Assembly: GCA_027307335.1 (NCBI GenBank)
Contig: DAHUXD010000045.1
Span: forward strand, 1-59,243
Direction of reading: 5' to 3'
From: Acidobacteriota bacterium
Lineage (GTDB): Bacteria; Acidobacteriota; Thermoanaerobaculia; UBA5066; Gp7-AA6
Length of the DNA stretch: 59,243 nucleotides
Within the stretch, counting starts at the first letter, position 1. Every line of letters starts with the position of its first letter. Shown here one piece after another: positions 1 through 59,243 of the stretch. A program made the translations under genes and the position numbers. The notes under the pieces were generated by a model. The model ran no database searches. It saw only the letters and a list, made by a program, of their open reading frames with translations, and was not told where the DNA came from.

Positions 1-613
1 CCGCGGCCGGCACGGCCGTCGCGTTCGGGTTGACGATCGACTTCTCGGCGACGATCGCCATCATCTTCTCGATCTCCTGCGAGTTCTGCAGGATGTCGCG
101 CCCCTGCTGGGGGTCGACCGAGATCTCGGCCTTGAACTCGGGCAAGCCCATCGACGGGAACTTGTCCGGCATGTAGGTCCACCCGTACTGGGTCGCGGTC
201 GACGCGGAGGTGTTGGTCCGCGCATCGATGCTCAAGAGTGTGCCCGTGTCGACGGCCGGCCCCTCCTGGGCGCGCGTCTGGGAGACTCTGGACGGCGTGC
301 CGAGGACGATCAGGAGATGCCCGCGGACCGAGTCGGCTCCCCTCTTGTACCGCTGCATCTTGAACTGCTGGTCCGCGGCCGAGATGCGGCGGGAGATCTC
401 CTGCTTGAACGCGTCCCCGCCGCGCTTGGCGTAGTAGACCGCGATGAATTTCTCGGCGTCCGCGTCCGAATTGACGTTCTTCCACTCGGTCCGCTCCGCC
501 GGCGTGAGGAAGTACGCCTCCGGGCTCTTGTCCCAATCCTTGTACTTCGAGAGCTGCGCCAGGGCGGAGGCCGCGAAGGCAATGCCGGCCACAGCCAGGA
601 GAATTTTTTTCAC
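1..613 (-). CDS. GWxTD domain-containing protein, 3' end outside the window
   Basis: About 204 residues are visible; the gene runs off the left edge without a stop. The start is taken as the GTG at 613, preceded by GGAGG four bases upstream; an in-frame ATG at 634 has no ribosome site. The N-terminus is a signal peptide (VKKILLAVAGIAFAASALAQ). It is followed by the family hallmark, a YFLTPAERTEW-type stretch, a conserved D..EKFI segment, and GHLLIVLGTPSRV. GWxTD proteins are secreted proteins of unknown role, common in Acidobacteriota and relatives. The gene is separated from hspR by about 90 bases with its own candidate promoter, so it is probably a separate transcription unit. Family confident, function unknown. 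Confidence 0.8.
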   Translation of the reverse strand, partial: MKKILLAVAGIAFAASALAQLSKYKDWDKSPEAYFLTPAERTEWKNVNSDADAEKFIAVYYAKRGGDAFKQEISRRISAADQQFKMQRYKRGADSVRGHLLIVLGTPSRVSQTRAQEGPAVDTGTLLSIDARTNTSASTATQYGWTYMPDKFPSMGLPEFKAEISVDPQQGRDILQNSQEIEKMMAIVAEKSIVNPNATAVPAA

Positions 614-647
614 AATCCCTCCGACGGTCGTCATTTAAGAACCGGGG

Positions 648-674
648 ATTCTATAGCAGGAGCCGGGCCTGCAA
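648..674 (-). promoter_or_regulatory. candidate promoter for the GWxTD gene
   Basis: Read on the minus strand, TTGCAG (669-674) and TAGAAT (648-653) are separated by 15 bases, about 35 bases before the GTG start. The spacing is short for sigma-70, so this is only a candidate. Confidence 0.35.
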
Positions 675-705
675 GATAGGAGGCGGGGGGGGCCGGGGCC
701 CGGCC

Positions 706-1089
706 CTAACGGTGGTCCGCGTACCGGCGGCCGGGAATGCGAGCCAGGGCCACGCTGCGGTCCCCCTCGGAGCGGTTCGTCTCGAGCTCGTCGCGGAACA
801 TCTCGAGCATCTTCTGGACCTCGCCGTGCATCTTCTCCATGCGCTGCTTCATGTGCAGGATGACCTCGACACCGGCGAGGTTGACGCCGAGGTGGCGCGT
901 CAGGGTCAGAATGATCTCCAGGCGCTCGATCGTGTCCGCGTCGTAGAGCCGCGTGTTTCCTTCGGTGCGCGCCGGCCGGAGCAGCCCCTCGCGCTCGTAC
1001 ATGCGGAGCGTCTGCGGATGAATGCCGTAACGCTCCGCGATCGCGCCGATCCGGAAGACGCCGGCGTCGCCGCGGGGCCGACCCTTCAC
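706..1089 (-). CDS. hspR: MerR-family heat-shock regulator HspR
   Basis: 127 residues. HspR is a DNA-binding repressor that uses DnaK as co-repressor and shuts off dnaK operons in several phyla. The MerR helix-turn-helix ([21 protein letters not shown], about residues 10-30) is followed by EREGLLRP, the [16 protein letters not shown] wing, and a C-terminal helix with [12 protein letters not shown] and an HMKQRMEKM coiled segment. The GTG start overlaps the hsp20 stop as GTGA, so the two are translationally coupled. The MerR fold and position as last gene of a dnaK-hsp20 operon support HspR over other MerR proteins. Confidence 0.88.
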
Positions 1090-1538
1090 CGGGCCCTCCT
1101 CGCCTCGACCGGAATCGGCTGGCCTCGGTCTGCCTTCGGGGCCACCACTCGGAGGACGCCGCCGCGCAGCGACGCCTTGATCGCCGTGGGGTCGAGCGAG
1201 ACCGGCACCGGGAAGTCCCGCGAGAAGGTGCCGTAGATGCGCTCCATGCGCACGAAGTGCCGCGGCTCGGTGCCGGGATCGGCGCGCCGGTGGCCCGAGA
1301 CCCGGATCTTTCCCTCGAGCGCCTCGAGGCGCACGTCCTCGAGACGCACCCCCGGCAGCTCGATGTTCAGCACGATCTCCTCCGGACTCTCGAAGACGTC
1401 GGCCGCGGGAGACCACAGGGCCGCCTCGAGACCGTCGTCGGGAAACTCGGAGCGATGGATCGTCTCCTCGAAGAGGCGATTGACCTTCTCCTGGATGGCG
1501 AAGAGGTCCTGAAGCGAGTTCCAGCGAAAGACGGTCAT
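1086..1538 (-). CDS. Hsp20/alpha-crystallin small heat-shock protein
   Basis: 150 residues. ATP-independent holdase that keeps unfolding proteins soluble for DnaK. Typical start [25 protein letters not shown]. The alpha-crystallin domain runs about residues 45-140 with [23 protein letters not shown], and contains [13 protein letters not shown] and the C-terminal strand [14 protein letters not shown] (consensus A.l.nGvL.i..PK). A P-I-P-V C-terminal tail follows. An in-frame extension upstream of 1538 translates the intergenic repeat and is not part of the gene. It lies between dnaK and hspR. Confidence 0.92.
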
Positions 1539-1582
1539 GGGAGCTTTTCGACCAGTGTAGCGCGGGTTCGCACCTTTCCGGG

Positions 1583-1666
1583 ACTCCGAGGGAGCGAGGG
1601 ACCCGTTTCGAGTTCGGGATCCCTCGCTCCCCTCGGGATGACGGGGCGCGCGCCGCGCGCCCGTCA
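1583..1666. repeat. intergenic repeat family 2, copy 1, overlapping the dnaK stop
   Basis: Fills the dnaK-hsp20 gap. One arm CCGAGGGAGCGAGGGA is mirrored by TCCCTCGCTCCCCTCGG with one bulged base. Then comes GGATGAC, a GC-only hairpin (GGGGCGCGCGCC GCGCGCCC) and GTCA, whose TCA is the dnaK stop on the minus strand. The core GGGATCCCTCGCT...CTCGGGATGAC recurs at 21.55 kb in the same position relative to ndk. Confidence 0.75.
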
Positions 1667-3577
1667 CTTCTTCTCGGTGTCCACGTACTCCGCGTCGATG
1701 ACCTCGTCCTCCTTGCCGCCGCCGGCGGCGCCCGTCGGACCCGGCTCGCCCGGAGGCGGCGCGCCGGCGCCCGCCGCCGAGGCGTTCTTGTACATCGCCT
1801 CGGCCACGGCGTGCGACGCCTGCTGCAGGCGCTCGCCCGCCGCGTTCATCGCCTCCGTGCCGCCCGTCTCGAGGGCCTTCTTCGCGTCGCCCAGGGCCGA
1901 TTCGAAGCGGGAGACGTCCGCCGCCGAGAGCTTCTCCTTGTTCTCGTTGAACGTCTTCTCGGACGCGTACACGAGGGAGTCGAGCCGGTTCTTCGCCTCG
2001 ATCTCCTCGCGCCGCTTCCGGTCCTCCTCCGAGTGCGACTGCGCGTCCCGGACCATCCGATCGATCTCGTCCTTGGCGAGGCCGGACGACGCGGTGATGG
2101 TGATCTTCTGCTCCTTGCCGGTGCCGAGGTCCTTGGCGAACACGTTGAGGATGCCGTTGGCGTCGATGTCGAACGTGACCTCGACCTGCGGCATGCCTCG
2201 CGGCGCCGGCGGAATCCCGATCAGGTGGAACACGCCGATCGTCTTGTTGTCGCGCGCCATCTCGCGCTCGCCCTGGAGGACCTTGATCTCGACCGACGTC
2301 TGGTTGTCGCTCGCGGTCGAGAAGACCTCGCTCTTCTTCGTGGGAATCGTCGTGTTGCGCTCGATCAGGCGCGTCGTCACGCCGCCGAGCGTCTCGATGC
2401 CGAGCGAGAGCGGCGTCACGTCGAGCAGCAGCAGGTCCTTGACGTCCCCCGCGAGAACGCCGCCCTGGATCGCCGCGCCGACCGCGACCACCTCGTCGGG
2501 ATTGACGCCCTGGTGCGGATCCTTGCCGAAGAGCTCCTTGACGAGCTGCTGGATCCTCGGCATGCGCGTCTGGCCGCCCACGAGCACGACCTCGTCGATG
2601 TCCTTGGGATCGACGCCCGCGTCCTTCATCGCCTGCTTGCAGGGGCCGACGGACTTCTGGACGATGTCCTCGACGAGCTGCTCGAGCTTCGAGCGGGTCA
2701 GCTTCAGCTGCAGGTGCTTGGGACCGGACGCGTCCGCCGTGATGAACGGGAGGTTGACCTCCGTCTCGACGACGTTCGACAGCTCGATCTTGGCCTTCTC
2801 CGCCGCCTCCTTCAGGCGCTGCATCGCCATCGGGTCCTTCGACAGGTCGACGCCCTGGTCCTTCTTGAACTCCGCGAGGATCCAGTCGATGACGCGCTGG
2901 TCGATGTTGTCGCCGCCCAAGTGCGTGTCGCCGTTCGTGGACTTGACCTCGACGACGCCCTCTCCCACCTCGAGGATCGAGATGTCGAACGTGCCGCCGC
3001 CGAAGTCGTAGACCGCGATCGTCTCGTCCTTTTTCTTGTCGAGGCCGTAGGCGAGCGCCGCCGCCGTCGGCTCGTTGACCAGCCGCTCGACGGTGAGGCC
3101 CGCGATCTGACCGGCGTCTTTGGTCGCCTGCCGCTGCGAATCGTTGAAGTAGGCCGGCACCGTGATGACCGCGCGCGTGACCTTCTCACCGAGATACGCC
3201 TCGGCCGCCTCCTTCAGCTTGCCGAGGATCATGGCCGAGATCTCGGGAGGCGAGTAGTCCTTGCCGCCCGCCCGGACGCGGCAGTCACCGTTGGACGCCT
3301 GCACGACCTGGAACGGGACCATCTTCATCTCCTCGGTGACCTCGGAGAATTTGCGGCCCATGAACCGCTTGATCGAGTAAACCGTGTTGGCGGGATTCGT
3401 GATGGACTGACGCTTCGCGACCTGCCCGACGAGACGCTCGCCGGACTTCGAGAACGCCACGACCGACGGCGTCGTCCGATTCCCCTCGGCGTTCGGAATG
3501 ACGACCGGGTCGCCGCCTTCCATGACCGCGACGCACGAATTCGTGGTTCCGAGGTCGATACCGATGATCTTGCTCAT
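1664..3577 (-). CDS. dnaK: molecular chaperone DnaK (Hsp70)
   Basis: 637 residues, normal length. Cytoplasmic ATP-dependent chaperone. ATPase domain (about 1-380) starts [20 protein letters not shown] and contains [15 protein letters not shown], the phosphate-2 motif [14 protein letters not shown] and LVGGQTRMP. The substrate-binding domain begins near [16 protein letters not shown]. The C-terminus has the [11 protein letters not shown]-like end ([15 protein letters not shown]). The ribosome site AGGAG lies six bases before ATG. It is first gene of the operon with hsp20 and hspR. No grpE or dnaJ is adjacent, so those cochaperones must be elsewhere. Confidence 0.99.
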
Positions 3578-3622
3578 TGCTTACTCCTAAGTGCTCCTCT
3601 CTCGGGGCTACCGGGAGTCGGC

Positions 3623-3651
3623 ACTATAGGATATGAGCGCAACGGTGTCAA
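3623..3651 (-). promoter_or_regulatory. sigma-70-type promoter of the dnaK operon
   Basis: On the minus strand TTGACA (3646-3651), a 17-base spacer and TATAGT (3623-3628) form a near-consensus vegetative promoter about 45 bases before dnaK. This fits repression by HspR rather than an alternative heat-shock sigma factor. No complete HAIR operator (CTTGAGT-N7-ACTCAAG) was found. Confidence 0.8.
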
Positions 3652-3690
3652 GTATCGATTTTTATTATCCTAAGCTTAACGGACTCATAT
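3631..3690. promoter_or_regulatory. inverted half-sites and palindrome flanking the dnaK promoter
   Basis: On the plus strand ATATGAG (3631-3637) lies between the -10 and -35 boxes. Its reverse complement CTCATAT lies at 3684-3690 upstream. A perfect TAAGCTTA palindrome sits between them at 3671-3678. The TGAGT/CTCA cores resemble halves of the HspR HAIR box, so this could be the operator, but the spacing is unlike the classical site. Confidence 0.35.
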
Positions 3691-3696
3691 TTTAGA

Positions 3697-4980
3697 TCAC
3701 TCCACCACGAGGACGCTGGGCCGCTCTTCGGTCTTCTCCTTCTCCTCCTTCTGGCGGCCCGGCGCCGGGCGGAGCTCCGAGACCGGCGCGAGGCTGCGCT
3801 CGAGCGAGAGGTCCAGGTCGATTTGTCCCCGGGCGTTGCGCCCGTAAAGGCCGAACTTGCCCTCCTCCGCGCGCAGGATGTACCGGTAGAAGCGATCGTA
3901 GGGGTCCCGGAGCTCGTCTTCGTCGAGGATGCCGGCGACGACCAGGTCCTCGAGCGCCCGCGGATACCGCCCGCTCGCATCGTAGTAGATGCGGACCGCT
4001 CGCTCGACCGACACGGCGCGGTTCAGGGAGATCGCCTTCATGAGATCGGCCGCCTCCCGCGTGTCGCCCGCGGGGCGGAAGAAGAGATTCGCGGGATTCC
4101 GCGGCATGACGAACGCGGACAGGACCGCGAGGGCGGCAAGCGCGGCCCAGAGGCCGAGGGCGCGGCCCGCCGGAAGCGTCGCGGCGGCCCTGGCCACCGG
4201 TTCCGGCGACGCCGGGGGCTCCGCCTCCTCCTCGATGCGGCCCGGCTCGATGAGATGCCGCGCGAGGAGGTCGACCGTCCCCTTCATCACCTCGAAGTCC
4301 GACAGGAAGGCGCGCTCCATGATGTCGCCGACAGTGCGGCGGCCATCGATCCACCGCCACGTCTCCGCCTCCGGCCGCGAGACGGAGAGCGTCCCCTCGG
4401 GCGTGTTCTTCTGGTGGATCACGAGATTCAGGCGCTCGACGCCCGGCGCGCGGCGATAGATCGAAGTCAGCGGCCCGACCTTTTTCTCGAGGAAGGGCCA
4501 TTCGTCGACGATCTGCGCCGCCTCCATGAGGACGGTCTCCGTCGAGACGGGCGCCATGTGGTCGGCGTCGTAGTCGACCGTGCCCTCCTGGGTGAAGGTA
4601 AACCGGCCGTCCGGCCATCGGAACGCCGTGTACACGATCCGCGAGATCTGCAGGCGCAGCGCCTCGCGGAGCTCGGACGGCTCGACGATCCCCTCGCGGA
4701 CGAGCAGGAACCCGAGGCGCTGCCGCGTCTCGCGCTGCACGGCGAGAATGCGAGCCAGCTGCTCGTCCGTGAGATAGCCCGCCCTCAGGAGCAGGTTGCC
4801 GAGGCGATTGTCGAGGCGGCGCGCCGCCGATTCCGCGGCGACGACCGAGCCGCCGAGGAACGAAATCGTGATCGCGTCGTCCTCGCCTTCGACCGAGAGG
4901 ATCCCGGTTTTCCGCTGAAGGCCGAGCATCTGGAAGATCTCGGTCAGTGAGAAGACCTTGAGCGTGCCCTCAAGACCCAC
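3697..4980 (-). CDS. DUF4388 protein with a membrane anchor and pseudopilin-like C-terminus
   Basis: 427 residues. Residues 1-130 form the DUF4388 (PatA N-terminal type) domain beginning MGLEGTLKVFSLTEIFQMLG, with LRAGYLTDEQL and LGFLLVREGIVEPSEL repeats of the kind seen in GspE/PilB N-terminal modules. Residues 150-245 are a helical region. A single transmembrane helix lies at about 273-293. Residues 325-385 resemble the type II secretion G-type fold (IYYDASGRYPRALEDL, DPYDRFYRYILR). It overlaps the upstream TPR gene by 11 bases. A cytoplasmic DUF4388 module joined to an outer-facing pilin-like domain suggests a signalling or assembly role; this is inference. Confidence 0.7.
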   Translation of the reverse strand: MGLEGTLKVFSLTEIFQMLGLQRKTGILSVEGEDDAITISFLGGSVVAAESAARRLDNRLGNLLLRAGYLTDEQLARILAVQRETRQRLGFLLVREGIVEPSELREALRLQISRIVYTAFRWPDGRFTFTQEGTVDYDADHMAPVSTETVLMEAAQIVDEWPFLEKKVGPLTSIYRRAPGVERLNLVIHQKNTPEGTLSVSRPEAETWRWIDGRRTVGDIMERAFLSDFEVMKGTVDLLARHLIEPGRIEEEAEPPASPEPVARAAATLPAGRALGLWAALAALAVLSAFVMPRNPANLFFRPAGDTREAADLMKAISLNRAVSVERAVRIYYDASGRYPRALEDLVVAGILDEDELRDPYDRFYRYILRAEEGKFGLYGRNARGQIDLDLSLERSLAPVSELRPAPGRQKEEKEKTEERPSVLVVE

Positions 4981-7009
4981 CGGGGGCCCTCCTGCCGACG
5001 AATTGCGCGCGGAGCCACACGATGAGCGCGAGCGCGGCGCCGGCGACCACGGAGACCCGGAGGCCCGCGGGCGGCAGCGTGACGGGATCGAAGAAACGCT
5101 CGTCGAGATGCGCGGCGGCGATGCCGAAGAAGAAGAGGAAGAGCATCGCGGCTCCCGTCAGCGGACGCCCCTCCTCGAAAGCGTGGGAGCCCGGGAGAAA
5201 CAGCGAGGCGATGCGGCCGGCGCGCGACCGCGACGAGGCGCGCCGCCGCGCGGCCGACGCCTCGGCGGCCTGGGCCTCGATGTCCGAGACCTCGCGCCGC
5301 AGGAGCCGGGCGCACATCATGCAGTAGTCCGGAGGATCGCCGTAGCGGCGGCAGCGGTCGCAGAACGGTCGGCCGCAACGATCGCAGATGGAGGCGACGC
5401 CGCGGCGACGGCGGAGGCGCGCGAGCCCGATCGCGGCCGCGAGCAGCGCGAGCGGCGCGAGCGCCCATGGCGAGAAGATCGCGGTCCACGGGCCTGCCGC
5501 GGTGCCGTGGCCCGGCAGGCGCCGGCTCTTCGGCTGGGCATTCCAGTTCGCGATGCGCGCTCGCGCCCGCATCACCGAGTACTCGGGCGAGACGACCCGC
5601 GCGAAGGTCGGCGTGCTCGACCAGGCGGCGACGCGCGACGCCGACAGCGCGCGGGCCGCGGTCATCGCCTGGGTCTGGCCGTCGAAGTCGTACGCCTCGC
5701 CCCGGGCGAGCGCCAGGTTGTACAGCGCGTCGGCCGCCCTCGGGTCCTTCTTGTTCGCCTCGATGTAGTCCCGGATCGCCTCGCCGTAGTCCCCCTCGAC
5801 GAAGTGCACGTTGCCACGGCAGAGGACCGGCCGGTAGTCGGAGGGATCGGCTGCCATCGAGCGGCCGTAATCGGCGAGCGCCCGCTCGAGGTCGCCCGAA
5901 CGCTCGGCATACGTCCCGAGCAGGAACCAGACGTCCGGGTCTTCCGGGAAGACGGCGGAGGCCTGCCGCAGGCCGTCTTCGGCGCTCGCATCCTCGCGGC
6001 GCTCCTCGAGATCGATCGCCGCGACGTAGAGCGGCGAGCGCTGGCGGATGTTCTCCTCCGTGATCCAGCCGCAGAGCGGCGTGACGAGCGCGAGCGCGAC
6101 GAAGCCGGCGCCGAGAACCCGACGCTCGCGGGAGTCGGAGTACGCCCACAGCAGCGCGCCCCAGTAGAGGACCATCCAGACCGGCCCGAACCCGATGAGA
6201 AGCGGCAGCCCGGCGATCATCAGGAGGAGGGGCAGGGCGCCGCTCCGGCCGAACGACCGGAACGCGGTCTCCCCGATGTCGTGCAGGACCCGCGACGCGT
6301 TCTTGACCGCGAGCGAGAGGATCACGCCGAGGAGCGTGGCGACGGCGGCGGCCCCGGCCCAGAGACCGAGGGAGGAGGCGAGCGCCACGCGGGTCTCGTG
6401 CGTCGAGACGAGCGCCGACGTGGCGTCGGGCACCGCGGAAACGAGCTCGCCGAAACGCCGTTGATGGAAGAGAAACGCGAGGCGCGCGAAGATGGCGTCC
6501 GGGTTCGAGTCGTCGAGCCGGAGCGCCGCGTCGTACGCCCGGGCGGCGCGCTCGGGCTGCCGCTGCTGCTCGGCGCGGCGGCCGAGATACACCGCGGTGC
6601 GCGAGAAGTCCGAGAGCCGCCGCACGCCGACCTTGCGTCCGGCGCGGACCATCTCCTCGAGCGCCTTCTGCTCGGCCGCACGGTCGTTCTCGGAGAAGGC
6701 CGAAAGGAAGTCGAACCAGTGGGACCGGTAGAGCCCGCGCGTGACCGGCGGCGGCAGGGGCGACAGCGCGTCCTGCGCGGCGAGGGGTCTCGCCGCCACG
6801 AGGAGCACCAAAAGGCACAGGGCGGCGAAGAAACGCCGCCTCGAAGCCGGGGCGCTCGCGGCGCGGGAACGCCGCGTCGAAGTCGGGGCCGAGCAAGGCG
6901 AGGGCCAGGCTTCGAAAGAGTTCGCTGGCGAGGGCCCGGCCTCGAAAAAGGAAGCGTGAAGGAGGAGGCGGACCGGAGTCCGGAGCCTCCTCGGGCCGGA
7001 GCGGCTCAT
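4970..7009 (-). CDS. TPR membrane protein with a cysteine-rich zinc-finger segment
   Basis: 679 residues as read from the only available start, ATG 7009, eight bases after the DUF1844 gene. The first roughly 57 residues are encoded by inserted palindromic repeat DNA. The natural signal or anchor is RRRFFAALCLLVLLVAARPLAAQ at about 57-79. Two TPR-like blocks follow (about 110-170 and 335-440), with transmembrane helices between them at about 215-300. Near residue 535 is a membrane helix followed by CDRCGRPFCDRCRRYGDPPDYC, a likely zinc-binding cluster. Two more helices end the protein. Function unknown; TPRs suggest a scaffold for an envelope complex. Confidence 0.65.
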   Translation of the reverse strand: MSRSGPRRLRTPVRLLLHASFFEAGPSPANSFEAWPSPCSAPTSTRRSRAASAPASRRRFFAALCLLVLLVAARPLAAQDALSPLPPPVTRGLYRSHWFDFLSAFSENDRAAEQKALEEMVRAGRKVGVRRLSDFSRTAVYLGRRAEQQRQPERAARAYDAALRLDDSNPDAIFARLAFLFHQRRFGELVSAVPDATSALVSTHETRVALASSLGLWAGAAAVATLLGVILSLAVKNASRVLHDIGETAFRSFGRSGALPLLLMIAGLPLLIGFGPVWMVLYWGALLWAYSDSRERRVLGAGFVALALVTPLCGWITEENIRQRSPLYVAAIDLEERREDASAEDGLRQASAVFPEDPDVWFLLGTYAERSGDLERALADYGRSMAADPSDYRPVLCRGNVHFVEGDYGEAIRDYIEANKKDPRAADALYNLALARGEAYDFDGQTQAMTAARALSASRVAAWSSTPTFARVVSPEYSVMRARARIANWNAQPKSRRLPGHGTAAGPWTAIFSPWALAPLALLAAAIGLARLRRRRGVASICDRCGRPFCDRCRRYGDPPDYCMMCARLLRREVSDIEAQAAEASAARRRASSRSRAGRIASLFLPGSHAFEEGRPLTGAAMLFLFFFGIAAAHLDERFFDPVTLPPAGLRVSVVAGAALALIVWLRAQFVGRRAPGGS
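6822..6950 (+). repeat. palindromic repeat family 1, copy A: two nested units inside the TPR gene
   Basis: An outer unit starts GCGGCGAAGAAACGCCGC then TCGAAGCCGGGGCG. It is interrupted by a complete second unit (GCGGCGCGGGAACGCCGC, TCGAAGTCGGGGCC, GGGCCAGGCTTCGAAAGAG). The outer unit then resumes with GCGAGGGCCCGGCCTCGAAAAAG-type tail. It lies within the 5' end of the TPR gene and adds an extension ahead of its signal sequence. Confidence 0.75.
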
Positions 7010-7016
7010 GCGGGCG

Positions 7017-7481
7017 CTAGCCGGCCGCGCGCGGCGGCGGCTCGCGGCCCGGCGGCCGGACGGCTTCGACGTACGCCATCCGCAGCTCGTAGAGCGCGCG
7101 CGACAAGAGATCGGTCTCTTCGAACGAGAGGTTCCCGCGCGTCTTCTGCTCGAGCACCGCGAGCCACTCGATCATCTGCTGGGCGGCCGCCGGGTCCCGG
7201 CGCGAGAGCGCCTTGCCGGTGACGGGATCGATGCCGAGGGCCGCGTAGACGTTGCTCGCGAGGAAGGAAAGGAGCGTCACGAATCCCTGCGAGGTCGCGC
7301 GGTCCGCTCCGCCGGGACGCGCTTCGGAGCCGGCGGCCGGCTCCGCGGCAGCGGGTGCCGCGGGTTTCGGCGGCTCGGGCCCCTCCTCGGCCTGGAAGCC
7401 GGGGCGCAGCTCCCCCTCCGGAGTGAACATCCTGCGGTCCACCACGCGGATCGGCTTTTCTTCTTCGGTCACGCCATCCAC
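7017..7481 (-). CDS. DUF1844 domain-containing protein
   Basis: 154 residues. After a low-complexity Pro/Ala-rich N-terminus (residues 30-62), the DUF1844 core is FVTLLSFLASNVYAALGIDP, a DPAAAQQMIEWLAVLEQKTRGNL segment and ALYELRMAYVEA. These short helical proteins are widespread and uncharacterised. It is followed by the TPR membrane gene after 8 bases, so the two are probably co-transcribed. ATG start at 7481. Confidence 0.8.
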   Translation of the reverse strand: MDGVTEEEKPIRVVDRRMFTPEGELRPGFQAEEGPEPPKPAAPAAAEPAAGSEARPGGADRATSQGFVTLLSFLASNVYAALGIDPVTGKALSRRDPAAAQQMIEWLAVLEQKTRGNLSFEETDLLSRALYELRMAYVEAVRPPGREPPPRAAG

Positions 7482-7510
7482 TCTCGGGAATGCCGAATTT
7501 TAGCAGCACC

Positions 7511-7685
7511 GCGGCGGGAGAACGCCGCGTCGAAGCGGGGCCGAGCAACGCGAGGGCCCGGCTTCGAAAAAGGACCGCGGCGGGAGAACGCCGCGTCGAA
7601 GCCGGGGCCGCCCGCGGCGAGGGGACGCCGCGCCGGAGCTGGGGCCGAGCGAAGAGAACAAAGCGAGGGGCCGGCTTCGAAAAAG
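7511..7685 (+). repeat. palindromic repeat family 1, copy B: three units in tandem
   Basis: Fills most of the 280-base gap between the DUF1844 gene and mazG. Each unit has a hairpin GCGGCG(GGAGAA)CGCCGC, then an arm TCGAAGCCGGGGCC and, after a short loop, the mirror arm GGGCCCGGCTTCGA followed by AAAAAGG. The middle unit lacks its own tail, and the third unit has a diverged left arm (GCCGGAGCTGGGGCC). Confidence 0.85.
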
Positions 7686-7761
7686 AGACCGAAACGAGTG
7701 CCCGGTGACGAAAAGAGGGCCTCGAGCGGTGGAAGGCCCGCCCCGCCGCGCGGCGGTTATC

Positions 7762-8532
7762 ATGCCGGCCGTGTCCGAAGCGCTCGATCGACTCGCCGCC
7801 CTCGTCGCGCGCCTGCGGCTCGAGTGCCCGTGGGACCGCGAGCAGACCTTCGACACCCTCAAGACCTACCTCCTCGAGGAGACCTACGAGGTCCTCCAGG
7901 CGCTTGACGGCGGCTCGCCCGAGGCGCTCAAGGACGAGCTCGGCGATCTGCTCTTCCAGATCTTCTTCCTCTCGCGGCTCGCCGCGGAAAAGGGCTGGTT
8001 CGACGCCGACGCCGTCGCGGTCGCGATCGCGGAGAAGATGACGGCGAGGCACCCGCACGTCTTCGGCGAAACCAAGGCGAAGGACGCCGAGGAGGTCAAG
8101 ACCGCCTGGGAGCGGCGCAAGCGCCGTCAGCGCGGCGCCGGGGACGACCCGCTCGGGAGCCTGCCGGCCGCGCTTCCCGCGCTGTCGGCGGCCTACCGCC
8201 AGACGCTGCGCGCCGCCGATCTCGGATTCGACTGGGAGCGCGATGCGGACGTCGTGGCGAAGATCGAGGAGGAGATCGAGGAGTGGAAGTCGGCCGCAGC
8301 GGCCGGCGAGCCCGCGGCCGAGACGCACGAGATCGGCGACCTGCTGCTGTCGATCGTCAATCTCGCGCGGCGGCGATCGATCGATCCCGAGACCGCGCTG
8401 CGCGGGGCCAACGCGCGATTCCGCGGCCGCTTCGCCGGCGTCGCCCGGCGCGCCCGCGAGACCGGGCGCGACGTCTCCGAGGTGCCGATGAAGGAGCTGG
8501 ACGAGTACTGGGAGGCGGCGAAGAAGGATTAG
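7762..8532 (+). CDS. mazG: nucleoside triphosphate pyrophosphohydrolase MazG
   Basis: 256 residues, the usual two-domain length. Hydrolyses (d)NTPs to monophosphate and pyrophosphate, a house-cleaning role. The first MazG domain has CPWDREQTFDTLKTYLLEETYE and the metal-binding ELGDLLFQIFF. The second contains EEIEEWK and HEIGDLLLSIVNLAR. RHPHVFG between them is also typical. The start at 7762 is the family-consistent one; a longer reading upstream translates repeat DNA. It ends immediately before the convergent deacetylase gene. Confidence 0.95.
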   Translation: MPAVSEALDRLAALVARLRLECPWDREQTFDTLKTYLLEETYEVLQALDGGSPEALKDELGDLLFQIFFLSRLAAEKGWFDADAVAVAIAEKMTARHPHVFGETKAKDAEEVKTAWERRKRRQRGAGDDPLGSLPAALPALSAAYRQTLRAADLGFDWERDADVVAKIEEEIEEWKSAAAAGEPAAETHEIGDLLLSIVNLARRRSIDPETALRGANARFRGRFAGVARRARETGRDVSEVPMKELDEYWEAAKKD

Positions 8533-9474
8533 CTAGCGGACCAGATCGCTCACCCGGACCAGCTCCACTCCCCTCCTTCCGATCTCCGGCAGGTCCTTCT
8601 CCAGCACGAACAGCGTCACCGGATAGGGGTGGCCGATCGCGATCGCCGCACCGTCCTGGTGCGCCCGGCGGACGAGCTCGTCGAGCTGCGCGCGGATCGC
8701 GTCCTCGCGCGCGACGTCGTCGAGGAAGACACGCCGCGAGGCGGCGCGGACGGACGCCTCCTCGGCGGTCCTCTCGGCGACGGTCGCGTCGGTCGTGCGG
8801 CTGTCGAGGAAGAAGAGGCCGCGCCGCGCGAGCACCCGCGAGACGGCCTTCATCACGCGCGGGTCCGCCGTGGCGGCCGAGCCCATGTGGTTATTGACCC
8901 CGATCGCGCCCGGCACCGTCGCGAGGTCCTCCTCGAGCAGCCGCTCGATTTCGGCGTCCGACTGCGAGCGGAGCACGAGCCCCGGACCGGGCCGCACGCG
9001 CGGATAGCCCTCCGGCTCCATCGGCAGGTGCAGCAGCACCTCGTGGCCGCCGCGGGCGAGCGTTTCCGCCGACGCCGCGCTCCAGCGGAGGTCCGGCAGG
9101 ACGGCGCCGGCCACGGGCTCCTTCCAGCCCGCGATGCGCGCCGCCGGGGCGAGCTCGTTGCCGAGGTCGTCGATGACGATCGCGACGCGCGCCGCGCCGG
9201 CCGCGGGACCCCTGGGCGGGCGCGCCCTCTCGGCGACCGACGTCGGGACGCGGTGCGGGGGCGACGGTGTCGGCCGCGCGCGCGTCGGCACGAATCGCGG
9301 CGACGCGGCGGCGGACGGAGGCGGCGAGGTCGGGGCGGAGCGCGTCTCGAGGTAGAGCGCGACTCCGAGGACGAGCGAAAGAAGGGCGAAGAAGACCGTC
9401 GCCGGCGAAAGGCGGCGGCCTCGGCGGCTCAAGAGGCGCCGGCGCGGGCTAGGCGGCTCGCCGCGCCGGGACAT
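8533..9474 (-). CDS. divergent polysaccharide deacetylase family protein (YibQ-like)
   Basis: 313 residues. An arginine-rich start and one membrane anchor (PATVFFALLSLVLGVALYLE, about 24-43) place the domain in the periplasm. The deacetylase-like domain starts RVAIVIDDLGNE and has HEVLLHLPMEP, GVNNHMGSAATAD, LFFLDSRT and AIAIGHPYP, matching the divergent (DUF610) branch. In Proteobacteria this gene commonly follows envC and an S41 peptidase, exactly as here. Its ATG overlaps the S41 stop by 26 bases. A role in peptidoglycan or polysaccharide remodelling is inferred; the substrate is unknown. Confidence 0.85.
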   Translation of the reverse strand: MSRRGEPPSPRRRLLSRRGRRLSPATVFFALLSLVLGVALYLETRSAPTSPPPSAAASPRFVPTRARPTPSPPHRVPTSVAERARPPRGPAAGAARVAIVIDDLGNELAPAARIAGWKEPVAGAVLPDLRWSAASAETLARGGHEVLLHLPMEPEGYPRVRPGPGLVLRSQSDAEIERLLEEDLATVPGAIGVNNHMGSAATADPRVMKAVSRVLARRGLFFLDSRTTDATVAERTAEEASVRAASRRVFLDDVAREDAIRAQLDELVRRAHQDGAAIAIGHPYPVTLFVLEKDLPEIGRRGVELVRVSDLVR

Positions 9475-10621
9475 CCGCCCGGACGAGCTCGAGACCGCGC
9501 TCCAGGATCAGGTCCCGCTCGCCGGGCTCCCCGGGCAGCACGAGGACGCGCTCGTCCGGCGTGAACCCCTTGCCGCCGAGCACCTTTCCCGAGGGGGAGA
9601 CGTAGCGGCCGACCGTCATGACCAGATTGCCGCCCTCCTGGGTCGGAACGTTCTTCTGGACGATCGCCATGCCGACGGTGGTCTCTCCGACGGTGGTCGA
9701 GCCCGCGCGATCGTGGAGCGCCGCGGCGAAGACTTCCGCCGCGCCGGCCGTCGAGTCGTCCACCAGGATGACGATGCGCCCCTTCCACACCGGCTCGCCC
9801 GTCGTCTCGAGCGGCTTCTCGGGCGCCTTCCGCGAGATGACCGTCGCGACCGGGCCCTTCGCGAGAAAGAGCGCCGCCACCGGCACCGCGTCCGGAACGG
9901 CGCCTCCGATCGATCCGCGGAGATCGATCACGATCTTGTCGATCGAGCGGCGGGACGCCTCCTCGAGCTCCTGGCGCACGGCGGCGGCCGCGGTCGGCGT
10001 GAAGGTCGGGATCGAAAGAATCGCGACGTCGCGCTCCCACTTCGCGCTCGGCGCGGGCGGCTCGAACTTCGCGCGCGGCACCGAGATCTTCAGCTTCTTC
10101 TCGTCGCCGCCGCGGAACACCACGATCTCGCAGGTCGAGCCCTCCGGCCCTTCGAGCGCCGCCTTGATCTTCCACATCGGCGCGTTGCGCATCGTCTGCC
10201 CGTCGATCGAGTCGATGAGGTCGCCGCCCTTGACGCCCGCCTTGTCGGCCGGCGACCCGGGGAGCGGCGCGACGACGAAGGGGTATCCGCCGCGCCGCGC
10301 GAACACGACTCCGGTCGAGGGCGCTCCGGCGGCCTGCTCCGCCTTGTAGGCGGCCATCGAGGAGGCGGGGACGTAGTAGGAGAACGGGTCGAGTGCGTCG
10401 GACATCCCGTCGTACGCGCCCTCGAGCAGCGTCTTCGTATCGGTCGGCTCGACGTAGTTCGTGCGGGTCAGCGAGAAGACCTCGGAGAAAATCGACAGCG
10501 CCTGCGTGGCGGGGTCGCGGCCCGACCCCTCCGGCCCCGACACCGCCCGAAGCGAGGCGAGGGCGCAGAGCGAAACCACCACGAAGAGCACGCGGGAGCG
10601 GTTGGACTTCATCATCGGCAT
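9449..10621 (-). CDS. S41 peptidase (CtpA-like) homologue lacking the catalytic Ser and Lys
   Basis: 390 residues starting MPMMKSNRSR with a signal anchor (VLFVVVSLCALASL). Residues 36-100 are the usual N-terminal helical part and about 100-170 a PDZ domain (PLPGSPADKAGVKGGDLIDSI). The S41 core follows (VAILSIPTF, KIVIDLRGSIGG, IVILVDDSTAGAAEVFAAAL, VGETTVGMAIVQ). Aligned with CtpA/Prc, the nucleophile of the A-S-A-S-E motif is Gly293. The lysine of the GKG motif, 25 residues later, is Met318. The fold is kept, so it is probably a non-catalytic binding or regulatory protein. Second-last gene of the envC operon. Confidence 0.88.
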   Translation of the reverse strand: MPMMKSNRSRVLFVVVSLCALASLRAVSGPEGSGRDPATQALSIFSEVFSLTRTNYVEPTDTKTLLEGAYDGMSDALDPFSYYVPASSMAAYKAEQAAGAPSTGVVFARRGGYPFVVAPLPGSPADKAGVKGGDLIDSIDGQTMRNAPMWKIKAALEGPEGSTCEIVVFRGGDEKKLKISVPRAKFEPPAPSAKWERDVAILSIPTFTPTAAAAVRQELEEASRRSIDKIVIDLRGSIGGAVPDAVPVAALFLAKGPVATVISRKAPEKPLETTGEPVWKGRIVILVDDSTAGAAEVFAAALHDRAGSTTVGETTVGMAIVQKNVPTQEGGNLVMTVGRYVSPSGKVLGGKGFTPDERVLVLPGEPGERDLILERGLELVRADVPARRAA

Positions 10622-10697
10622 GGTAACACCCGGTGGCGAGCCCGAGATTTCAGGAAAAAGCGAGGGCGCAGGCCTCAGAAAATACGGGAGATCTCCC

Positions 10698-11864
10698 TCA
10701 TCGGAGCCACGCCACCGGGTCCTGCGCCTTCTGCCGGTCCCGGACCTCGAAGTAGACGCCCGCCTCGTCGCGGCCGGGGCCGAATCCCGCGAGGCCGATC
10801 TCCCCTCCCGCCGGGACGGGGTCCCCGGGATGGACCGACACCGCCTGGAGCCAGGCGTAGAGCGTGAGCATGCCGTCGCCATGGTCGAGGATCACCAGGT
10901 TGCCGTACTCGGCGAGCCACTGCGCGTAGATCGCCTTGCCGCCGTAGACGGCTCGGACCGGCGTCCCGAGCGGCACGGCCACCGCGATCCCGTTCGAGAC
11001 GGTCCAGGCGTCGAACTTGGGATGCCGATGGCGGCCGAAGGTCTCGACGATCGCGCCCTTCGCCGGCCAGTCGAGGACGCCCTTCCACGGCCGGATCCCT
11101 CCGGAGGGACCGACCGGCTCCTCCGCGTCCGACCGGCGCGACAGCGTGTCGAGCAGCCGCTCGAGCCGGGCCGCCTTGTCGGTCAGCGCCGAGACCTCGC
11201 GGCGGCGCGAGGCCATCGCGCTCTGCTCGCTCGCGAGGAGCCGCTCCCGCTGCGTCTTCAGCGACGCGACCCGCGTCTCCTCCTGCCGGCTCCGCACGTA
11301 GAGTCGGTCGATTTCGGCCTTCAGCGCCTGCTCGCGCGCGAGGTTCTCCTGCAGGCGCGTCTCGGCGAACCGGTACTGGACGAGCAGGCGGCCGTCGCGG
11401 CGGGCGAGGTCGTCGAGTCGCTCGATCGAGGCGACGAAGGCGTCGAGATCCTTCGCCTCGAGCAGCACGCGGAAGTAACCGTAGCGGCCGAACCGCTGGA
11501 GGACCCGGGCGCGGGCGAGGAGGAGCTTCCGGTAGCGGGCGGCGGATTCGGCCACCTCGCCGCGCTGACGGGTCACCTCGGCGAGCCGGCGGGCGAAGTC
11601 CTCGCGCGTCGCGGCCACGAGCTCGCCCTCCCGCGTGGCGATCTCCTGGCGGAGCTCGAGGCGCTTCAACTCCTCGGCGAGCGTCGCCTCCTTCTTCTCG
11701 CTCTCGGAGAGCTTGCCCTTGAGCGTCGCGATGCGGCCCTGGAGGCGCGCGAGATCGGCCGCGCGTTCCGAATCGACGGGTGTGACGGGGATCTCGGCGA
11801 GGATCGGGAGAGCGGCCGCGAGGAGAAGCGCGGCGAGAGAACGCCGCGCCCCCGCACGTCTCAC
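10698..11864 (-). CDS. envC: EnvC-like murein hydrolase activator (degenerate LytM)
   Basis: 388 residues. Signal peptide RRSLAALLLAAALPILA, then a long coiled coil (about 30-245) and a C-terminal M23/LytM domain (about 265-385). The zinc ligands expected in active LytM enzymes are lost: SNGIAV replaces the H-x-G-x-D type site and YAWL replaces YxHL, while ILDHGDG remains. EnvC-type proteins use such dead domains to activate amidases at the division septum. The GTG start overlaps the upstream stop as GTGA. A 76-base gap separates it from the S41 homologue. Confidence 0.88.
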   Translation of the reverse strand: MRRAGARRSLAALLLAAALPILAEIPVTPVDSERAADLARLQGRIATLKGKLSESEKKEATLAEELKRLELRQEIATREGELVAATREDFARRLAEVTRQRGEVAESAARYRKLLLARARVLQRFGRYGYFRVLLEAKDLDAFVASIERLDDLARRDGRLLVQYRFAETRLQENLAREQALKAEIDRLYVRSRQEETRVASLKTQRERLLASEQSAMASRRREVSALTDKAARLERLLDTLSRRSDAEEPVGPSGGIRPWKGVLDWPAKGAIVETFGRHRHPKFDAWTVSNGIAVAVPLGTPVRAVYGGKAIYAQWLAEYGNLVILDHGDGMLTLYAWLQAVSVHPGDPVPAGGEIGLAGFGPGRDEAGVYFEVRDRQKAQDPVAWLR

Positions 11865-13990
11865 CAGAACGACTTCCCCGCCGCGTCGGCGGATGGAGGC
11901 GCTCCGACGAGCGCGCGCACCGACGCCGTCACGTCCGCGATGGCGAGCGCGCGGTCGGAGGGAATCGGCCGCGAGGCGAAGAGGATGCCCTTGACGAGCT
12001 CCGGATCGAGCGAGCAGTGGTCGCCGCTCCAGACGTCGCGATTGTCCTCGAACACGTTCTCCGTCGGCACGCCGAGCGAGGACTGCCAGGAGACGCGGTA
12101 TCCGGGCCGGTTCGTCACGATCAGGTCGGGGATCAGGCGCGGATCGAAGCGGCGGTAGACGTCCTCGCGCTTGAAGACGCGCGACACCGCCTTCTCGCCG
12201 TTCTTCGGATCCACGAGCCCCGTCAGCCGGGACGCGATCTCGTTGCGCAGCGCCTCGTAGTCGGCGCCCGGCGTCACGATGCCTCCGGTCTCGCGGCCCG
12301 CGAGGTTCACGTAGATGTCGCCGAGGCCCATCCCGTAGGCCCTCGACTTCGTCCAGTCGACCGCCTCCCAGAACTGCCCCCGCGAGAAGAGCGCCTCGAG
12401 GTTCTGCCGGCGCGCGCTTCCCTTCAGGACGAGGTAGCCGTTCTCGACGAGCCACGAGTTGTAGTTGACCGAGCGCCGCCATGTGGCGAAGCCGTGGTCG
12501 GACAGCACGATCAGGACGTCCTCCGGCTTCAGCGCCTTCGCGGTCTCGCCGACGATCTCGTCCATCGACCGATACGCCTTCTCGACGGCGTCGCCGTACT
12601 TCGCGGCGAGGGCGGCGTCGTACGCGGGGTGCTCGCGGTCGCGGAAGCGCCAGAAGACGTGGGCGACGCGGTCCGGGAACTCGAAGTAGTGGAACAGGAG
12701 CTTCTCGCCACCGCCGAGGAGGCCCGCGAGCATGCGCCGCTCCTGCTCCTCGGTCTTCCGCACGTCCTCCAGGAACGCCTCCTCCGAGAGCGTCGCCGAC
12801 TGGATCGACCAGGTGTCGATGCCCCAGCCCATCGTCTTGTAGCGGCCGAATCGGGCCACGAGCTCGCGGGCGAACTCCGGCGGCGACGAGATCTCAAATC
12901 CCGGCGGCAGGTGGTCCGGGTCGAACTGGATCGGCGAGAGGTACAGGCCGATCTCCGGCTGGATCGATGCGAGGCGCAGCCGCGCGTAGCCGTGCACGGA
13001 GATCAGCGGGTTGACGCGGAAGACGAGCGGGACCCAGTCGCTCCACTGTCCCGGAGCGAGCTCCACGCGGGTGCCCGGCACCTGCACCGCGAGCTTGTCG
13101 CGCGCATCGGTGACCGACAGCGTCATCGGCAGGTCGATCGTGCCGGCGCGGCCGAACGCCCGCCCCGGCGGACCGACGATCTTCGTCGTCTGGCTGCCGG
13201 TGTTCGACTCCAGTCGCGTGATCTCGACCGAGAAGTCGTTGCCCTCGCGCGGCGCGAAGAAGGGGTCGGACGTGTAGTAGGCGGGCCGGCCGATCCGGCC
13301 CGAGAGATCCGGCACCCCGAGGCCCGACAGCATCCGGCCCCCGTCGAACGCCTCGGGCGGAAACGTGACCGGCATGCGCACGACGGTGGCCGGCCGCGCG
13401 CCGGCCTCCGCCCAGAAGACCGGCCCGCGGCGGTTGTTGCGCACCCAGGGACGCTCGGCGGGCAGCCAGGCCTTCGCGGCCGCGAACGCGCCCGCCGCGG
13501 CGGCGATGGCCGCGACGGCGAGGACGATGCCTGCGGCGCGCCGGCGCCGCCAGAGGAGGAGCACGGCCGGTATCCCGAGCACGGCCGCGGCGGCCGCCGC
13601 GAAGATCGGAGGGTTGTTCGTCCCGAAGAGGAAGGGGACCTGGAGCTCCTCGGCCACGGCGAAGGTCGGGATCCGGTTCGCGGGGTCGCGCTTCAAGAAG
13701 TCGAAGATCTCGTGGCCGCCGGGGTCGAGTCCGGTCGAGAACGTCGCCCACGACACCGGCGTCTGCGCCGGCACGGTCGGCGTCAGGGGCGCATAGCCGC
13801 CGCGCTTCTGGAGCGCGGCCAGATTCGGCAGCTCACCGCGCGCGATCATGTCCTCGACGATGTGGGCGTCCACGCCGTCGAACCCGAGGATCACGATCCG
13901 TCCCGGAGCCGGCGGGGCGGCGGCCGGCGCCGCGAACAGACGCGCGGCGTTTACGAGCAGCGCGGTCAGCGCCGCGGCCAGGAATTTCAT
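11861..13990 (-). CDS. alkaline phosphatase-superfamily phosphodiesterase, membrane/secreted
   Basis: 709 residues. Signal peptide (MKFLAAALTALLVNAARLFA), then the type I phosphodiesterase fold: ILGFDGVDAHIVEDM (metal site), QTPVSWATFSTG with the likely nucleophile Thr, FHYFEFPDRVAHVFW, LSDHGFA and a late GDH. Two hydrophobic helices are inserted at about 130-175, unusual for a soluble enzyme. It heads the operon with envC (GTGA overlap). In Proteobacteria this slot is often gpmI, another member of the same superfamily, but this is not a phosphoglycerate mutase. Substrate unknown. Confidence 0.82.
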   Translation of the reverse strand: MKFLAAALTALLVNAARLFAAPAAAPPAPGRIVILGFDGVDAHIVEDMIARGELPNLAALQKRGGYAPLTPTVPAQTPVSWATFSTGLDPGGHEIFDFLKRDPANRIPTFAVAEELQVPFLFGTNNPPIFAAAAAAVLGIPAVLLLWRRRRAAGIVLAVAAIAAAAGAFAAAKAWLPAERPWVRNNRRGPVFWAEAGARPATVVRMPVTFPPEAFDGGRMLSGLGVPDLSGRIGRPAYYTSDPFFAPREGNDFSVEITRLESNTGSQTTKIVGPPGRAFGRAGTIDLPMTLSVTDARDKLAVQVPGTRVELAPGQWSDWVPLVFRVNPLISVHGYARLRLASIQPEIGLYLSPIQFDPDHLPPGFEISSPPEFARELVARFGRYKTMGWGIDTWSIQSATLSEEAFLEDVRKTEEQERRMLAGLLGGGEKLLFHYFEFPDRVAHVFWRFRDREHPAYDAALAAKYGDAVEKAYRSMDEIVGETAKALKPEDVLIVLSDHGFATWRRSVNYNSWLVENGYLVLKGSARRQNLEALFSRGQFWEAVDWTKSRAYGMGLGDIYVNLAGRETGGIVTPGADYEALRNEIASRLTGLVDPKNGEKAVSRVFKREDVYRRFDPRLIPDLIVTNRPGYRVSWQSSLGVPTENVFEDNRDVWSGDHCSLDPELVKGILFASRPIPSDRALAIADVTASVRALVGAPPSADAAGKSFW

Positions 13991-14045
13991 GCGTCGGGGA
14001 AACAGTGTAGCCGGTCGGACCGCCGCCGCGCACTAGAATCCGGCC

Positions 14046-15233
14046 GTGGCGCAGCGGACGGAGGACCTCGGCACGCTGCTCGCGCGCATCCCGGACCCCG
14101 CGATCCGCGCGCTCTTCTCCCACGAGTTCATCCTCTGCGCGGAACAGTTCGACCGGTTCACGGTCGAGTCGGTCCTCTCCCTCGTGCATTCGCTCGAGCT
14201 CGAGGCGGAGCTCCGCGCGGGCGCGTCCGCGGCCGACATCGTGCGAACGCACGGCTGGGCCCCGCGCGCCGAGACCCCGATCCGCTGGTTCTTCGACAAG
14301 CTCGCCGCCGCGGCCTACCTCGAGCGCGCCGGCGAGGACGGCGGCGCGGTGTATCGCTCCCGCGACCCGCTCCCCCCCGGCGATCCCGACGCCCCCGAGG
14401 CGCGCGCCCGCGCCATCGAGCCCCGTGCGGCGCCGGCGTTCGCCGTCGTGCGGGCGATGGTCGATCACGTCCCGGAGTTCCTGCGCGGCGAGAAGACCGG
14501 CGAGGAGATCCTCTTCTCCCCCGCTCGCCTGCCGCTGTGGTTCGAGTACTTCTCGAACGACAACCTGCTCTACCAGATCAACAACCGTCTCGGCGCCGAG
14601 GCGGTCGCCCGCGGACTCCCCGCGGGGCGCCCCGCGACGATTCTGGAGATCGGCGGCGGCTCGGGCTCGGCGGCGCTCGCCCTCGGCGAGCGGCTCGCGC
14701 GCGACGGCGCGCTCGGCCGGATCGGGCGCTACCGGTTCACCGAGATCGTGCCGACGTTTCTCCGCCGCGCGGAGCGCGCGATCCGCCAGCGCTTTCCCGC
14801 CCTGCCGGTCGAATTCGGCCGTCTCGACATGAACGCCGACTTCGCGGCCCAGGGCGTTCCGGCGGGCGAGGCGGACGTCGTCTATGCCGTCAACACCGTG
14901 CACATCGCCCGCGACCTCGCGGCGACGCTCGGCCGGATCCGCGAGGCGCTGCGCCCGGGCGGCGTCGCCATCTTCTCGGAGTGCGTGCGGCCGTTTCCGG
15001 GGCAGCCGATCTACGTCGAGTTCGTCTTCAACTTCCTCGAGAACTTCACGGGAGTCGCGACCGACCCCGCGACGCGGCCGACACACGGCTTCCTGACGCC
15101 GGAGAGCTGGCGCCGCGCGTTCTCCGCCGCCGGCTTCGAAGCCCCCCAGATCCTGCCCGACGTCGAGACTCTCGCGCGGCACTACGAGGACTTCTTCGTC
15201 GCCGCCGTGTCCGCCCGGCGGCCGGCCCGCTAG
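14046..15233 (+). CDS. class I SAM-dependent methyltransferase
   Basis: 395 residues, GTG start. The N-terminal 150 residues look like a winged-helix or dimerisation region. The methyltransferase core begins ATILEIGGGSGSAALALGERL (motif I), then FTEIVPTFLRRAE, FGRLDMN and VVYAVNTVHIARDLAATL, and LRPGGVAIFSECVRP. This arrangement resembles methyltransferases of polyketide and small-molecule pathways. It is divergent from the phosphodiesterase operon and convergent with the acyltransferase. Substrate unknown. Confidence 0.8.
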   Translation: MAQRTEDLGTLLARIPDPAIRALFSHEFILCAEQFDRFTVESVLSLVHSLELEAELRAGASAADIVRTHGWAPRAETPIRWFFDKLAAAAYLERAGEDGGAVYRSRDPLPPGDPDAPEARARAIEPRAAPAFAVVRAMVDHVPEFLRGEKTGEEILFSPARLPLWFEYFSNDNLLYQINNRLGAEAVARGLPAGRPATILEIGGGSGSAALALGERLARDGALGRIGRYRFTEIVPTFLRRAERAIRQRFPALPVEFGRLDMNADFAAQGVPAGEADVVYAVNTVHIARDLAATLGRIREALRPGGVAIFSECVRPFPGQPIYVEFVFNFLENFTGVATDPATRPTHGFLTPESWRRAFSAAGFEAPQILPDVETLARHYEDFFVAAVSARRPAR

Positions 15234-16204
15234 CCGCGGACCGGCGCGTCCTCCGTCCTCCGCCCTCCCGTCTCCGTCCGTCCGCGCCGCGACGGGTCGT
15301 CCCAGAACGGATAGAAGCAGTACCACTGCTCGGGATACTGGCGGACGTAGCGCTCGAGCCGCTGGACGTAGGTGAGCAGATTCCTTCGGAGCGCCGCGTC
15401 GCGGTCGCCGTCCGCGACGATCGGCAGCGGCTCCTCGACGATCGCGCGATAGCGGCCGTCGGGGAGCCCCACGATGAACGCGGGCAGCACGACCGCGCCG
15501 GAGGCCATCGCGACCCGGAGCGGCCCGCGCGGAAAGAAGGCCTCGCGGCCGAAGAAGGGAACGGCGATGCCCGTGTTGTCGAAGTCGCGGTCGCCCTGCA
15601 TCGCCACGATCTCGTTCTCGCCCAGCGCGCGCAGGACGGAGAGCGTCGGCACGAAGCTGTGGTCGACGCGGATCTCGGTCACGCCGCAGCGCGCGTGGAG
15701 GCGCCGGCGCTCCCGCTCGACGCCGGGAAAGATGTCCGGCACCAGCACGACGTGGATCGGCTGTTTGACCTGCGCGAGCATCAGCCCGCCGACCTCCCAG
15801 TTGCCGAGGTGCGCGGTCAGGAGCAGCACGCCCTTGCCGGCGAGCCGCCCCTCGACGATCCGCGAGTAGCCGACGACGCCCTCGACGAGGCGCGCGGCGT
15901 CCCCGGGAGGGCGCGTCGCGAAGTGCATGAAGTCGACCCAGGCGCGGAAGTGCGAGGCGACCATCTCCGAGGCGAGCCGCCGCACCTCGGGTGCGTCCTC
16001 GCTCTCCCCGAGAATCACCGCGAGGTTGCGCCGCGCCGCGCGCAGGTACTTTGGCCGGAGCCGGTAGTAGACCGCGGCGAGCGCGCGTCCGCCGCGGTGC
16101 ATGAGCGGGCGCGGGAGATTGCGCGAGGCCAGGAGCGCCGCGGGGAACCAGAGGCGCGAGGTCGCCGACGCGATCGCCCGCGCCACCGGGTTCTGCGTGG
16201 CCAT
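15230..16204 (-). CDS. lysophospholipid/lauroyl acyltransferase (LpxL/HtrB family)
   Basis: 324 residues. Transfers acyl chains, in the best-known members to lipid A on the inner face of the cytoplasmic membrane. The catalytic HX4(D/E) motif is in LLTAHLGNWEVGG. It also has RRRLHARCGV, MQGDRDFDNTGIAVPFFG, FPRGPLRVAMASGA and EQWYCFYPFWDD. The ATG at 16204 is preceded by AGGA. Its end overlaps the methyltransferase stop by 4 bases. An outer membrane with lipid A-like lipid is implied, consistent with the TonB receptor and OmpA protein. Confidence 0.88.
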   Translation of the reverse strand: MATQNPVARAIASATSRLWFPAALLASRNLPRPLMHRGGRALAAVYYRLRPKYLRAARRNLAVILGESEDAPEVRRLASEMVASHFRAWVDFMHFATRPPGDAARLVEGVVGYSRIVEGRLAGKGVLLLTAHLGNWEVGGLMLAQVKQPIHVVLVPDIFPGVERERRRLHARCGVTEIRVDHSFVPTLSVLRALGENEIVAMQGDRDFDNTGIAVPFFGREAFFPRGPLRVAMASGAVVLPAFIVGLPDGRYRAIVEEPLPIVADGDRDAALRRNLLTYVQRLERYVRQYPEQWYCFYPFWDDPSRRGRTETGGRRTEDAPVRG

Positions 16205-16369
16205 CTTTTCCTGCACGGGAGTTATCCTACGAGAATCGTCAGATCGCGGACCGCAGAGAGCAGACGGCAGACGCTCGCGGCGGCGCTGCCATGGTTCGTC
16301 TTCGTCGGCCTCGCCCTCGTCTCCTGGAACCGCTGGATCGAGCCGTACGTCGACTCGGGCCGCGAGCTC

Positions 16370-18103
16370 ATGGTGCCGCGGCGGCTCGCGCAGGGCGAGC
16401 GGCTCTGGGCGGACGTGCAGTTCTTCCATGGGCCGCTCGGCCCGTACCTCGCGGCGATCGTCGAGGGGGCCGCCGGACCGTCGCTGCCGGCCCGGGTCGC
16501 CCTCTGCGCCGCGGTCGCGGCCGCGCACCTCGCGGCGCTGCAGATCCTGGCCCGGCGGTGGCTGTCGCCCTGGCGCGCCGCGCTCGCCCTCTCGGTCGCG
16601 ATCGCCACGGCGGTGTTCCTGCGGCCCGGCGGCTGGCTCTTTCCCTTCAGCTTCGACGTCGCGATCGCCGTCGCGGGGCTGACGGCGGCCCTCGCCGGCG
16701 CGACGCGGGAGCCTGCGCCCGCGGACGCCGCGGCGGGAGTCGGCGTCCTCGCGGCGCTGCTCGCGCGCCCGGAAATCGGCCTCGCCGGCGCCGCGGCGCT
16801 CGCGCTCGCCGCCCGCCGGCGTCCTCGCCGGCTCGTCCCCCTCGCGGGGGCGCCGATCGCCGCCGCCGCCGCAGGATACGCGATGCTGTCGCTCGGGATT
16901 CCCCGCTCGACGCTCGTGCGCGACGGCTGGCTCGCCCTGCTCGATCCGCCCGCCGCCTTCCGGAACGTCTATCGCGCGTATGCCGGTCTCGACCGGCCGG
17001 CGCTGCGCCTGACGGAGCTCGCGCTCGCCCTCGTCGTCCTCGTGATCTTCGCCGCCGCGATCGTCACGACGGCGGCGGTCGCGTCGCGGCTCCGCGCGTC
17101 CGGGCGCCCGCGCGGCGGAGCGCTCGCCGAGATCGCCCTCGTCGCGGCTCTCGTCGCGGCCGCCGCGATCGCCGCGCGCCCGCCCGACTCGCTCGCCGGG
17201 TCGCTGTCCCTCGTTCCGCCGCTCGTGCGCCTCGTGCCGCTCGCGGTGATCGCCGCCGCGGCATCGCGCTTCGTCGGATCGCTGTTCTTTTCTCGGCCGC
17301 CGGCCCTCCGTTCCCTCGGTCCGGCTGCCGACGCGGCATTCTCCCGCCGCGAGCGGGGAACCCCGCCCGCCGGAGCCTCCGCGACCGTGCCCGACGCGGC
17401 CCTCTGGATCGCGGCGCTCTTCGCCGCGCGCGTGCTCCTCGCCGCGGGCTACGTGGGACCGTATCCGGCGTTTTTCCTCCCGCTGCCGCTCGTCGTCGCG
17501 CAGGCGGGGCTCTTCGCCGCGGCGGACCGCGCGGGCGCCGCCGTGGGGAGGAGCCTGCCCCGCCTCGTCGCCGCGTCGCTCGTCGTCTTCGCCCTCTTCC
17601 GCGGTCTCGCGATCCGCGATTTCCACCGCGGGCGGCCGTGGGCGCGCGTCGAGACCCCCGCCGGCGGCGTGATGCTTCCCGAGCCGGTGGCGGCCGCCAC
17701 GGCCGGCGCCCTCGCCGCGCTCTCCCGGACGCCGGAGGCGCGAACGCTCGCCGGCTTCCCCGAGGCCGGCTTCTTCGCGTACGTGCTCGGCCGCCGGAAT
17801 CCCTTCCGCGAGGAGCAGTTCTTCCCGGGCAACCTCGACGCCGACGGCGAGCGGCGCGCCGCCGCGCTCCTCGCCGCGCGGCCGCCCGACGCGCTCGTGC
17901 GCGCGAACGTGCTCGCCGTCGGCGAGGGGGCCCTGGCCTTCGGCCGCGACTACTACCCGGCGCTCGACGCCGCCGCCCGCGCGCGCTTCCGTCCCGCGGC
18001 CGCGTTCGGCCCGGGAGCGGCGCCGGACGCGCACATCGGCGATCCGCAGTTCTTCGTCGAGATCGATCTTCCCGCCGCCGGCGCGGCCGAGGCCGCTCGG
18101 TGA
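16370..18103 (+). CDS. polytopic membrane protein, glycosyltransferase-39-like
   Basis: From the first ATG (16370) this is 577 residues, but coding clearly begins earlier. The helix LPWFVFVGLALVSWNRWIEPYVDSGRE just upstream is typical of the family, yet there is no ATG, GTG or TTG in frame between the divergent acyltransferase and 16370. CTG at 16211 is one possibility. The family pattern is PYVDSGRELMVPRRLAQGERLW then FFHGPLGPYLAAI, followed by about ten membrane helices and a soluble C-terminus. A repeat-derived stretch (FSRPPALRSLGPAADAAFS) interrupts it. Probably a lipid-linked sugar transferase; not proven. Confidence 0.65.
   Translation: MVPRRLAQGERLWADVQFFHGPLGPYLAAIVEGAAGPSLPARVALCAAVAAAHLAALQILARRWLSPWRAALALSVAIATAVFLRPGGWLFPFSFDVAIAVAGLTAALAGATREPAPADAAAGVGVLAALLARPEIGLAGAAALALAARRRPRRLVPLAGAPIAAAAAGYAMLSLGIPRSTLVRDGWLALLDPPAAFRNVYRAYAGLDRPALRLTELALALVVLVIFAAAIVTTAAVASRLRASGRPRGGALAEIALVAALVAAAAIAARPPDSLAGSLSLVPPLVRLVPLAVIAAAASRFVGSLFFSRPPALRSLGPAADAAFSRRERGTPPAGASATVPDAALWIAALFAARVLLAAGYVGPYPAFFLPLPLVVAQAGLFAAADRAGAAVGRSLPRLVAASLVVFALFRGLAIRDFHRGRPWARVETPAGGVMLPEPVAAATAGALAALSRTPEARTLAGFPEAGFFAYVLGRRNPFREEQFFPGNLDADGERRAAALLAARPPDALVRANVLAVGEGALAFGRDYYPALDAAARARFRPAAAFGPGAAPDAHIGDPQFFVEIDLPAAGAAEAAR
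17289..17350 (-). repeat. palindromic repeat family 1, copy E, inside a coding sequence
   Basis: Read on the minus strand: GCGGCGGGAGAATGCCGC, then TCGGCAGCCGG, a loop with GGGAACGGAGGG, and the mirror CCGGCGGCCGAGAAAAG. The arms differ from other copies but still pair with each other. It is in frame within the GT39-like gene and inserts about 20 residues between membrane helices. Confidence 0.65.
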
Positions 18104-19119
18104 GGCTCGACCTCGCGGTCGCGCGCACCTTCGGGCTCTCGCGCCGCGCCGCGCGCGAGGCGGTCCGCTCGGGGCGCGTCGACGTGGACGGCGTCCCGGC
18201 GGACGAGCCCGGCCGGGAGCTGGCCGAGGGCGCGCGCGTCTCCTTCGACCCCGCGCGGCCGCAGCAGCGGCGGGTGCGCTCCCGTCTCCCGGTGCTGCAC
18301 GAGGACGCCGACGTCCTCATCGTCGACAAGCCCGCCGGCCTCCTCACGGTGCCGACCGAGGCGCGCGAGAAGGACACCGCCTGGAGCCGCGCCCTGCACT
18401 ACCTGCAGCGCCGCTACGGAGGCCGCTCGTACGCCGGCATCGTGCACCGCCTCGACAAGGACACCTCCGGCGCCCTCGCGTTCGCCCGCAGCCGGGAGGC
18501 GCTCCACGTCCTGCAGGAGCTCTTCCGGACGCACGCGATCGAGCGCGAGTACGTGGCGCTGGTTCAGGGCGCGCCGCCAGACCAGGGCACGCTCGACGCC
18601 GACCTCGTGCGCGAGGCGGGCCTGCGCCGCCGCACCGCGCGCGGACGCGCGGCGGGAGAACGACGCGCCGCCGGGCGGGCCGAGGGAACCGAGGGCGGCC
18701 CGGCGAGGAGAGGCGGCCGCGCGGCAGGAAGAGGTGCCACCGTCCGACGCGCCGTCACCCGCTTCCGCACCCTCGAGCGCTTTCCGGACGCGGCGCTCGT
18801 GGCGGTCCGCCCCGAGACCGGCCGCACGCACCAGATCCGCGTCCACTTCGCGGAGGCGGGACACGCGATTCTCGGCGATCGGGTCTACGGGACCGCATCG
18901 GGGGCCTCGGACCGCGCGCCGCGGCAGATGCTGCACGCGCGCACGCTCGGCTTCCGCCATCCGGTCACCGGCCGCGCGGTTTCCTCCGAGGCGCCGCTGC
19001 CCGAGGACTTCGAGCGCGCGCTCGCCGCGCTGCGCGCGGCACGAAAAAAGCGGCCCGGCAATGCCGGGCCGCGGAACGAACCGGGAGACGGAGACCGATC
19101 CGCTACGCGAGGACGATGA
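18100..19119 (+). CDS. RluD/RluC-family pseudouridine synthase
   Basis: 339 residues, GTG start overlapping the previous stop as GTGA. It isomerises uridines in rRNA. An S4 RNA-binding domain (about 1-60: RLDLAVARTFGLSRRAAREAV, SGRVDVDG) is followed by the catalytic domain with DVLIVDKPAGLLTVP, the catalytic Asp in GIVHRLDKDTSGAL, and RPETGRTHQIRVHFAEAGHAILGD. A stretch at about 180-210 (RGRAAGERRAAGRAEGTEGG) is encoded by a palindromic repeat. The last roughly 25 codons run through the terminator of the convergent OmpA gene. Confidence 0.93.
   Translation: MRLDLAVARTFGLSRRAAREAVRSGRVDVDGVPADEPGRELAEGARVSFDPARPQQRRVRSRLPVLHEDADVLIVDKPAGLLTVPTEAREKDTAWSRALHYLQRRYGGRSYAGIVHRLDKDTSGALAFARSREALHVLQELFRTHAIEREYVALVQGAPPDQGTLDADLVREAGLRRRTARGRAAGERRAAGRAEGTEGGPARRGGRAAGRGATVRRAVTRFRTLERFPDAALVAVRPETGRTHQIRVHFAEAGHAILGDRVYGTASGASDRAPRQMLHARTLGFRHPVTGRAVSSEAPLPEDFERALAALRAARKKRPGNAGPRNEPGDGDRSATRGR
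18648..18712 (+). repeat. palindromic repeat family 1, copy F, inside the pseudouridine synthase gene
   Basis: GCGGCGGGAGAACGACGC then CCGCCGGGCGGGCCGAGGG AACCGAGGGCGGCCCGGCG-type arms. It shares the GGGAAC.GAGGGC loop with copy E, so these two form a subfamily. It is in frame and adds a disordered Arg/Ala/Gly-rich insert to the enzyme. Confidence 0.6.
19044..19072 (-). terminator. rho-independent terminator of the VWFA-OmpA unit
   Basis: On the minus strand GCGGCCCGGCA and TGCCGGGCCGC form a long GC stem with a tiny loop, followed by TTTTTTCG. It lies about 30 bases after the OmpA stop, within the 3' end of the convergent pseudouridine synthase gene. Confidence 0.85.
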
Positions 19120-19732
19120 CGACCACGCGGCGGTTCTTGGAACGGCCTTCCTTGGTCTTGTTGGACTCGACCGGCTCGGACGCGCCGTAGGAGATCGTGG
19201 ACATCCGGTTGAGCGCGACGCCCTGCTTGTTCAGGTAACGGCGCACCGCCTCGGCCCTCTCGGAACCGAGCTTCATGTTGTAGTCCGCGGACCCGGTGGA
19301 GTCGGTGTGGCCCTGGATCTCCAGGTACACGTTGCGGTTCTCGCCCTTCAGACGCTCGGCGAAGGCGTTCAGGGCCTCCTTCGCCTCGTTGGAGAGCTCG
19401 TACTTGTTGACCGGGAACTTCGCCGCGTCGTCGGAGAGGACGAGCGAGTAGACGAACTTGCCCTCGGCGAGCTTGCCCGCCTCCTGCGCGCGCTCGAGCG
19501 CCTGACGGGTGGCCGTGTCGAGCTCCGCCAGCTTGGCGTCGTGCGACTTCACCTTCGTCTGCGTGGCCTCGACCTGCGACTCGACGTCGTTGATCCGCTT
19601 CTCCGTCGCGGCGCTGCTTTTGCCGACCTCCTCACCCACGTACTTCTTCGTCGCGCACGCGGTGAGCCCGAAGGACCCCAAAAGAAGCGCTCCGACCGTG
19701 AACACCAGATTGACCCGCCGACCTTGGACCAT
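19103..19732 (-). CDS. OmpA/Pal-type lipoprotein
   Basis: 209 residues from the ATG at 19732, which has AGGAGG five bases upstream; a GTG two codons earlier sits inside that site. The lipobox LTAC gives a lipidated Cys near residue 27. A coiled coil follows (about 40-90, KRINDVESQVEATQTKVKSH). The OmpA peptidoglycan-binding domain (about 100-205) has LEIQGHTDSTGSADYNMKLG, ERAEAVRRYL and the KEGRSKNRRV site. It anchors the outer membrane to peptidoglycan. It lies 23 bases after the VWFA gene and has its own downstream terminator. Confidence 0.9.
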   Translation of the reverse strand: MVQGRRVNLVFTVGALLLGSFGLTACATKKYVGEEVGKSSAATEKRINDVESQVEATQTKVKSHDAKLAELDTATRQALERAQEAGKLAEGKFVYSLVLSDDAAKFPVNKYELSNEAKEALNAFAERLKGENRNVYLEIQGHTDSTGSADYNMKLGSERAEAVRRYLNKQGVALNRMSTISYGASEPVESNKTKEGRSKNRRVVVIVLA

Positions 19733-19755
19733 CTGCACCTCCTGAAAAATGAAGG

Positions 19756-20700
19756 TTAAGAGCCTCCCGGGGCCGTGCCCCGGTAACCACGCCTCGTCCG
19801 CACCACCCAGGAACCGGGTTTGATGACGGAAACGACGACGATCCGGTATTTTACGTCCCCCTTGCCCGAGGGAGCAAATCCCAGCAGGTACTGCTGCCGC
19901 ACCTCGCTCGAGATCTGGGTGGCGAGCGGCCGGAGGTCGTCGTCCCCGGAAACCAGGTGGAGCCTCCCACCGCTCGACGCCGCCAGCATCTGCAGATTGT
20001 CCACCGACAGCTCCTGACGCTCCCTTTCCGAGAGGGCGTCGAACGCCGAGTTCTTCATGCCGATCGGATAGACCGGCACCGATACGCGCTGCAAGAGCTC
20101 GGCCATCTTTTCGGCCGTCAGCTCGCTCGCGTTGTCGACGCCGTCGGTGAAGAGCAGGATCGCGCGCTTGTTGTTGCGGCCCTTCATCATCCGTTCGGGC
20201 GTCGCCGCGACGGCGTCGAAGAGCGCCGTCTGGCCGGAGGCCTCGAGGTCCCCGAGCGACCCGAGGAGTCCGGCGGGATCGGCGGAAAAATCCGCAACCA
20301 TCCGCACCTCGCCCTCGGAGAAGGCGAAGAGCGCGAAGTCGTCGCCCGGCTTCCGGGCGCTCACGATCGTGCGGATCGCGTGTTTCGCGTTCTCGAGCTT
20401 CTTCGCGACGCCCATGCTCCCGGACGTGTCGACGAGAAAGGCGAACGAGGCCGGCGCGGACTCGTCGCGGTCGAACGTGTCGACCGGCACGCGCGTGTCG
20501 CCGACGCGCAGCACGAAGTCCTCCTTGCGCAGGCCGTCGGCGAAGCGGCCCTTCTTGTCCGTGACCAGGACCGGCAGCATGACGTACTCGGCGCCGGCGG
20601 ACTCGGAGAAGGTCGGGGGCTCCTCGGGCGGCGCGCCCGGCGCCTGCCCCGTGGCGAGAGGCGGGAAAAGCAGCAGCGCGGCCGCCAGGAAAGGTTTCAC
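19756..20700 (-). CDS. VWFA-related domain secreted protein (acidobacterial type)
   Basis: 314 residues. GTG start at 20700 (VKPFLAAALLLFPPLATGQ is the signal peptide); a longer upstream reading is noise. The N-terminal VLVTDKKGRFADGLRKEDFVLRVG module precedes a VWA domain with the MIDAS pieces FLVDTSGSMG and LLFTDGVDN. This layout matches the VWFA-related family that is expanded in Acidobacteriota and remains uncharacterised. Its 3' end contains a CCGGGGC/GCCCCGG hairpin ahead of the OmpA gene, which could modulate read-through. Confidence 0.82.
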   Translation of the reverse strand: MKPFLAAALLLFPPLATGQAPGAPPEEPPTFSESAGAEYVMLPVLVTDKKGRFADGLRKEDFVLRVGDTRVPVDTFDRDESAPASFAFLVDTSGSMGVAKKLENAKHAIRTIVSARKPGDDFALFAFSEGEVRMVADFSADPAGLLGSLGDLEASGQTALFDAVAATPERMMKGRNNKRAILLFTDGVDNASELTAEKMAELLQRVSVPVYPIGMKNSAFDALSERERQELSVDNLQMLAASSGGRLHLVSGDDDLRPLATQISSEVRQQYLLGFAPSGKGDVKYRIVVVSVIKPGSWVVRTRRGYRGTAPGGS

Positions 20701-20807
20701 CGACAAATTATAAGGCCGCCGAGCCTCGCCGGATTCCCCGCCGGTGCGCAGATCCCGGAAACGAAACGAGTTCTCCCTGTCCCTTCCAGACTTTAGACTG
20801 GCCTCGC

Positions 20808-21569
20808 TTGCCGACGACGCTCCACCTCGTCCTGGTCCGGCCGCAGAATGCGGGGAACCTCGGCTCGATCGCCCGGGTTGCGAGGAACTTCGGCATCGGG
20901 CTTCTCCGCGTCGTCGAGCCGGCGGTGGTGCCGGACGAGGAGTCGGCGCGCCTCGCCGCGGGCGCCGACGACCTCCTCGCGTCGATCGCGCGCCATCCCG
21001 ACCTTCCGTCCGCAGTGGCCGACCTGCCCGTCGTCGTCGCCACGTCGTCCCTGCGGGGCCGCGGCCGCGCGCCGAGCCTCTCGCTCTCGGAGCTGCCCGC
21101 CCATCTGGCGGCGCACCCCGGCGTTCCGGCGGCCCTCGTCTTCGGCCCGGAGAGGAGCGGGCTGACGGAGGACGAGATCGCGCGCGCGACGGCCTGCCTG
21201 CGGCTCCCGACGGATCCCGGATTCCCGACGATGAACCTCTCGCACGCGATCGCCGTCGTGCTCGCGGTCGCGAGAGGCTTCGGGGGCGACGCGCACGCGG
21301 CACAGCGGGAGTCGGCCACGCTCGCGCCCTCCTCGGACGTCGAGGCGGCGCTCGCCCACTGGGACCGCGCGCTCGAGGCGATCGATTTCTACGACACCGG
21401 ACACCGCGACAGGTCTCTGCGCGACTGGCGGGCCCTCGTCGCGGCGCGGCCGCTCACCGAGCGCGAGGTCGCGATCCTGAGGGGCGTGGCGAACCGGATC
21501 CTGGTGGCGCTGCGGCTGGAGAAGGAAGGCGATCCCTCAGAAAGGGATCCCTCGCTTCGCTCGGGATGA
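20808..21569 (+). CDS. SpoU/TrmJ-type RNA 2'-O-methyltransferase
   Basis: 253 residues, TTG start. Uses S-adenosylmethionine to methylate a ribose in tRNA or rRNA. SPOUT motifs are clear: LVRPQNAGNLGSIARVARNFG (motif 1), VFGPERSGLTEDE (motif 2) and FPTMNLSHAIAVVLA (motif 3). The extended C-terminus with a helical tail fits TrmJ (tRNA position 32) better than TrmL. The final residues, EGDPSERDPSLRSG, are encoded by repeat family 2, so the natural stop has been replaced by one in the repeat. Confidence 0.88.
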   Translation: MPTTLHLVLVRPQNAGNLGSIARVARNFGIGLLRVVEPAVVPDEESARLAAGADDLLASIARHPDLPSAVADLPVVVATSSLRGRGRAPSLSLSELPAHLAAHPGVPAALVFGPERSGLTEDEIARATACLRLPTDPGFPTMNLSHAIAVVLAVARGFGGDAHAAQRESATLAPSSDVEAALAHWDRALEAIDFYDTGHRDRSLRDWRALVAARPLTEREVAILRGVANRILVALRLEKEGDPSERDPSLRSG

Positions 21570-21601
21570 CCGGACGCCGCGCGGACGCGCGCGTCCGGTC
21601 A
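21540..21601. repeat. intergenic repeat family 2, copy 2, between the SpoU gene and ndk
   Basis: GGGATCCCTCGCTTCGCTCGGGATGAC, then a hairpin CCGGACGC/GCGTCCGG and GTCA. As at dnaK, the terminal TCA is the stop codon of the minus-strand gene (ndk). It also supplies the 3' end of the plus-strand gene. The hairpin could act as a bidirectional 3' end, but no T-run follows it. Confidence 0.7.
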
Positions 21602-22012
21602 GATCAGTTCCGAATCCGAAAAGAAGAACGCGATCTCCTTCGCGGCGTTCTCGGCGGAGTCGCTGCCGTGGATCGCGTTGCGTTCGATGTCGGTGCCGTG
21701 GAGCTGCCGTACCGTGCCGGGGTCGGCCTTGCGGGAGTCCGTCGCGCCCATCGTCTTGCGCAGGTGCGCGACGGCGTTCTCGCGCGCGAGCGCGGCCACC
21801 ACGACCGGTCCCTCGGTCATGAACGCGACGAGCGCGTCGTAGAACGGCCGCTCGCGGTGCACGGCATAGAAGGCCCGCGCCTGGTCCTTCGAGAGGCGCA
21901 TGCGTCGAAGGCCGACGAAGCGGAAGCCCTCCTTCTCGAGCTGCGCCAGGATCGCACCGGTCTTGCCGGCCGCGACCGAGTCCGGCTTCAGGATGGTCAG
22001 AGTGCGTTCCAA
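21599..22012 (-). CDS. ndk: nucleoside diphosphate kinase
   Basis: 137 residues, standard length. Transfers the terminal phosphate between nucleoside triphosphates and diphosphates through a phosphohistidine. Seen: ERTLTILKPDSVAAGKTGAI at the start, active-site His in RNAIHGSDSAENA, and MGATDSRKADPGTVR. TTG start with GGGGAG upstream. Last gene of mdh-sucC-sucD-ndk, so pyrimidine/purine triphosphate balance is linked to the GTP or ATP made by succinyl-CoA synthetase. Confidence 0.97.
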   Translation of the reverse strand: MERTLTILKPDSVAAGKTGAILAQLEKEGFRFVGLRRMRLSKDQARAFYAVHRERPFYDALVAFMTEGPVVVAALARENAVAHLRKTMGATDSRKADPGTVRQLHGTDIERNAIHGSDSAENAAKEIAFFFSDSELI

Positions 22013-22058
22013 GGAGTCTCCCCTTTCTGAATGGTCGGTCCGGAGGCGAAGCGCGCGT

Positions 22059-22946
22059 TCAGCGACGCAGCATCTCCTGGATCTTCCTGCCGATGTGGGC
22101 CGGCGAACGCACGACGCCGATGCCGGCCGCCTCGAGCGCCTTCATCTTCTCGGCCGCGGTGCCCTTGCCGCCCGCGATGATCGCGCCGGCGTGGCCCATG
22201 CGGCGGCCGGGCGGCGCGGTCTGTCCGGCGATGAACGAGACGACCGGCTTCTTCAGATTTCCGGCGACCCAGCAGGCCGCCTCCTCCTCCGCCATGCCGC
22301 CGATCTCGCCGATGAGCACGACGGCCTCCGTGCCGGGGTCGTCCTTGAAGGCCGCGAGGCAGTCGATGAAGCTGGTGCCGTTGACCGGATCGCCGCCGAT
22401 GCCGACGACCGTGGACTGGCCGAGGCCGAGGCGCGTGAGCTGGTCGACGGCCTCGTACGTCAGCGTTCCCGAGCGCGACACGACGCCGATCGTGCCGGGC
22501 CGGTGAATCCGGCCGGGCATGATGCCGATCTTGCACTCGCCGGGCGTGATGATGCCCGGGCAGTTCGGGCCGATGAGCCGCACCGGACGCCCCGCCGCCG
22601 CCTGGCGCGCGAGGAAACCCTTCGCGCGGATCATGTCGTTCGTCGGGATGCCCTCGGTGATGCACGCGATCAAACCGACGTCCGCGTCCGCCGCCTCGAC
22701 GATCGCGTCGGCCGCGAACGGCGGCGGCACGAAGATCATGGACGCGTTCGCCCCGGTCTCGCGCACCGCGTCCGCGACCGTGTCGAACACCGGGATCCCC
22801 TCGTGCGCCGTGCCGCCCTTGCCGGGCGTGACGCCGGCGACGACGTTCGTGCCGTACTCGCGGCAGGCGAGCGCGTGGAACGTTCCCTCGCGCCCGGTCA
22901 GGCCCTGCACGAGGAGGCGCGTCGACTTCCCGACCCACACGCTCAT
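22059..22946 (-). CDS. sucD: succinyl-CoA synthetase subunit alpha
   Basis: 295 residues. With SucC it converts succinyl-CoA to succinate with substrate-level phosphorylation in the TCA cycle. CoA-binding region [40 protein letters not shown], and the phosphohistidine in [21 protein letters not shown] overlaps the sucC stop by 4 bases (ATGA). Followed after 46 bases by ndk. Confidence 0.98.
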
Positions 22947-24100
22947 CGCACCGCCTCGACGGCCTTCTTCGCCGCGTCCTCGAGGCCGTCGGCCGGAGTG
23001 ATCTTGAGCCCCGATTCGCGCAGGATGGCCTTGCCCTCGTCGACGTTCGTGCCCTCGAGCCGCACGACCACCGGGATGGAGAGCCCCATCTCGCGGACCG
23101 CCGCCACGACGCCCTTCGCGATGATGTCGCAGCGCATGATCCCGCCGAAGATGTTGATGAGCACCGCGCGCACGTTCTTGTCCGACAGGATGATCCGGAA
23201 CGCGTTCTTGACCTGCTCCTCGTTGGCGCCGCCGCCCACGTCGAGGAAATTGGCGGGCTCGCCGCCGGCGAGCTTCACGAGGTCCATCGTGCCCATCGCG
23301 AGGCCGGCCCCGTTGACCATGCAGCCGACGTTCCCGTCGAGCTTGATGTAGTTCAGGCCGAATCGCGAGGCCTCGACCTCGAGCGGGTCCTCCTCGGCGA
23401 GGTCGCGCATCTCCCGGATGTCGGGATGCCGGAACAGCGCGTTGTCGTCGAAGTTCATCTTGGCGTCGAGCGCGAGCACGTCGCCCTGCTTCGTCACGAG
23501 GAGCGGATTGATCTCGGCGAGGCTCGCGTCGGTCTCGACGTAGCAGCGGAACAGTCCCTGCATGAACGCGACGCCCTTCTTGAAGCTCTCGCCCTGAAGC
23601 TCGAGCGCGAACGCGAGCTTGCGCGCCTGGAACGGGAACATCCCCGAGGCCGGGTCGATCGCTTCGCGGACGATGGCGGCGGGGTCCTTCGCGGCGACCT
23701 CCTCGATCTCCATCCCCCCCGAGAGCGACGCCATCATCACGGGAAGGCCGCGGCCGCGGTCGAGCGTCATGCCGAGGTAGAGCTCGCGCGCGATGTCGAG
23801 GGCCTCCTCGACGAGCACCTTGTGCACGACGCGTCCGGCCGGGCCGGTCTGCGGCGTCACGAGCGTCATCCCGAGCATCCGCCGGGCGAGGTCGTGGGCC
23901 TCCTCCGGGTCCTTGGCGAGCTTCACGCCGCCGCCCTTGCCGCGCCCCCCCGCATGGATCTGGGCCTTGACGACGGCGCGGCCGCCGAGCCGCTTCGCGA
24001 TCTCGCGGGCCTCCGAGGGGCTGTCGGTCACCTCGCCGCGCGGCACGGCGACGCCGAAGTGCGCCAGGAGGGCCTTGGCCTGGTATTCGTGGACTTTCAT
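22943..24100 (-). CDS. sucC: succinyl-CoA synthetase subunit beta
   Basis: 385 residues starting [23 protein letters not shown]-grasp domain with [28 protein letters not shown] and [14 protein letters not shown], then the CoA-ligase domain with [43 protein letters not shown] and [15 protein letters not shown]. The start at 24100 is the family start; a longer open frame upstream overlaps mdh and is noise. 68 bases after mdh. Confidence 0.98.
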
Positions 24101-24168
24101 CGTGAAAGGCGGGCGATTATATCCAGACCCCGTCTTCCCGCCCGGGGGCGAAACCCGCGACCGGCAAG

Positions 24169-25092
24169 CTAGACCTTGAGGATCCGGAAGAGCTCCCGGA
24201 CCGCGTCCGCCGACTTTCCGAGCGCCTGCTTCTCCTCGGGCGTGAGCGCGATCTCGACGACCTGCTCCAGGCCCTTCGCGCCGAGCTTGACCGGCACGCC
24301 GAGGTACACGTCCTTCATGCCGTACTCGCCCTGCAGATACGCCGCGCAGGGCAGGATCTTCTTCTTGTCCTTCAGGACCGCATCGACCATTTCGACGACC
24401 GCCGAGGCCGGCGCGTACCACGCGGAGGTCTTCAGCAGGTTGACGATCTCGGCGCCCCCGTCGCGCGTGCGCTTCACGATCGCGTCGATCTTCTCCTTCG
24501 GGAGAAGCTCTGGAATCGGGATGCCCGCCACCGTCGAGAAGCGCGGCAGCGGCACCATCGTGTCGCCGTGCCCGCCGAGCACGAAGGCGTGCGTGTTCTC
24601 GACCGAGACGTTCAGAGCGTCGGCGATGAACCAGCGCATCCGGGCGGAATCGAGGACGCCGGCCATCCCGAAGACGCGCTCCCGCGGCAGCTTCGAGACC
24701 CGCCGGGCCACCTCGCACATCGCGTCGAGCGGGTTCGACACGATGATGAGGATCGCGTCCGGCGAGCCGGGAAGGACCTTCCGCACGACGTCGGCGACGA
24801 TCCCCTCGTTTGTCGCGACGAGGTCGTCCCGGCTCATGCCGGGCTTGCGGGGCACGCCCGCCGTGATGACGACCACGTCCGAGCCCTTCGCGACGTCGTA
24901 GTCGTTCGCGCCGACGATTCGCGCGTCGAACTTCTCGACCGGGGCCGACTCCATCATGTCGAGAGACTTGCCCTGGGGGACGCCGGGGATGATGTCGATC
25001 AGGGCGACGTCCGCGAGCTCCTTCTCGGCGATGCGCTGCGCGGCGGTCGCGCCGACGTTGCCGGCGCCGACGACGGTCACTTTTTGTTTCAT
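24169..25092 (-). CDS. mdh: malate dehydrogenase
   Basis: 307 residues starting [19 protein letters not shown] (NAD-binding GxGxxG). LDH-like malate dehydrogenase that oxidises malate to oxaloacetate. Also seen: [48 protein letters not shown] and the active-site His in [11 protein letters not shown]. The residue after G-M-S (R) and the arginine of SARMR suit malate rather than lactate. First gene of the operon with sucC, sucD and ndk, divergent from the four-helix gene. Confidence 0.95.
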
Positions 25093-25160
25093 GGCGGCGG
25101 GATTGTATCCAAGCCGGGAGGGCAAGACTGATGCAAACGCATCGGGCTAGAATGGTGGCA

Positions 25161-25517
25161 ATGTCGGTTCGGCCCGATTACAAGAACAATCCGCTCTGGA
25201 ACGAAGCGATCGCGCTCGCGAGAGACGCGTACGCCATCGCGACGGAGCTCGCCGCGCGGGAGCCGGACGAGGCGCGCCTGCTGCGCCGCGTCGCGGTCGC
25301 GGTGCCCGCGCGGCTCGCGGGCGCCCTCGAGGCCGACGAGCTCGAGGCCCGCGCCGCCGAGACCTTCGAGGCGCGCGCCGCGCTCGAGGAGGTCGCCGCG
25401 GTGGCCGACCGCCTCCCGACGCGCGGCGACGCGGCCCGGGCGCTCGCCCGCCGCGCCCGCGCGCTCGAGGGCTCGGTGCGCCGTTCCTTCGGCCAGTCCG
25501 GGGGGCGGGTTTGCTGA
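25161..25517 (+). CDS. four-helix bundle protein (23S rRNA-intervening-sequence type)
   Basis: 118 residues, start [13 protein letters not shown]. The pattern [19 protein letters not shown], then [14 protein letters not shown] and [20 protein letters not shown] matches the four-helix bundle family first seen in rRNA intervening sequences (W..A..L....Y, R.AVSIPANIAEG). It is diverged. Function unknown; the 23S gene in this window shows no obvious intervening sequence. Overlaps the next gene by 7 bases. Confidence 0.6.
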
Positions 25518-25912
25518 AGGACCGCCAGGCCGGACCCCGCCGCGGGCTCATCGCGGCCGTCATCGTCATCCCGATCGCCCTCGTGGCGGCGCTCTGGCTG
25601 CCGCGCTGGTGGGAGGGACGCGAGCTCAAGGCCGCGCGCGAGATCGCCGGGGTCGGCTCGAAGATCGTGCCGGGCAGCATGACCGACGCGCGCCGGAAGG
25701 TCGACCCCGGCCTCTCGCGCGAGCAGCTCGTGACCGCGATCGGCCAGCCGTCCTTCGCGGTCGGCACCGAGGGCAAGGACGCCCGCCACGAGATCTGGAC
25801 CTACTACTTTCACGACGGCACGATGACGATCAACCTCACCGACGGCGCCGCGGTGCGCATCGGAACCATCTACGGGACGCCCCGCGTCCCCAAGAAGGGC
25901 GGCGGCTACTGA
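25511..25912 (+). CDS. small membrane-anchored protein with BamE/SmpA-like domain
   Basis: 133 residues, TTG start. One N-terminal helix (GLIAAVIVIPIALVAALWLP) is followed by a small domain with DPGLSREQLVTAIGQPSFAVG and EIWTYYFHDGTMTINLTDG. The L(T/S)..QL..a.G.P....... .W.Y pattern is that of SmpA/OmlA (BamE) lipoproteins, but there is no lipobox. Its TGA overlaps a CTG that probably starts the thioesterase gene. Confidence 0.5.
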   Translation: MLKDRQAGPRRGLIAAVIVIPIALVAALWLPRWWEGRELKAAREIAGVGSKIVPGSMTDARRKVDPGLSREQLVTAIGQPSFAVGTEGKDARHEIWTYYFHDGTMTINLTDGAAVRIGTIYGTPRVPKKGGGY

Positions 25913-25965
25913 GCGCGGCGGGAACGGGTCCGGAGGATCGGCGCGAGCCCGCGATCCGCGTCATC

Positions 25966-26304
25966 ATGATGCCGAAGGACACCAACGCGCACGGGACGAT
26001 CTTCGGCGGCGTGATCCTCTCGTTCATCGATCAGGCCGGGGCGGTCGAGGCCAAGCGTCACGGCGCCGACTTCCTCGTGACCGTCGCCATGCGCGAGGTC
26101 GTCTTCCACGAGCCCGTCTACGTCGGCGACCTGGTGTCGTTCTACACGCGCCTCGTGCGCATCGGAAAGACGTCGATCACCGTCTCGGTCGAGGTGTTCT
26201 CGCAGACTCGCGAGGGGGTCGGCAACCGCGTCCGCGTCACGGAGGCGGAGGTCACCTACGTCAACCTCGACCGGAACCGCCGGCCGACACCGGTCTCGAA
26301 GTAG
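25966..26304 (+). CDS. acyl-CoA thioesterase, hotdog fold (YciA-like)
   Basis: At least 112 residues from the first ATG (25966). The core PKDTNAHGTIFGGVILSFIDQAG carries the conserved N-x-x-G-x-x-F-G-G and catalytic Asp of YciA-type hydrolases. VTVAMREVVFHEPVYVGDLV and an RVRVTEAEVTYVNLD strand follow. Homologues have about 15 residues before the MPxDTN segment, and here REPAIRVIMMPKDTN is encoded upstream with no ATG/GTG/TTG. CTG at 25909, overlapping the preceding TGA as CTGA, would give a full-length 131-residue protein. It hydrolyses acyl-CoA to free acid and CoA. Confidence 0.85.
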   Translation: MMPKDTNAHGTIFGGVILSFIDQAGAVEAKRHGADFLVTVAMREVVFHEPVYVGDLVSFYTRLVRIGKTSITVSVEVFSQTREGVGNRVRVTEAEVTYVNLDRNRRPTPVSK

Positions 26305-26317
26305 CCCCCGAAAAGTC

Positions 26318-26343
26318 GAAGGTCCCGATTTCTCGGGACCTTC
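26318..26343. terminator. hairpin between convergent genes, likely bidirectional terminator
   Basis: GAAGGTCCCGA, loop, TCGGGACCTTC: an 11-bp stem 14 bases after the thioesterase stop and before the end of the convergent lysine-rich gene. On the minus strand it is followed by GACTTTTC, on the plus strand only by CTCTC. Confidence 0.65.
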
Positions 26344-26419
26344 CTCTCGCGAGCCGAGCAAGAGCCCGGCAATGGGAGCGCTTACGAACCGATCCTACTC
26401 CCGTTTTGGGGAAAGGGAA

Positions 26420-26869
26420 TCACCATTCCGTCTCGTCTTCCCCTTCCCCGCCGATCTCGGTGTCTTCCAGTTCCGACTCGAGCTCGTCGAGCTCGGGCGC
26501 ATCCGCGTCCATCTCCGCCGCGGAGAGCTCCTCCTCGCGCCAGCTCTCGCCCGCGTAGTCCTCGCCCGCCGCGGACGCCGCGGCGGCCATCGGAAGGGCG
26601 GCCGCCGGAGCCGCCGCCTCGCGTCGGGAGCCGCCAGAGGCCGTTCGCGGCGATGCCGCCTTCTTCTTCGTCGAGGATGCGCTCTTCTTCGACGGCGTCG
26701 CGCCGCTCCGGCGCGGGGCCGCCTTCTTCGAGCGCGACGCCCTGGCCGCGCGGCGCGCAGGCGCCTTCCGGGCCGCTGCCCTTCCGGCCTTGCGGGTCGA
26801 TTTCTTCGCCGCGCGCGCGGGCTTTCCGGCCTTCTTCGCGGTTTTGGTCTTCGACTTCTTCTTCACCAC
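26420..26869 (-). CDS. lysine/arginine-rich protein with an acidic tail (histone H1-like)
   Basis: 149 residues, GTG start at 26869 with AGGAGG seven bases upstream (a second GTG follows). Residues 1-65 are a run of KKAGKPARAAKKSTRKAG-type repeats typical of bacterial H1-like or HU-extension tails. Residues 65-100 are Ser/Ala/Lys-rich. The last 50 are strongly acidic (ELDELESELEDTEIGGEGED). No folded domain is recognisable. A DNA- or RNA-binding condensing role with self-masking by the acid tail is inferred only from composition. Confidence 0.6.
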   Translation of the reverse strand: MVKKKSKTKTAKKAGKPARAAKKSTRKAGRAAARKAPARRAARASRSKKAAPRRSGATPSKKSASSTKKKAASPRTASGGSRREAAAPAAALPMAAAASAAGEDYAGESWREEELSAAEMDADAPELDELESELEDTEIGGEGEDETEW

Positions 26870-27101
26870 GATCCGTCCTCCTCCCCGGACCGGCTCGCCG
26901 CCGGGAACCCGGATCATACAATCGCGGTGCGGGCGTGCAGGGTGCGGAAAGGGGCTCCGCGGCGTCGGGCAACCCCGGTGCCGACGAGAAGGCCTCGGAT
27001 GACGGCCGAGAGTTTTCAATGACTTGAGGCTGTCTCATACTTTGGGGAATGCCGAGAACGAGACGTTCCCTCCCGCGTCGTCGCGTCGAGCGCCGCTCGG
27101 A

Positions 27102-27677
27102 ATGAAGAGGCCGCGCGTGGCGATCGAACCCCGCGCCGGCGGCGTCACCGTGCGGATTCCCGCTCTGGCCGGCGACCCGTGGTGGCGCCGCCGCGTGATC
27201 GCGCTCGGGGCCGCGGTGGCCGCGGCCGCCATCGTCGGCTCTCTCCGGCTCGGACACGCCTGGGAAGCCGCGGCCCGGCGCGGCGACTTCGCGGACCTCC
27301 CGCTGCCGCTGCTCCTCTTCCTCAGTGCCGCGGTCCTCGTCTCCGCGCCGCTCGCGCTCATCGGGCTGGCCGCGCTCTCGTTCGCGGAAGAGAAGATCGA
27401 CGCCGGGCCCGATGCGGTCACGATCCGATCGATGGTCTTCGAGCGGACCCGGATCGAGACGATTCCGCTGTCGGAGCTCGACTGCTGGCGCGAGACGCTC
27501 TGGCCGCTGTCTCCCTGGTGGACCTGGGCCGTCACGCGCCTCGCCGCGCGGGCGGGAGGACGCCTCCATCCGATCGCGGGAGCCGCCGGGCCGAAGGAGA
27601 AGCGGGCGATCGGACTCGCCCTGGCGAAGGCGACCGGCCGCCCCCTCGTCGGAGACTTCGGACGCACGCTCGGTTGA
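27102..27677 (+). CDS. hypothetical two-helix membrane protein
   Basis: 191 residues, ATG start at 27102 (an upstream in-frame start adds intergenic sequence). Two membrane helices at about 30-55 and 72-98, then a region with AGPDAVTIRSMVFERTRIETIPLSELDCWRETLWP, which looks like the strands of a bacterial PH-like domain. No close family recognised. It sits between the lysine-rich gene and the helicase, in the same direction as the helicase. Function unknown. Confidence 0.55.
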   Translation: MKRPRVAIEPRAGGVTVRIPALAGDPWWRRRVIALGAAVAAAAIVGSLRLGHAWEAAARRGDFADLPLPLLLFLSAAVLVSAPLALIGLAALSFAEEKIDAGPDAVTIRSMVFERTRIETIPLSELDCWRETLWPLSPWWTWAVTRLAARAGGRLHPIAGAAGPKEKRAIGLALAKATGRPLVGDFGRTLG

Positions 27678-27765
27678 GCACGGCGTCTCCGGCGCCCTTT
27701 CTCGCGGCGTTTCCCCGCCGCGGGGCGGCGTGCCCTCGGCGCGGTGTACTATCCTGCCCGGCCTC

Positions 27766-29088
27766 ATGACCGCGACGACCCCGGAACATCACCTCACCGA
27801 CACGCTGCTGGCCGACTACCCGGTTTCGGACGAGGTCCGCTGGGGCATCGCCGACGCCGGCTTCGTCTTCGCCACCCCGATCCAGGCGAAAACCCTGCCG
27901 CTGGCGCTCGCCGGCAAGGACGTCGCCGGCCAGGCGCAGACCGGCACCGGCAAGACGGCCGCCTTCCTGATCACGATCTTCTCGCGCCTCTTGAAGACCG
28001 GGCCGCCGGGACGCCGCGGGCCGCGGGCGCTCGTCGTCGCCCCGACTCGCGAGCTCGTCGCCCAGATCCGCGCCGACGCCGAGGTGCTCGGCCGCCATAC
28101 CGGGCTCTCGACGCTCGCGGTCTTCGGCGGCATCGACTACCGCCTGCAGCGCGAGGCCGTGAAGCGCACCCCGGACCTGCTGGTCGGAACGCCCGGCCGC
28201 CTCCTCGACTACGAGCAGCAGGGCGCCGTCTCGTTCCGGCACGTCGAGATCCTCGTCATCGACGAGGCGGACCGCATGTTCGACATGGGATTCATCCGCG
28301 ACCTGCGGCGCATCCTGCGCCGCTGCCCGCCCTACAACCGCCGGCAGACGCTCCTCTTCTCGGCGACGTTGTCCCTCCGCGTGATGGAGCTCGCGTACGA
28401 GCACACGAACAACGCCGAGAAGGTCGAGATCGAGCCGGAGCGGGTCCTCGCTCACGGGATCACCGAGCGGCTCTACCACGTCTCCTCCTCGGAGAAGTTC
28501 CGCCTCCTGCTGGGCCTCCTCGAGAAGGAGGGCGGCCAGCGCGTCCTCATCTTCGTCAACCGGCGGACGACGGCGGCCGACCTCGTGCGCGGGCTTTCGG
28601 CGAACGGCTATCCGACCCGCGCGCTCGCCGGCAACGTGCCGCAGGACCGGCGCCTGAAGATGCTGCAGGAGTTCAAGGACGGAAAGCTCGCGGTCCTCGT
28701 CGCGACCGACGTCGCCTCGCGCGGCCTGCACATCGAGAACGTGTCGCACGTCATCAACTACGACCTGCCCGAGGACGCCGAGGACTACGTCCACCGGATC
28801 GGGCGCACCGGACGGGCGGGAGCGCTCGGCACGGCGGTCTCCTTCGCGTGCGACGACTACGTCTTCTCGCTCGACGCGATCGAGAAGCGGGTCGGCCGCC
28901 AGATCCCCGTCGAGTGGCCCCCGGAGTCCCTCTTCCGCTCGGGCCGCGTCGCGCAGGCGCCGCGGGCGCACGCGGGGTTCCGCTCGCGCCCGTCGGCGCC
29001 GCGGCGCGAGGAAACGAAGCCGAAGCCCGCGGCTCCCGGCGGCGAGGACGGCTACGGGCGGACGAAGCGCAAGAGCCGAAGGCGTTAG
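27766..29088 (+). CDS. DEAD-box ATP-dependent RNA helicase
   Basis: 440 residues. All helicase motifs are visible: GFVFATPIQAKTLPLALAG (Q motif), AQTGTGKTAAF (I), PTRELVAQI (Ia), TPGRLLDY (Ib), VIDEADRMFDMGF (II), LFSATL (III), IFVNRRTTAADL (IV), LVATDVASRGLHIENVSHVI (V) and HRIGRTGRAGALG (VI). A basic tail (KRKSRRR) follows. The RhlB/RhlE branch is most likely. Roles would be RNA decay or ribosome assembly. A hairpin-like GGGAGAG/CTCTCCC lies just after the stop. Confidence 0.95.
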   Translation: MTATTPEHHLTDTLLADYPVSDEVRWGIADAGFVFATPIQAKTLPLALAGKDVAGQAQTGTGKTAAFLITIFSRLLKTGPPGRRGPRALVVAPTRELVAQIRADAEVLGRHTGLSTLAVFGGIDYRLQREAVKRTPDLLVGTPGRLLDYEQQGAVSFRHVEILVIDEADRMFDMGFIRDLRRILRRCPPYNRRQTLLFSATLSLRVMELAYEHTNNAEKVEIEPERVLAHGITERLYHVSSSEKFRLLLGLLEKEGGQRVLIFVNRRTTAADLVRGLSANGYPTRALAGNVPQDRRLKMLQEFKDGKLAVLVATDVASRGLHIENVSHVINYDLPEDAEDYVHRIGRTGRAGALGTAVSFACDDYVFSLDAIEKRVGRQIPVEWPPESLFRSGRVAQAPRAHAGFRSRPSAPRREETKPKPAAPGGEDGYGRTKRKSRRR

Positions 29089-29181
29089 AGCCGGGTCATC
29101 GCTCCCTGGGAGAGGAGCCGGCTGGGACTCTCCCTCTCTCTCCGGTCGGGCCGCGAAGCGGCCCGCTCAGAATCCGAAGCT

Positions 29182-30489
29182 CTAGAAGCTCTTCAGGAAG
29201 TCGCGGTTCGTCGGGAACTTCGACAGGCGTCCGAGCACGAGCTCCATCGCCTGGATCTTGTCGACGGCCGCGAGCGCGCGGCGCAGCTTGACGATCTTCG
29301 GCAGATCCTCCGGGTCGTAGATCTTCTCTTCCTTGCGCGTGCCCGACTGCGGGATGTTGATGCAGGGGAAGATGCGCCGGTTGAAGAGCTCGCGATCGAG
29401 CACGATCTCGGTGTTGCCGGTTCCCTTGAACTCCTGGAAGATGATCTCGTCCATTCGCGATCCCGTGTCGACGAGCGCGGTCGCGACGATCGTCAGCGAG
29501 CCGCCGCCCTCCGCGTTGCGCGCGGCCCCGAAGAAGCGGCGCGGCTTCTCCATCGTGCGGGCGTCGATGCCGCCCGACATGATCTTGCCGCCGCCCTTCT
29601 GCATGTGGTTGTAGGCGCGCGCCATGCGCGTGATCGAGTCCAGGAAGATGATCACGTGCTTGCCGCACTCGATCATGCGGCGCGCGCGCTCCGCCACGAT
29701 CTCGGCGACGGCGATGTGATTCTCGGCGGAGAGGTCCGCCGACGAGGCGATGACCTCGCCGCGCGTGACGCTGCGGCGAAAGTCCGTGATCTCCTCGGGC
29801 CGCTCGTCGATGAGCAGAACGATGACGTGGACGTCGGGGTCGTTGACCTCGACGGCGTGCGCCATGCGCTTCAGCAGCGTGGTCTTGCCGGCCTTCGGCG
29901 GCGCGACGATCAGGCACCGCTGCCCGCGGCCGATCGGCGTGAGCAGGTCCACGACGCGGCCGCACATCTCGTCGGGCTCGGTCTCGAGCACGAGATGCGA
30001 GGTCGGGTCGATCGAGACGAGTTCCTGGAACGAGGGCCGCTGCCGGAACGCGCCGGGCTCGAGTCCCTCCACCGTCTGGACGCGGCGAAGAACGGGGCGG
30101 TTTCCGTCGACCGCGAAACCGGAGACGAAGGCGCCGGCTTCGAGGCTCTCGCGCTGGATCAGCTCGCGCGGCACGATCGGGTCCTTCGGCGTCGGCAGGT
30201 AGTTCGTGCGCGCCGAGACGAGGACGCCCGACGCGTTCTCCTTGGGCGGAATGGAGAGGACGCCTTCCGCCGGGCGCTCGGGCCCGGAGGCGGCGGCCTC
30301 TTCCGCGCGATCGAGGCCGGGAGCGGCGCCTCCGCCGCTGCCGTTGGGTCCGCCGCGTCCTCCGCGGCGACGGCGGCGCCGATGGGGCCGATCGCCGCCG
30401 GGAGATGCCGGGCCCTCGCCGTGAGAGGGGGCTTCCGGCTGAACCTCGATGGACGTAAGACTCTCCGGGGACAAGGGATCTTCGGACAT
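29182..30489 (-). CDS. rho: transcription termination factor Rho
   Basis: 435 residues. RNA-dependent ATPase ring that ends transcription. An N-terminal disordered, Arg/Gly-rich extension (about 1-75, with HRRRRRRGGRGG) precedes the RNA-binding domain (SGFAVDGNRPVLRRVQ) and the ATPase domain. The latter has Walker A APPKAGKTTLLK, LLIDERPEEITDF, VIIFLDSITRMARAYN (Walker B), LTIVATALVDTGSRMD and RELFNRRIFPCINI. Such basic extensions are common in high-GC bacteria. ATG start; 160 bases of apparent leader and promoter space lie upstream, with a TAGAAT -10-like element. Confidence 0.97.
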   Translation of the reverse strand: MSEDPLSPESLTSIEVQPEAPSHGEGPASPGGDRPHRRRRRRGGRGGPNGSGGGAAPGLDRAEEAAASGPERPAEGVLSIPPKENASGVLVSARTNYLPTPKDPIVPRELIQRESLEAGAFVSGFAVDGNRPVLRRVQTVEGLEPGAFRQRPSFQELVSIDPTSHLVLETEPDEMCGRVVDLLTPIGRGQRCLIVAPPKAGKTTLLKRMAHAVEVNDPDVHVIVLLIDERPEEITDFRRSVTRGEVIASSADLSAENHIAVAEIVAERARRMIECGKHVIIFLDSITRMARAYNHMQKGGGKIMSGGIDARTMEKPRRFFGAARNAEGGGSLTIVATALVDTGSRMDEIIFQEFKGTGNTEIVLDRELFNRRIFPCINIPQSGTRKEEKIYDPEDLPKIVKLRRALAAVDKIQAMELVLGRLSKFPTNRDFLKSF

Positions 30490-30649
30490 GAGCTCCCAAC
30501 AGCCCGCCGCGCTGACTCAGGGTCCGGGCGGGAACGCCTCATTCTACGACGAAACTCTGCAGAAAAAAACAAGATGCCGCGGCGCCGGCTCCCGCGCCCG
30601 AACGCCCTCCGCCTTCAGGAACTTAGCGGGTTGCCGAATCCGCCGGCGG

Positions 30650-31750
30650 TTAGACGAAGAGGTCGAGGACCCGGGTGCCGGAGGCGGGAGGGGTGCGGGC
30701 GAGAGCGAAATCCTCGGCCGCGTGCTCTGGATCCGACACGCCGACGAGCGCCGCGGTGACGCCGGGCGCCGAGCGGGCGAACTGAAGGGCCTGCAGGAGC
30801 GAGCTTTCCGCCTCGGGAAAGGCGCCGGAAACGGCGTCCGGAAAGTCGACTCCCACGGCGCGGCCCTGGAGAATCGACGCCGACCCGAATGCGGCGAGGC
30901 GCAGCGCCGAGCAGGCTTCGAGGGCGGGCATTCGGCGGCCGCCGACCGCCTGCGACCGATAAACCACGCTCTGGGTCATTCCGAGGTTCGTCGGGAGCTG
31001 CACGGCCCGGAAGTGGTGCCCGGCGCCGCCGGCCTTCTCGGCGACGGCGGCGAGCTCCTCGAGCGAGAGGTGGTCCGGGTGATCGGGCGGCACGCGCAAC
31101 CCGTCCCACGTCGCCGCGCCCCATGCGGCGATCCGGCCCGCGGCGGCCTCCTCCTCGAGGACCGCGGCCGCTTCCTCGAGGCGCCGGAGGAACTCCGTGC
31201 GGTCCACCGCTCCGAGCTGCGTCTCCGGGTTGTGCAGGTAGTAGAGATCGATCGTGTCGAGTCCGAGGTTCGCGCGGCTCCGCGCGATCTGGTCCCGCAG
31301 GTAGGCCGGAGCCATGCAGTGGCAGCCCTGCGCGATCGCATCCGCCGGAGCGAGGCCCGAGGCGACGAATTCCTCCTGGAAGTAACGCCGCGGCGGCCGC
31401 GGATCGTCGGCGTCGTGCGGCAGGAACCCGCCCTTCGTCGAGACGAAGACCTCGTCGCGCGCCGCGAGCCCCTCGCGGAAGGCGTTCGCGAGGGCGCGGC
31501 CGATCGCCCGTTCGCTCTTCTGGCCGCGGTAGTTGATCGCGCTGTCGAAGACGTTGACGGCGGCGCCGAGCGCGACACCGACCGACGCTTCGTAGCCCGC
31601 GTCGGTCTCCGCATCCTCGGGACCCAGGTACGTGCCGACGCCGAGCGAGGAGAGCGAGAGCTCCCTCGCCTCGCGGAAGTGGCCCTCCGCCGCCTCGCTC
31701 CGGTCGGCGAAGCGGCGCGTCCCCTCGGGCGTGGCGCGACCGGGAATCAC
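30650..31750 (-). CDS. aldo/keto reductase family protein
   Basis: 366 residues, GTG start at 31750, giving VIPGRATPEGTRRFADR, the usual N-terminus of this bacterial subfamily. NAD(P)H-dependent oxidoreductase barrel with SSLGVGTYLG, NVFDSAINYRGQKSERAIG (catalytic Asp/Tyr region), VFVSTKGGF and DLYYLHNPE. The late segment GVTAALVGVSDPEHAAE is the cofactor end. A cysteine/histidine insert (CHCMAP) follows the catalytic Lys. Downstream of AmrS on the same strand, with a repeat between them. Substrate unknown. Confidence 0.88.
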   Translation of the reverse strand: MIPGRATPEGTRRFADRSEAAEGHFREARELSLSSLGVGTYLGPEDAETDAGYEASVGVALGAAVNVFDSAINYRGQKSERAIGRALANAFREGLAARDEVFVSTKGGFLPHDADDPRPPRRYFQEEFVASGLAPADAIAQGCHCMAPAYLRDQIARSRANLGLDTIDLYYLHNPETQLGAVDRTEFLRRLEEAAAVLEEEAAAGRIAAWGAATWDGLRVPPDHPDHLSLEELAAVAEKAGGAGHHFRAVQLPTNLGMTQSVVYRSQAVGGRRMPALEACSALRLAAFGSASILQGRAVGVDFPDAVSGAFPEAESSLLQALQFARSAPGVTAALVGVSDPEHAAEDFALARTPPASGTRVLDLFV

Positions 31751-31771
31751 GGAACGGAGGGTATCAGGCCC

Positions 31772-31836
31772 GCGGCGAGAGAACGCCGCGTCGAAGTCGG
31801 GGCCGAGCGAAGCGAGGGCCCGGCTTCGAAAAAGAG
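31772..31836 (+). repeat. palindromic repeat family 1, copy C
   Basis: Single clean unit between amrS and the aldo/keto reductase: GCGGCGAGAGAACGCCGC, TCGAAGTCGGGGCCGAGC, GAAGC loop, GCGAGGGCCCGGCTTCGA, AAAAAG. Confidence 0.85.
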
Positions 31837-31851
31837 TCGCCGAAGACGGAA

Positions 31852-32964
31852 CTAAAGCACCGGCAGCGGGACCCCGTGCGTTCTCGTCGTGCCCTCGACC
31901 TTCGCGTCCCACCGGCCCGGGATCCTCGTGGCGCAGCGCGGGCACGCCCCGCCGTCGATCCGGTTCGCGAGGACCCGGAAGCCGCGCCGCTCGACGAGCG
32001 TCTCGCCGCAGCCCGGGCACCGCGTGTTCTCCCACTTCTCGAGGCGGCCCGCGAGGTTGCCCGCATACACGTACCGCAGGCCTTCGGCCGTGCCGATCTC
32101 GCAGGCGCGCAGGAGCGTGTCGGCCGGCGTCGCGCCGCGGTCGGTCATCTTGTAGTCCGGGTGAAACGCCGTCACGTGCCACGGGATGTCCTTCGACACC
32201 GACGCGATGAACCGCGCGGCCCGCGCGAGCTCGGCGTCCGAGTCGTTGAATCCCGGAATTGTCAGCGTCAGCACCTCGAGCCAGATGCCCCTCTCGTGGA
32301 GGCCGGCGATCGTGTCGAGCACGTTCTGGAGAACGCCGCCGAGCTCGCGATAGTGCTTGTCGTCCATCGACTTCAGGTCCACCTTGTAGAAGTCGAGCCA
32401 TGGCGCCAGGTAGTCCAGGACCTGGGGCGTCCCGTTGCCGTTCGAGACGTAGGCGGTGCGCAGCCCCCGCGCGCGCGCCGCGCGGAAGACCTCGACCGCC
32501 CATTCGGACGTGATGAGCGGCTCGTTGTACGTGGACACGATGGTGGGGGCGCCGCAGTCGAGCGCCTCCTCGACCAGCTCCTCGGCCGTGACGTCCCGGG
32601 GAGCGCCGGCCGCCGCGGGATCGCGAATCGACTGCGAGGTGAACCAGTTCTGGCAGTAGGCGCAGTGCAGGTCGCAGCCGAGCATGCCGAAAGACAGCGC
32701 GTCCGTGCCCGGCAGGGCGTGAAAGAACGGCTTCTTCTCGATCGGGTCGCACTGGAGGGCGCCCACGTAGCCGCGCGGCACCTCGAGCACGTCGTGCTTC
32801 CGGAACCGGACCTTGCACACTCCCTCGCGCCCCTCGGGGATGGGACAACGGTGTCCGCATGAATAACAGCGCAGCCGTCCGTCCGGGAGCATTTCGACGA
32901 GCTCCGGGGCGGCCGGCGCCGTGCGCCGCGCGAGGATGTCCGCGAGTGAGGTCGGTGCGCTCAT
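31852..32964 (-). CDS. amrS: AmmeMemoRadiSam system radical SAM enzyme
   Basis: 370 residues from the second of two closely spaced ATGs (the other is 32979). Radical SAM protein with GCDLHCAYCQNW (CxxxCxxC cluster), an N-terminal CYSCGHRCPIPEGREGVCKVR cysteine region, STYNEPLITSEW, YVSNGNGTPQVL, DLKSMDDKHYRELGG, and WHVTAFHPDYKMTDR. A C-terminal zinc ribbon CPGC...CPRC is present. Homologues usually neighbour MEMO1 and AMMECR1 proteins, neither of which is here. Reaction unknown. Confidence 0.92.
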   Translation of the reverse strand: MSAPTSLADILARRTAPAAPELVEMLPDGRLRCYSCGHRCPIPEGREGVCKVRFRKHDVLEVPRGYVGALQCDPIEKKPFFHALPGTDALSFGMLGCDLHCAYCQNWFTSQSIRDPAAAGAPRDVTAEELVEEALDCGAPTIVSTYNEPLITSEWAVEVFRAARARGLRTAYVSNGNGTPQVLDYLAPWLDFYKVDLKSMDDKHYRELGGVLQNVLDTIAGLHERGIWLEVLTLTIPGFNDSDAELARAARFIASVSKDIPWHVTAFHPDYKMTDRGATPADTLLRACEIGTAEGLRYVYAGNLAGRLEKWENTRCPGCGETLVERRGFRVLANRIDGGACPRCATRIPGRWDAKVEGTTRTHGVPLPVL

Positions 32965-33039
32965 GGTTCCATGGGTCAAAACGTTTTCGCGGCGGTAGAA
33001 ATGCCCCGGCCGATCCCTGCGTTATCATCCGCCGATCGC

Positions 33040-35601
33040 ATGAAGTTCCGTCTCCCGGCGCTCGCGGCCTGCCTCCTCGCCACGGCCCTCTCCCTCCCGG
33101 CGCAGACCACGTCCGTGCCGGCCGGAGTCCAGTTTCCGACCCAGAACAGCGCCCGCGTCAACGGCGTGAACATCCAGGTCGCCCCCGACGGGTCCGTCTG
33201 GTTCCTGGAATCGTCGGCCGACATCATCGCCCGGCTGAAGGACGGCGTGATGCGGCAGTGGCAGATCCGGACCACGGCCCAGCTCGGCGCCAATCCCGTG
33301 AAGCTCGAGGTCGACGGCGACGTCGTCTGGTTCATCGAGAGCGGCGAGAGCCAGATCGACTCCGGGACGAGCGCTCTTGCCAAGCTCGACACCACGACCG
33401 GAGCGCTGACCGAGTGGGTCGTGCCGAGCACGATCCCGGCCTCCTTCTACCGGGCTCCGGACGGCCTCGTCTGGCTTCCGCAGTCCGCCGGGGTCCTCCA
33501 GTCGCTGGACCTCGACAGCCTGGAGATCGTCAACTACCGCTCGACCGGAACCTACTCCTATGCCGACATGATCGTGGGCCCCGACGGCGCCTTCTGGCTC
33601 GCGGACTTCGGCGACAACCGGCTCGTGCGGTGGGTCCCCGGCGCGGCGACCGAGACTTCCTGGCTCTTCTGGCCGCTGACGAGCGGCCGCCTGAATCCCT
33701 CCCAGATCGCCCTCGACGACAGCGGCCGCCTGTGGGTCACGCAGCGGTCCGGCGACCGGGTCGACCAGCTCGATCCCGTCAGCGGCAACCTCTATTCGTA
33801 CACCGGCATCACCGCGCCGATCCACTTCGAGATCGTCGAGGGCAGCCTCTACATCACGTCGATCGCGACGACCTCCACGGTGAGCGTCCTCGACCCGAAG
33901 GTCGCGCTGCCCTCGTCGATCACGGCGATCACGCCGGCGGAACTCTCCGTCGGCTGCACGAGCAACCTGCCCCATGCCGGCTGCCAGTCCGCGGACACGC
34001 CGCCGGTCACGATCCGACAGACGGTCATCGTCCCGTGCACCACCAACGGCACCACCGCGTGCTGGTCCGACTTCACGTCGGCGCCCGCCGCCATAGACCC
34101 CGGCAGCATCAGCACGAAGAGCGTGGCCACGGGCCTCCTCACGACGACGTTCTCCTCTTCGAACACGTACGGGATCACGGTCGTGGGCGGCCGGGTCTGG
34201 ACCGGGACCGACGGCCAGCTCGCGGCGTTGAACCTGCAGACGATCGGCGATCCGGCGGACCGGTCGGTCCCCATGGCGACGAGCGTCGCCGGGTCGGCGG
34301 ACGACAAGGTCCGCATCGACGTCACCCTGTCGAATCCCGGCTCCTCTGCTCTGGGAGGTAAGGCCCTCTACCTCTTCTCGCCGGGCTCGTTCGCGCCCAC
34401 GGCGGCCTACACGATTCCCGCAGGGGGCACGGCCTTCCTTTCGGACGCGTTCGGCAATCTCGCCAGCCCGTCCACGATCACGAACGGTCCGGTGCGCCTC
34501 AACTCGACGACGGGAACGGCCGCCGACCTGCTCGCCTCCGTGCGGTCGCTGCGCGTCACGCCGGACGGCGGCACGTTCGGGTACCTGCTGCCCGGCCAGT
34601 CGGCCGCGACGTCGCTCGCACAGGGATCGACGACGACCCTGTTCACCGGCGCCGACAGCGGGCACGTCTCGATCCTGAACCTCTACTCGCTGAACGACGC
34701 TCGGGCGACGTTGTCGCTGTTCGCTCCCGACGGCACGCTGCGCGCGACCCAGGACTTCGACATCGCGAAGAACGCGACCCTCTCGTACAACCCCGCCGCG
34801 TCGGCGTTCGGCGTCGCGCCAGAGCCGGGCGATGCGATTCGCGTGCAGGTCACGACCGGCACTCTCCAGACCTCCGCCCTCGTCTTCGACCCGGGAACCA
34901 TCGACGTCCTGCCGTCGTTGCCGGCGGTCTCCGCGCCGAGCCTCGTCGTCCCGTGGGTCGGCTCGTACGCGAACGGCGACCGGAGCTTCGCCTCCGACCT
35001 GTATCTCTCGAACCCGTCCTCGGACACGGCCGCCAGCGTGCAACTCGCCCTCTACGGCGTCGGCACGGCCGCCGCGATGGCGACCGCGACGCTCTCGCTC
35101 GCGCCGCTCCAGACGCTCGCCATTCCGAATTTCTTGAACGAGGTGTTCGGGCTGCCGGCCGTGCAGGGAGCGGTCACCCTGACCGCGAACACGCCGATCG
35201 CGGCCGCCGTCCTCGTTGCGACGCACGTGGCCGCGGGGGACTACGGCACCTTCGCATCCGCCCTGGACGCGTCCGTCGGCGTCTCCGGCGCATCGGCCTT
35301 CGCCATCGGGCTGCCGCAGACGGCCACGCGCAGCGGCCTCATCACGCTCTTCAACACCGGCACTCCGGGGGACGTCACGCTCAACGGGTTCAAGTCGAAC
35401 GGCTCCTCCGCGGGAACCCTCACCGTGCATCTCGACACGAACGAGCCCGCCGTCGTCGGCCCCGTGTTCGCGCTCCTCGGCGTCTCCGATCAGGACGCCG
35501 GCCGCGTGCGGATCGACGTGCCCGAGGGCATGCGGGTGTTCGGCTGGTCCGCGGCGACCGACAACGTCACCGGCGACATCGATCTCACCTCGATCCCGTA
35601 G
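33040..35601 (+). CDS. large secreted protein with Vgb-like beta-propeller N-terminus
   Basis: 853 residues. Signal peptide MKFRLPALAACLLATALSLPAQ. Residues about 30-300 show repeated blades of the streptogramin-lyase/NHL type (VAPDGSVWFLES, RAPDGLVWLPQS, VGPDGAFWLADFGDNRLVRW, DDSGRLWVTQRSGDRVDQLDP). The remaining 500 residues are Ser/Thr/Gly-rich beta domains with repeats such as SFASDLYLSNPSSDTAASVQL and GLITLFNTGTPGDVTLNGF. Both parts recall acidobacterial extracellular proteins. No catalytic residues are evident. Probably a structural or binding surface protein. Confidence 0.7.
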   Translation: MKFRLPALAACLLATALSLPAQTTSVPAGVQFPTQNSARVNGVNIQVAPDGSVWFLESSADIIARLKDGVMRQWQIRTTAQLGANPVKLEVDGDVVWFIESGESQIDSGTSALAKLDTTTGALTEWVVPSTIPASFYRAPDGLVWLPQSAGVLQSLDLDSLEIVNYRSTGTYSYADMIVGPDGAFWLADFGDNRLVRWVPGAATETSWLFWPLTSGRLNPSQIALDDSGRLWVTQRSGDRVDQLDPVSGNLYSYTGITAPIHFEIVEGSLYITSIATTSTVSVLDPKVALPSSITAITPAELSVGCTSNLPHAGCQSADTPPVTIRQTVIVPCTTNGTTACWSDFTSAPAAIDPGSISTKSVATGLLTTTFSSSNTYGITVVGGRVWTGTDGQLAALNLQTIGDPADRSVPMATSVAGSADDKVRIDVTLSNPGSSALGGKALYLFSPGSFAPTAAYTIPAGGTAFLSDAFGNLASPSTITNGPVRLNSTTGTAADLLASVRSLRVTPDGGTFGYLLPGQSAATSLAQGSTTTLFTGADSGHVSILNLYSLNDARATLSLFAPDGTLRATQDFDIAKNATLSYNPAASAFGVAPEPGDAIRVQVTTGTLQTSALVFDPGTIDVLPSLPAVSAPSLVVPWVGSYANGDRSFASDLYLSNPSSDTAASVQLALYGVGTAAAMATATLSLAPLQTLAIPNFLNEVFGLPAVQGAVTLTANTPIAAAVLVATHVAAGDYGTFASALDASVGVSGASAFAIGLPQTATRSGLITLFNTGTPGDVTLNGFKSNGSSAGTLTVHLDTNEPAVVGPVFALLGVSDQDAGRVRIDVPEGMRVFGWSAATDNVTGDIDLTSIP

Positions 35602-35626
35602 CGCGGGCCTCCGTTAAAATCGGGGC

Positions 35627-36700
35627 GTGCCTCCCGTCAAGACGGTGATTCGAGGCTCCGGCATGTTCGTGCCGGAGGGTCGGGTGACGAACGAGCGCCT
35701 CTCGCTGCTCATGGATACCACCGACGAGTGGATCCGCCAGCGCACCGGCATCGCCGAGCGGCGACTCGCGCGGCGCGGTCAGTCCTCCTCGGTGCTCGGC
35801 GCCGAGGCCGCCCGGCGCGCGCTCGCGGACGCGGGCCTCGAGCCCGGGGACGTCGACCTCCTCGTGTTCGCGACCATGACCCCGGATCACTACTTTCCCG
35901 GAAACGGCGGCCTGCTCGCGCACGCGCTCGGCATCTCGGGCACGCACGCGATCGACCTCCGGATGCAGTGCGCCGGTTTCCTCTCGGGCCTCCACGTCGC
36001 CGACGCCTTCATCCGCTCCGGATCCGCGCGGCGGGTCCTTCTCGTGGGCGCCGAGTGTCACGCCTCGCTGTTCTCGTGGACCGACGAAGACTGGGCGGTG
36101 CTCTTCGGCGAGTCCGACGGACCCATCCGCCCCGAGGCGCTCGCCTGGGGCACGCAGCACCGCGATCGAGCCGTGATCTTCGGCGACGGGGCCGGCGCCT
36201 TCGTCCTCGAGGCGCACGCGGCGGACGATGGACGAGGCTTCGAGGCGTTCCTGATGCGCACCGACGGCCGGCACTGGGACAAGCTGTACGTGCCGGGCGG
36301 CGGCTCGGCGAGCTTTCCCTACTTCTCGCCCGCGATGTTCGCCGACAACCTCACCGTGCCGGTCGTCGAGGGACGGCAGGTGTACCGCCTCGCGACGACG
36401 GCGATGCCCGAAATCGTCCGGGAGATCCTCTCCCAGCGGGGCCTGACCCCCTCGGACCTGACGCTCCTGCTGATGCACCAGGCGAATCTGCGGATCAACG
36501 AGGCCGTCCAGAAGAGCCTCGGGCTCTCCGACGCTCAGGTCTTCCACAACATCCAGAAGTACGGCAACACCACGGCGGCCACTCTGCCCCTGGTCTTCCA
36601 CGAGGCGCGCGAAGCCGGACGGATCCGGCCCGGCGACCTCGTCGGCTTCACGGCGCTCGGCGCCGGCGTGCACTGGGGTGCGGCCCTCCTGCGTGCGTGA
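35627..36700 (+). CDS. beta-ketoacyl-ACP synthase III-like protein
   Basis: 357 residues, GTG start. Condensing enzyme of FabH type: TTDEWIRQRTGI, the catalytic Cys in DLRMQCAGFLSGL, His in LLMHQANLRINEAV and Asn in KYGNTTAATLPL; GFTALGAGVHWGAALL closes the fold. It probably starts fatty-acid or secondary-metabolite chains from an acyl-CoA. The long W-rich loop SWTDEDWAVLFGE suggests a non-standard primer. There are no other fab genes next to it. Confidence 0.9.
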   Translation: MPPVKTVIRGSGMFVPEGRVTNERLSLLMDTTDEWIRQRTGIAERRLARRGQSSSVLGAEAARRALADAGLEPGDVDLLVFATMTPDHYFPGNGGLLAHALGISGTHAIDLRMQCAGFLSGLHVADAFIRSGSARRVLLVGAECHASLFSWTDEDWAVLFGESDGPIRPEALAWGTQHRDRAVIFGDGAGAFVLEAHAADDGRGFEAFLMRTDGRHWDKLYVPGGGSASFPYFSPAMFADNLTVPVVEGRQVYRLATTAMPEIVREILSQRGLTPSDLTLLLMHQANLRINEAVQKSLGLSDAQVFHNIQKYGNTTAATLPLVFHEAREAGRIRPGDLVGFTALGAGVHWGAALLRA

Positions 36701-36710
36701 GCCCCGCGCG

Positions 36711-39575
36711 ATGACTCGCCCGCCGGGGCGCGCGTCCGACCCCGAGCCCGAGGGGCTGCCGGGCTGGCTCCTCGTCGCGCTGCTCGTCACGGGCGTCCTG
36801 ATCGCGATCGCCGCGGCGCTGTCCATGCGCCGCGAGAACCGGGCGGCGCGGGCGGAGTGGGACTCGCGTCTCGCGAGGACGGCCGACGACCGGCTCGCGA
36901 TCGCCGAGGGCGCGGTCCGGCGGTGGCACGAGCGCGCGCGCCTGCTCGGGCGGCTCGAAGCGGTCCGCTCCACGCTGCACGGCGGTTCCGCGCGAGCCGC
37001 CGATGCGGCCCGGGCGGCCCTCGTCGAGACCGCGACGACCGAGGAAGACGTCCTCGCGGGCGTGACGGACCGCGGCGGTCGGCTCGTGCTCGCCTCGTCG
37101 AACACGGAGGCGCCGCGCGGCTCTCTCGACATCGCGGGAGAAGCCGCCGCGGAGGACCGGCCCCTCCTCCGGCGCCTCCCGTCGTCCGTTCCGGGACCGG
37201 TCGAGGTCGAGGTCGCCGAGCCGGTCGTCGAGGAATCGGGCCGCGCGGGTGGCGCGGTCTTCCTCGTCGTGGACGCGCGCGTGAGTCTGTTCGACCACTT
37301 CCCCGCTCCGGGCGCCGCGGAGCCCGAGCGGCTCCTCGTCATCGTTCCGGACGGCGACGCCCTTCTCGTCGTGTCCGGGCCGCACCTCGATCCCGAGCGC
37401 GTCGCCGCCTCGGACCGCTCGAGTCTCGCGGCCGCCGCGCTCGCCGCGCCCCGGAGGGAGGGCGAGTTTCGCGACGGCCGGGGACGCCCGGTGCTCGCGG
37501 CATCGCGGCGCGTCCCCGAGCTCGGCTGGGCCCTGGTCGTGGCGGTCGACCGGGATGCGGCGCTCGCGCCCACGCGCCGCCTCGACCTCGGGATCCTGTT
37601 CGGGGCCGCCGGCGTGCTGGCCGCGCTGATCGCGGGCGCGTACGCCTGGAGGCGCGCGCTGCGCGCCCGGCACTACCGCGAGGCGGCGGCGCTCGACGCG
37701 CGCTACCGCGTGCTGCTCGAGCAGACGCAGGAGGCGGTGGCCGTCGCCGTCGACGGCCGGGTCGCCTACGCGAATCCCGCGTGCGTCGAGATGTTCGGAT
37801 ACCAGAAACCGCTCGTTGGAGTGCCGCTGACGGTCCTCTTCGCCCCGGGATCGCGCGAGCAGGTCGAGGAGGTCCTCCGCGAGCGCCGCGCCGACGAGCC
37901 GGTGCCGGAGCTGTACGAGGCGGTGGGCCTTCGCGGCGACGGCCACACGTTCGCCGTCGAGCTGCGGGTCACTCCCGTCGAGTTCGCGGGCCGCTCCGGG
38001 ACCCAGGCGATCCTGCGCGACATCACCGGGCGCAAACGGATGGAGGCCGAGATCCGGGAGTCGGAAGAGCGCTACCGGCTGCTCTTCGAGCGCAACCTCG
38101 CGGGCGTCTACCGCTCCACGCCGGACGGACGGCTGCTCGAGTGCAACCGCGCCTACGCGCGGATGATGGGCTACGGTTCGCCGGCGGAGGCGATGGCGCA
38201 GCCGGGATCCGCCTTCCATCCGACGCCCGAGGGACGGGAGCGCTTCCTCGAGCGGATCCGGCAGGAAGGCAGCCTCGTGAACTTCGAGCGCGCGGCGCGG
38301 CGCAAGGACGGAAGCCTCGTCTGGGTCGTCGAGAACGTGTCTTTGCTGCCGGCCGGCGAGGAGGGCGGCGAGATCCTCCTCGGCACCGTCGTCGATCTGA
38401 CGGAGCGGCGCCGCCTCGAGGAGCAGCTCCTCCAGTCGCAGAAGATGGAGGCCGTGGGCCGCCTCGCGGGCGGCATCGCTCACGACTTCAACAACCTGCT
38501 GACCGCCGTCTCCGGCTACAGCGAGCTCCTCCTCCGCGAGCTCTCCGAAGAGGACCCGCGCCGGGAGTGCGCCGAGGAGATCCGGAAGGCCGGGAGCCGT
38601 GCGGCGGCGCTGACCCAGCAGCTCCTCGCGTTCTCCCGCCGTCAGGTCCTCGAGCCGCGGGTGATCGACTTGAACGCGGTCATCTCGGGCATGGAGCGGA
38701 TGCTGGGCCGCGTCATCGGCGAGGACGTCGAGCTGATCACGGCGCTGCAGCCGGAGCTGTGGCGCGCGAAGGCCGACCCCGGCCAGATCGAACAGGCGAT
38801 CTTAAACCTCGTCGTCAACGCGCGCGACGCCATGCCGCGCGGCGGCAAGCTCACGGTCGAGACGGCCAACGTGGAGCTCGACGAGAAGTTCGCCGGCCGC
38901 TACGCGACGGTGACGCCGGGACCGCACGTCATGCTCGCCGTGTCCGACACGGGCATCGGAATGGACGCCGAGCTTCAGGCCCGGCTCTTCGAGCCTTTCT
39001 TCACCACGAAGGAGCACGGCAAGGGAACCGGCCTCGGCCTGTCCACGACCTACGGCATCGTCAAGCAGAGCGGCGGTTCGATCTGGGTGTACAGCGAGCC
39101 GGGACACGGGACGACGTTCAAGATCTACCTGCCCCGCTGCGAGGAGCCCCTCGAGGCGCTCCCGCCCGCGCCGGACACGCGCGAGGCCGCGCCGGGAACG
39201 GAGACCGTGCTGGTCGTGGAGGACGAGCCCGAGGTGCGGCGGCTCGTCGAGAGGCTCCTGCGAGGGAAAGGGTACCGCGTCCTCTCGGCCGGGAGCCCCA
39301 CCGAGGCGGTCGCGCTCGCGAAGGCGCACGGCGCCGCGATCGACCTGCTCTTGACCGACGTCATCATGCCAGGCATGAACGGGCGCGAGCTCGCCCGCCT
39401 GCTCGCGCCGGCGCGTCCGACCATGCGCGTCCTCTACATGTCCGGCTACGCCGACGCCGCGATGAACCAGCACGGGATCCTTCCGCCGGGCACCGCGTTC
39501 GTGTCGAAACCGTTCACGCCCGACGCCCTCGCGCGCAAGGTTCGCGACGTGCTCGACGGCCGGGCCGTAAGCTGA
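36711..39575 (+). CDS. hybrid sensor histidine kinase with two PAS domains and a receiver
   Basis: 954 residues. Transmembrane helices at about 19-38 and 297-318 bracket an extracytoplasmic sensor. Two PAS domains follow (about 340-440 and 455-570). The kinase has [17 protein letters not shown] (phosphoryl His), [15 protein letters not shown] (N box), DTGIGMD and [15 protein letters not shown]-terminal receiver has [13 protein letters not shown] (Asp) and FVSKPFTPD (Lys). It resembles the many orphan hybrid kinases of this group. Signal and output unknown. It starts 10 bases after the FabH-like gene. Confidence 0.93.
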
Positions 39576-39646
39576 GGAATTCCTGAGGCGAGCCGCCGGC
39601 CGGGGGCAGGCCCCTATGCTCGCTTCCGATGAAGGGAGGCACGGGA

Positions 39647-40624
39647 ATGCGCCACCGGAAGACGACTCTGCTCCTCGCCGTCGGCCTCGCGCTCACTCGT
39701 TCGCTGGCCGCGCAGGACGCGACGCCGGCGCCGGCCCCGTCTCCGACCCCGTCGCCGTCGCCGGGAGCGGAGGCGAGCGCGCCGCCGGAACCCTCGCCGC
39801 TCGAATCGCTGAAGGAACCCGTGGCGTTCCGGCCCATCGAGGCGAACGTCATCATCAACCTGCCGTCGGTCGACGTGCCCACGTCGAAGACGCTGACCTT
39901 CCTCGTGACGCACCGCTTCGTCCAGCGCGTGCAGGAAGGCAACATCAACAACTTCTTCACGCTCGACAGCGGCAACACCTGGGGATTCGGTCTCTGGTAC
40001 GCGCCGATCCAGCACTTGAACGTCGGGCTCTACCGCACCTCGAACCTCAACACCTACGAGGCGTCGGCGCAGTACCAGCTGCCGAGCCTCGGCGGCTTCG
40101 AGTCCTCGCTCCGAGCGGGCGAGGACTGGCGTACGCAGCCGGGCGTCGCGAGCCCGAAGTCGAGCTTCTTCGCCCAGGCCGTTCTCGCCTACAGCTTCGG
40201 CAAGTACGCCCGGATCACCGTCGTACCGACGTTCCTGCAGGATACGAACGGCTTCCCCTTCTTCGTCCCCGACGCGATTCCCGGCGACCAGTCGTGCACG
40301 CTCACGGACAGCCAGTTCAATCCCTGGCGATGCTCGGGGTACTACAAGAACGTGTTCAACGTGCCGATCGCCGCGTCGATCGCCATCACGCACTCGATCA
40401 CGGTTCACGGCGAGGTTTATCCGAGGCTCTCGAAGGTCAACTCGAATGGCGTCGGGTGGAGCGTGACGGTCGAGAAGTCGCTCCTGCGTCATCGTTTCGC
40501 CTTCTTCGCGGGCAATCAGCGCCAGACGACCGTCGACGAGTACGTCCAGGCGGTCCCCATCGGCCGGCCGGCGGGAAACATTTACCTGGGCTTCAACCTG
40601 TTTCGGGCCTGGAACTTCAAGTGA
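39647..40624 (+). CDS. DUF5777 family beta-barrel protein
   Basis: 325 residues from the ATG at 39647, chosen for GGGAGG upstream (an ATG at 39629 is also in frame). Signal peptide TTLLLAVGLALTRSLAAQ, a Pro/Ser/Ala linker, then the family start LPSVDVPTSKTLTFLVTHRF, NNFFTLDSGNTWGFGLWYAP and alternating barrel strands to a terminal Phe-rich strand. Outer-membrane barrel of unknown function; homologues often lie near redox or cytochrome genes, not seen here. Confidence 0.78.
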   Translation: MRHRKTTLLLAVGLALTRSLAAQDATPAPAPSPTPSPSPGAEASAPPEPSPLESLKEPVAFRPIEANVIINLPSVDVPTSKTLTFLVTHRFVQRVQEGNINNFFTLDSGNTWGFGLWYAPIQHLNVGLYRTSNLNTYEASAQYQLPSLGGFESSLRAGEDWRTQPGVASPKSSFFAQAVLAYSFGKYARITVVPTFLQDTNGFPFFVPDAIPGDQSCTLTDSQFNPWRCSGYYKNVFNVPIAASIAITHSITVHGEVYPRLSKVNSNGVGWSVTVEKSLLRHRFAFFAGNQRQTTVDEYVQAVPIGRPAGNIYLGFNLFRAWNFK

Positions 40625-40627
40625 CGC

Positions 40628-40687
40628 TGCGGCGGAAGAACGCCGCATCGGAATCGAGGCGGGCGAAGCCCGGCCCGGTTCCGAAAT
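40628..40687 (+). repeat. palindromic repeat family 1, copy D
   Basis: Between the DUF5777 and CBM9-like genes: GCGGCGGAAGAACGCCGC-like hairpin, then TCGGAATCGAGGC and its partner GGCCCGGTTCCGA followed by AA. The change from TCGAAG..CTTCGA to TCGGAA..TTCCGA keeps the stem paired, evidence that the structure is selected or copied as a unit. Confidence 0.7.
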
Positions 40688-40713
40688 GAGAAGTCGGTCA
40701 GAATGCGCCGCCA

Positions 40714-41316
40714 GTGGATCTCGCACTTCCGGAACTTCGCGTTCCGCTCCTCGGGCCGACGGACCGGCTCGTCGGTCTCCCCCCGGTCTTCCTGAGCGAC
40801 GCCAGGACCGGCGAACCGCCGAGGCTGCGCACCGCGCTGCGCGTGGGCCGCCGCGGCGGCGTTCTCTGCGTCCGTTTCGACGGCCGCGACGACGGGGTCG
40901 TGGCGACGCTGACGGAGCGGGACGCGCCGCTCTGGCGGGAGGACGTCTTCGAGATCTTCCTCTCGCCCGAGGATCCGGCGCGGACCTACTTCGAGTTCGA
41001 GGTCAATCCGCTGGGAACCCTCTTCGACGCCCGCGTCGAGTCGCCGAACCTGCGCCGCGAGGGCATGCGGGTCGCGACGGAGTGGGACTGCGACGGTTTT
41101 TCCGCGCGCGTGACGGTCCGGCCGGCCCGCTGGAGCGCCACGATCCGGATCCCGCTCGCTCCGCTCTGCGGGGGAGCTCCGCCGCCACGCTGGCGGGCCA
41201 ACTTCTACCGCATCGATCGGGGGCCGAGGGACGAGTACTCCGCGTGGGCCCCGGCGCTCTCCGATCCGCCGGACTTCCACGTGCCGGACCGTTTCGGAAT
41301 CCTCTCGCTGCCCTAG
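40714..41316 (+). CDS. CBM9-like carbohydrate-binding family protein
   Basis: 200 residues, GTG start. Beta-sandwich pattern of the CBM9/DOMON-like family: LRTALRVGRRGGVLCVRFDG, WREDVFEIFLSPEDPARTYFEFEVNPLGTLFDAR and WRANFYRIDRG, ending with FHVPDRFGILSL. No signal peptide, so it may be cytoplasmic or exported otherwise. It overlaps the end of the UPF0158 gene by 4 bases, convergently. Ligand unknown. Confidence 0.75.
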   Translation: MDLALPELRVPLLGPTDRLVGLPPVFLSDARTGEPPRLRTALRVGRRGGVLCVRFDGRDDGVVATLTERDAPLWREDVFEIFLSPEDPARTYFEFEVNPLGTLFDARVESPNLRREGMRVATEWDCDGFSARVTVRPARWSATIRIPLAPLCGGAPPPRWRANFYRIDRGPRDEYSAWAPALSDPPDFHVPDRFGILSLP

Positions 41317-41714
41317 CGAACGATTCCGTTCCCCTTCAGCCACTCGAGGGCCCGCTCCCTCGCGCGCCGCTCCTTGAACTGGAAGAAGTGCGCCTCCTCC
41401 TTCGGGTGCGTGCGGAGCGCGTCGCGGAAGGCGCTCGCGGGCTCGGCCGCCGCGAGGGCCGTCGCGAGATCGCCGCGGCACCCCGCGTCCTCGCAGTGCC
41501 GGGCGAACTCCTCGAGGTCTCCGAGCGACCGCTCGCCGCCGTCGCGCGGCAGCGCGGTGAACCGCGGGTCGCCCGCGAGGCTCGCGTGCCGCTCGGCGTC
41601 GCGGTCGAGGACCTGGACGACGTCGCCCGTCTGCCGGTCGAAGAAGTGGGTGATCTTGTGGGAGCGATTCTCGAAGGCGACGGTGAGCCCCTCCCAGTCC
41701 ACCTCGATCGGCAT
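41313..41714 (-). CDS. UPF0158 family protein
   Basis: 133 residues. The family pattern is visible: VDWEGLTVAFENRSHKITHFFDRQTGDVV near the start, FHQFK-like ending AHFFQFKERRARERALEWLKGNGI. Small cytoplasmic protein of unknown function, found widely. Divergent from the diiron protein gene, with 41 bases between starts. Confidence 0.82.
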   Translation of the reverse strand: MPIEVDWEGLTVAFENRSHKITHFFDRQTGDVVQVLDRDAERHASLAGDPRFTALPRDGGERSLGDLEEFARHCEDAGCRGDLATALAAAEPASAFRDALRTHPKEEAHFFQFKERRARERALEWLKGNGIVR

Positions 41715-41755
41715 AATCCCGATATGATAGGCGTTTCGGAGAGACGAGACGGACC

Positions 41756-42871
41756 ATGAAGAAGATTGCGACCTTCGACGACTGGATCGACGCGTTCCGC
41801 GCGTGGCAGCAGGACATCGGCCTGCGCCTGCCGAAGTACGCCGACTACGAGTTCGAGGCGAAGTACGGCGACATCCGCTTGGCGGAGATCGAGTACGGCG
41901 ACTTTCGCGGCCAGAAGAAGTGGGAGCGGGTCACCCAGATCCCCCAGCAGCAGATCCGCGACGCGCTCTGCAACCTGATCGTCTACCAGGGCGACACGGA
42001 GTTCGCCTCGGTCGAGCAGCAGCGCCACCTGCTCGAGACCTCGCCGTCCGACTACGACACGGACAGCGTCTGCCGGATCATGGTCGAGGAGATGCGGCAC
42101 GGCTGGCAGATGTGCCACCTCCTCGTCAGCCACTTCGGAGAGACGGGCAAGATCGAGGCGCGCAAGCTCCTCGAGCGCCGCTCCTGGCAGAACAACCGGC
42201 TGCTCGGCTCCTTCAACGTCGACGTGGACAACTGGGTCGACTTCTTCACGTACACCGAATTCGTCGACCGCGACGGCAAGTTCCAGCTCAACATGCTCTC
42301 GACGTCCGGATTCGCGCCGCTCGCCCGCTCCATGGGACCGATGCTGCGGGAAGAGGGGTTCCACCTCGGCACCGGTCACATGGGCCTGCAGCGCATCGTG
42401 AAGGGCGGCCGGGTCCCGCCGGCGCTCCTCCAGAAGTACGTCAACAAGTGGCTGTCGACCGCGTACGACCTCTTCGGCAAGGACTCGTCCTCGTCGGCCG
42501 AGTGGTTCTACGTCTGGGGCCTCAAGGGACGATACGACGAGGCGAAGCACACGCAGGAGCCCGACAAGGCGCACTTGAACGAGCTCTCGCGGGAGATGTA
42601 TCGGGAGGAGGCCGTGAAGCTCCTCGCGTCGATCTCGAAGCTCCTGCCCGAGGGCGAGGCGCCGCTGACCGCGCCCGACATGAAGTTCCACCGCTCGATC
42701 GGCGAGTTCGCGGGCGGCACGTACTCCGTGACGGGCGAGAAGCTCTCGCCGGAAGAGTACGAGAGCCACATCGAGAGAGTCCTGCCGAACGAGTCCGAGA
42801 AGGCGTTCGTCCGCGACCTGATGAAGGAAACGGGCTGGATCGCGCCGCGCACGGACGTGACCGTCTCCTGA
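41756..42871 (+). CDS. PaaA/BoxB-like diiron oxygenase component
   Basis: 371 residues. Ferritin-like helices of the phenylacetate-CoA/benzoyl-CoA epoxidase family: [63 protein letters not shown], with E-x-x-R-H and E-E-x-x-H iron ligands. Closest in pattern to BoxB, though shorter than typical BoxB. No other paa or box genes are nearby, so the pathway is not established. A CTG overlapping its stop may start mutY. Confidence 0.8.
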
Positions 42872-43942
42872 CGGCGTCCGCCCCGAGAGAATCCGTCGGT
42901 CCGCGGCTGCTCGCGTGGTTTCGCCGCGAGCGGCGGCGCCTTCCCTGGCGCGGCACCCGGGATCCGTATCGCATCTGGGTCTCGGAGGTCATGCTGCAGC
43001 AGACCACGGTCTCGACCGTGCGCGCGCGCTACGCGCGATTCCTCGAGCGCTTCCCGGACGTCGCGGCGCTCGCCCGCGCGAGCGAGGAGCAGGTGCTCGC
43101 CGCGTGGTCCGGCCTCGGCTACTACGCGCGCGCGGAACCTCCGGCTCGCCGCCCGCGAGGTCGTGCGCCGCCACGGCGGCCGGCTTCCCCGAGACCCGGA
43201 GACGCTGCGGACGCTCCCGGGCCTCGGCGAGTACATGGCCGCCGCCGTCGCCGCGCTGGCTCACGGCGTGCCGGCGCCCGCCGCCGACGCCAACGTCACG
43301 CGCGTGGTGTCGCGGCTCTGGGCGATCCCCGGTGTCGCCGGAACGCGCGCGCACGCGGCCGCCGTGCGCGGGCGGGTCGAGGCGCTGCTTTCGGCCGGCC
43401 GCCCCGGCGACGTCCTGGCGGCCGTGATGGACCTCGGTCAGCTCGTGTGTCTCCCGCGCCGCCCGTCGTGCGCGGCGTGCCCGCTCGCCGAACCGAGCGC
43501 CGCGCGGGCCGCCGGCGACCCCGAGCGCTTCCCCGCGAAACGGTCGAGACCGGCGCTGCGCCGCCGGCACGTCGCGGCCGCGTGGGCGATCCGGCGCGGC
43601 GCCGCCCTGCTCGTGCGCGGCACGGACGCGCTCCTCGGCGGCCTCTGGCAGTGTCCGGCCGCGGAGGGGCGCTCGGCCGCCGAGGCGGCGTCGCGGCTCT
43701 CCCGGGCCGTCGGGGACCTCGGGCTCGCGCTCTCCGCCGGGCCGCCGCTCGCCTCGACCCGCCACACGATGGTGCACCGCCGGCTCGAGATCCTCATCTA
43801 TCCCGCCGAGATCGCGGCGGCCGCCGCGGCCCGGCGCTCGAGGTCCGTGCGCTGGTTCACGCCCGAGACGCTCGCGGACGCCGCGATTCCGACCCTGACG
43901 CGCCGGATCGCGAGCGCCACCGGCTTCTTGCCGCGGGTCTGA
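42868..43942 (+). pseudogene. mutY: adenine DNA glycosylase mutY, frameshifted
   Basis: MutY removes adenine mispaired with 8-oxoguanine. The first part ([21 protein letters not shown] with catalytic Glu, ending WSGLGYYAR) is in one frame. From about 43133 the sequence continues in another frame: [36 protein letters not shown] (HhH), [11 protein letters not shown] (catalytic Asp). The break is in a CG run and equals loss of one CG. The iron-sulfur motif [17 protein letters not shown] has Ser where the fourth Cys is expected. No ATG/GTG/TTG start exists; CTG overlapping the upstream TGA fits best. Real decay or sequencing error cannot be told apart here. Confidence 0.85.
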
Positions 43943-43991
43943 CGGCGGGCCGGTCTGCTATCATTTCGCCCAACACCTCCGAAAAAAACGA

Positions 43992-44999
43992 GTGCTTTTC
44001 GCCGAGCCGCAATCCGCCCGCATTCTCGTCATCGACGACGAGGACTACATCCGGCGGCTTCTGCGCCGGCTCCTCGCGCCGGTCGGCTACGCCGTGGAGG
44101 AGGTCTCGACCGCCGAGGACGGCCTCGCGCGCATCCGGGCCGACCCGCCCGATCTCGTCCTGCTCGACCTTCACCTGCCGGACCGCAGCGGCCACGAGGT
44201 GCTGGAGGCGATCCGCGCCGACCCCGCCACGCGCCTTCTTCCCGTCGTCATGCTCACCGGCATGGCGACCGCCGCCGAGAAGATGCGGGCGCAGGCGGAG
44301 GGTGTCACGGATTTCATCGCCAAGCCGTTCTCGCAGGAGGAGCTGCTGCCGCGGGTGCGGGCGCTCGTGATGCTCAAGCTCTTCTCCGACGAGCACGAGC
44401 ACGCGGAGCACGTGATTCTCACGCTGGCGAAGACGATCGACGCGCGCGACCCCTACACCGCGGGTCACAGCGGCCGCGTCGCCGAGTACGCCGATCGCAT
44501 CGCGGTGCGGATGGGGCTCGATGCCTCGGCGCGCAACGACATGCGGCGCGGCGCGCTCTTCCACGACCTCGGCAAGATCGTCATCCCCGACGCGATCCTC
44601 CGCAAGCCCGGGCCGCTGACGCGCGAGGAGCGGGCGATCATCGAGGAGCACCCGGTCGTCGGGCACGACCTGCTCTCTCCGATGAAGACGATGCGGAGGA
44701 CGCTGCCCGTCGTGTACCACCACCACGAGCGCCTCGATGGATCGGGCTACCCGGAGAAGATCTCGGGACCCGACATCCCGATGACCGTGCGCATCGTGAC
44801 GATCGCCGACATCTTCGACGCGCTCACGACCGACCGCGCCTACCGCGGCGCGCTGCGGATCGACACGGCCTTCGAGATCCTGGACGAGGGCGTGCGCCAG
44901 GGCTGGTGGGACGGGGACGCGACCCGGCTGCTCCGCGAGGTCGTCGCCGACGCCGGCCTCTCGGGCTCGACGAGCCTCGGCGGCCTGGCCGCGGGATAG
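43992..44999 (+). CDS. response regulator with HD-GYP phosphodiesterase domain
   Basis: 335 residues, GTG start. Receiver (about 10-125) with [12 protein letters not shown], phosphoacceptor [13 protein letters not shown] and [10 protein letters not shown]. The HD-GYP domain (about 145-320) has [58 protein letters not shown] and [11 protein letters not shown]. It would degrade cyclic di-GMP (or a related dinucleotide) on phosphorylation. No kinase is adjacent; the hybrid kinase lies 4 kb upstream. Confidence 0.94.
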
Positions 45000-45016
45000 C
45001 GGGAGAGGGCGGCGCC

Positions 45017-45805
45017 ATGGAATTCGACTGGAAGGGACAGCCGGCCCGCATCCGCGAGATGGGCGCGGGACCTCCGGTCGTGCTCGTCCACGGCTACCCG
45101 CTCGACGGGGCCATGTGGTCCGGGGTCGCGCGCTCGCTCGCGTCCCGCTTCCGGGTCTGCAAACCCGACCTGCCCGGCCGCGGCGACACGGCGGCCGCGT
45201 CGGAGGGCCGCCTCGAGGACTATGCCGACTTCGTCGCGGCCGTCCTCGACCGCGTCGGCGGCCGCGCGGGCCTCGCGGGCTTCTCGATGGGAGGCTACGT
45301 CGCGCTCGCGGTCGCGCGGCGCCGACACCCGGCGCTCGGCGCGCTCGCCCTCGTCGACACGCGGGCCTCGGCGGACGATGCGGGGGGGAAGGCGAAGCGC
45401 GACGAGGCGATCGCGACCGTGCGGGCGCAGGGCGCCACCGCCATCGCGGACGCGATGCTGCCGCGTCTCGCGGCCCCGGCCTCGCTCTCCCACGGCGACC
45501 TCGCCGAGCGCATCCGGCGCATCATGCTGCGCCAGAAGCCCGAGACGATCGAGGGGGACCTCGCGGCGATGCGCGACCGTCCCGATGCGCGCGACGTCCT
45601 TCCCGGGATCGCGGTCCCGGCCCTCGTCGTGGTCGGCGAGGCGGACGCGCTCACGCCGCCGGCCGACGCGGAGGCGATGGCCGCGGCGATCCCGGGCGCG
45701 CGCCTCGTGCGGATCCCCGGCGCCGGGCATCTGACGCCGATGGAGCGGCCGGGCGCGGTCTCGGCGGCGCTCGGCGACTTCTTCGCCGCGGCGCTCGGCG
45801 CCTAG
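45017..45805 (+). CDS. alpha/beta hydrolase
   Basis: 262 residues, ATG start with GGGAGAGGG upstream. Oxyanion loop VVLVHGYPLDGAMW, nucleophile elbow AGFSMGGYVALA, acid in VGEADALTPP and His in PGAGHLTPMERP complete the triad. Esterase or haloperoxidase-like branch; substrate unknown. It lies 17 bases after the HD-GYP gene and may be co-transcribed, and is convergent with the TonB receptor. Confidence 0.9.
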   Translation: MEFDWKGQPARIREMGAGPPVVLVHGYPLDGAMWSGVARSLASRFRVCKPDLPGRGDTAAASEGRLEDYADFVAAVLDRVGGRAGLAGFSMGGYVALAVARRRHPALGALALVDTRASADDAGGKAKRDEAIATVRAQGATAIADAMLPRLAAPASLSHGDLAERIRRIMLRQKPETIEGDLAAMRDRPDARDVLPGIAVPALVVVGEADALTPPADAEAMAAAIPGARLVRIPGAGHLTPMERPGAVSAALGDFFAAALGA

Positions 45806-45853
45806 ACGCGAGGAGGCAGGATCTCTCCTGCCTCCTGCTGACGACTAACTGGC

Positions 45854-48799
45854 CTAGAACCCCAGCTTCAGTCCGAATCGCACCGACGTCGGCAGCGTAC
45901 GCGCGATCGGCTGCCCGTAAGTGGGGTTGCACTTGGACTCGTACAGGGCGTTGGAATTGCTTCCGCAGACATAGGTCGGATCGGTCTGCCCATTGGGGTG
46001 CGTGGCGTCAGGAGGCGTGTAGAACTCGGCGAGGTTGTACCGCTGGTCGACCGCGATGATCCGCTGCGTGTTGAGAATGTTGAAGACATCCACCAGGAAC
46101 GTCATGGTCGCCGGCCCGAGCTGCAGCGGGTACCCGAGGTGCAGGTCCGCATCGTAGGTCGGCTGCACCCGGCCGTCGGTGCCGCGCTGGTTGAGGAAGA
46201 ACTCGGGCCGCGTGTAGGCGTCCGAGAACCCGATGCGGGAGATCGGCGTTCCCGTCTGGTAATACGTGACGAGGCCGACGGACAGGTTGAACGGCGTCAC
46301 GTACACGCCGGAGAGCTTCGCGACCGAGCGCCGGTCGTTGGAGAGATAGCCGCTCGACGTCACGGGCTGCGCCACCCCGCCGATGACGCGCCCGGCGGTG
46401 AAGAAGTCGTAGTAGTCGTAGAGCGCGGAGATGTTCGGGTCCGCGCTGCCGCGGGGCTGCGTGTACGGCGCGAAGAGGCCGTCGTAGTTGCCCTTCAGCG
46501 TCGAGTAGACGTAGGAGGCGAGCACCGTCCAGTTGTCCGAGAAGCGCTTGGTCGCGTCGAACTGGAAGCCGCGATAGATGCGCTGCGCCTTCGGCGCCGT
46601 GAACTGCGATCCGTAGTCGAGGGAGATCAGGTTCGCCATGGTGCCCACGGTCGGATTGCCCACGCAGTAGTCACCCGCGGTGTCGCAGAGGAAGTCCTCG
46701 ACGACACGGGGCAGGTCCCGGTAGACGTAGCGGGCGCCGACGGCGAAGGTCGGGACGAGCTCCCGCTCGAATCCGATGATTCCCTCCCGCAGGTACTGGC
46801 CCTTGAGGTTGGCGTCGGTGATGTCGTTGAATCCGCCGAGGATCTTGCCGCCGCCCTGCGAGATGGCGCTCGTGTCGCCGATGATGGTCGCGGCGTTGAC
46901 GTCCGGGACGATCGACGTCGGGTCGAAGTTGTAGATGACCGGCTGGCGCTCCGAGCTGTACGAGCGGATGACGAGGTCCATCGGGATCTGCTCGTAGAAG
47001 TAGCCGAACGATCCGAAGACCTTCGTCTTGTTGTCCTTCGTCGGGTCCCACGTGAACCCGAACCGCGGCGCCCAGCTGCCCGTCAGATTGATCTGCCGCG
47101 TCCCGTCGCTCGAGAAGACCTGCTGGTTGTCGTAGCGGATGCCGACGTTGAAGGTCAGGTTCGGGAGAGCGGTGATGGTGTCCTGCAGGTAGAACGAGTA
47201 CGTCCGGTGGTACGGCGAGGCGTTCAGCTGCGAGGTCGGCACGTTGTCCGGCAGGCTCGCCGTCGGCGTCGTCCAGTAGAAGTGGGAGTAAATGGGCTGG
47301 TTCGGATCGTTCGGGTTCGCGTAGATCGTGACCTGCTGCGCGAGGTTCTGGGACGCGTCGCCCGACATGCGCTTGAGGACGTCGGCCTGGTCGCTCTGAT
47401 AGCCGAAGCCGCCCTTGATCTCGTTCGGTCCGAGGTACTTCGTCACCGAAATGTCCCCGAGCCAGCGCTTGAAGGTCTTGTCCTGGATCAGGCCGAAGCC
47501 GCCCTCCTGCAGGTTCGTGATCGTGTTGACGTACTGAGGCGTGTCGCCGCCCGGCAGGCCCGGGTCGACGGAGTTCTGCTCCTGGTGGAGCGCGCCCTGC
47601 GCCGAGACGACCCAGCTCGAGGCGAAGATGCCGTTGTAGCGGAGGGAGTAGTCGCTGCCGCCGAGCGTCTGCAGGCCGATGAAGCTCGTGTACGGGCCGT
47701 TGACCGGGTGCGCGCCGTCGTTGACCGCGCCCGTGGAGCCTTGCGGGTCCTGGAAGTAGCTCGCGACGATCGAATTCGAGGCGTTGGCCATCCAGGTCAG
47801 CTTCGCGGAGCCGAGCGTCGTGTGACTGTCGGTGTTCGCGGGCTGGCCGACGTTCGGCCCGCTCGTCAGCGTCTGCTTGGTCGTGTTCTGCACGCGGTCG
47901 TACGCGCCGAAGAACCACAGCGTGTCCTTCAGCGCGAAGCCGCCGAGGTCGAAGCCGTAGTCGAGCCGGTTGTAGCCGGAGATGAAGGAGAAGAGCTCGG
48001 AATCCTCGGGATGCTTGTTCGCGGCCTGTACGTTGTTATTGCTGTAGTAGACGAAGCCCTCGCCGTGGTACTCGTTGCCTCCGGATTTCGTGATCACGTT
48101 GACGATGCCACCGGTCGAACCCCCGAACTCCGCCTGGTACCCGCCGGTCTTGACCTCGACCTCCTGGATGAATTCGTAGTTGAGGTCCTTGCCCTGTTGT
48201 CCGTACTCGACGCCGGTCGTGTTCACGCCGTCGATGACGAACCCGTTCTCGAGGCCCGTCGAGCCGTTGATGACAATCGTATTGGCGAACGCGGCCGTGT
48301 TGGACGTCTGCTGGGAGACGCCCGGCGAGATCTGGACCACCGAGGAGTAGTCGCGGCCCGTGGGCAGCGACTTGATCTGCCGGCTGTTGATGTTGTTGCC
48401 GATTGTGGCGCTTTCCTGATCGATCAGCGGGGTGCTGCCGGAGACGATCACCTCGGCCGTCACCGTCGGCCGCAGCTTGAAGTCGCCGAACGAGGTCTTG
48501 CCGAGGCTCACCTCGATCGTCGACTCGATCTTCGCGAACCCCTGCAGCGCGGCCGTGACCTTGTAGGTTCCGGGCGGCAGCAGCACGAGCCGGTATGTGC
48601 CCGACGCGTCGGTGATGCTCGTGCGGACACCCTGGAACGCCGGACCGCGCGCCTCGACCGCGACGCCCGGAAGGGCACCGCCCTGCTCGTCGGTCACGCG
48701 GCCGGTGATGTCGCCGGTGGTTTGCGCGAGAGCGACGGGGACGAGAGAAGCGAGAGAAGACATAGCGAGGACGAGGCAGAGGAATGCGAAGCGTCGCAT
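45854..48799 (-). CDS. TonB-dependent receptor, Oar-like, with carboxypeptidase-regulatory domain
   Basis: 981 residues. Signal peptide to LVPVALAQ, then a carboxypeptidase-regulatory-like beta domain (GDITGRVTDEQGGALPGVAV, SGTYRLVLLPPGTYKVT), a plug (SLPTGRDYSSVVQISPGV, NGFVIDGVNTTG, GGSTGGIVNVITKSGGNEYHG) and a long barrel ending in GLKLGF. GGAGGGG precedes ATG. Receptors with this N-terminus are numerous in Acidobacteriota and probably import or export large compounds. No ExbBD or TonB genes here; ligand unknown. Confidence 0.93.
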   Translation of the reverse strand: MRRFAFLCLVLAMSSLASLVPVALAQTTGDITGRVTDEQGGALPGVAVEARGPAFQGVRTSITDASGTYRLVLLPPGTYKVTAALQGFAKIESTIEVSLGKTSFGDFKLRPTVTAEVIVSGSTPLIDQESATIGNNINSRQIKSLPTGRDYSSVVQISPGVSQQTSNTAAFANTIVINGSTGLENGFVIDGVNTTGVEYGQQGKDLNYEFIQEVEVKTGGYQAEFGGSTGGIVNVITKSGGNEYHGEGFVYYSNNNVQAANKHPEDSELFSFISGYNRLDYGFDLGGFALKDTLWFFGAYDRVQNTTKQTLTSGPNVGQPANTDSHTTLGSAKLTWMANASNSIVASYFQDPQGSTGAVNDGAHPVNGPYTSFIGLQTLGGSDYSLRYNGIFASSWVVSAQGALHQEQNSVDPGLPGGDTPQYVNTITNLQEGGFGLIQDKTFKRWLGDISVTKYLGPNEIKGGFGYQSDQADVLKRMSGDASQNLAQQVTIYANPNDPNQPIYSHFYWTTPTASLPDNVPTSQLNASPYHRTYSFYLQDTITALPNLTFNVGIRYDNQQVFSSDGTRQINLTGSWAPRFGFTWDPTKDNKTKVFGSFGYFYEQIPMDLVIRSYSSERQPVIYNFDPTSIVPDVNAATIIGDTSAISQGGGKILGGFNDITDANLKGQYLREGIIGFERELVPTFAVGARYVYRDLPRVVEDFLCDTAGDYCVGNPTVGTMANLISLDYGSQFTAPKAQRIYRGFQFDATKRFSDNWTVLASYVYSTLKGNYDGLFAPYTQPRGSADPNISALYDYYDFFTAGRVIGGVAQPVTSSGYLSNDRRSVAKLSGVYVTPFNLSVGLVTYYQTGTPISRIGFSDAYTRPEFFLNQRGTDGRVQPTYDADLHLGYPLQLGPATMTFLVDVFNILNTQRIIAVDQRYNLAEFYTPPDATHPNGQTDPTYVCGSNSNALYESKCNPTYGQPIARTLPTSVRFGLKLGF

Positions 48800-48879
48800 G
48801 GGAGCCCCTCCACGTAAATTTGAATCGATCGTAGCACAGCGGTCCTGCCGCGCCGCGGTGTGGTAAACACGACGCCGTC

Positions 48880-49527
48880 GTGTTCGGAATCTTCCGCCGA
48901 GCTCCCGCCGCCGCGCGCGTCGAAACCGGCGCCACCCGCCTCCACGTCGGCTGCGGACAGGAGGCGATCGCCGGCTGGATCAACATCGACAACCATCCGC
49001 TCCGGGGCGTCGATCGGGTGCTCGACGTGCGCGGCGGTCTTCCCTTCACCGGCGTCTCGGCGATCTACGCCGAGCACTTCATCGAGCACCTCGAATTCGA
49101 CGACGCGCTCGCGTTCCTCGCCGAGTGCCGGCGCGTGCTCGCGCCGGAGGGCGTGCTGCGCCTGTCGACGCCCAACCTCGACTGGGTCCTCACGACGCAG
49201 TACCGCTGGGAGGGCGTGACCGGGCCCGAGCGCGTCCTCTACTGCATGAAGCTGAACCGCGCGTTTCGCGCGTGGGGGCACCAGTTCCTCTACAACCAGG
49301 AGACACTCGCCGCGGCGCTGAAGAACGCCGGTTTCGCGCACGTGAGCTTCCACCGCTATGGCGAGAGCGAGCGTCCCGAGCTGCGCGGCCTCGAGCGTCA
49401 CGAACGCTGGGAGGAGCAGGACGGCCTGCTCCACGTGCTCGTGGCCGAGGCTTGGGGCGCGGGGGCCCGGGAGCCGATGGCGGCCGGTTTTCTCAGGGAG
49501 TTCCGGGTCACGATGGCCGACCGCTGA
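48880..49527 (+). CDS. SAM-dependent methyltransferase (polysaccharide-type)
   Basis: 215 residues, GTG start. RLHVGCGQEAIAGWINIDN is motif I of the type found in glycan and LPS clusters, then VDRVLDVRGGLPF, YAEHFIEHLEFDDALAFLAECRRVLAPEGVLRLSTPNLDW. The C-terminus has HQFLYNQETLAAALKNAGF, typical of the same branch. First of four same-direction genes. Substrate likely a sugar-bearing intermediate; inferred. Confidence 0.85.
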   Translation: MFGIFRRAPAAARVETGATRLHVGCGQEAIAGWINIDNHPLRGVDRVLDVRGGLPFTGVSAIYAEHFIEHLEFDDALAFLAECRRVLAPEGVLRLSTPNLDWVLTTQYRWEGVTGPERVLYCMKLNRAFRAWGHQFLYNQETLAAALKNAGFAHVSFHRYGESERPELRGLERHERWEEQDGLLHVLVAEAWGAGAREPMAAGFLREFRVTMADR

Positions 49528-49553
49528 TCCGCGCGACGGAGAAGTAGCCGAAA

Positions 49554-51980
49554 GTGGCCGCCGCGCTCGCCGTCCTGATCCTGCTCGGTGGCGCCGTCCT
49601 CGGCCTTGCGGCCGCGGCCCGGGCGCTCGATCGGCCGATCCCGGCCGCCGTCCTGGCCGGCTTCGCGCTGCTCTCGGTGTCGCCCTACCCCCTCGCCTAC
49701 GTCGCGCACTGGACCCCGCTGCCGCTCGACCACGTCGGGTTCATCCCGCCCTGGAACGTCGCGGGACAGATTCCCCGCAATCCGTACCTGAACGACATCG
49801 CCACCCAGCAGCTGCCCTGGACGGAGGCCGTGCGCCTCGCGTGGAGGGACGGCGCGCTCCCTCTGCGCGATCGCTGGAACGGCTGCGGAACCCCGCTCGC
49901 GGCCAACGGCCTCAGCGAGGCCTTCTTCCCGCCGACCTTCGCCGTGATTCTGCTGCCGCTCTGGCGCGGCTTCGCGCTCGCGATCGCGGTCAAATTGCTC
50001 CTCGCATCGACCGGCATGTTTCTCTGGACCCGCGAGCTCCGCGCGAGCGCCCGCGCGGCGGGGTTCGCCGCCGTCGCTTTCGCGCTGTCGTTCACGTTCG
50101 TTCCGCCGTGGATCCTCTATCCGCAGTCGGGCGTCTTCTGCCTCTGGCCGTGGATGCTGTTCCTCCTCGAGCGCTGCCGGGACGCCGCCGGGCGCCGGCG
50201 CGCGATCGCCGCTTTGTGCGGCATCTTCGTCCTGATCGTGCTCGCTGGCCACCCCGAGTCGGCCGCGCTGGGATGCGCCTTCGCGGCTCTCTGGCTCGCC
50301 GGCCGCGCGATCGTCGGCGACCTTCCGGATCTCCCCGGCGTCGCCCGGTCGATCTCCGCCGCGGCGCTCCCGGCCGTGGGTCTGGTTTCCTTCCTGCTCC
50401 TCCCCTCGATTTTCGCGATCGCGGCATCGGCTCGCCTGCCGGTCGCGCGCATTCCCTACTGGAAGCCTCTCCTCTCGCTCGCGCCGCACGCGCCGCTCTG
50501 GAGGGGCATCCTCCCCGCCTTCTTTCCGGCCACGCTCGGCAACGGGATGGAGGCGCCGATCGTGCCCGGCGGCACGGGGACCGCGACCGAGATGGCGATG
50601 GGCTATGCCGGGATCCTGACCTGGATGGCGGCCCTCCTCGCCGCACGGCGCGGCAGCGGGCGGCCGCGGTCCGAGCGGGTGCTGTGGGCCCTCATTCTCG
50701 TCGCCGTCGGGGAGGCCGTGTGCCTCTGGCCGATCGCGGAAATCCTCTCCGCGGTCCCGGTCTACCGGTTCGTCTTTCCGTTGCGGTTCAACGGCTGGGT
50801 CGCCCTCGCGCTGCCGGCCGTTGCCGCGATGGAGCTCGACCGGCTCGAGCGCGACCGGCGGGAACGGCGGTCCGGAGGTCTCGCCGTCGCCGGGGTCGGC
50901 CTGGCGCTCGCGGCCGCGGGCACCGGCCTCTACGTCTACATGATCGACTACCGGCGCGCGACCGGAGGGCTGCGATTCCAGAGGGAGCAGCTCGCGGTCG
51001 TTCTCGCCGCGCTGGCGCTCGCGGCCGTCGTCGCGCTCCGCGCGAAGCCGCCGTCGCTCGCGGTGGGCCTGACGCTCCTCGTCGGCGCCGAGCTCCTCTA
51101 CCAGTGGCACGTCGCGAACCGCCTCTATCGGCCCGAGCGGCTGTTCCCCGACACGCCCCTGCTCGCCTTTCTCCGGAACCAAACGGGGCCGTTCCGGGTC
51201 GCCGGGGCCGGACCGATGCTCTTCCCGAGCACGAACGTCTTCGCGCGCCTCGAGGACATCCGCACGCACGACGCCGTCGAGCGCCACGACTTCATGAAAT
51301 TTCTCGATGCGACGTGCGGATACTCGTACGACGATTACTTCAAGAAGCTCCGCAACCTCGACGCGACCGCGCTGAACTTCCTCAACGTGCGCTATCTGCT
51401 CGCGGTGCCCGGCACGCCGGCCCCGGGCCCTCGCTGGCGCACGGCCTATGCGGGCGCCGACGGCGTCGCATTCGAGAACGCGGACGCGCTGCCCCGCGCG
51501 TTCGCGCCGGCGCGCGTCCGCCGGGTTCGAGCGACCCGAAACGCCTGGCCGGTCGCCGACGCCACGGCGGCGTTCGGCGAAGAGTTCGCGCGGATCGCGG
51601 CGACGACCGACTGGAGCGCCTCGGCCTCGATCCTCGCCGACGGCCCTTCCGACTCCGAGAACCCGATCGCCCGCGTCGACCGGTACGCGGAGCGCACGAA
51701 CGCGGCGGCCTTCGACGCGACGGTGCCGCCCGGGCCCGCGTCGGTCGTCGTTCTCTCCCTCGTGCAGGACGGCGGCTGGACCGCGCGAGACGAGAACGGG
51801 CCGCTCGCCGTTCACCTCGCGAACGGGCCGTTTCTCGCCGTCGAGGTGCCCGCCGGCGCGCACCGCGTCCGGCTGGCGTACGCGCCGCCCGGATGGCGGA
51901 TCGGGACCGGAATCTCCGCCGCGACCCTCGTCGCGATCGCGCTCGCCGTGCGGCGGCGGCGCCGGACGGCGCCCGCGTGA
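49554..51980 (+). CDS. YfhO-like multi-pass membrane protein
   Basis: 808 residues, GTG start. About a dozen membrane helices in residues 1-530, then a soluble extracytoplasmic C-terminal domain (about 540-775) and a last helix (IGTGISAATLVAIALAV). Conserved-looking loops: DIATQQLPWTEAVRLAWRDGALPLRDRWNGCGTPL, FPATLGNGMEAP, PVYRFVFPLRFNG. This is the layout of YfhO-type glycosyltransferase-like proteins that decorate surface polymers from lipid-linked sugars. It starts 26 bases after the methyltransferase. Confidence 0.8.
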   Translation: MAAALAVLILLGGAVLGLAAAARALDRPIPAAVLAGFALLSVSPYPLAYVAHWTPLPLDHVGFIPPWNVAGQIPRNPYLNDIATQQLPWTEAVRLAWRDGALPLRDRWNGCGTPLAANGLSEAFFPPTFAVILLPLWRGFALAIAVKLLLASTGMFLWTRELRASARAAGFAAVAFALSFTFVPPWILYPQSGVFCLWPWMLFLLERCRDAAGRRRAIAALCGIFVLIVLAGHPESAALGCAFAALWLAGRAIVGDLPDLPGVARSISAAALPAVGLVSFLLLPSIFAIAASARLPVARIPYWKPLLSLAPHAPLWRGILPAFFPATLGNGMEAPIVPGGTGTATEMAMGYAGILTWMAALLAARRGSGRPRSERVLWALILVAVGEAVCLWPIAEILSAVPVYRFVFPLRFNGWVALALPAVAAMELDRLERDRRERRSGGLAVAGVGLALAAAGTGLYVYMIDYRRATGGLRFQREQLAVVLAALALAAVVALRAKPPSLAVGLTLLVGAELLYQWHVANRLYRPERLFPDTPLLAFLRNQTGPFRVAGAGPMLFPSTNVFARLEDIRTHDAVERHDFMKFLDATCGYSYDDYFKKLRNLDATALNFLNVRYLLAVPGTPAPGPRWRTAYAGADGVAFENADALPRAFAPARVRRVRATRNAWPVADATAAFGEEFARIAATTDWSASASILADGPSDSENPIARVDRYAERTNAAAFDATVPPGPASVVVLSLVQDGGWTARDENGPLAVHLANGPFLAVEVPAGAHRVRLAYAPPGWRIGTGISAATLVAIALAVRRRRRTAPA

Positions 51981-52816
51981 GCGACCTGCTTCGTCCCGTC
52001 TGGCTGCCGTCGGAGGCGCTGCGCCGGCACGCCAACCGCGCCGCCTCCGGAGACCCCGACGTGGACTGGCTCACGCACGTGCGCCGGCGTCACTTCGCCG
52101 TGGCGCCGCGCCGGCTGCTCGTCGTGGGGGCCGGCGAGGGGCATCTCGAGGTCGCGCTCGCCCGCCACTTTCCGGAGGCCGAGATCGCGGGCGTGGACTC
52201 CGACGCCGCCGCGATCGAACGCGCGCGGAGCCGGGCGGCGCGGCGCGGGCTCTCTCGCGTCGTCCACGGGGTATGGGACCCCGGCCGCGACCCGCTGCCC
52301 CCGGGGCCGTGGGACGCCGTGTTCGCCCGGAACGTGCTCCATCGCGTCGCCGAGCCGGAGCGCCTCCTCCGAACCCTGCACGACGCGCTCGCGCCGGGCG
52401 GACGCGTGGTCCTCTCCGACTACGTCGGACCGCCGGATCCGGAAGCCGTCCCCGGGTGGCGCGACGCGATCCACCGATACGTCCGCCTCCTGCCGATCGG
52501 CCTGCGCTTCGATCCGGAGAGCGGGCTTCCCTTCGCGCGCGACCTCCGGTCGTCGGACGGCGGCCCCGACGCGCCCTCGGTGCTCGCGACGGCCCGGGCG
52601 GTCTTCGTCCAGGAAGGCGTCTATCGCGGCGGCGGCGGGCTGATCCAGCCCCTGCTCGCCCCGGGCGTGACGCGAAATCCCCGGCTCGAGGGCCTCGACG
52701 AACGGCTCCTCGGATTCCTCGGCGACGCCGAGGACGATCTGCGTGCGCGGGGCGTCGTGGCCGACGTCTTCGCGATCTTCGTGGGACGCCGCCGGGCCGA
52801 CACCCGGGTGACATAA
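51977..52816 (+). CDS. class I SAM-dependent methyltransferase
   Basis: 279 residues, GTG overlapping the preceding stop as GTGA. RLLVVGAGEGHLEVALARHFPEAEIAGVDSD is motif I, with WDAVFARNVLHRVAEPERLLRTLHDALAPGGRVVLSDYVGP following. The C-terminal 80 residues look unrelated to common families. Coupled to the YfhO-like gene, so it probably modifies the same product or its carrier. Substrate unknown. Confidence 0.82.
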   Translation: MSDLLRPVWLPSEALRRHANRAASGDPDVDWLTHVRRRHFAVAPRRLLVVGAGEGHLEVALARHFPEAEIAGVDSDAAAIERARSRAARRGLSRVVHGVWDPGRDPLPPGPWDAVFARNVLHRVAEPERLLRTLHDALAPGGRVVLSDYVGPPDPEAVPGWRDAIHRYVRLLPIGLRFDPESGLPFARDLRSSDGGPDAPSVLATARAVFVQEGVYRGGGGLIQPLLAPGVTRNPRLEGLDERLLGFLGDAEDDLRARGVVADVFAIFVGRRRADTRVT

Positions 52817-52823
52817 TTTCGGG

Positions 52824-53951
52824 GTGCCGAGGCCGCTGAACGTCATCCTCGATCTGACGGCGCGCTGCAATCTGAAGTGCGTCATGTGCCACTTCTCCAG
52901 CGCCGACCGCCTCGTGTTTCCGCCGTTCGACCGCTCGATCTCCGACGACGGGACCCTCCCCGTGGAGGTCTTCGAGCGGATCGCGGCGGACCTCTTCCCC
53001 AGGGCGTGGCGCGTGGCGCTCGCCTGCGCCGCCGAGCCGATGATCCACCCGCGCTTCCGCGAGATCCTGGCGATCGCGGCCCGCTACGGCGTGCCCGACC
53101 TCTGGTTTCCGACGAACCTGCTCGCGCTGACGCCGGCGACCGCGGCGTCGATCGTCGAGAACCGGGTCACGACGGTCGCCGCCTCGATCGACGGCTTCAC
53201 GAAGGACACGTACGAGAAGATCCGCGTGCCGGCGAAGTGGGAGCGCCTCCTCGCGTGCCTCGACCTGCTGGCCGCCGCGCGTCGCGAAAGCGGCTCGAAG
53301 ACGCCGCGACTCCGGATCATCTTCACGTGGATGAAGTCGAACCGCGGGGATCTCGCCCTGCTGCCCGAGTTCGCGGCGGCGCACGGCGCATCGGAGATCG
53401 ACGTGCGCTTCGTCTCGCCGACCGAGGGCGTGGACGTCGGACCGCAGCTGCTGTCCGACGAGGACCCCGAGGCGCTGAACGCCGAGCTCGCCGCGGTGGC
53501 GCACGAGGCCGTCCGCCGGGGCCTGCGGCTCGCCTCGTTCCCCCAGTTCGAGTCGAGAGCGACGCGTCCGCGCGGCCTCGCCGCCCGCGCGGCGCGCCGC
53601 CTCTGGCGAATGCGCGCGGGCCTCGACCGGCTCGAGTACCTCCGATACGCCTGGTACCGGCGCGTCAACGGCTGCGCCTACCCCGGGCGCAATTACGTGA
53701 TCCGCCCGAACGGCGCCGTTCACCCCTGCAACTACTGGAACGCCGACCCGATCGGCTTCTACCCCCAGGACGGCATCGGCGCGATCGCGGCCGGAGCCCC
53801 GCTCGCGCGGATTCTCGAGGGGCTCCGGACCGGACGGCCGGTCGGAACGTGCGACGGCTGCCAGGAGCGCGGTTTCACGACGATGTACCGCCTTCGGAGC
53901 GGCGCGAGCACCCGGGCCGCCACGGCGCGCCTGCCCACGCACCCGGGCTAA
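52824..53951 (+). CDS. radical SAM protein with SPASM-like C-terminus
   Basis: 375 residues, GTG start. The cluster motif is CNLKCVMCHFSS (about 15-25). Radical SAM barrel pieces: ALACAAEPMIHPRFREIL, LWFPTNLLALTP, TVAASIDGFTKDTYEKIR. C-terminal cysteines in NGCAYPGRNYVIRPNGAVHPCNYW and GTCDGCQERGF suit a SPASM auxiliary-cluster domain as in peptide- or sugar-modifying enzymes. Eight bases after the methyltransferase. No small precursor peptide gene was seen nearby. Confidence 0.87.
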   Translation: MPRPLNVILDLTARCNLKCVMCHFSSADRLVFPPFDRSISDDGTLPVEVFERIAADLFPRAWRVALACAAEPMIHPRFREILAIAARYGVPDLWFPTNLLALTPATAASIVENRVTTVAASIDGFTKDTYEKIRVPAKWERLLACLDLLAAARRESGSKTPRLRIIFTWMKSNRGDLALLPEFAAAHGASEIDVRFVSPTEGVDVGPQLLSDEDPEALNAELAAVAHEAVRRGLRLASFPQFESRATRPRGLAARAARRLWRMRAGLDRLEYLRYAWYRRVNGCAYPGRNYVIRPNGAVHPCNYWNADPIGFYPQDGIGAIAAGAPLARILEGLRTGRPVGTCDGCQERGFTTMYRLRSGASTRAATARLPTHPG

Positions 53952-55462
53952 TCGCTCCCGGCGAGCGGCTCGAGCCTCCACAGGCTGGTGTCTCCGACGT
54001 CGCCCACGAAGATCCAGGGTCCCGGAACGTGCGGACCGGCCCCGGCGACCTCGTACCGCCGCAGGAGCGCGAACCAGCGCGCTCCCCGCGCCTCGGCGAC
54101 CGGACGGGTGCGGACGAAATCGTCCCCGACGAACGCATCCCAGCGGACCGGCGTCAGATCCGTGTAGGAGCGCAGCGCGCCGCTCAGGTCCATCGATAGA
54201 ACGAGGGCTCCGGAGGGCAGGCGCTCGGACGCATAGCGGCACGCCTGAGGGAAGGTCGCCTGACTCCGCCAGTCGTCGAGCGCTCCCCATCGCCGCGCGT
54301 GCCGGATTCCGAGGAACGCCGTCGCGGCGATCGCCGCGGCGGCCCCTGAGGCGATCCATCGCCGCGTTCGCGGCCGACCCGCCGCGGCGAGATCGTGGAC
54401 GAGCATCATGCATCCCAGCGGAATCGCCGGCATCCCGGGCAGCAGGAATCGCGACCACCACCACTCCCTGGCGAGCTCGTAGTCGTAGAAGCCGAACGCC
54501 GCGAGAAAGAAACCGAACCAGGCGAGGACGAGCAGGCGATCGCGCCAGGGGATGCGGCGCCGGAAGAGGACCGCGACCCACCCGATGCACGGAAGATAGG
54601 CGAAGCCCTCGCCGGTCCACCGCGCGTAACGCGCGAAATGGAGCGGGGAGTTCGCGAGGCGGAAGAGCGAAGCGTGTCCGGTCAGCCCGTAGCCGGTCGT
54701 CAGCGGGCCGCCGAAGCAGACGGTGTCGTACGCGAAGAGGACCGCCGCCGCCGGGATGCCGCCGAGCAGAAACCGGACGGCCGTGCGGCGGTCGAGCGGG
54801 AGCGCGAGGAGGAGCGCGGGGAGGATCAGCACGTCCATCGGCCGCACGAGGACCGCGACGCCGAAGGCGAGCCCCGCCGCGAACACCCAGGATGGATTCC
54901 GGCGCGACCGCAGCGCGGCGCCGACGGCCGCGAGACACCAGAGGGTGGCGACGACGTCGCTCATCGGCTGGATCGCCTGGAACAGAAAAGAGGGAACGCA
55001 CGAGAGGAGCGCGGCGGCGCCCGCCGCGGCCCACGGGGTCAGGCCGAGCTCGCGGCCCACGAAGAACACGAGGGCGAGAGACAGGACGGCCGCGAGCGGA
55101 CTGACGAGGAACGGCCCGCGGTCCCAGCCGAGCAGGAGCGCCGCCGCGGCCTCGTGGAGGGGAAAGCCGATCGGATAGAGAGAGCCCATCGCCCGCCGGC
55201 CGGGCAGGTAGACGAATCCCAGGGGCACGAATGCGTGAGCGGCGGACTCCGGCAACCCGAGCCGCTCGAGGACCGGCGACAGGGGCGCGACGACCGGTCC
55301 CTTCACGAGCGCGCGCGCGGCGTTGAGATAGCCGGAGCTGTCGGCGCCTCCCACCGCGAAGCTCGTGTGCCGGTACAGAAAGGCGCCGTACAGAGCGAGC
55401 CCGGCGACGGCCGCGACCGCGAAGAGAAGCCGGCCTCTTCGCCGGAAAAAAGAAAAGCTCAG
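53948..55462 (-). CDS. glycosyltransferase family 39-like membrane protein
   Basis: About 500 residues. Helix 1 is RLLFAVAAVAGLALYGAFLY, followed by an extracytoplasmic loop with GGADSSGYLNAARALVKG, the Asp-containing first loop of PMT/ArnT-type enzymes. About ten more helices and a C-terminal soluble part (WDAFVGDDFVRTRPVAEARG) follow. The start is unclear: no ATG/GTG/TTG exists between helix 1 and the 5S gene. The only in-frame conventional codon is a TTG at 55498 inside 5S; CTG at 55462 lies in the rRNA terminator. Sugar donor and acceptor unknown. Confidence 0.75.
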   Translation of the reverse strand: MSFSFFRRRGRLLFAVAAVAGLALYGAFLYRHTSFAVGGADSSGYLNAARALVKGPVVAPLSPVLERLGLPESAAHAFVPLGFVYLPGRRAMGSLYPIGFPLHEAAAALLLGWDRGPFLVSPLAAVLSLALVFFVGRELGLTPWAAAGAAALLSCVPSFLFQAIQPMSDVVATLWCLAAVGAALRSRRNPSWVFAAGLAFGVAVLVRPMDVLILPALLLALPLDRRTAVRFLLGGIPAAAVLFAYDTVCFGGPLTTGYGLTGHASLFRLANSPLHFARYARWTGEGFAYLPCIGWVAVLFRRRIPWRDRLLVLAWFGFFLAAFGFYDYELAREWWWSRFLLPGMPAIPLGCMMLVHDLAAAGRPRTRRWIASGAAAAIAATAFLGIRHARRWGALDDWRSQATFPQACRYASERLPSGALVLSMDLSGALRSYTDLTPVRWDAFVGDDFVRTRPVAEARGARWFALLRRYEVAGAGPHVPGPWIFVGDVGDTSLWRLEPLAGSD

Positions 55463-55479
55463 GAACGAGTCCTGAGCTT
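55450..55479 (-). terminator. rho-independent terminator of the rRNA operon
   Basis: On the minus strand AAGCTCAGGA, loop CTCGT, TCCTGAGCTT, then TTCTTTTTT: a 10-bp stem with a T-run just after 5S. It also overlaps the apparent 5' end of the following membrane protein gene. Confidence 0.92.
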
Positions 55480-55489
55480 CGAAATAATT

Positions 55490-55607
55490 CCCCGGCAACG
55501 TCCTACTCTCCCACGCGGTCTACCGCGAAGTACCATCGGGGCTGAAGGGCTTAACGGCCGTGTTCGGAATGGGAACGGGTGTGGCCCCTTCGCTAAGGTC
55601 ACCGGGA
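55490..55607 (-). rRNA. rrf: 5S ribosomal RNA
   Basis: About 118 bases. On the minus strand it starts near CCCGGTGACCTTAGCG and contains the universal ACACCCGTTCCCATTCCGAA and GGGAGAGTAGGACGTTGCC near the end. The ends CCCGG and CCGGG pair. Boundaries accurate to a few bases. Confidence 0.96.
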
Positions 55608-55720
55608 AACTCTGTTTCCCAATTCATTACCTCCCGCGGGCGGGGGCAAGCCCCGCCCCTGCGGTGGTCAAGAGAGTCGTCGGTAAACGTCTTTTCGATT
55701 CGCGCCTTAAATATTTTATG
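55608..55720. other. 5S-23S spacer
   Basis: 113 bases with no gene. It contains one GC hairpin (GGGCGGGG CAA CCCCGCCC-like) and an A/T-rich stretch next to the 23S 3' end. Together with the 23S 5' leader, a partly complementary GCGCGA..TCG stem may form the usual processing helix. Confidence 0.5.
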
Positions 55721-58597
<2,877 letters not shown>

Positions 58598-59007
58598 ACT
58601 GCGCGATCGTCTTCGATCTCGCATAACCCGTCGCTCGCAGGGACAAGCCCCGCCAAGCCACAGATCTCGCACCGCCCCGGCATCTCAGCAAATGCCGCAG
58701 CGGCACACACTCTTTCTCTACCGGAGAAGCCCCGCCACGCCCCCGTCAACCGACGGCCGCGCATCACGGCTCCTCCGTTCACTCCCTCTTCACCTGTCAA
58801 ACAACAATCACCCTCGAGCCTCAACCCAAAGGCAAACGCGTGCTTCCCCTTACTCAGATCCGTCGCCGCTCTCGGCCCGCGCCGCTCCCGCAGCATTCTG
58901 CGAATGCTGCTGACGCGGGCACCACTTTGCGCCCTCGGCGCCATCCCTCTCGCGGCGCCAGAGCGCCGCTGCCGGGCGCGACCAAGCTGCTGCGCAGCTT
59001 GGCGCGG
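58598..59007. other. 23S-tRNA-Ala spacer
   Basis: 410 bases with no protein gene. It includes a hairpin GCGGCGCCAGAGCGCCGC (58952-58969), which has the same GCGGCG/CGCCGC stem as repeat family 1. A second hairpin AAGCTGCTGCGCAGCTT (58984-59000) follows. The rest is unremarkable leader. Confidence 0.6.
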
Positions 59008-59083
59008 TGGTGGAGGTGAACGGAATCGAACCGATGACCTCCTGCTTGCAAAGCAGGCGCTCTCCCAACTGAGCTACACCCCC
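59008..59083 (-). tRNA. tRNA-Ala (anticodon TGC)
   Basis: 76 bases with encoded CCA. Acceptor GGGGGTG pairs with CACCTCC (one G-T), D arm GCTCAGTTGGGAGAGC, anticodon stem CCTGC TTTGCAA GCAGG with TGC, T arm with GGTTCGATTCC. Standard position between 23S and tRNA-Ile in an rRNA operon. Confidence 0.97.
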
Positions 59084-59152
59084 GCAACTCGGGCTCCGCC
59101 CGAGTTGTCGGGCGGCGGCGTCAGCGGCGCGCTGGCGCTGCGAAAGCCGCTC

Positions 59153-59170
59153 GCGGCGCGAGAGCGCCGC
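59153..59170. repeat. GCGGCG/CGCCGC hairpin in the tRNA spacer
   Basis: GCGGCGCGAGAGCGCCGC, near-identical to the hairpin at 58952 on the other side of tRNA-Ala and sharing the first stem of repeat family 1. The rest of the 59084-59211 spacer holds a GAACGCCG/CGGCGTTC hairpin and no gene. Confidence 0.6.
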
Positions 59171-59211
59171 TGTCGGGGTGACATGAACGCCGCAAGACGG
59201 CGTTCAGTCAG

Positions 59212-59243
59212 TGGTGGGCCAGGGAGGATTTGAACCTCCGACC
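59212..59243 (-). tRNA. 3' end of a tRNA, probably tRNA-Ile
   Basis: 32 bases at the window edge. On the minus strand the T arm GGAGGTTCAAATCCTCC and TGGCCCACCA end are complete. The acceptor and operon position fit tRNA-Ile(GAT), but the anticodon lies outside the window. Confidence 0.75.

Follow-up and report, generated by a model that had tools for sequence, protein, structure and literature searches.

A short CtpA homologue without the catalytic Ser and Lys, encoded beside an EnvC-like protein, as a putative pseudoprotease of Acidobacteriota

The window analyzed here, a stretch of 59,243 nt from an Acidobacteriota bacterium, encodes a short S41 peptidase homologue that has lost the nucleophilic Ser and the general-base Lys of CtpA together with several activation residues, carries a conserved C-terminal -AA tail and is encoded between an EnvC-like protein and a YibQ/SddA-type deacetylase (Table 1). 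The substitution is an ancient, phylum-wide state rather than a local one. As the catalytic residues are lost and selection continues, the protein is probably a non-cutting regulator beside EnvC. The role that we consider probable is that of a dead, CtpA-derived and PDZ-bearing regulator or scaffold of the EnvC-amidase septal module, which would communicate via C-terminal tails. Such genes match S41 models and would be annotated as peptidase or CtpA, and the literature searched contained no paper linking Acidobacteria to S41 proteins, EnvC or pseudoproteases. If the proposed role is correct, an entire phylum employs an inactive CtpA next to EnvC, and the structural role of CtpA in the division operon is separated from its proteolysis.

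Table 1. Positions of the short S41 gene, its diagnostic codons and its neighbors in the window
Feature	Position	Strand	Basis
Short S41 homologue, putative pseudoprotease, 390 aa	9449..10621	minus (10621 to 9449)	ORF, profile, AF2/Foldseek
Domain order of this protein: N-terminal hydrophobic helix, cap, PDZ, protease core			
Gly293 codon, position of the nucleophilic Ser	9743..9745	minus	alignment
Met318 codon (ATG), position of the general-base Lys	9668..9670	minus	alignment
Arg-Arg-Ala-Ala C-terminus, the conserved [KR]xAA tail as it occurs in this protein	9452..9463	minus	
EnvC-like degenerate LytM/M23 protein	10698..11876 (start approximate)	minus	profiles, alignment
YibQ/SddA-type divergent polysaccharide deacetylase	8533..9474	minus	PF04748, 248 bits
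PF01663 phosphodiesterase-like protein, upstream of EnvC	11861..13990	minus	homologue in 44 fetched loci

In a profile search, the protein scored 114 bits against Pfam PF03572 and also matched PDZ models (PDZ_6, 39 bits), which places it in the S41/CTP fold family, and its score against TIGR00225 (prc) was 177.2 bits, below the curated cut-off of 218.6. Translation of the plus strand over the same interval yields no S41 protein. About 320 residues align with Pseudomonas aeruginosa CtpA, Helicobacter pylori CtpA and Bacillus subtilis CtpB. In the alignment with P. aeruginosa CtpA, STAGAAE of the window protein falls on SASAAE and GMAIVQ on GKGSVQ, and the spacing between Gly293 and Met318 is exactly 25, the same as in the active paralogue of this genome (SASASE...GKG). 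A preliminary description of this DNA had read a Ser-to-Gly change at residue 293 and a Lys-to-Met change 25 residues further on; both are borne out by the alignment, and the minus strand is added here. The third catalytic residue is retained as Gln322. Because the two defining residues are absent, the protein does not belong to the active CTP peptidases. The Gly/Met pair recurs in two genomes of the same family, whose proteins show 62-63% identity to that of the window. A frameshift or sequencing error is ruled out by the intact ORF, the retention of the pair in relatives and the agreement of the class- and phylum-wide survey described below. A nearby alternative Ser/Lys pair, which the preliminary description had named as an observation that would speak against it, was sought in the family alignment and none was found to be conserved. 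The invariant or near-invariant polar positions are Asp78, Asp134, Asp233, Arg235, Glu296, Thr291, Thr315 and Ser17, with no Lys or His among them, and Ser17 sits in the N-terminal hydrophobic helix. With both catalytic residues replaced and no conserved substitute pair, the sequence supports the view that the S41 protein is probably non-catalytic.

The AlphaFold2 model of the window protein, built on 42 window- and locus-derived sequences, has a pLDDT of 89.9, and CtpA and CtpB structures rank first in a Foldseek search (E 1e-30), with B. subtilis CtpB among the closest resting-state structures. By target, its TM-scores are about 0.75-0.82 for H. pylori and P. aeruginosa chains in resting states and about 0.50-0.55 for active ones; a control model of the active paralogue (22 sequences, pLDDT 81) gave about 0.72-0.78 for active and about 0.46-0.51 for resting chains. 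With one model each and different underlying alignments, this pattern fits a protein fold that would be held in the resting state. The tail is undocked in the model, where residues 388-390 have a pLDDT below 50.

Several residues that couple peptide binding by the PDZ domain to activation are lost, and therefore the earlier statement that the PDZ domain and the fold are intact stands for the fold only. The cap His is found in 23 of 23 long CtpA proteins; in the short clade, Phe predominates at this position and the residues listed include no His. The hinge position, which is Phe in 20 and Tyr in 3 of the same 23 proteins, has D, R, P, E, K or another residue in most short proteins. At the PDZ sensor position, long CtpA has Arg or Lys, and the short proteins most often have Ala. 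The corresponding residues of the window protein are Phe80, Ala100 and Glu157. Glu296 is invariant and Arg235 almost invariant in the short clade. The cap His and hinge Phe matter for activation of H. pylori CtpA (PMC12749690), and substrate-sensing and activation residues were also shown to matter in CtpB, where R168A weakens ligand binding 3-5 fold (PMC3808539). Since Glu157 replaces the sensor Arg, the PDZ domain of the window protein may itself bind tails poorly.

The survey of short S41 orthologues covered 100 loci of the same class, 40 loci from about 25 further families of the phylum and 20 more. Named records among the relatives are from Acidobacteriota, several of them from Thermoanaerobaculia or gp7, and one genome of the same family is gp7 AA6. 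Outside two sister families, coded f4 and f5, Gly occupies the Ser position in 137 of 147 sampled copies (121 of 127 plus 16 of 20). Lys was found at position 318 in none of these 147 copies, which carry M, H, Y, W, L, D, R, A, E and others there. Replacement of Ser by Gly and of Lys by other residues is nearly phylum-wide outside f4 and f5. The Alphaproteobacteria homologues examined, among them one of Sinorhizobium between envC and the deacetylase gene, keep Ser and Lys and branch outside the acidobacterial clade. In 14 pairs of related species, dN/dS of the short S41 gene is 0.10-0.27, which indicates purifying selection. Judged by its sequence, the window protein therefore appears to be a pseudoprotease, i.e., a protease homologue that has lost its catalytic residues and is kept by selection. 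Decay specific to this gene is ruled out by the dN/dS values and the distribution. A decaying, functionless CtpA relic would likewise lack catalysis and several activation residues, but this explanation is hardly tenable, as it is largely refuted by the selection data, the intact ORFs in nearly all families, the conserved tail and the conserved operon position. It is likewise very improbable that the protein is still a peptidase, acting by another mechanism or with an active site that is assembled only in a complex. Glu296, Arg235, Gln322 and the fold remain, and certain S41 proteins, those of the tricorn type, rely on another triad, yet the nucleophile is missing in nearly all copies outside f4 and f5, no replacement Ser, Thr or Cys with a Lys or His is conserved, and activation residues are lost as well.

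The host genome (4.37 Mb, 65 contigs) encodes two further S41 proteins. The longer CtpA paralogue has an intact site, and Ser and Lys are present in all 23 long CtpA copies examined, so that the cell should still possess one active CtpA. In the third S41 protein (L003 1405-3264), a TASAGE motif with Ser is accompanied by GMASG, with Met at the Lys position; this is possibly a tricorn-like S41 protein with a different triad.

The history of the catalytic dyad involves f4, which includes gp7 AA8, AA10 and AA11. Ser and Lys are found at the catalytic positions of f4 proteins (L041, L044, L047-L051, L056, L017 and L226), and the family holds G/K, G/R, A/K and S/R members beside these, so that the dyad is not strictly conserved even here. 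One explanation is that the short clade descends from a still active CtpA and that many parallel losses of catalysis left f4 as its sole keeper. All f4 Ser codons are TCN, as in nearly all active CtpA genes checked; isolated Ser in two other families are encoded by AGC, one step from the Gly codon GGC, and Asn237 is kept in f4 and f5 and lost in most others. Against this, at least 5-7 independent losses would be needed, nearly all to Gly, and f4 is nested. In trees built without the catalytic columns, support was 100/100 for the short clade, 100/99 for the class, 100/100 for f4 with f5 and 100/99 for the f4 subclade that holds every Ser of the tree, and an AU test rejected a single clade of all short proteins outside f4 and f5 (p=0.0009). 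A two-state model also improved when gain was allowed (2dlnL 5.4-7.1 across Lys, Ser and dyad; 6.3 for Ser and 7.1 for the dyad), and the cap His and hinge Phe are gone in f4 as well. We give parallel loss about an even chance. The opposite course is compatible with the tree, the AU test and the two-state model: the acidobacterial clade would descend from a pseudoprotease, on which f4 (gp7-AA8-like) later reconstructed the complete Ser-Lys-Gln site. The TCN codons and Asn237 speak for retention instead; such a regain is a serious possibility that falls somewhat short of probable. If it occurred, a pseudoenzyme encoded in a cell-division operon has given rise to an enzyme again. With G/K, G/R, A/K, S/R and S/K side by side, f4 constitutes a natural series in which the loss or regain of catalysis can be studied. 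That f4 acquired its dyad by gene conversion from the active paralogue is unlikely in view of the sequences around the dyad (TASGAEIF...YGKSIVQ versus SASASEIV...WGKGLVQ). The two isolated Ser occur in L277 (f69) and L279 (f58), which both have Arg at the Lys position and a family mate without Ser.

An EnvC gene lies directly upstream of the short S41 gene in 95 of 140 loci, and YibQ/SddA is often found downstream. The order envC-ctpA-yibQ is known from P. aeruginosa (PMC12569750) and was also seen in Sinorhizobium. In the EnvC-like protein of the window, the zinc ligands are replaced by N, V, W and Y. The NCBIfam EnvC model is its best NCBIfam match, with 77.5 bits against a curated cut-off of 270 bits, and the protein is therefore named EnvC-like. 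The M23 zinc ligands are lost in most EnvC relatives sampled here, and their loss is known from E. coli EnvC. The preliminary description had placed an EnvC-like protein with lost zinc ligands and a divergent deacetylase next to the S41 protein, so that the operon would hold at least two enzyme-derived, probably non-catalytic proteins at the cell wall. The loss of zinc ligands is confirmed but is usual for the EnvC family, and hence it is no second oddity of the operon; the deacetylase keeps all four metal ligands (D102, D103, H149 and H196). These correspond to the ligands that E. coli SddA/YibQ needs for its activity (PMC12440217), and the YibQ/SddA-type protein is therefore probably an active enzyme. 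The host genome also codes for FtsX and two Amidase_3 proteins. The corresponding operon of E. coli contains gpmM, which like the PF01663 gene belongs to the alkaline phosphatase superfamily.

In the proposed mechanism, the gene encodes a secreted or membrane-anchored pseudoprotease with a predicted periplasmic location and lies where other bacteria encode an active CtpA, flanked by EnvC and the septal deacetylase SddA/YibQ. The protein would not cut but would serve the septum-splitting EnvC-amidase module as a regulatory or scaffold subunit, in the resting-state CtpA fold and with a PDZ domain that binds C-terminal tails. Its own -[KR]xAA tail would be a PDZ ligand, either of a neighboring copy, resulting in self-assembly, or of the active long CtpA, resulting in recruitment or turnover. 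The sequences show the loss of catalytic and activation residues, the conservation, the operon position and the tail; inactivity, location, partners and direction of control are inferred. In CtpB, peptide binding to the PDZ domain flips the conformation even without the catalytic Ser (PMC3808539), and therefore such a switch needs no catalysis. Some lineages have the protein but no adjacent EnvC gene (f13 genus g48, f25 and f37), so that EnvC may not be the only or main partner. The pseudoprotease of f13 genus g48 (L086-L106), with G/Y or G/H at the catalytic positions, is encoded away from envC and yibQ and has a Glu/Pro-rich tail without -AA.

C-termini were read in the window and in L037-L197 and L277-L296. 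Among 139 complete short S41 proteins, 89 end in Ala-Ala, 10 in Ala-Ser, seven in Val-Ala and four in Gly-Ala. The tail is often KKAA, with AA mostly preceded by a variable linker and one or two basic residues. As background, -AA ends 4 of 589 other genes of the same loci, and among the commonest endings listed it accounts for 0 of 97 EnvC and 0 of 66 YibQ proteins. The Ala codons vary (GCC, GCG, GCT and GCA), and the constraint therefore acts on the protein. The tail is unlikely to be a by-product of the yibQ start or its ribosome-binding site, given this variation and the persistence of the tail without adjacent yibQ. The link to envC is strong in raw counts, as 92 of 95 loci that have EnvC directly upstream carry the tail, compared with 18 of the 45 others; after correction for relatedness it is not significant, and the only five phylogenetically independent contrasts show nothing. 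Unlike the window protein, the homologues examined from Rhodospirillales, Sinorhizobium, Shinella and Methylobacterium do not end in -AA. The conserved -[KR]xAA tail of the short S41 clade is newly described here and provides a testable tail rule for PDZ pairing in the envelope.

By analogy, the conserved -AA tail is of the type bound by PDZ domains of tail-specific proteases, as a Val-Pro-Ala tail binds the CtpB PDZ domain (PMC3808539) and WVAAA is a tail type degraded by Tsp (PMC5758756). In the leading alternative, the pseudoprotease might be mainly a regulated substrate or pseudosubstrate of the active long CtpA, with the -AA tail as degron or as inhibitory ligand of its PDZ domain, and the abundance of the pseudoprotease or the occupancy of its tail would then set CtpA activity. 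The resemblance of the -AA tails to WVAAA, the binding of a small C-terminal Ala by the CtpB PDZ domain, the intact site of all 23 long CtpA sequences and the reported possibility of E. coli SddA being cleaved by Prc as a substrate (PMC12569750) are consistent with such a relationship. The residues ahead of AA, however, are usually charged (KK, RK, KA), whereas known Tsp tags are nonpolar there, and we regard a role mainly as substrate as rather unlikely.

The closest known systems of the regulator or scaffold that we propose include P. aeruginosa CtpA of the envC-ctpA-PA5135 operon, which shares fold, domain order and the place between EnvC and a YibQ/SddA-type deacetylase (PMC12569750). Fold and domain order are also the same in H. 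pylori CtpA. Both proteins possess Ser-Lys-Gln and the activating residues, whereas Ser and Lys are missing from the window protein, as are the cap His, the hinge Phe and the PDZ Arg. B. subtilis CtpB resembles it in its resting-state structure and PDZ-gated switch (PMC3808539) but is an active sporulation protease. Retinol binding protein 3 (IRBP), matched with E 2.6e-13 (9frx), shares the S41 fold. It represents a non-proteolytic role of this fold, but it is eukaryotic, consists of ligand-binding repeats and is unrelated to cell-wall proteins. EnvC, a degenerate LytM amidase activator, is a neighboring case within the same module of an enzyme fold that serves regulation, although its fold is that of a metallopeptidase and not S41. 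The pseudoproteases iRhom and CspC are inactive protease homologues with regulatory roles in other protease families and pathways. We know of no EnvC linkage of CtpB.

Individual members of the short clade deviate further. In L034 and L036 (f3; same genomes as L061 and L063), the nucleophile helix is separated from the former Lys strand by insertions that reach about 48 residues. One genome (G090) encodes a second, diverged short S41 protein (L124), which has Arg and Asp at the catalytic positions and groups with sequences from outside the class.
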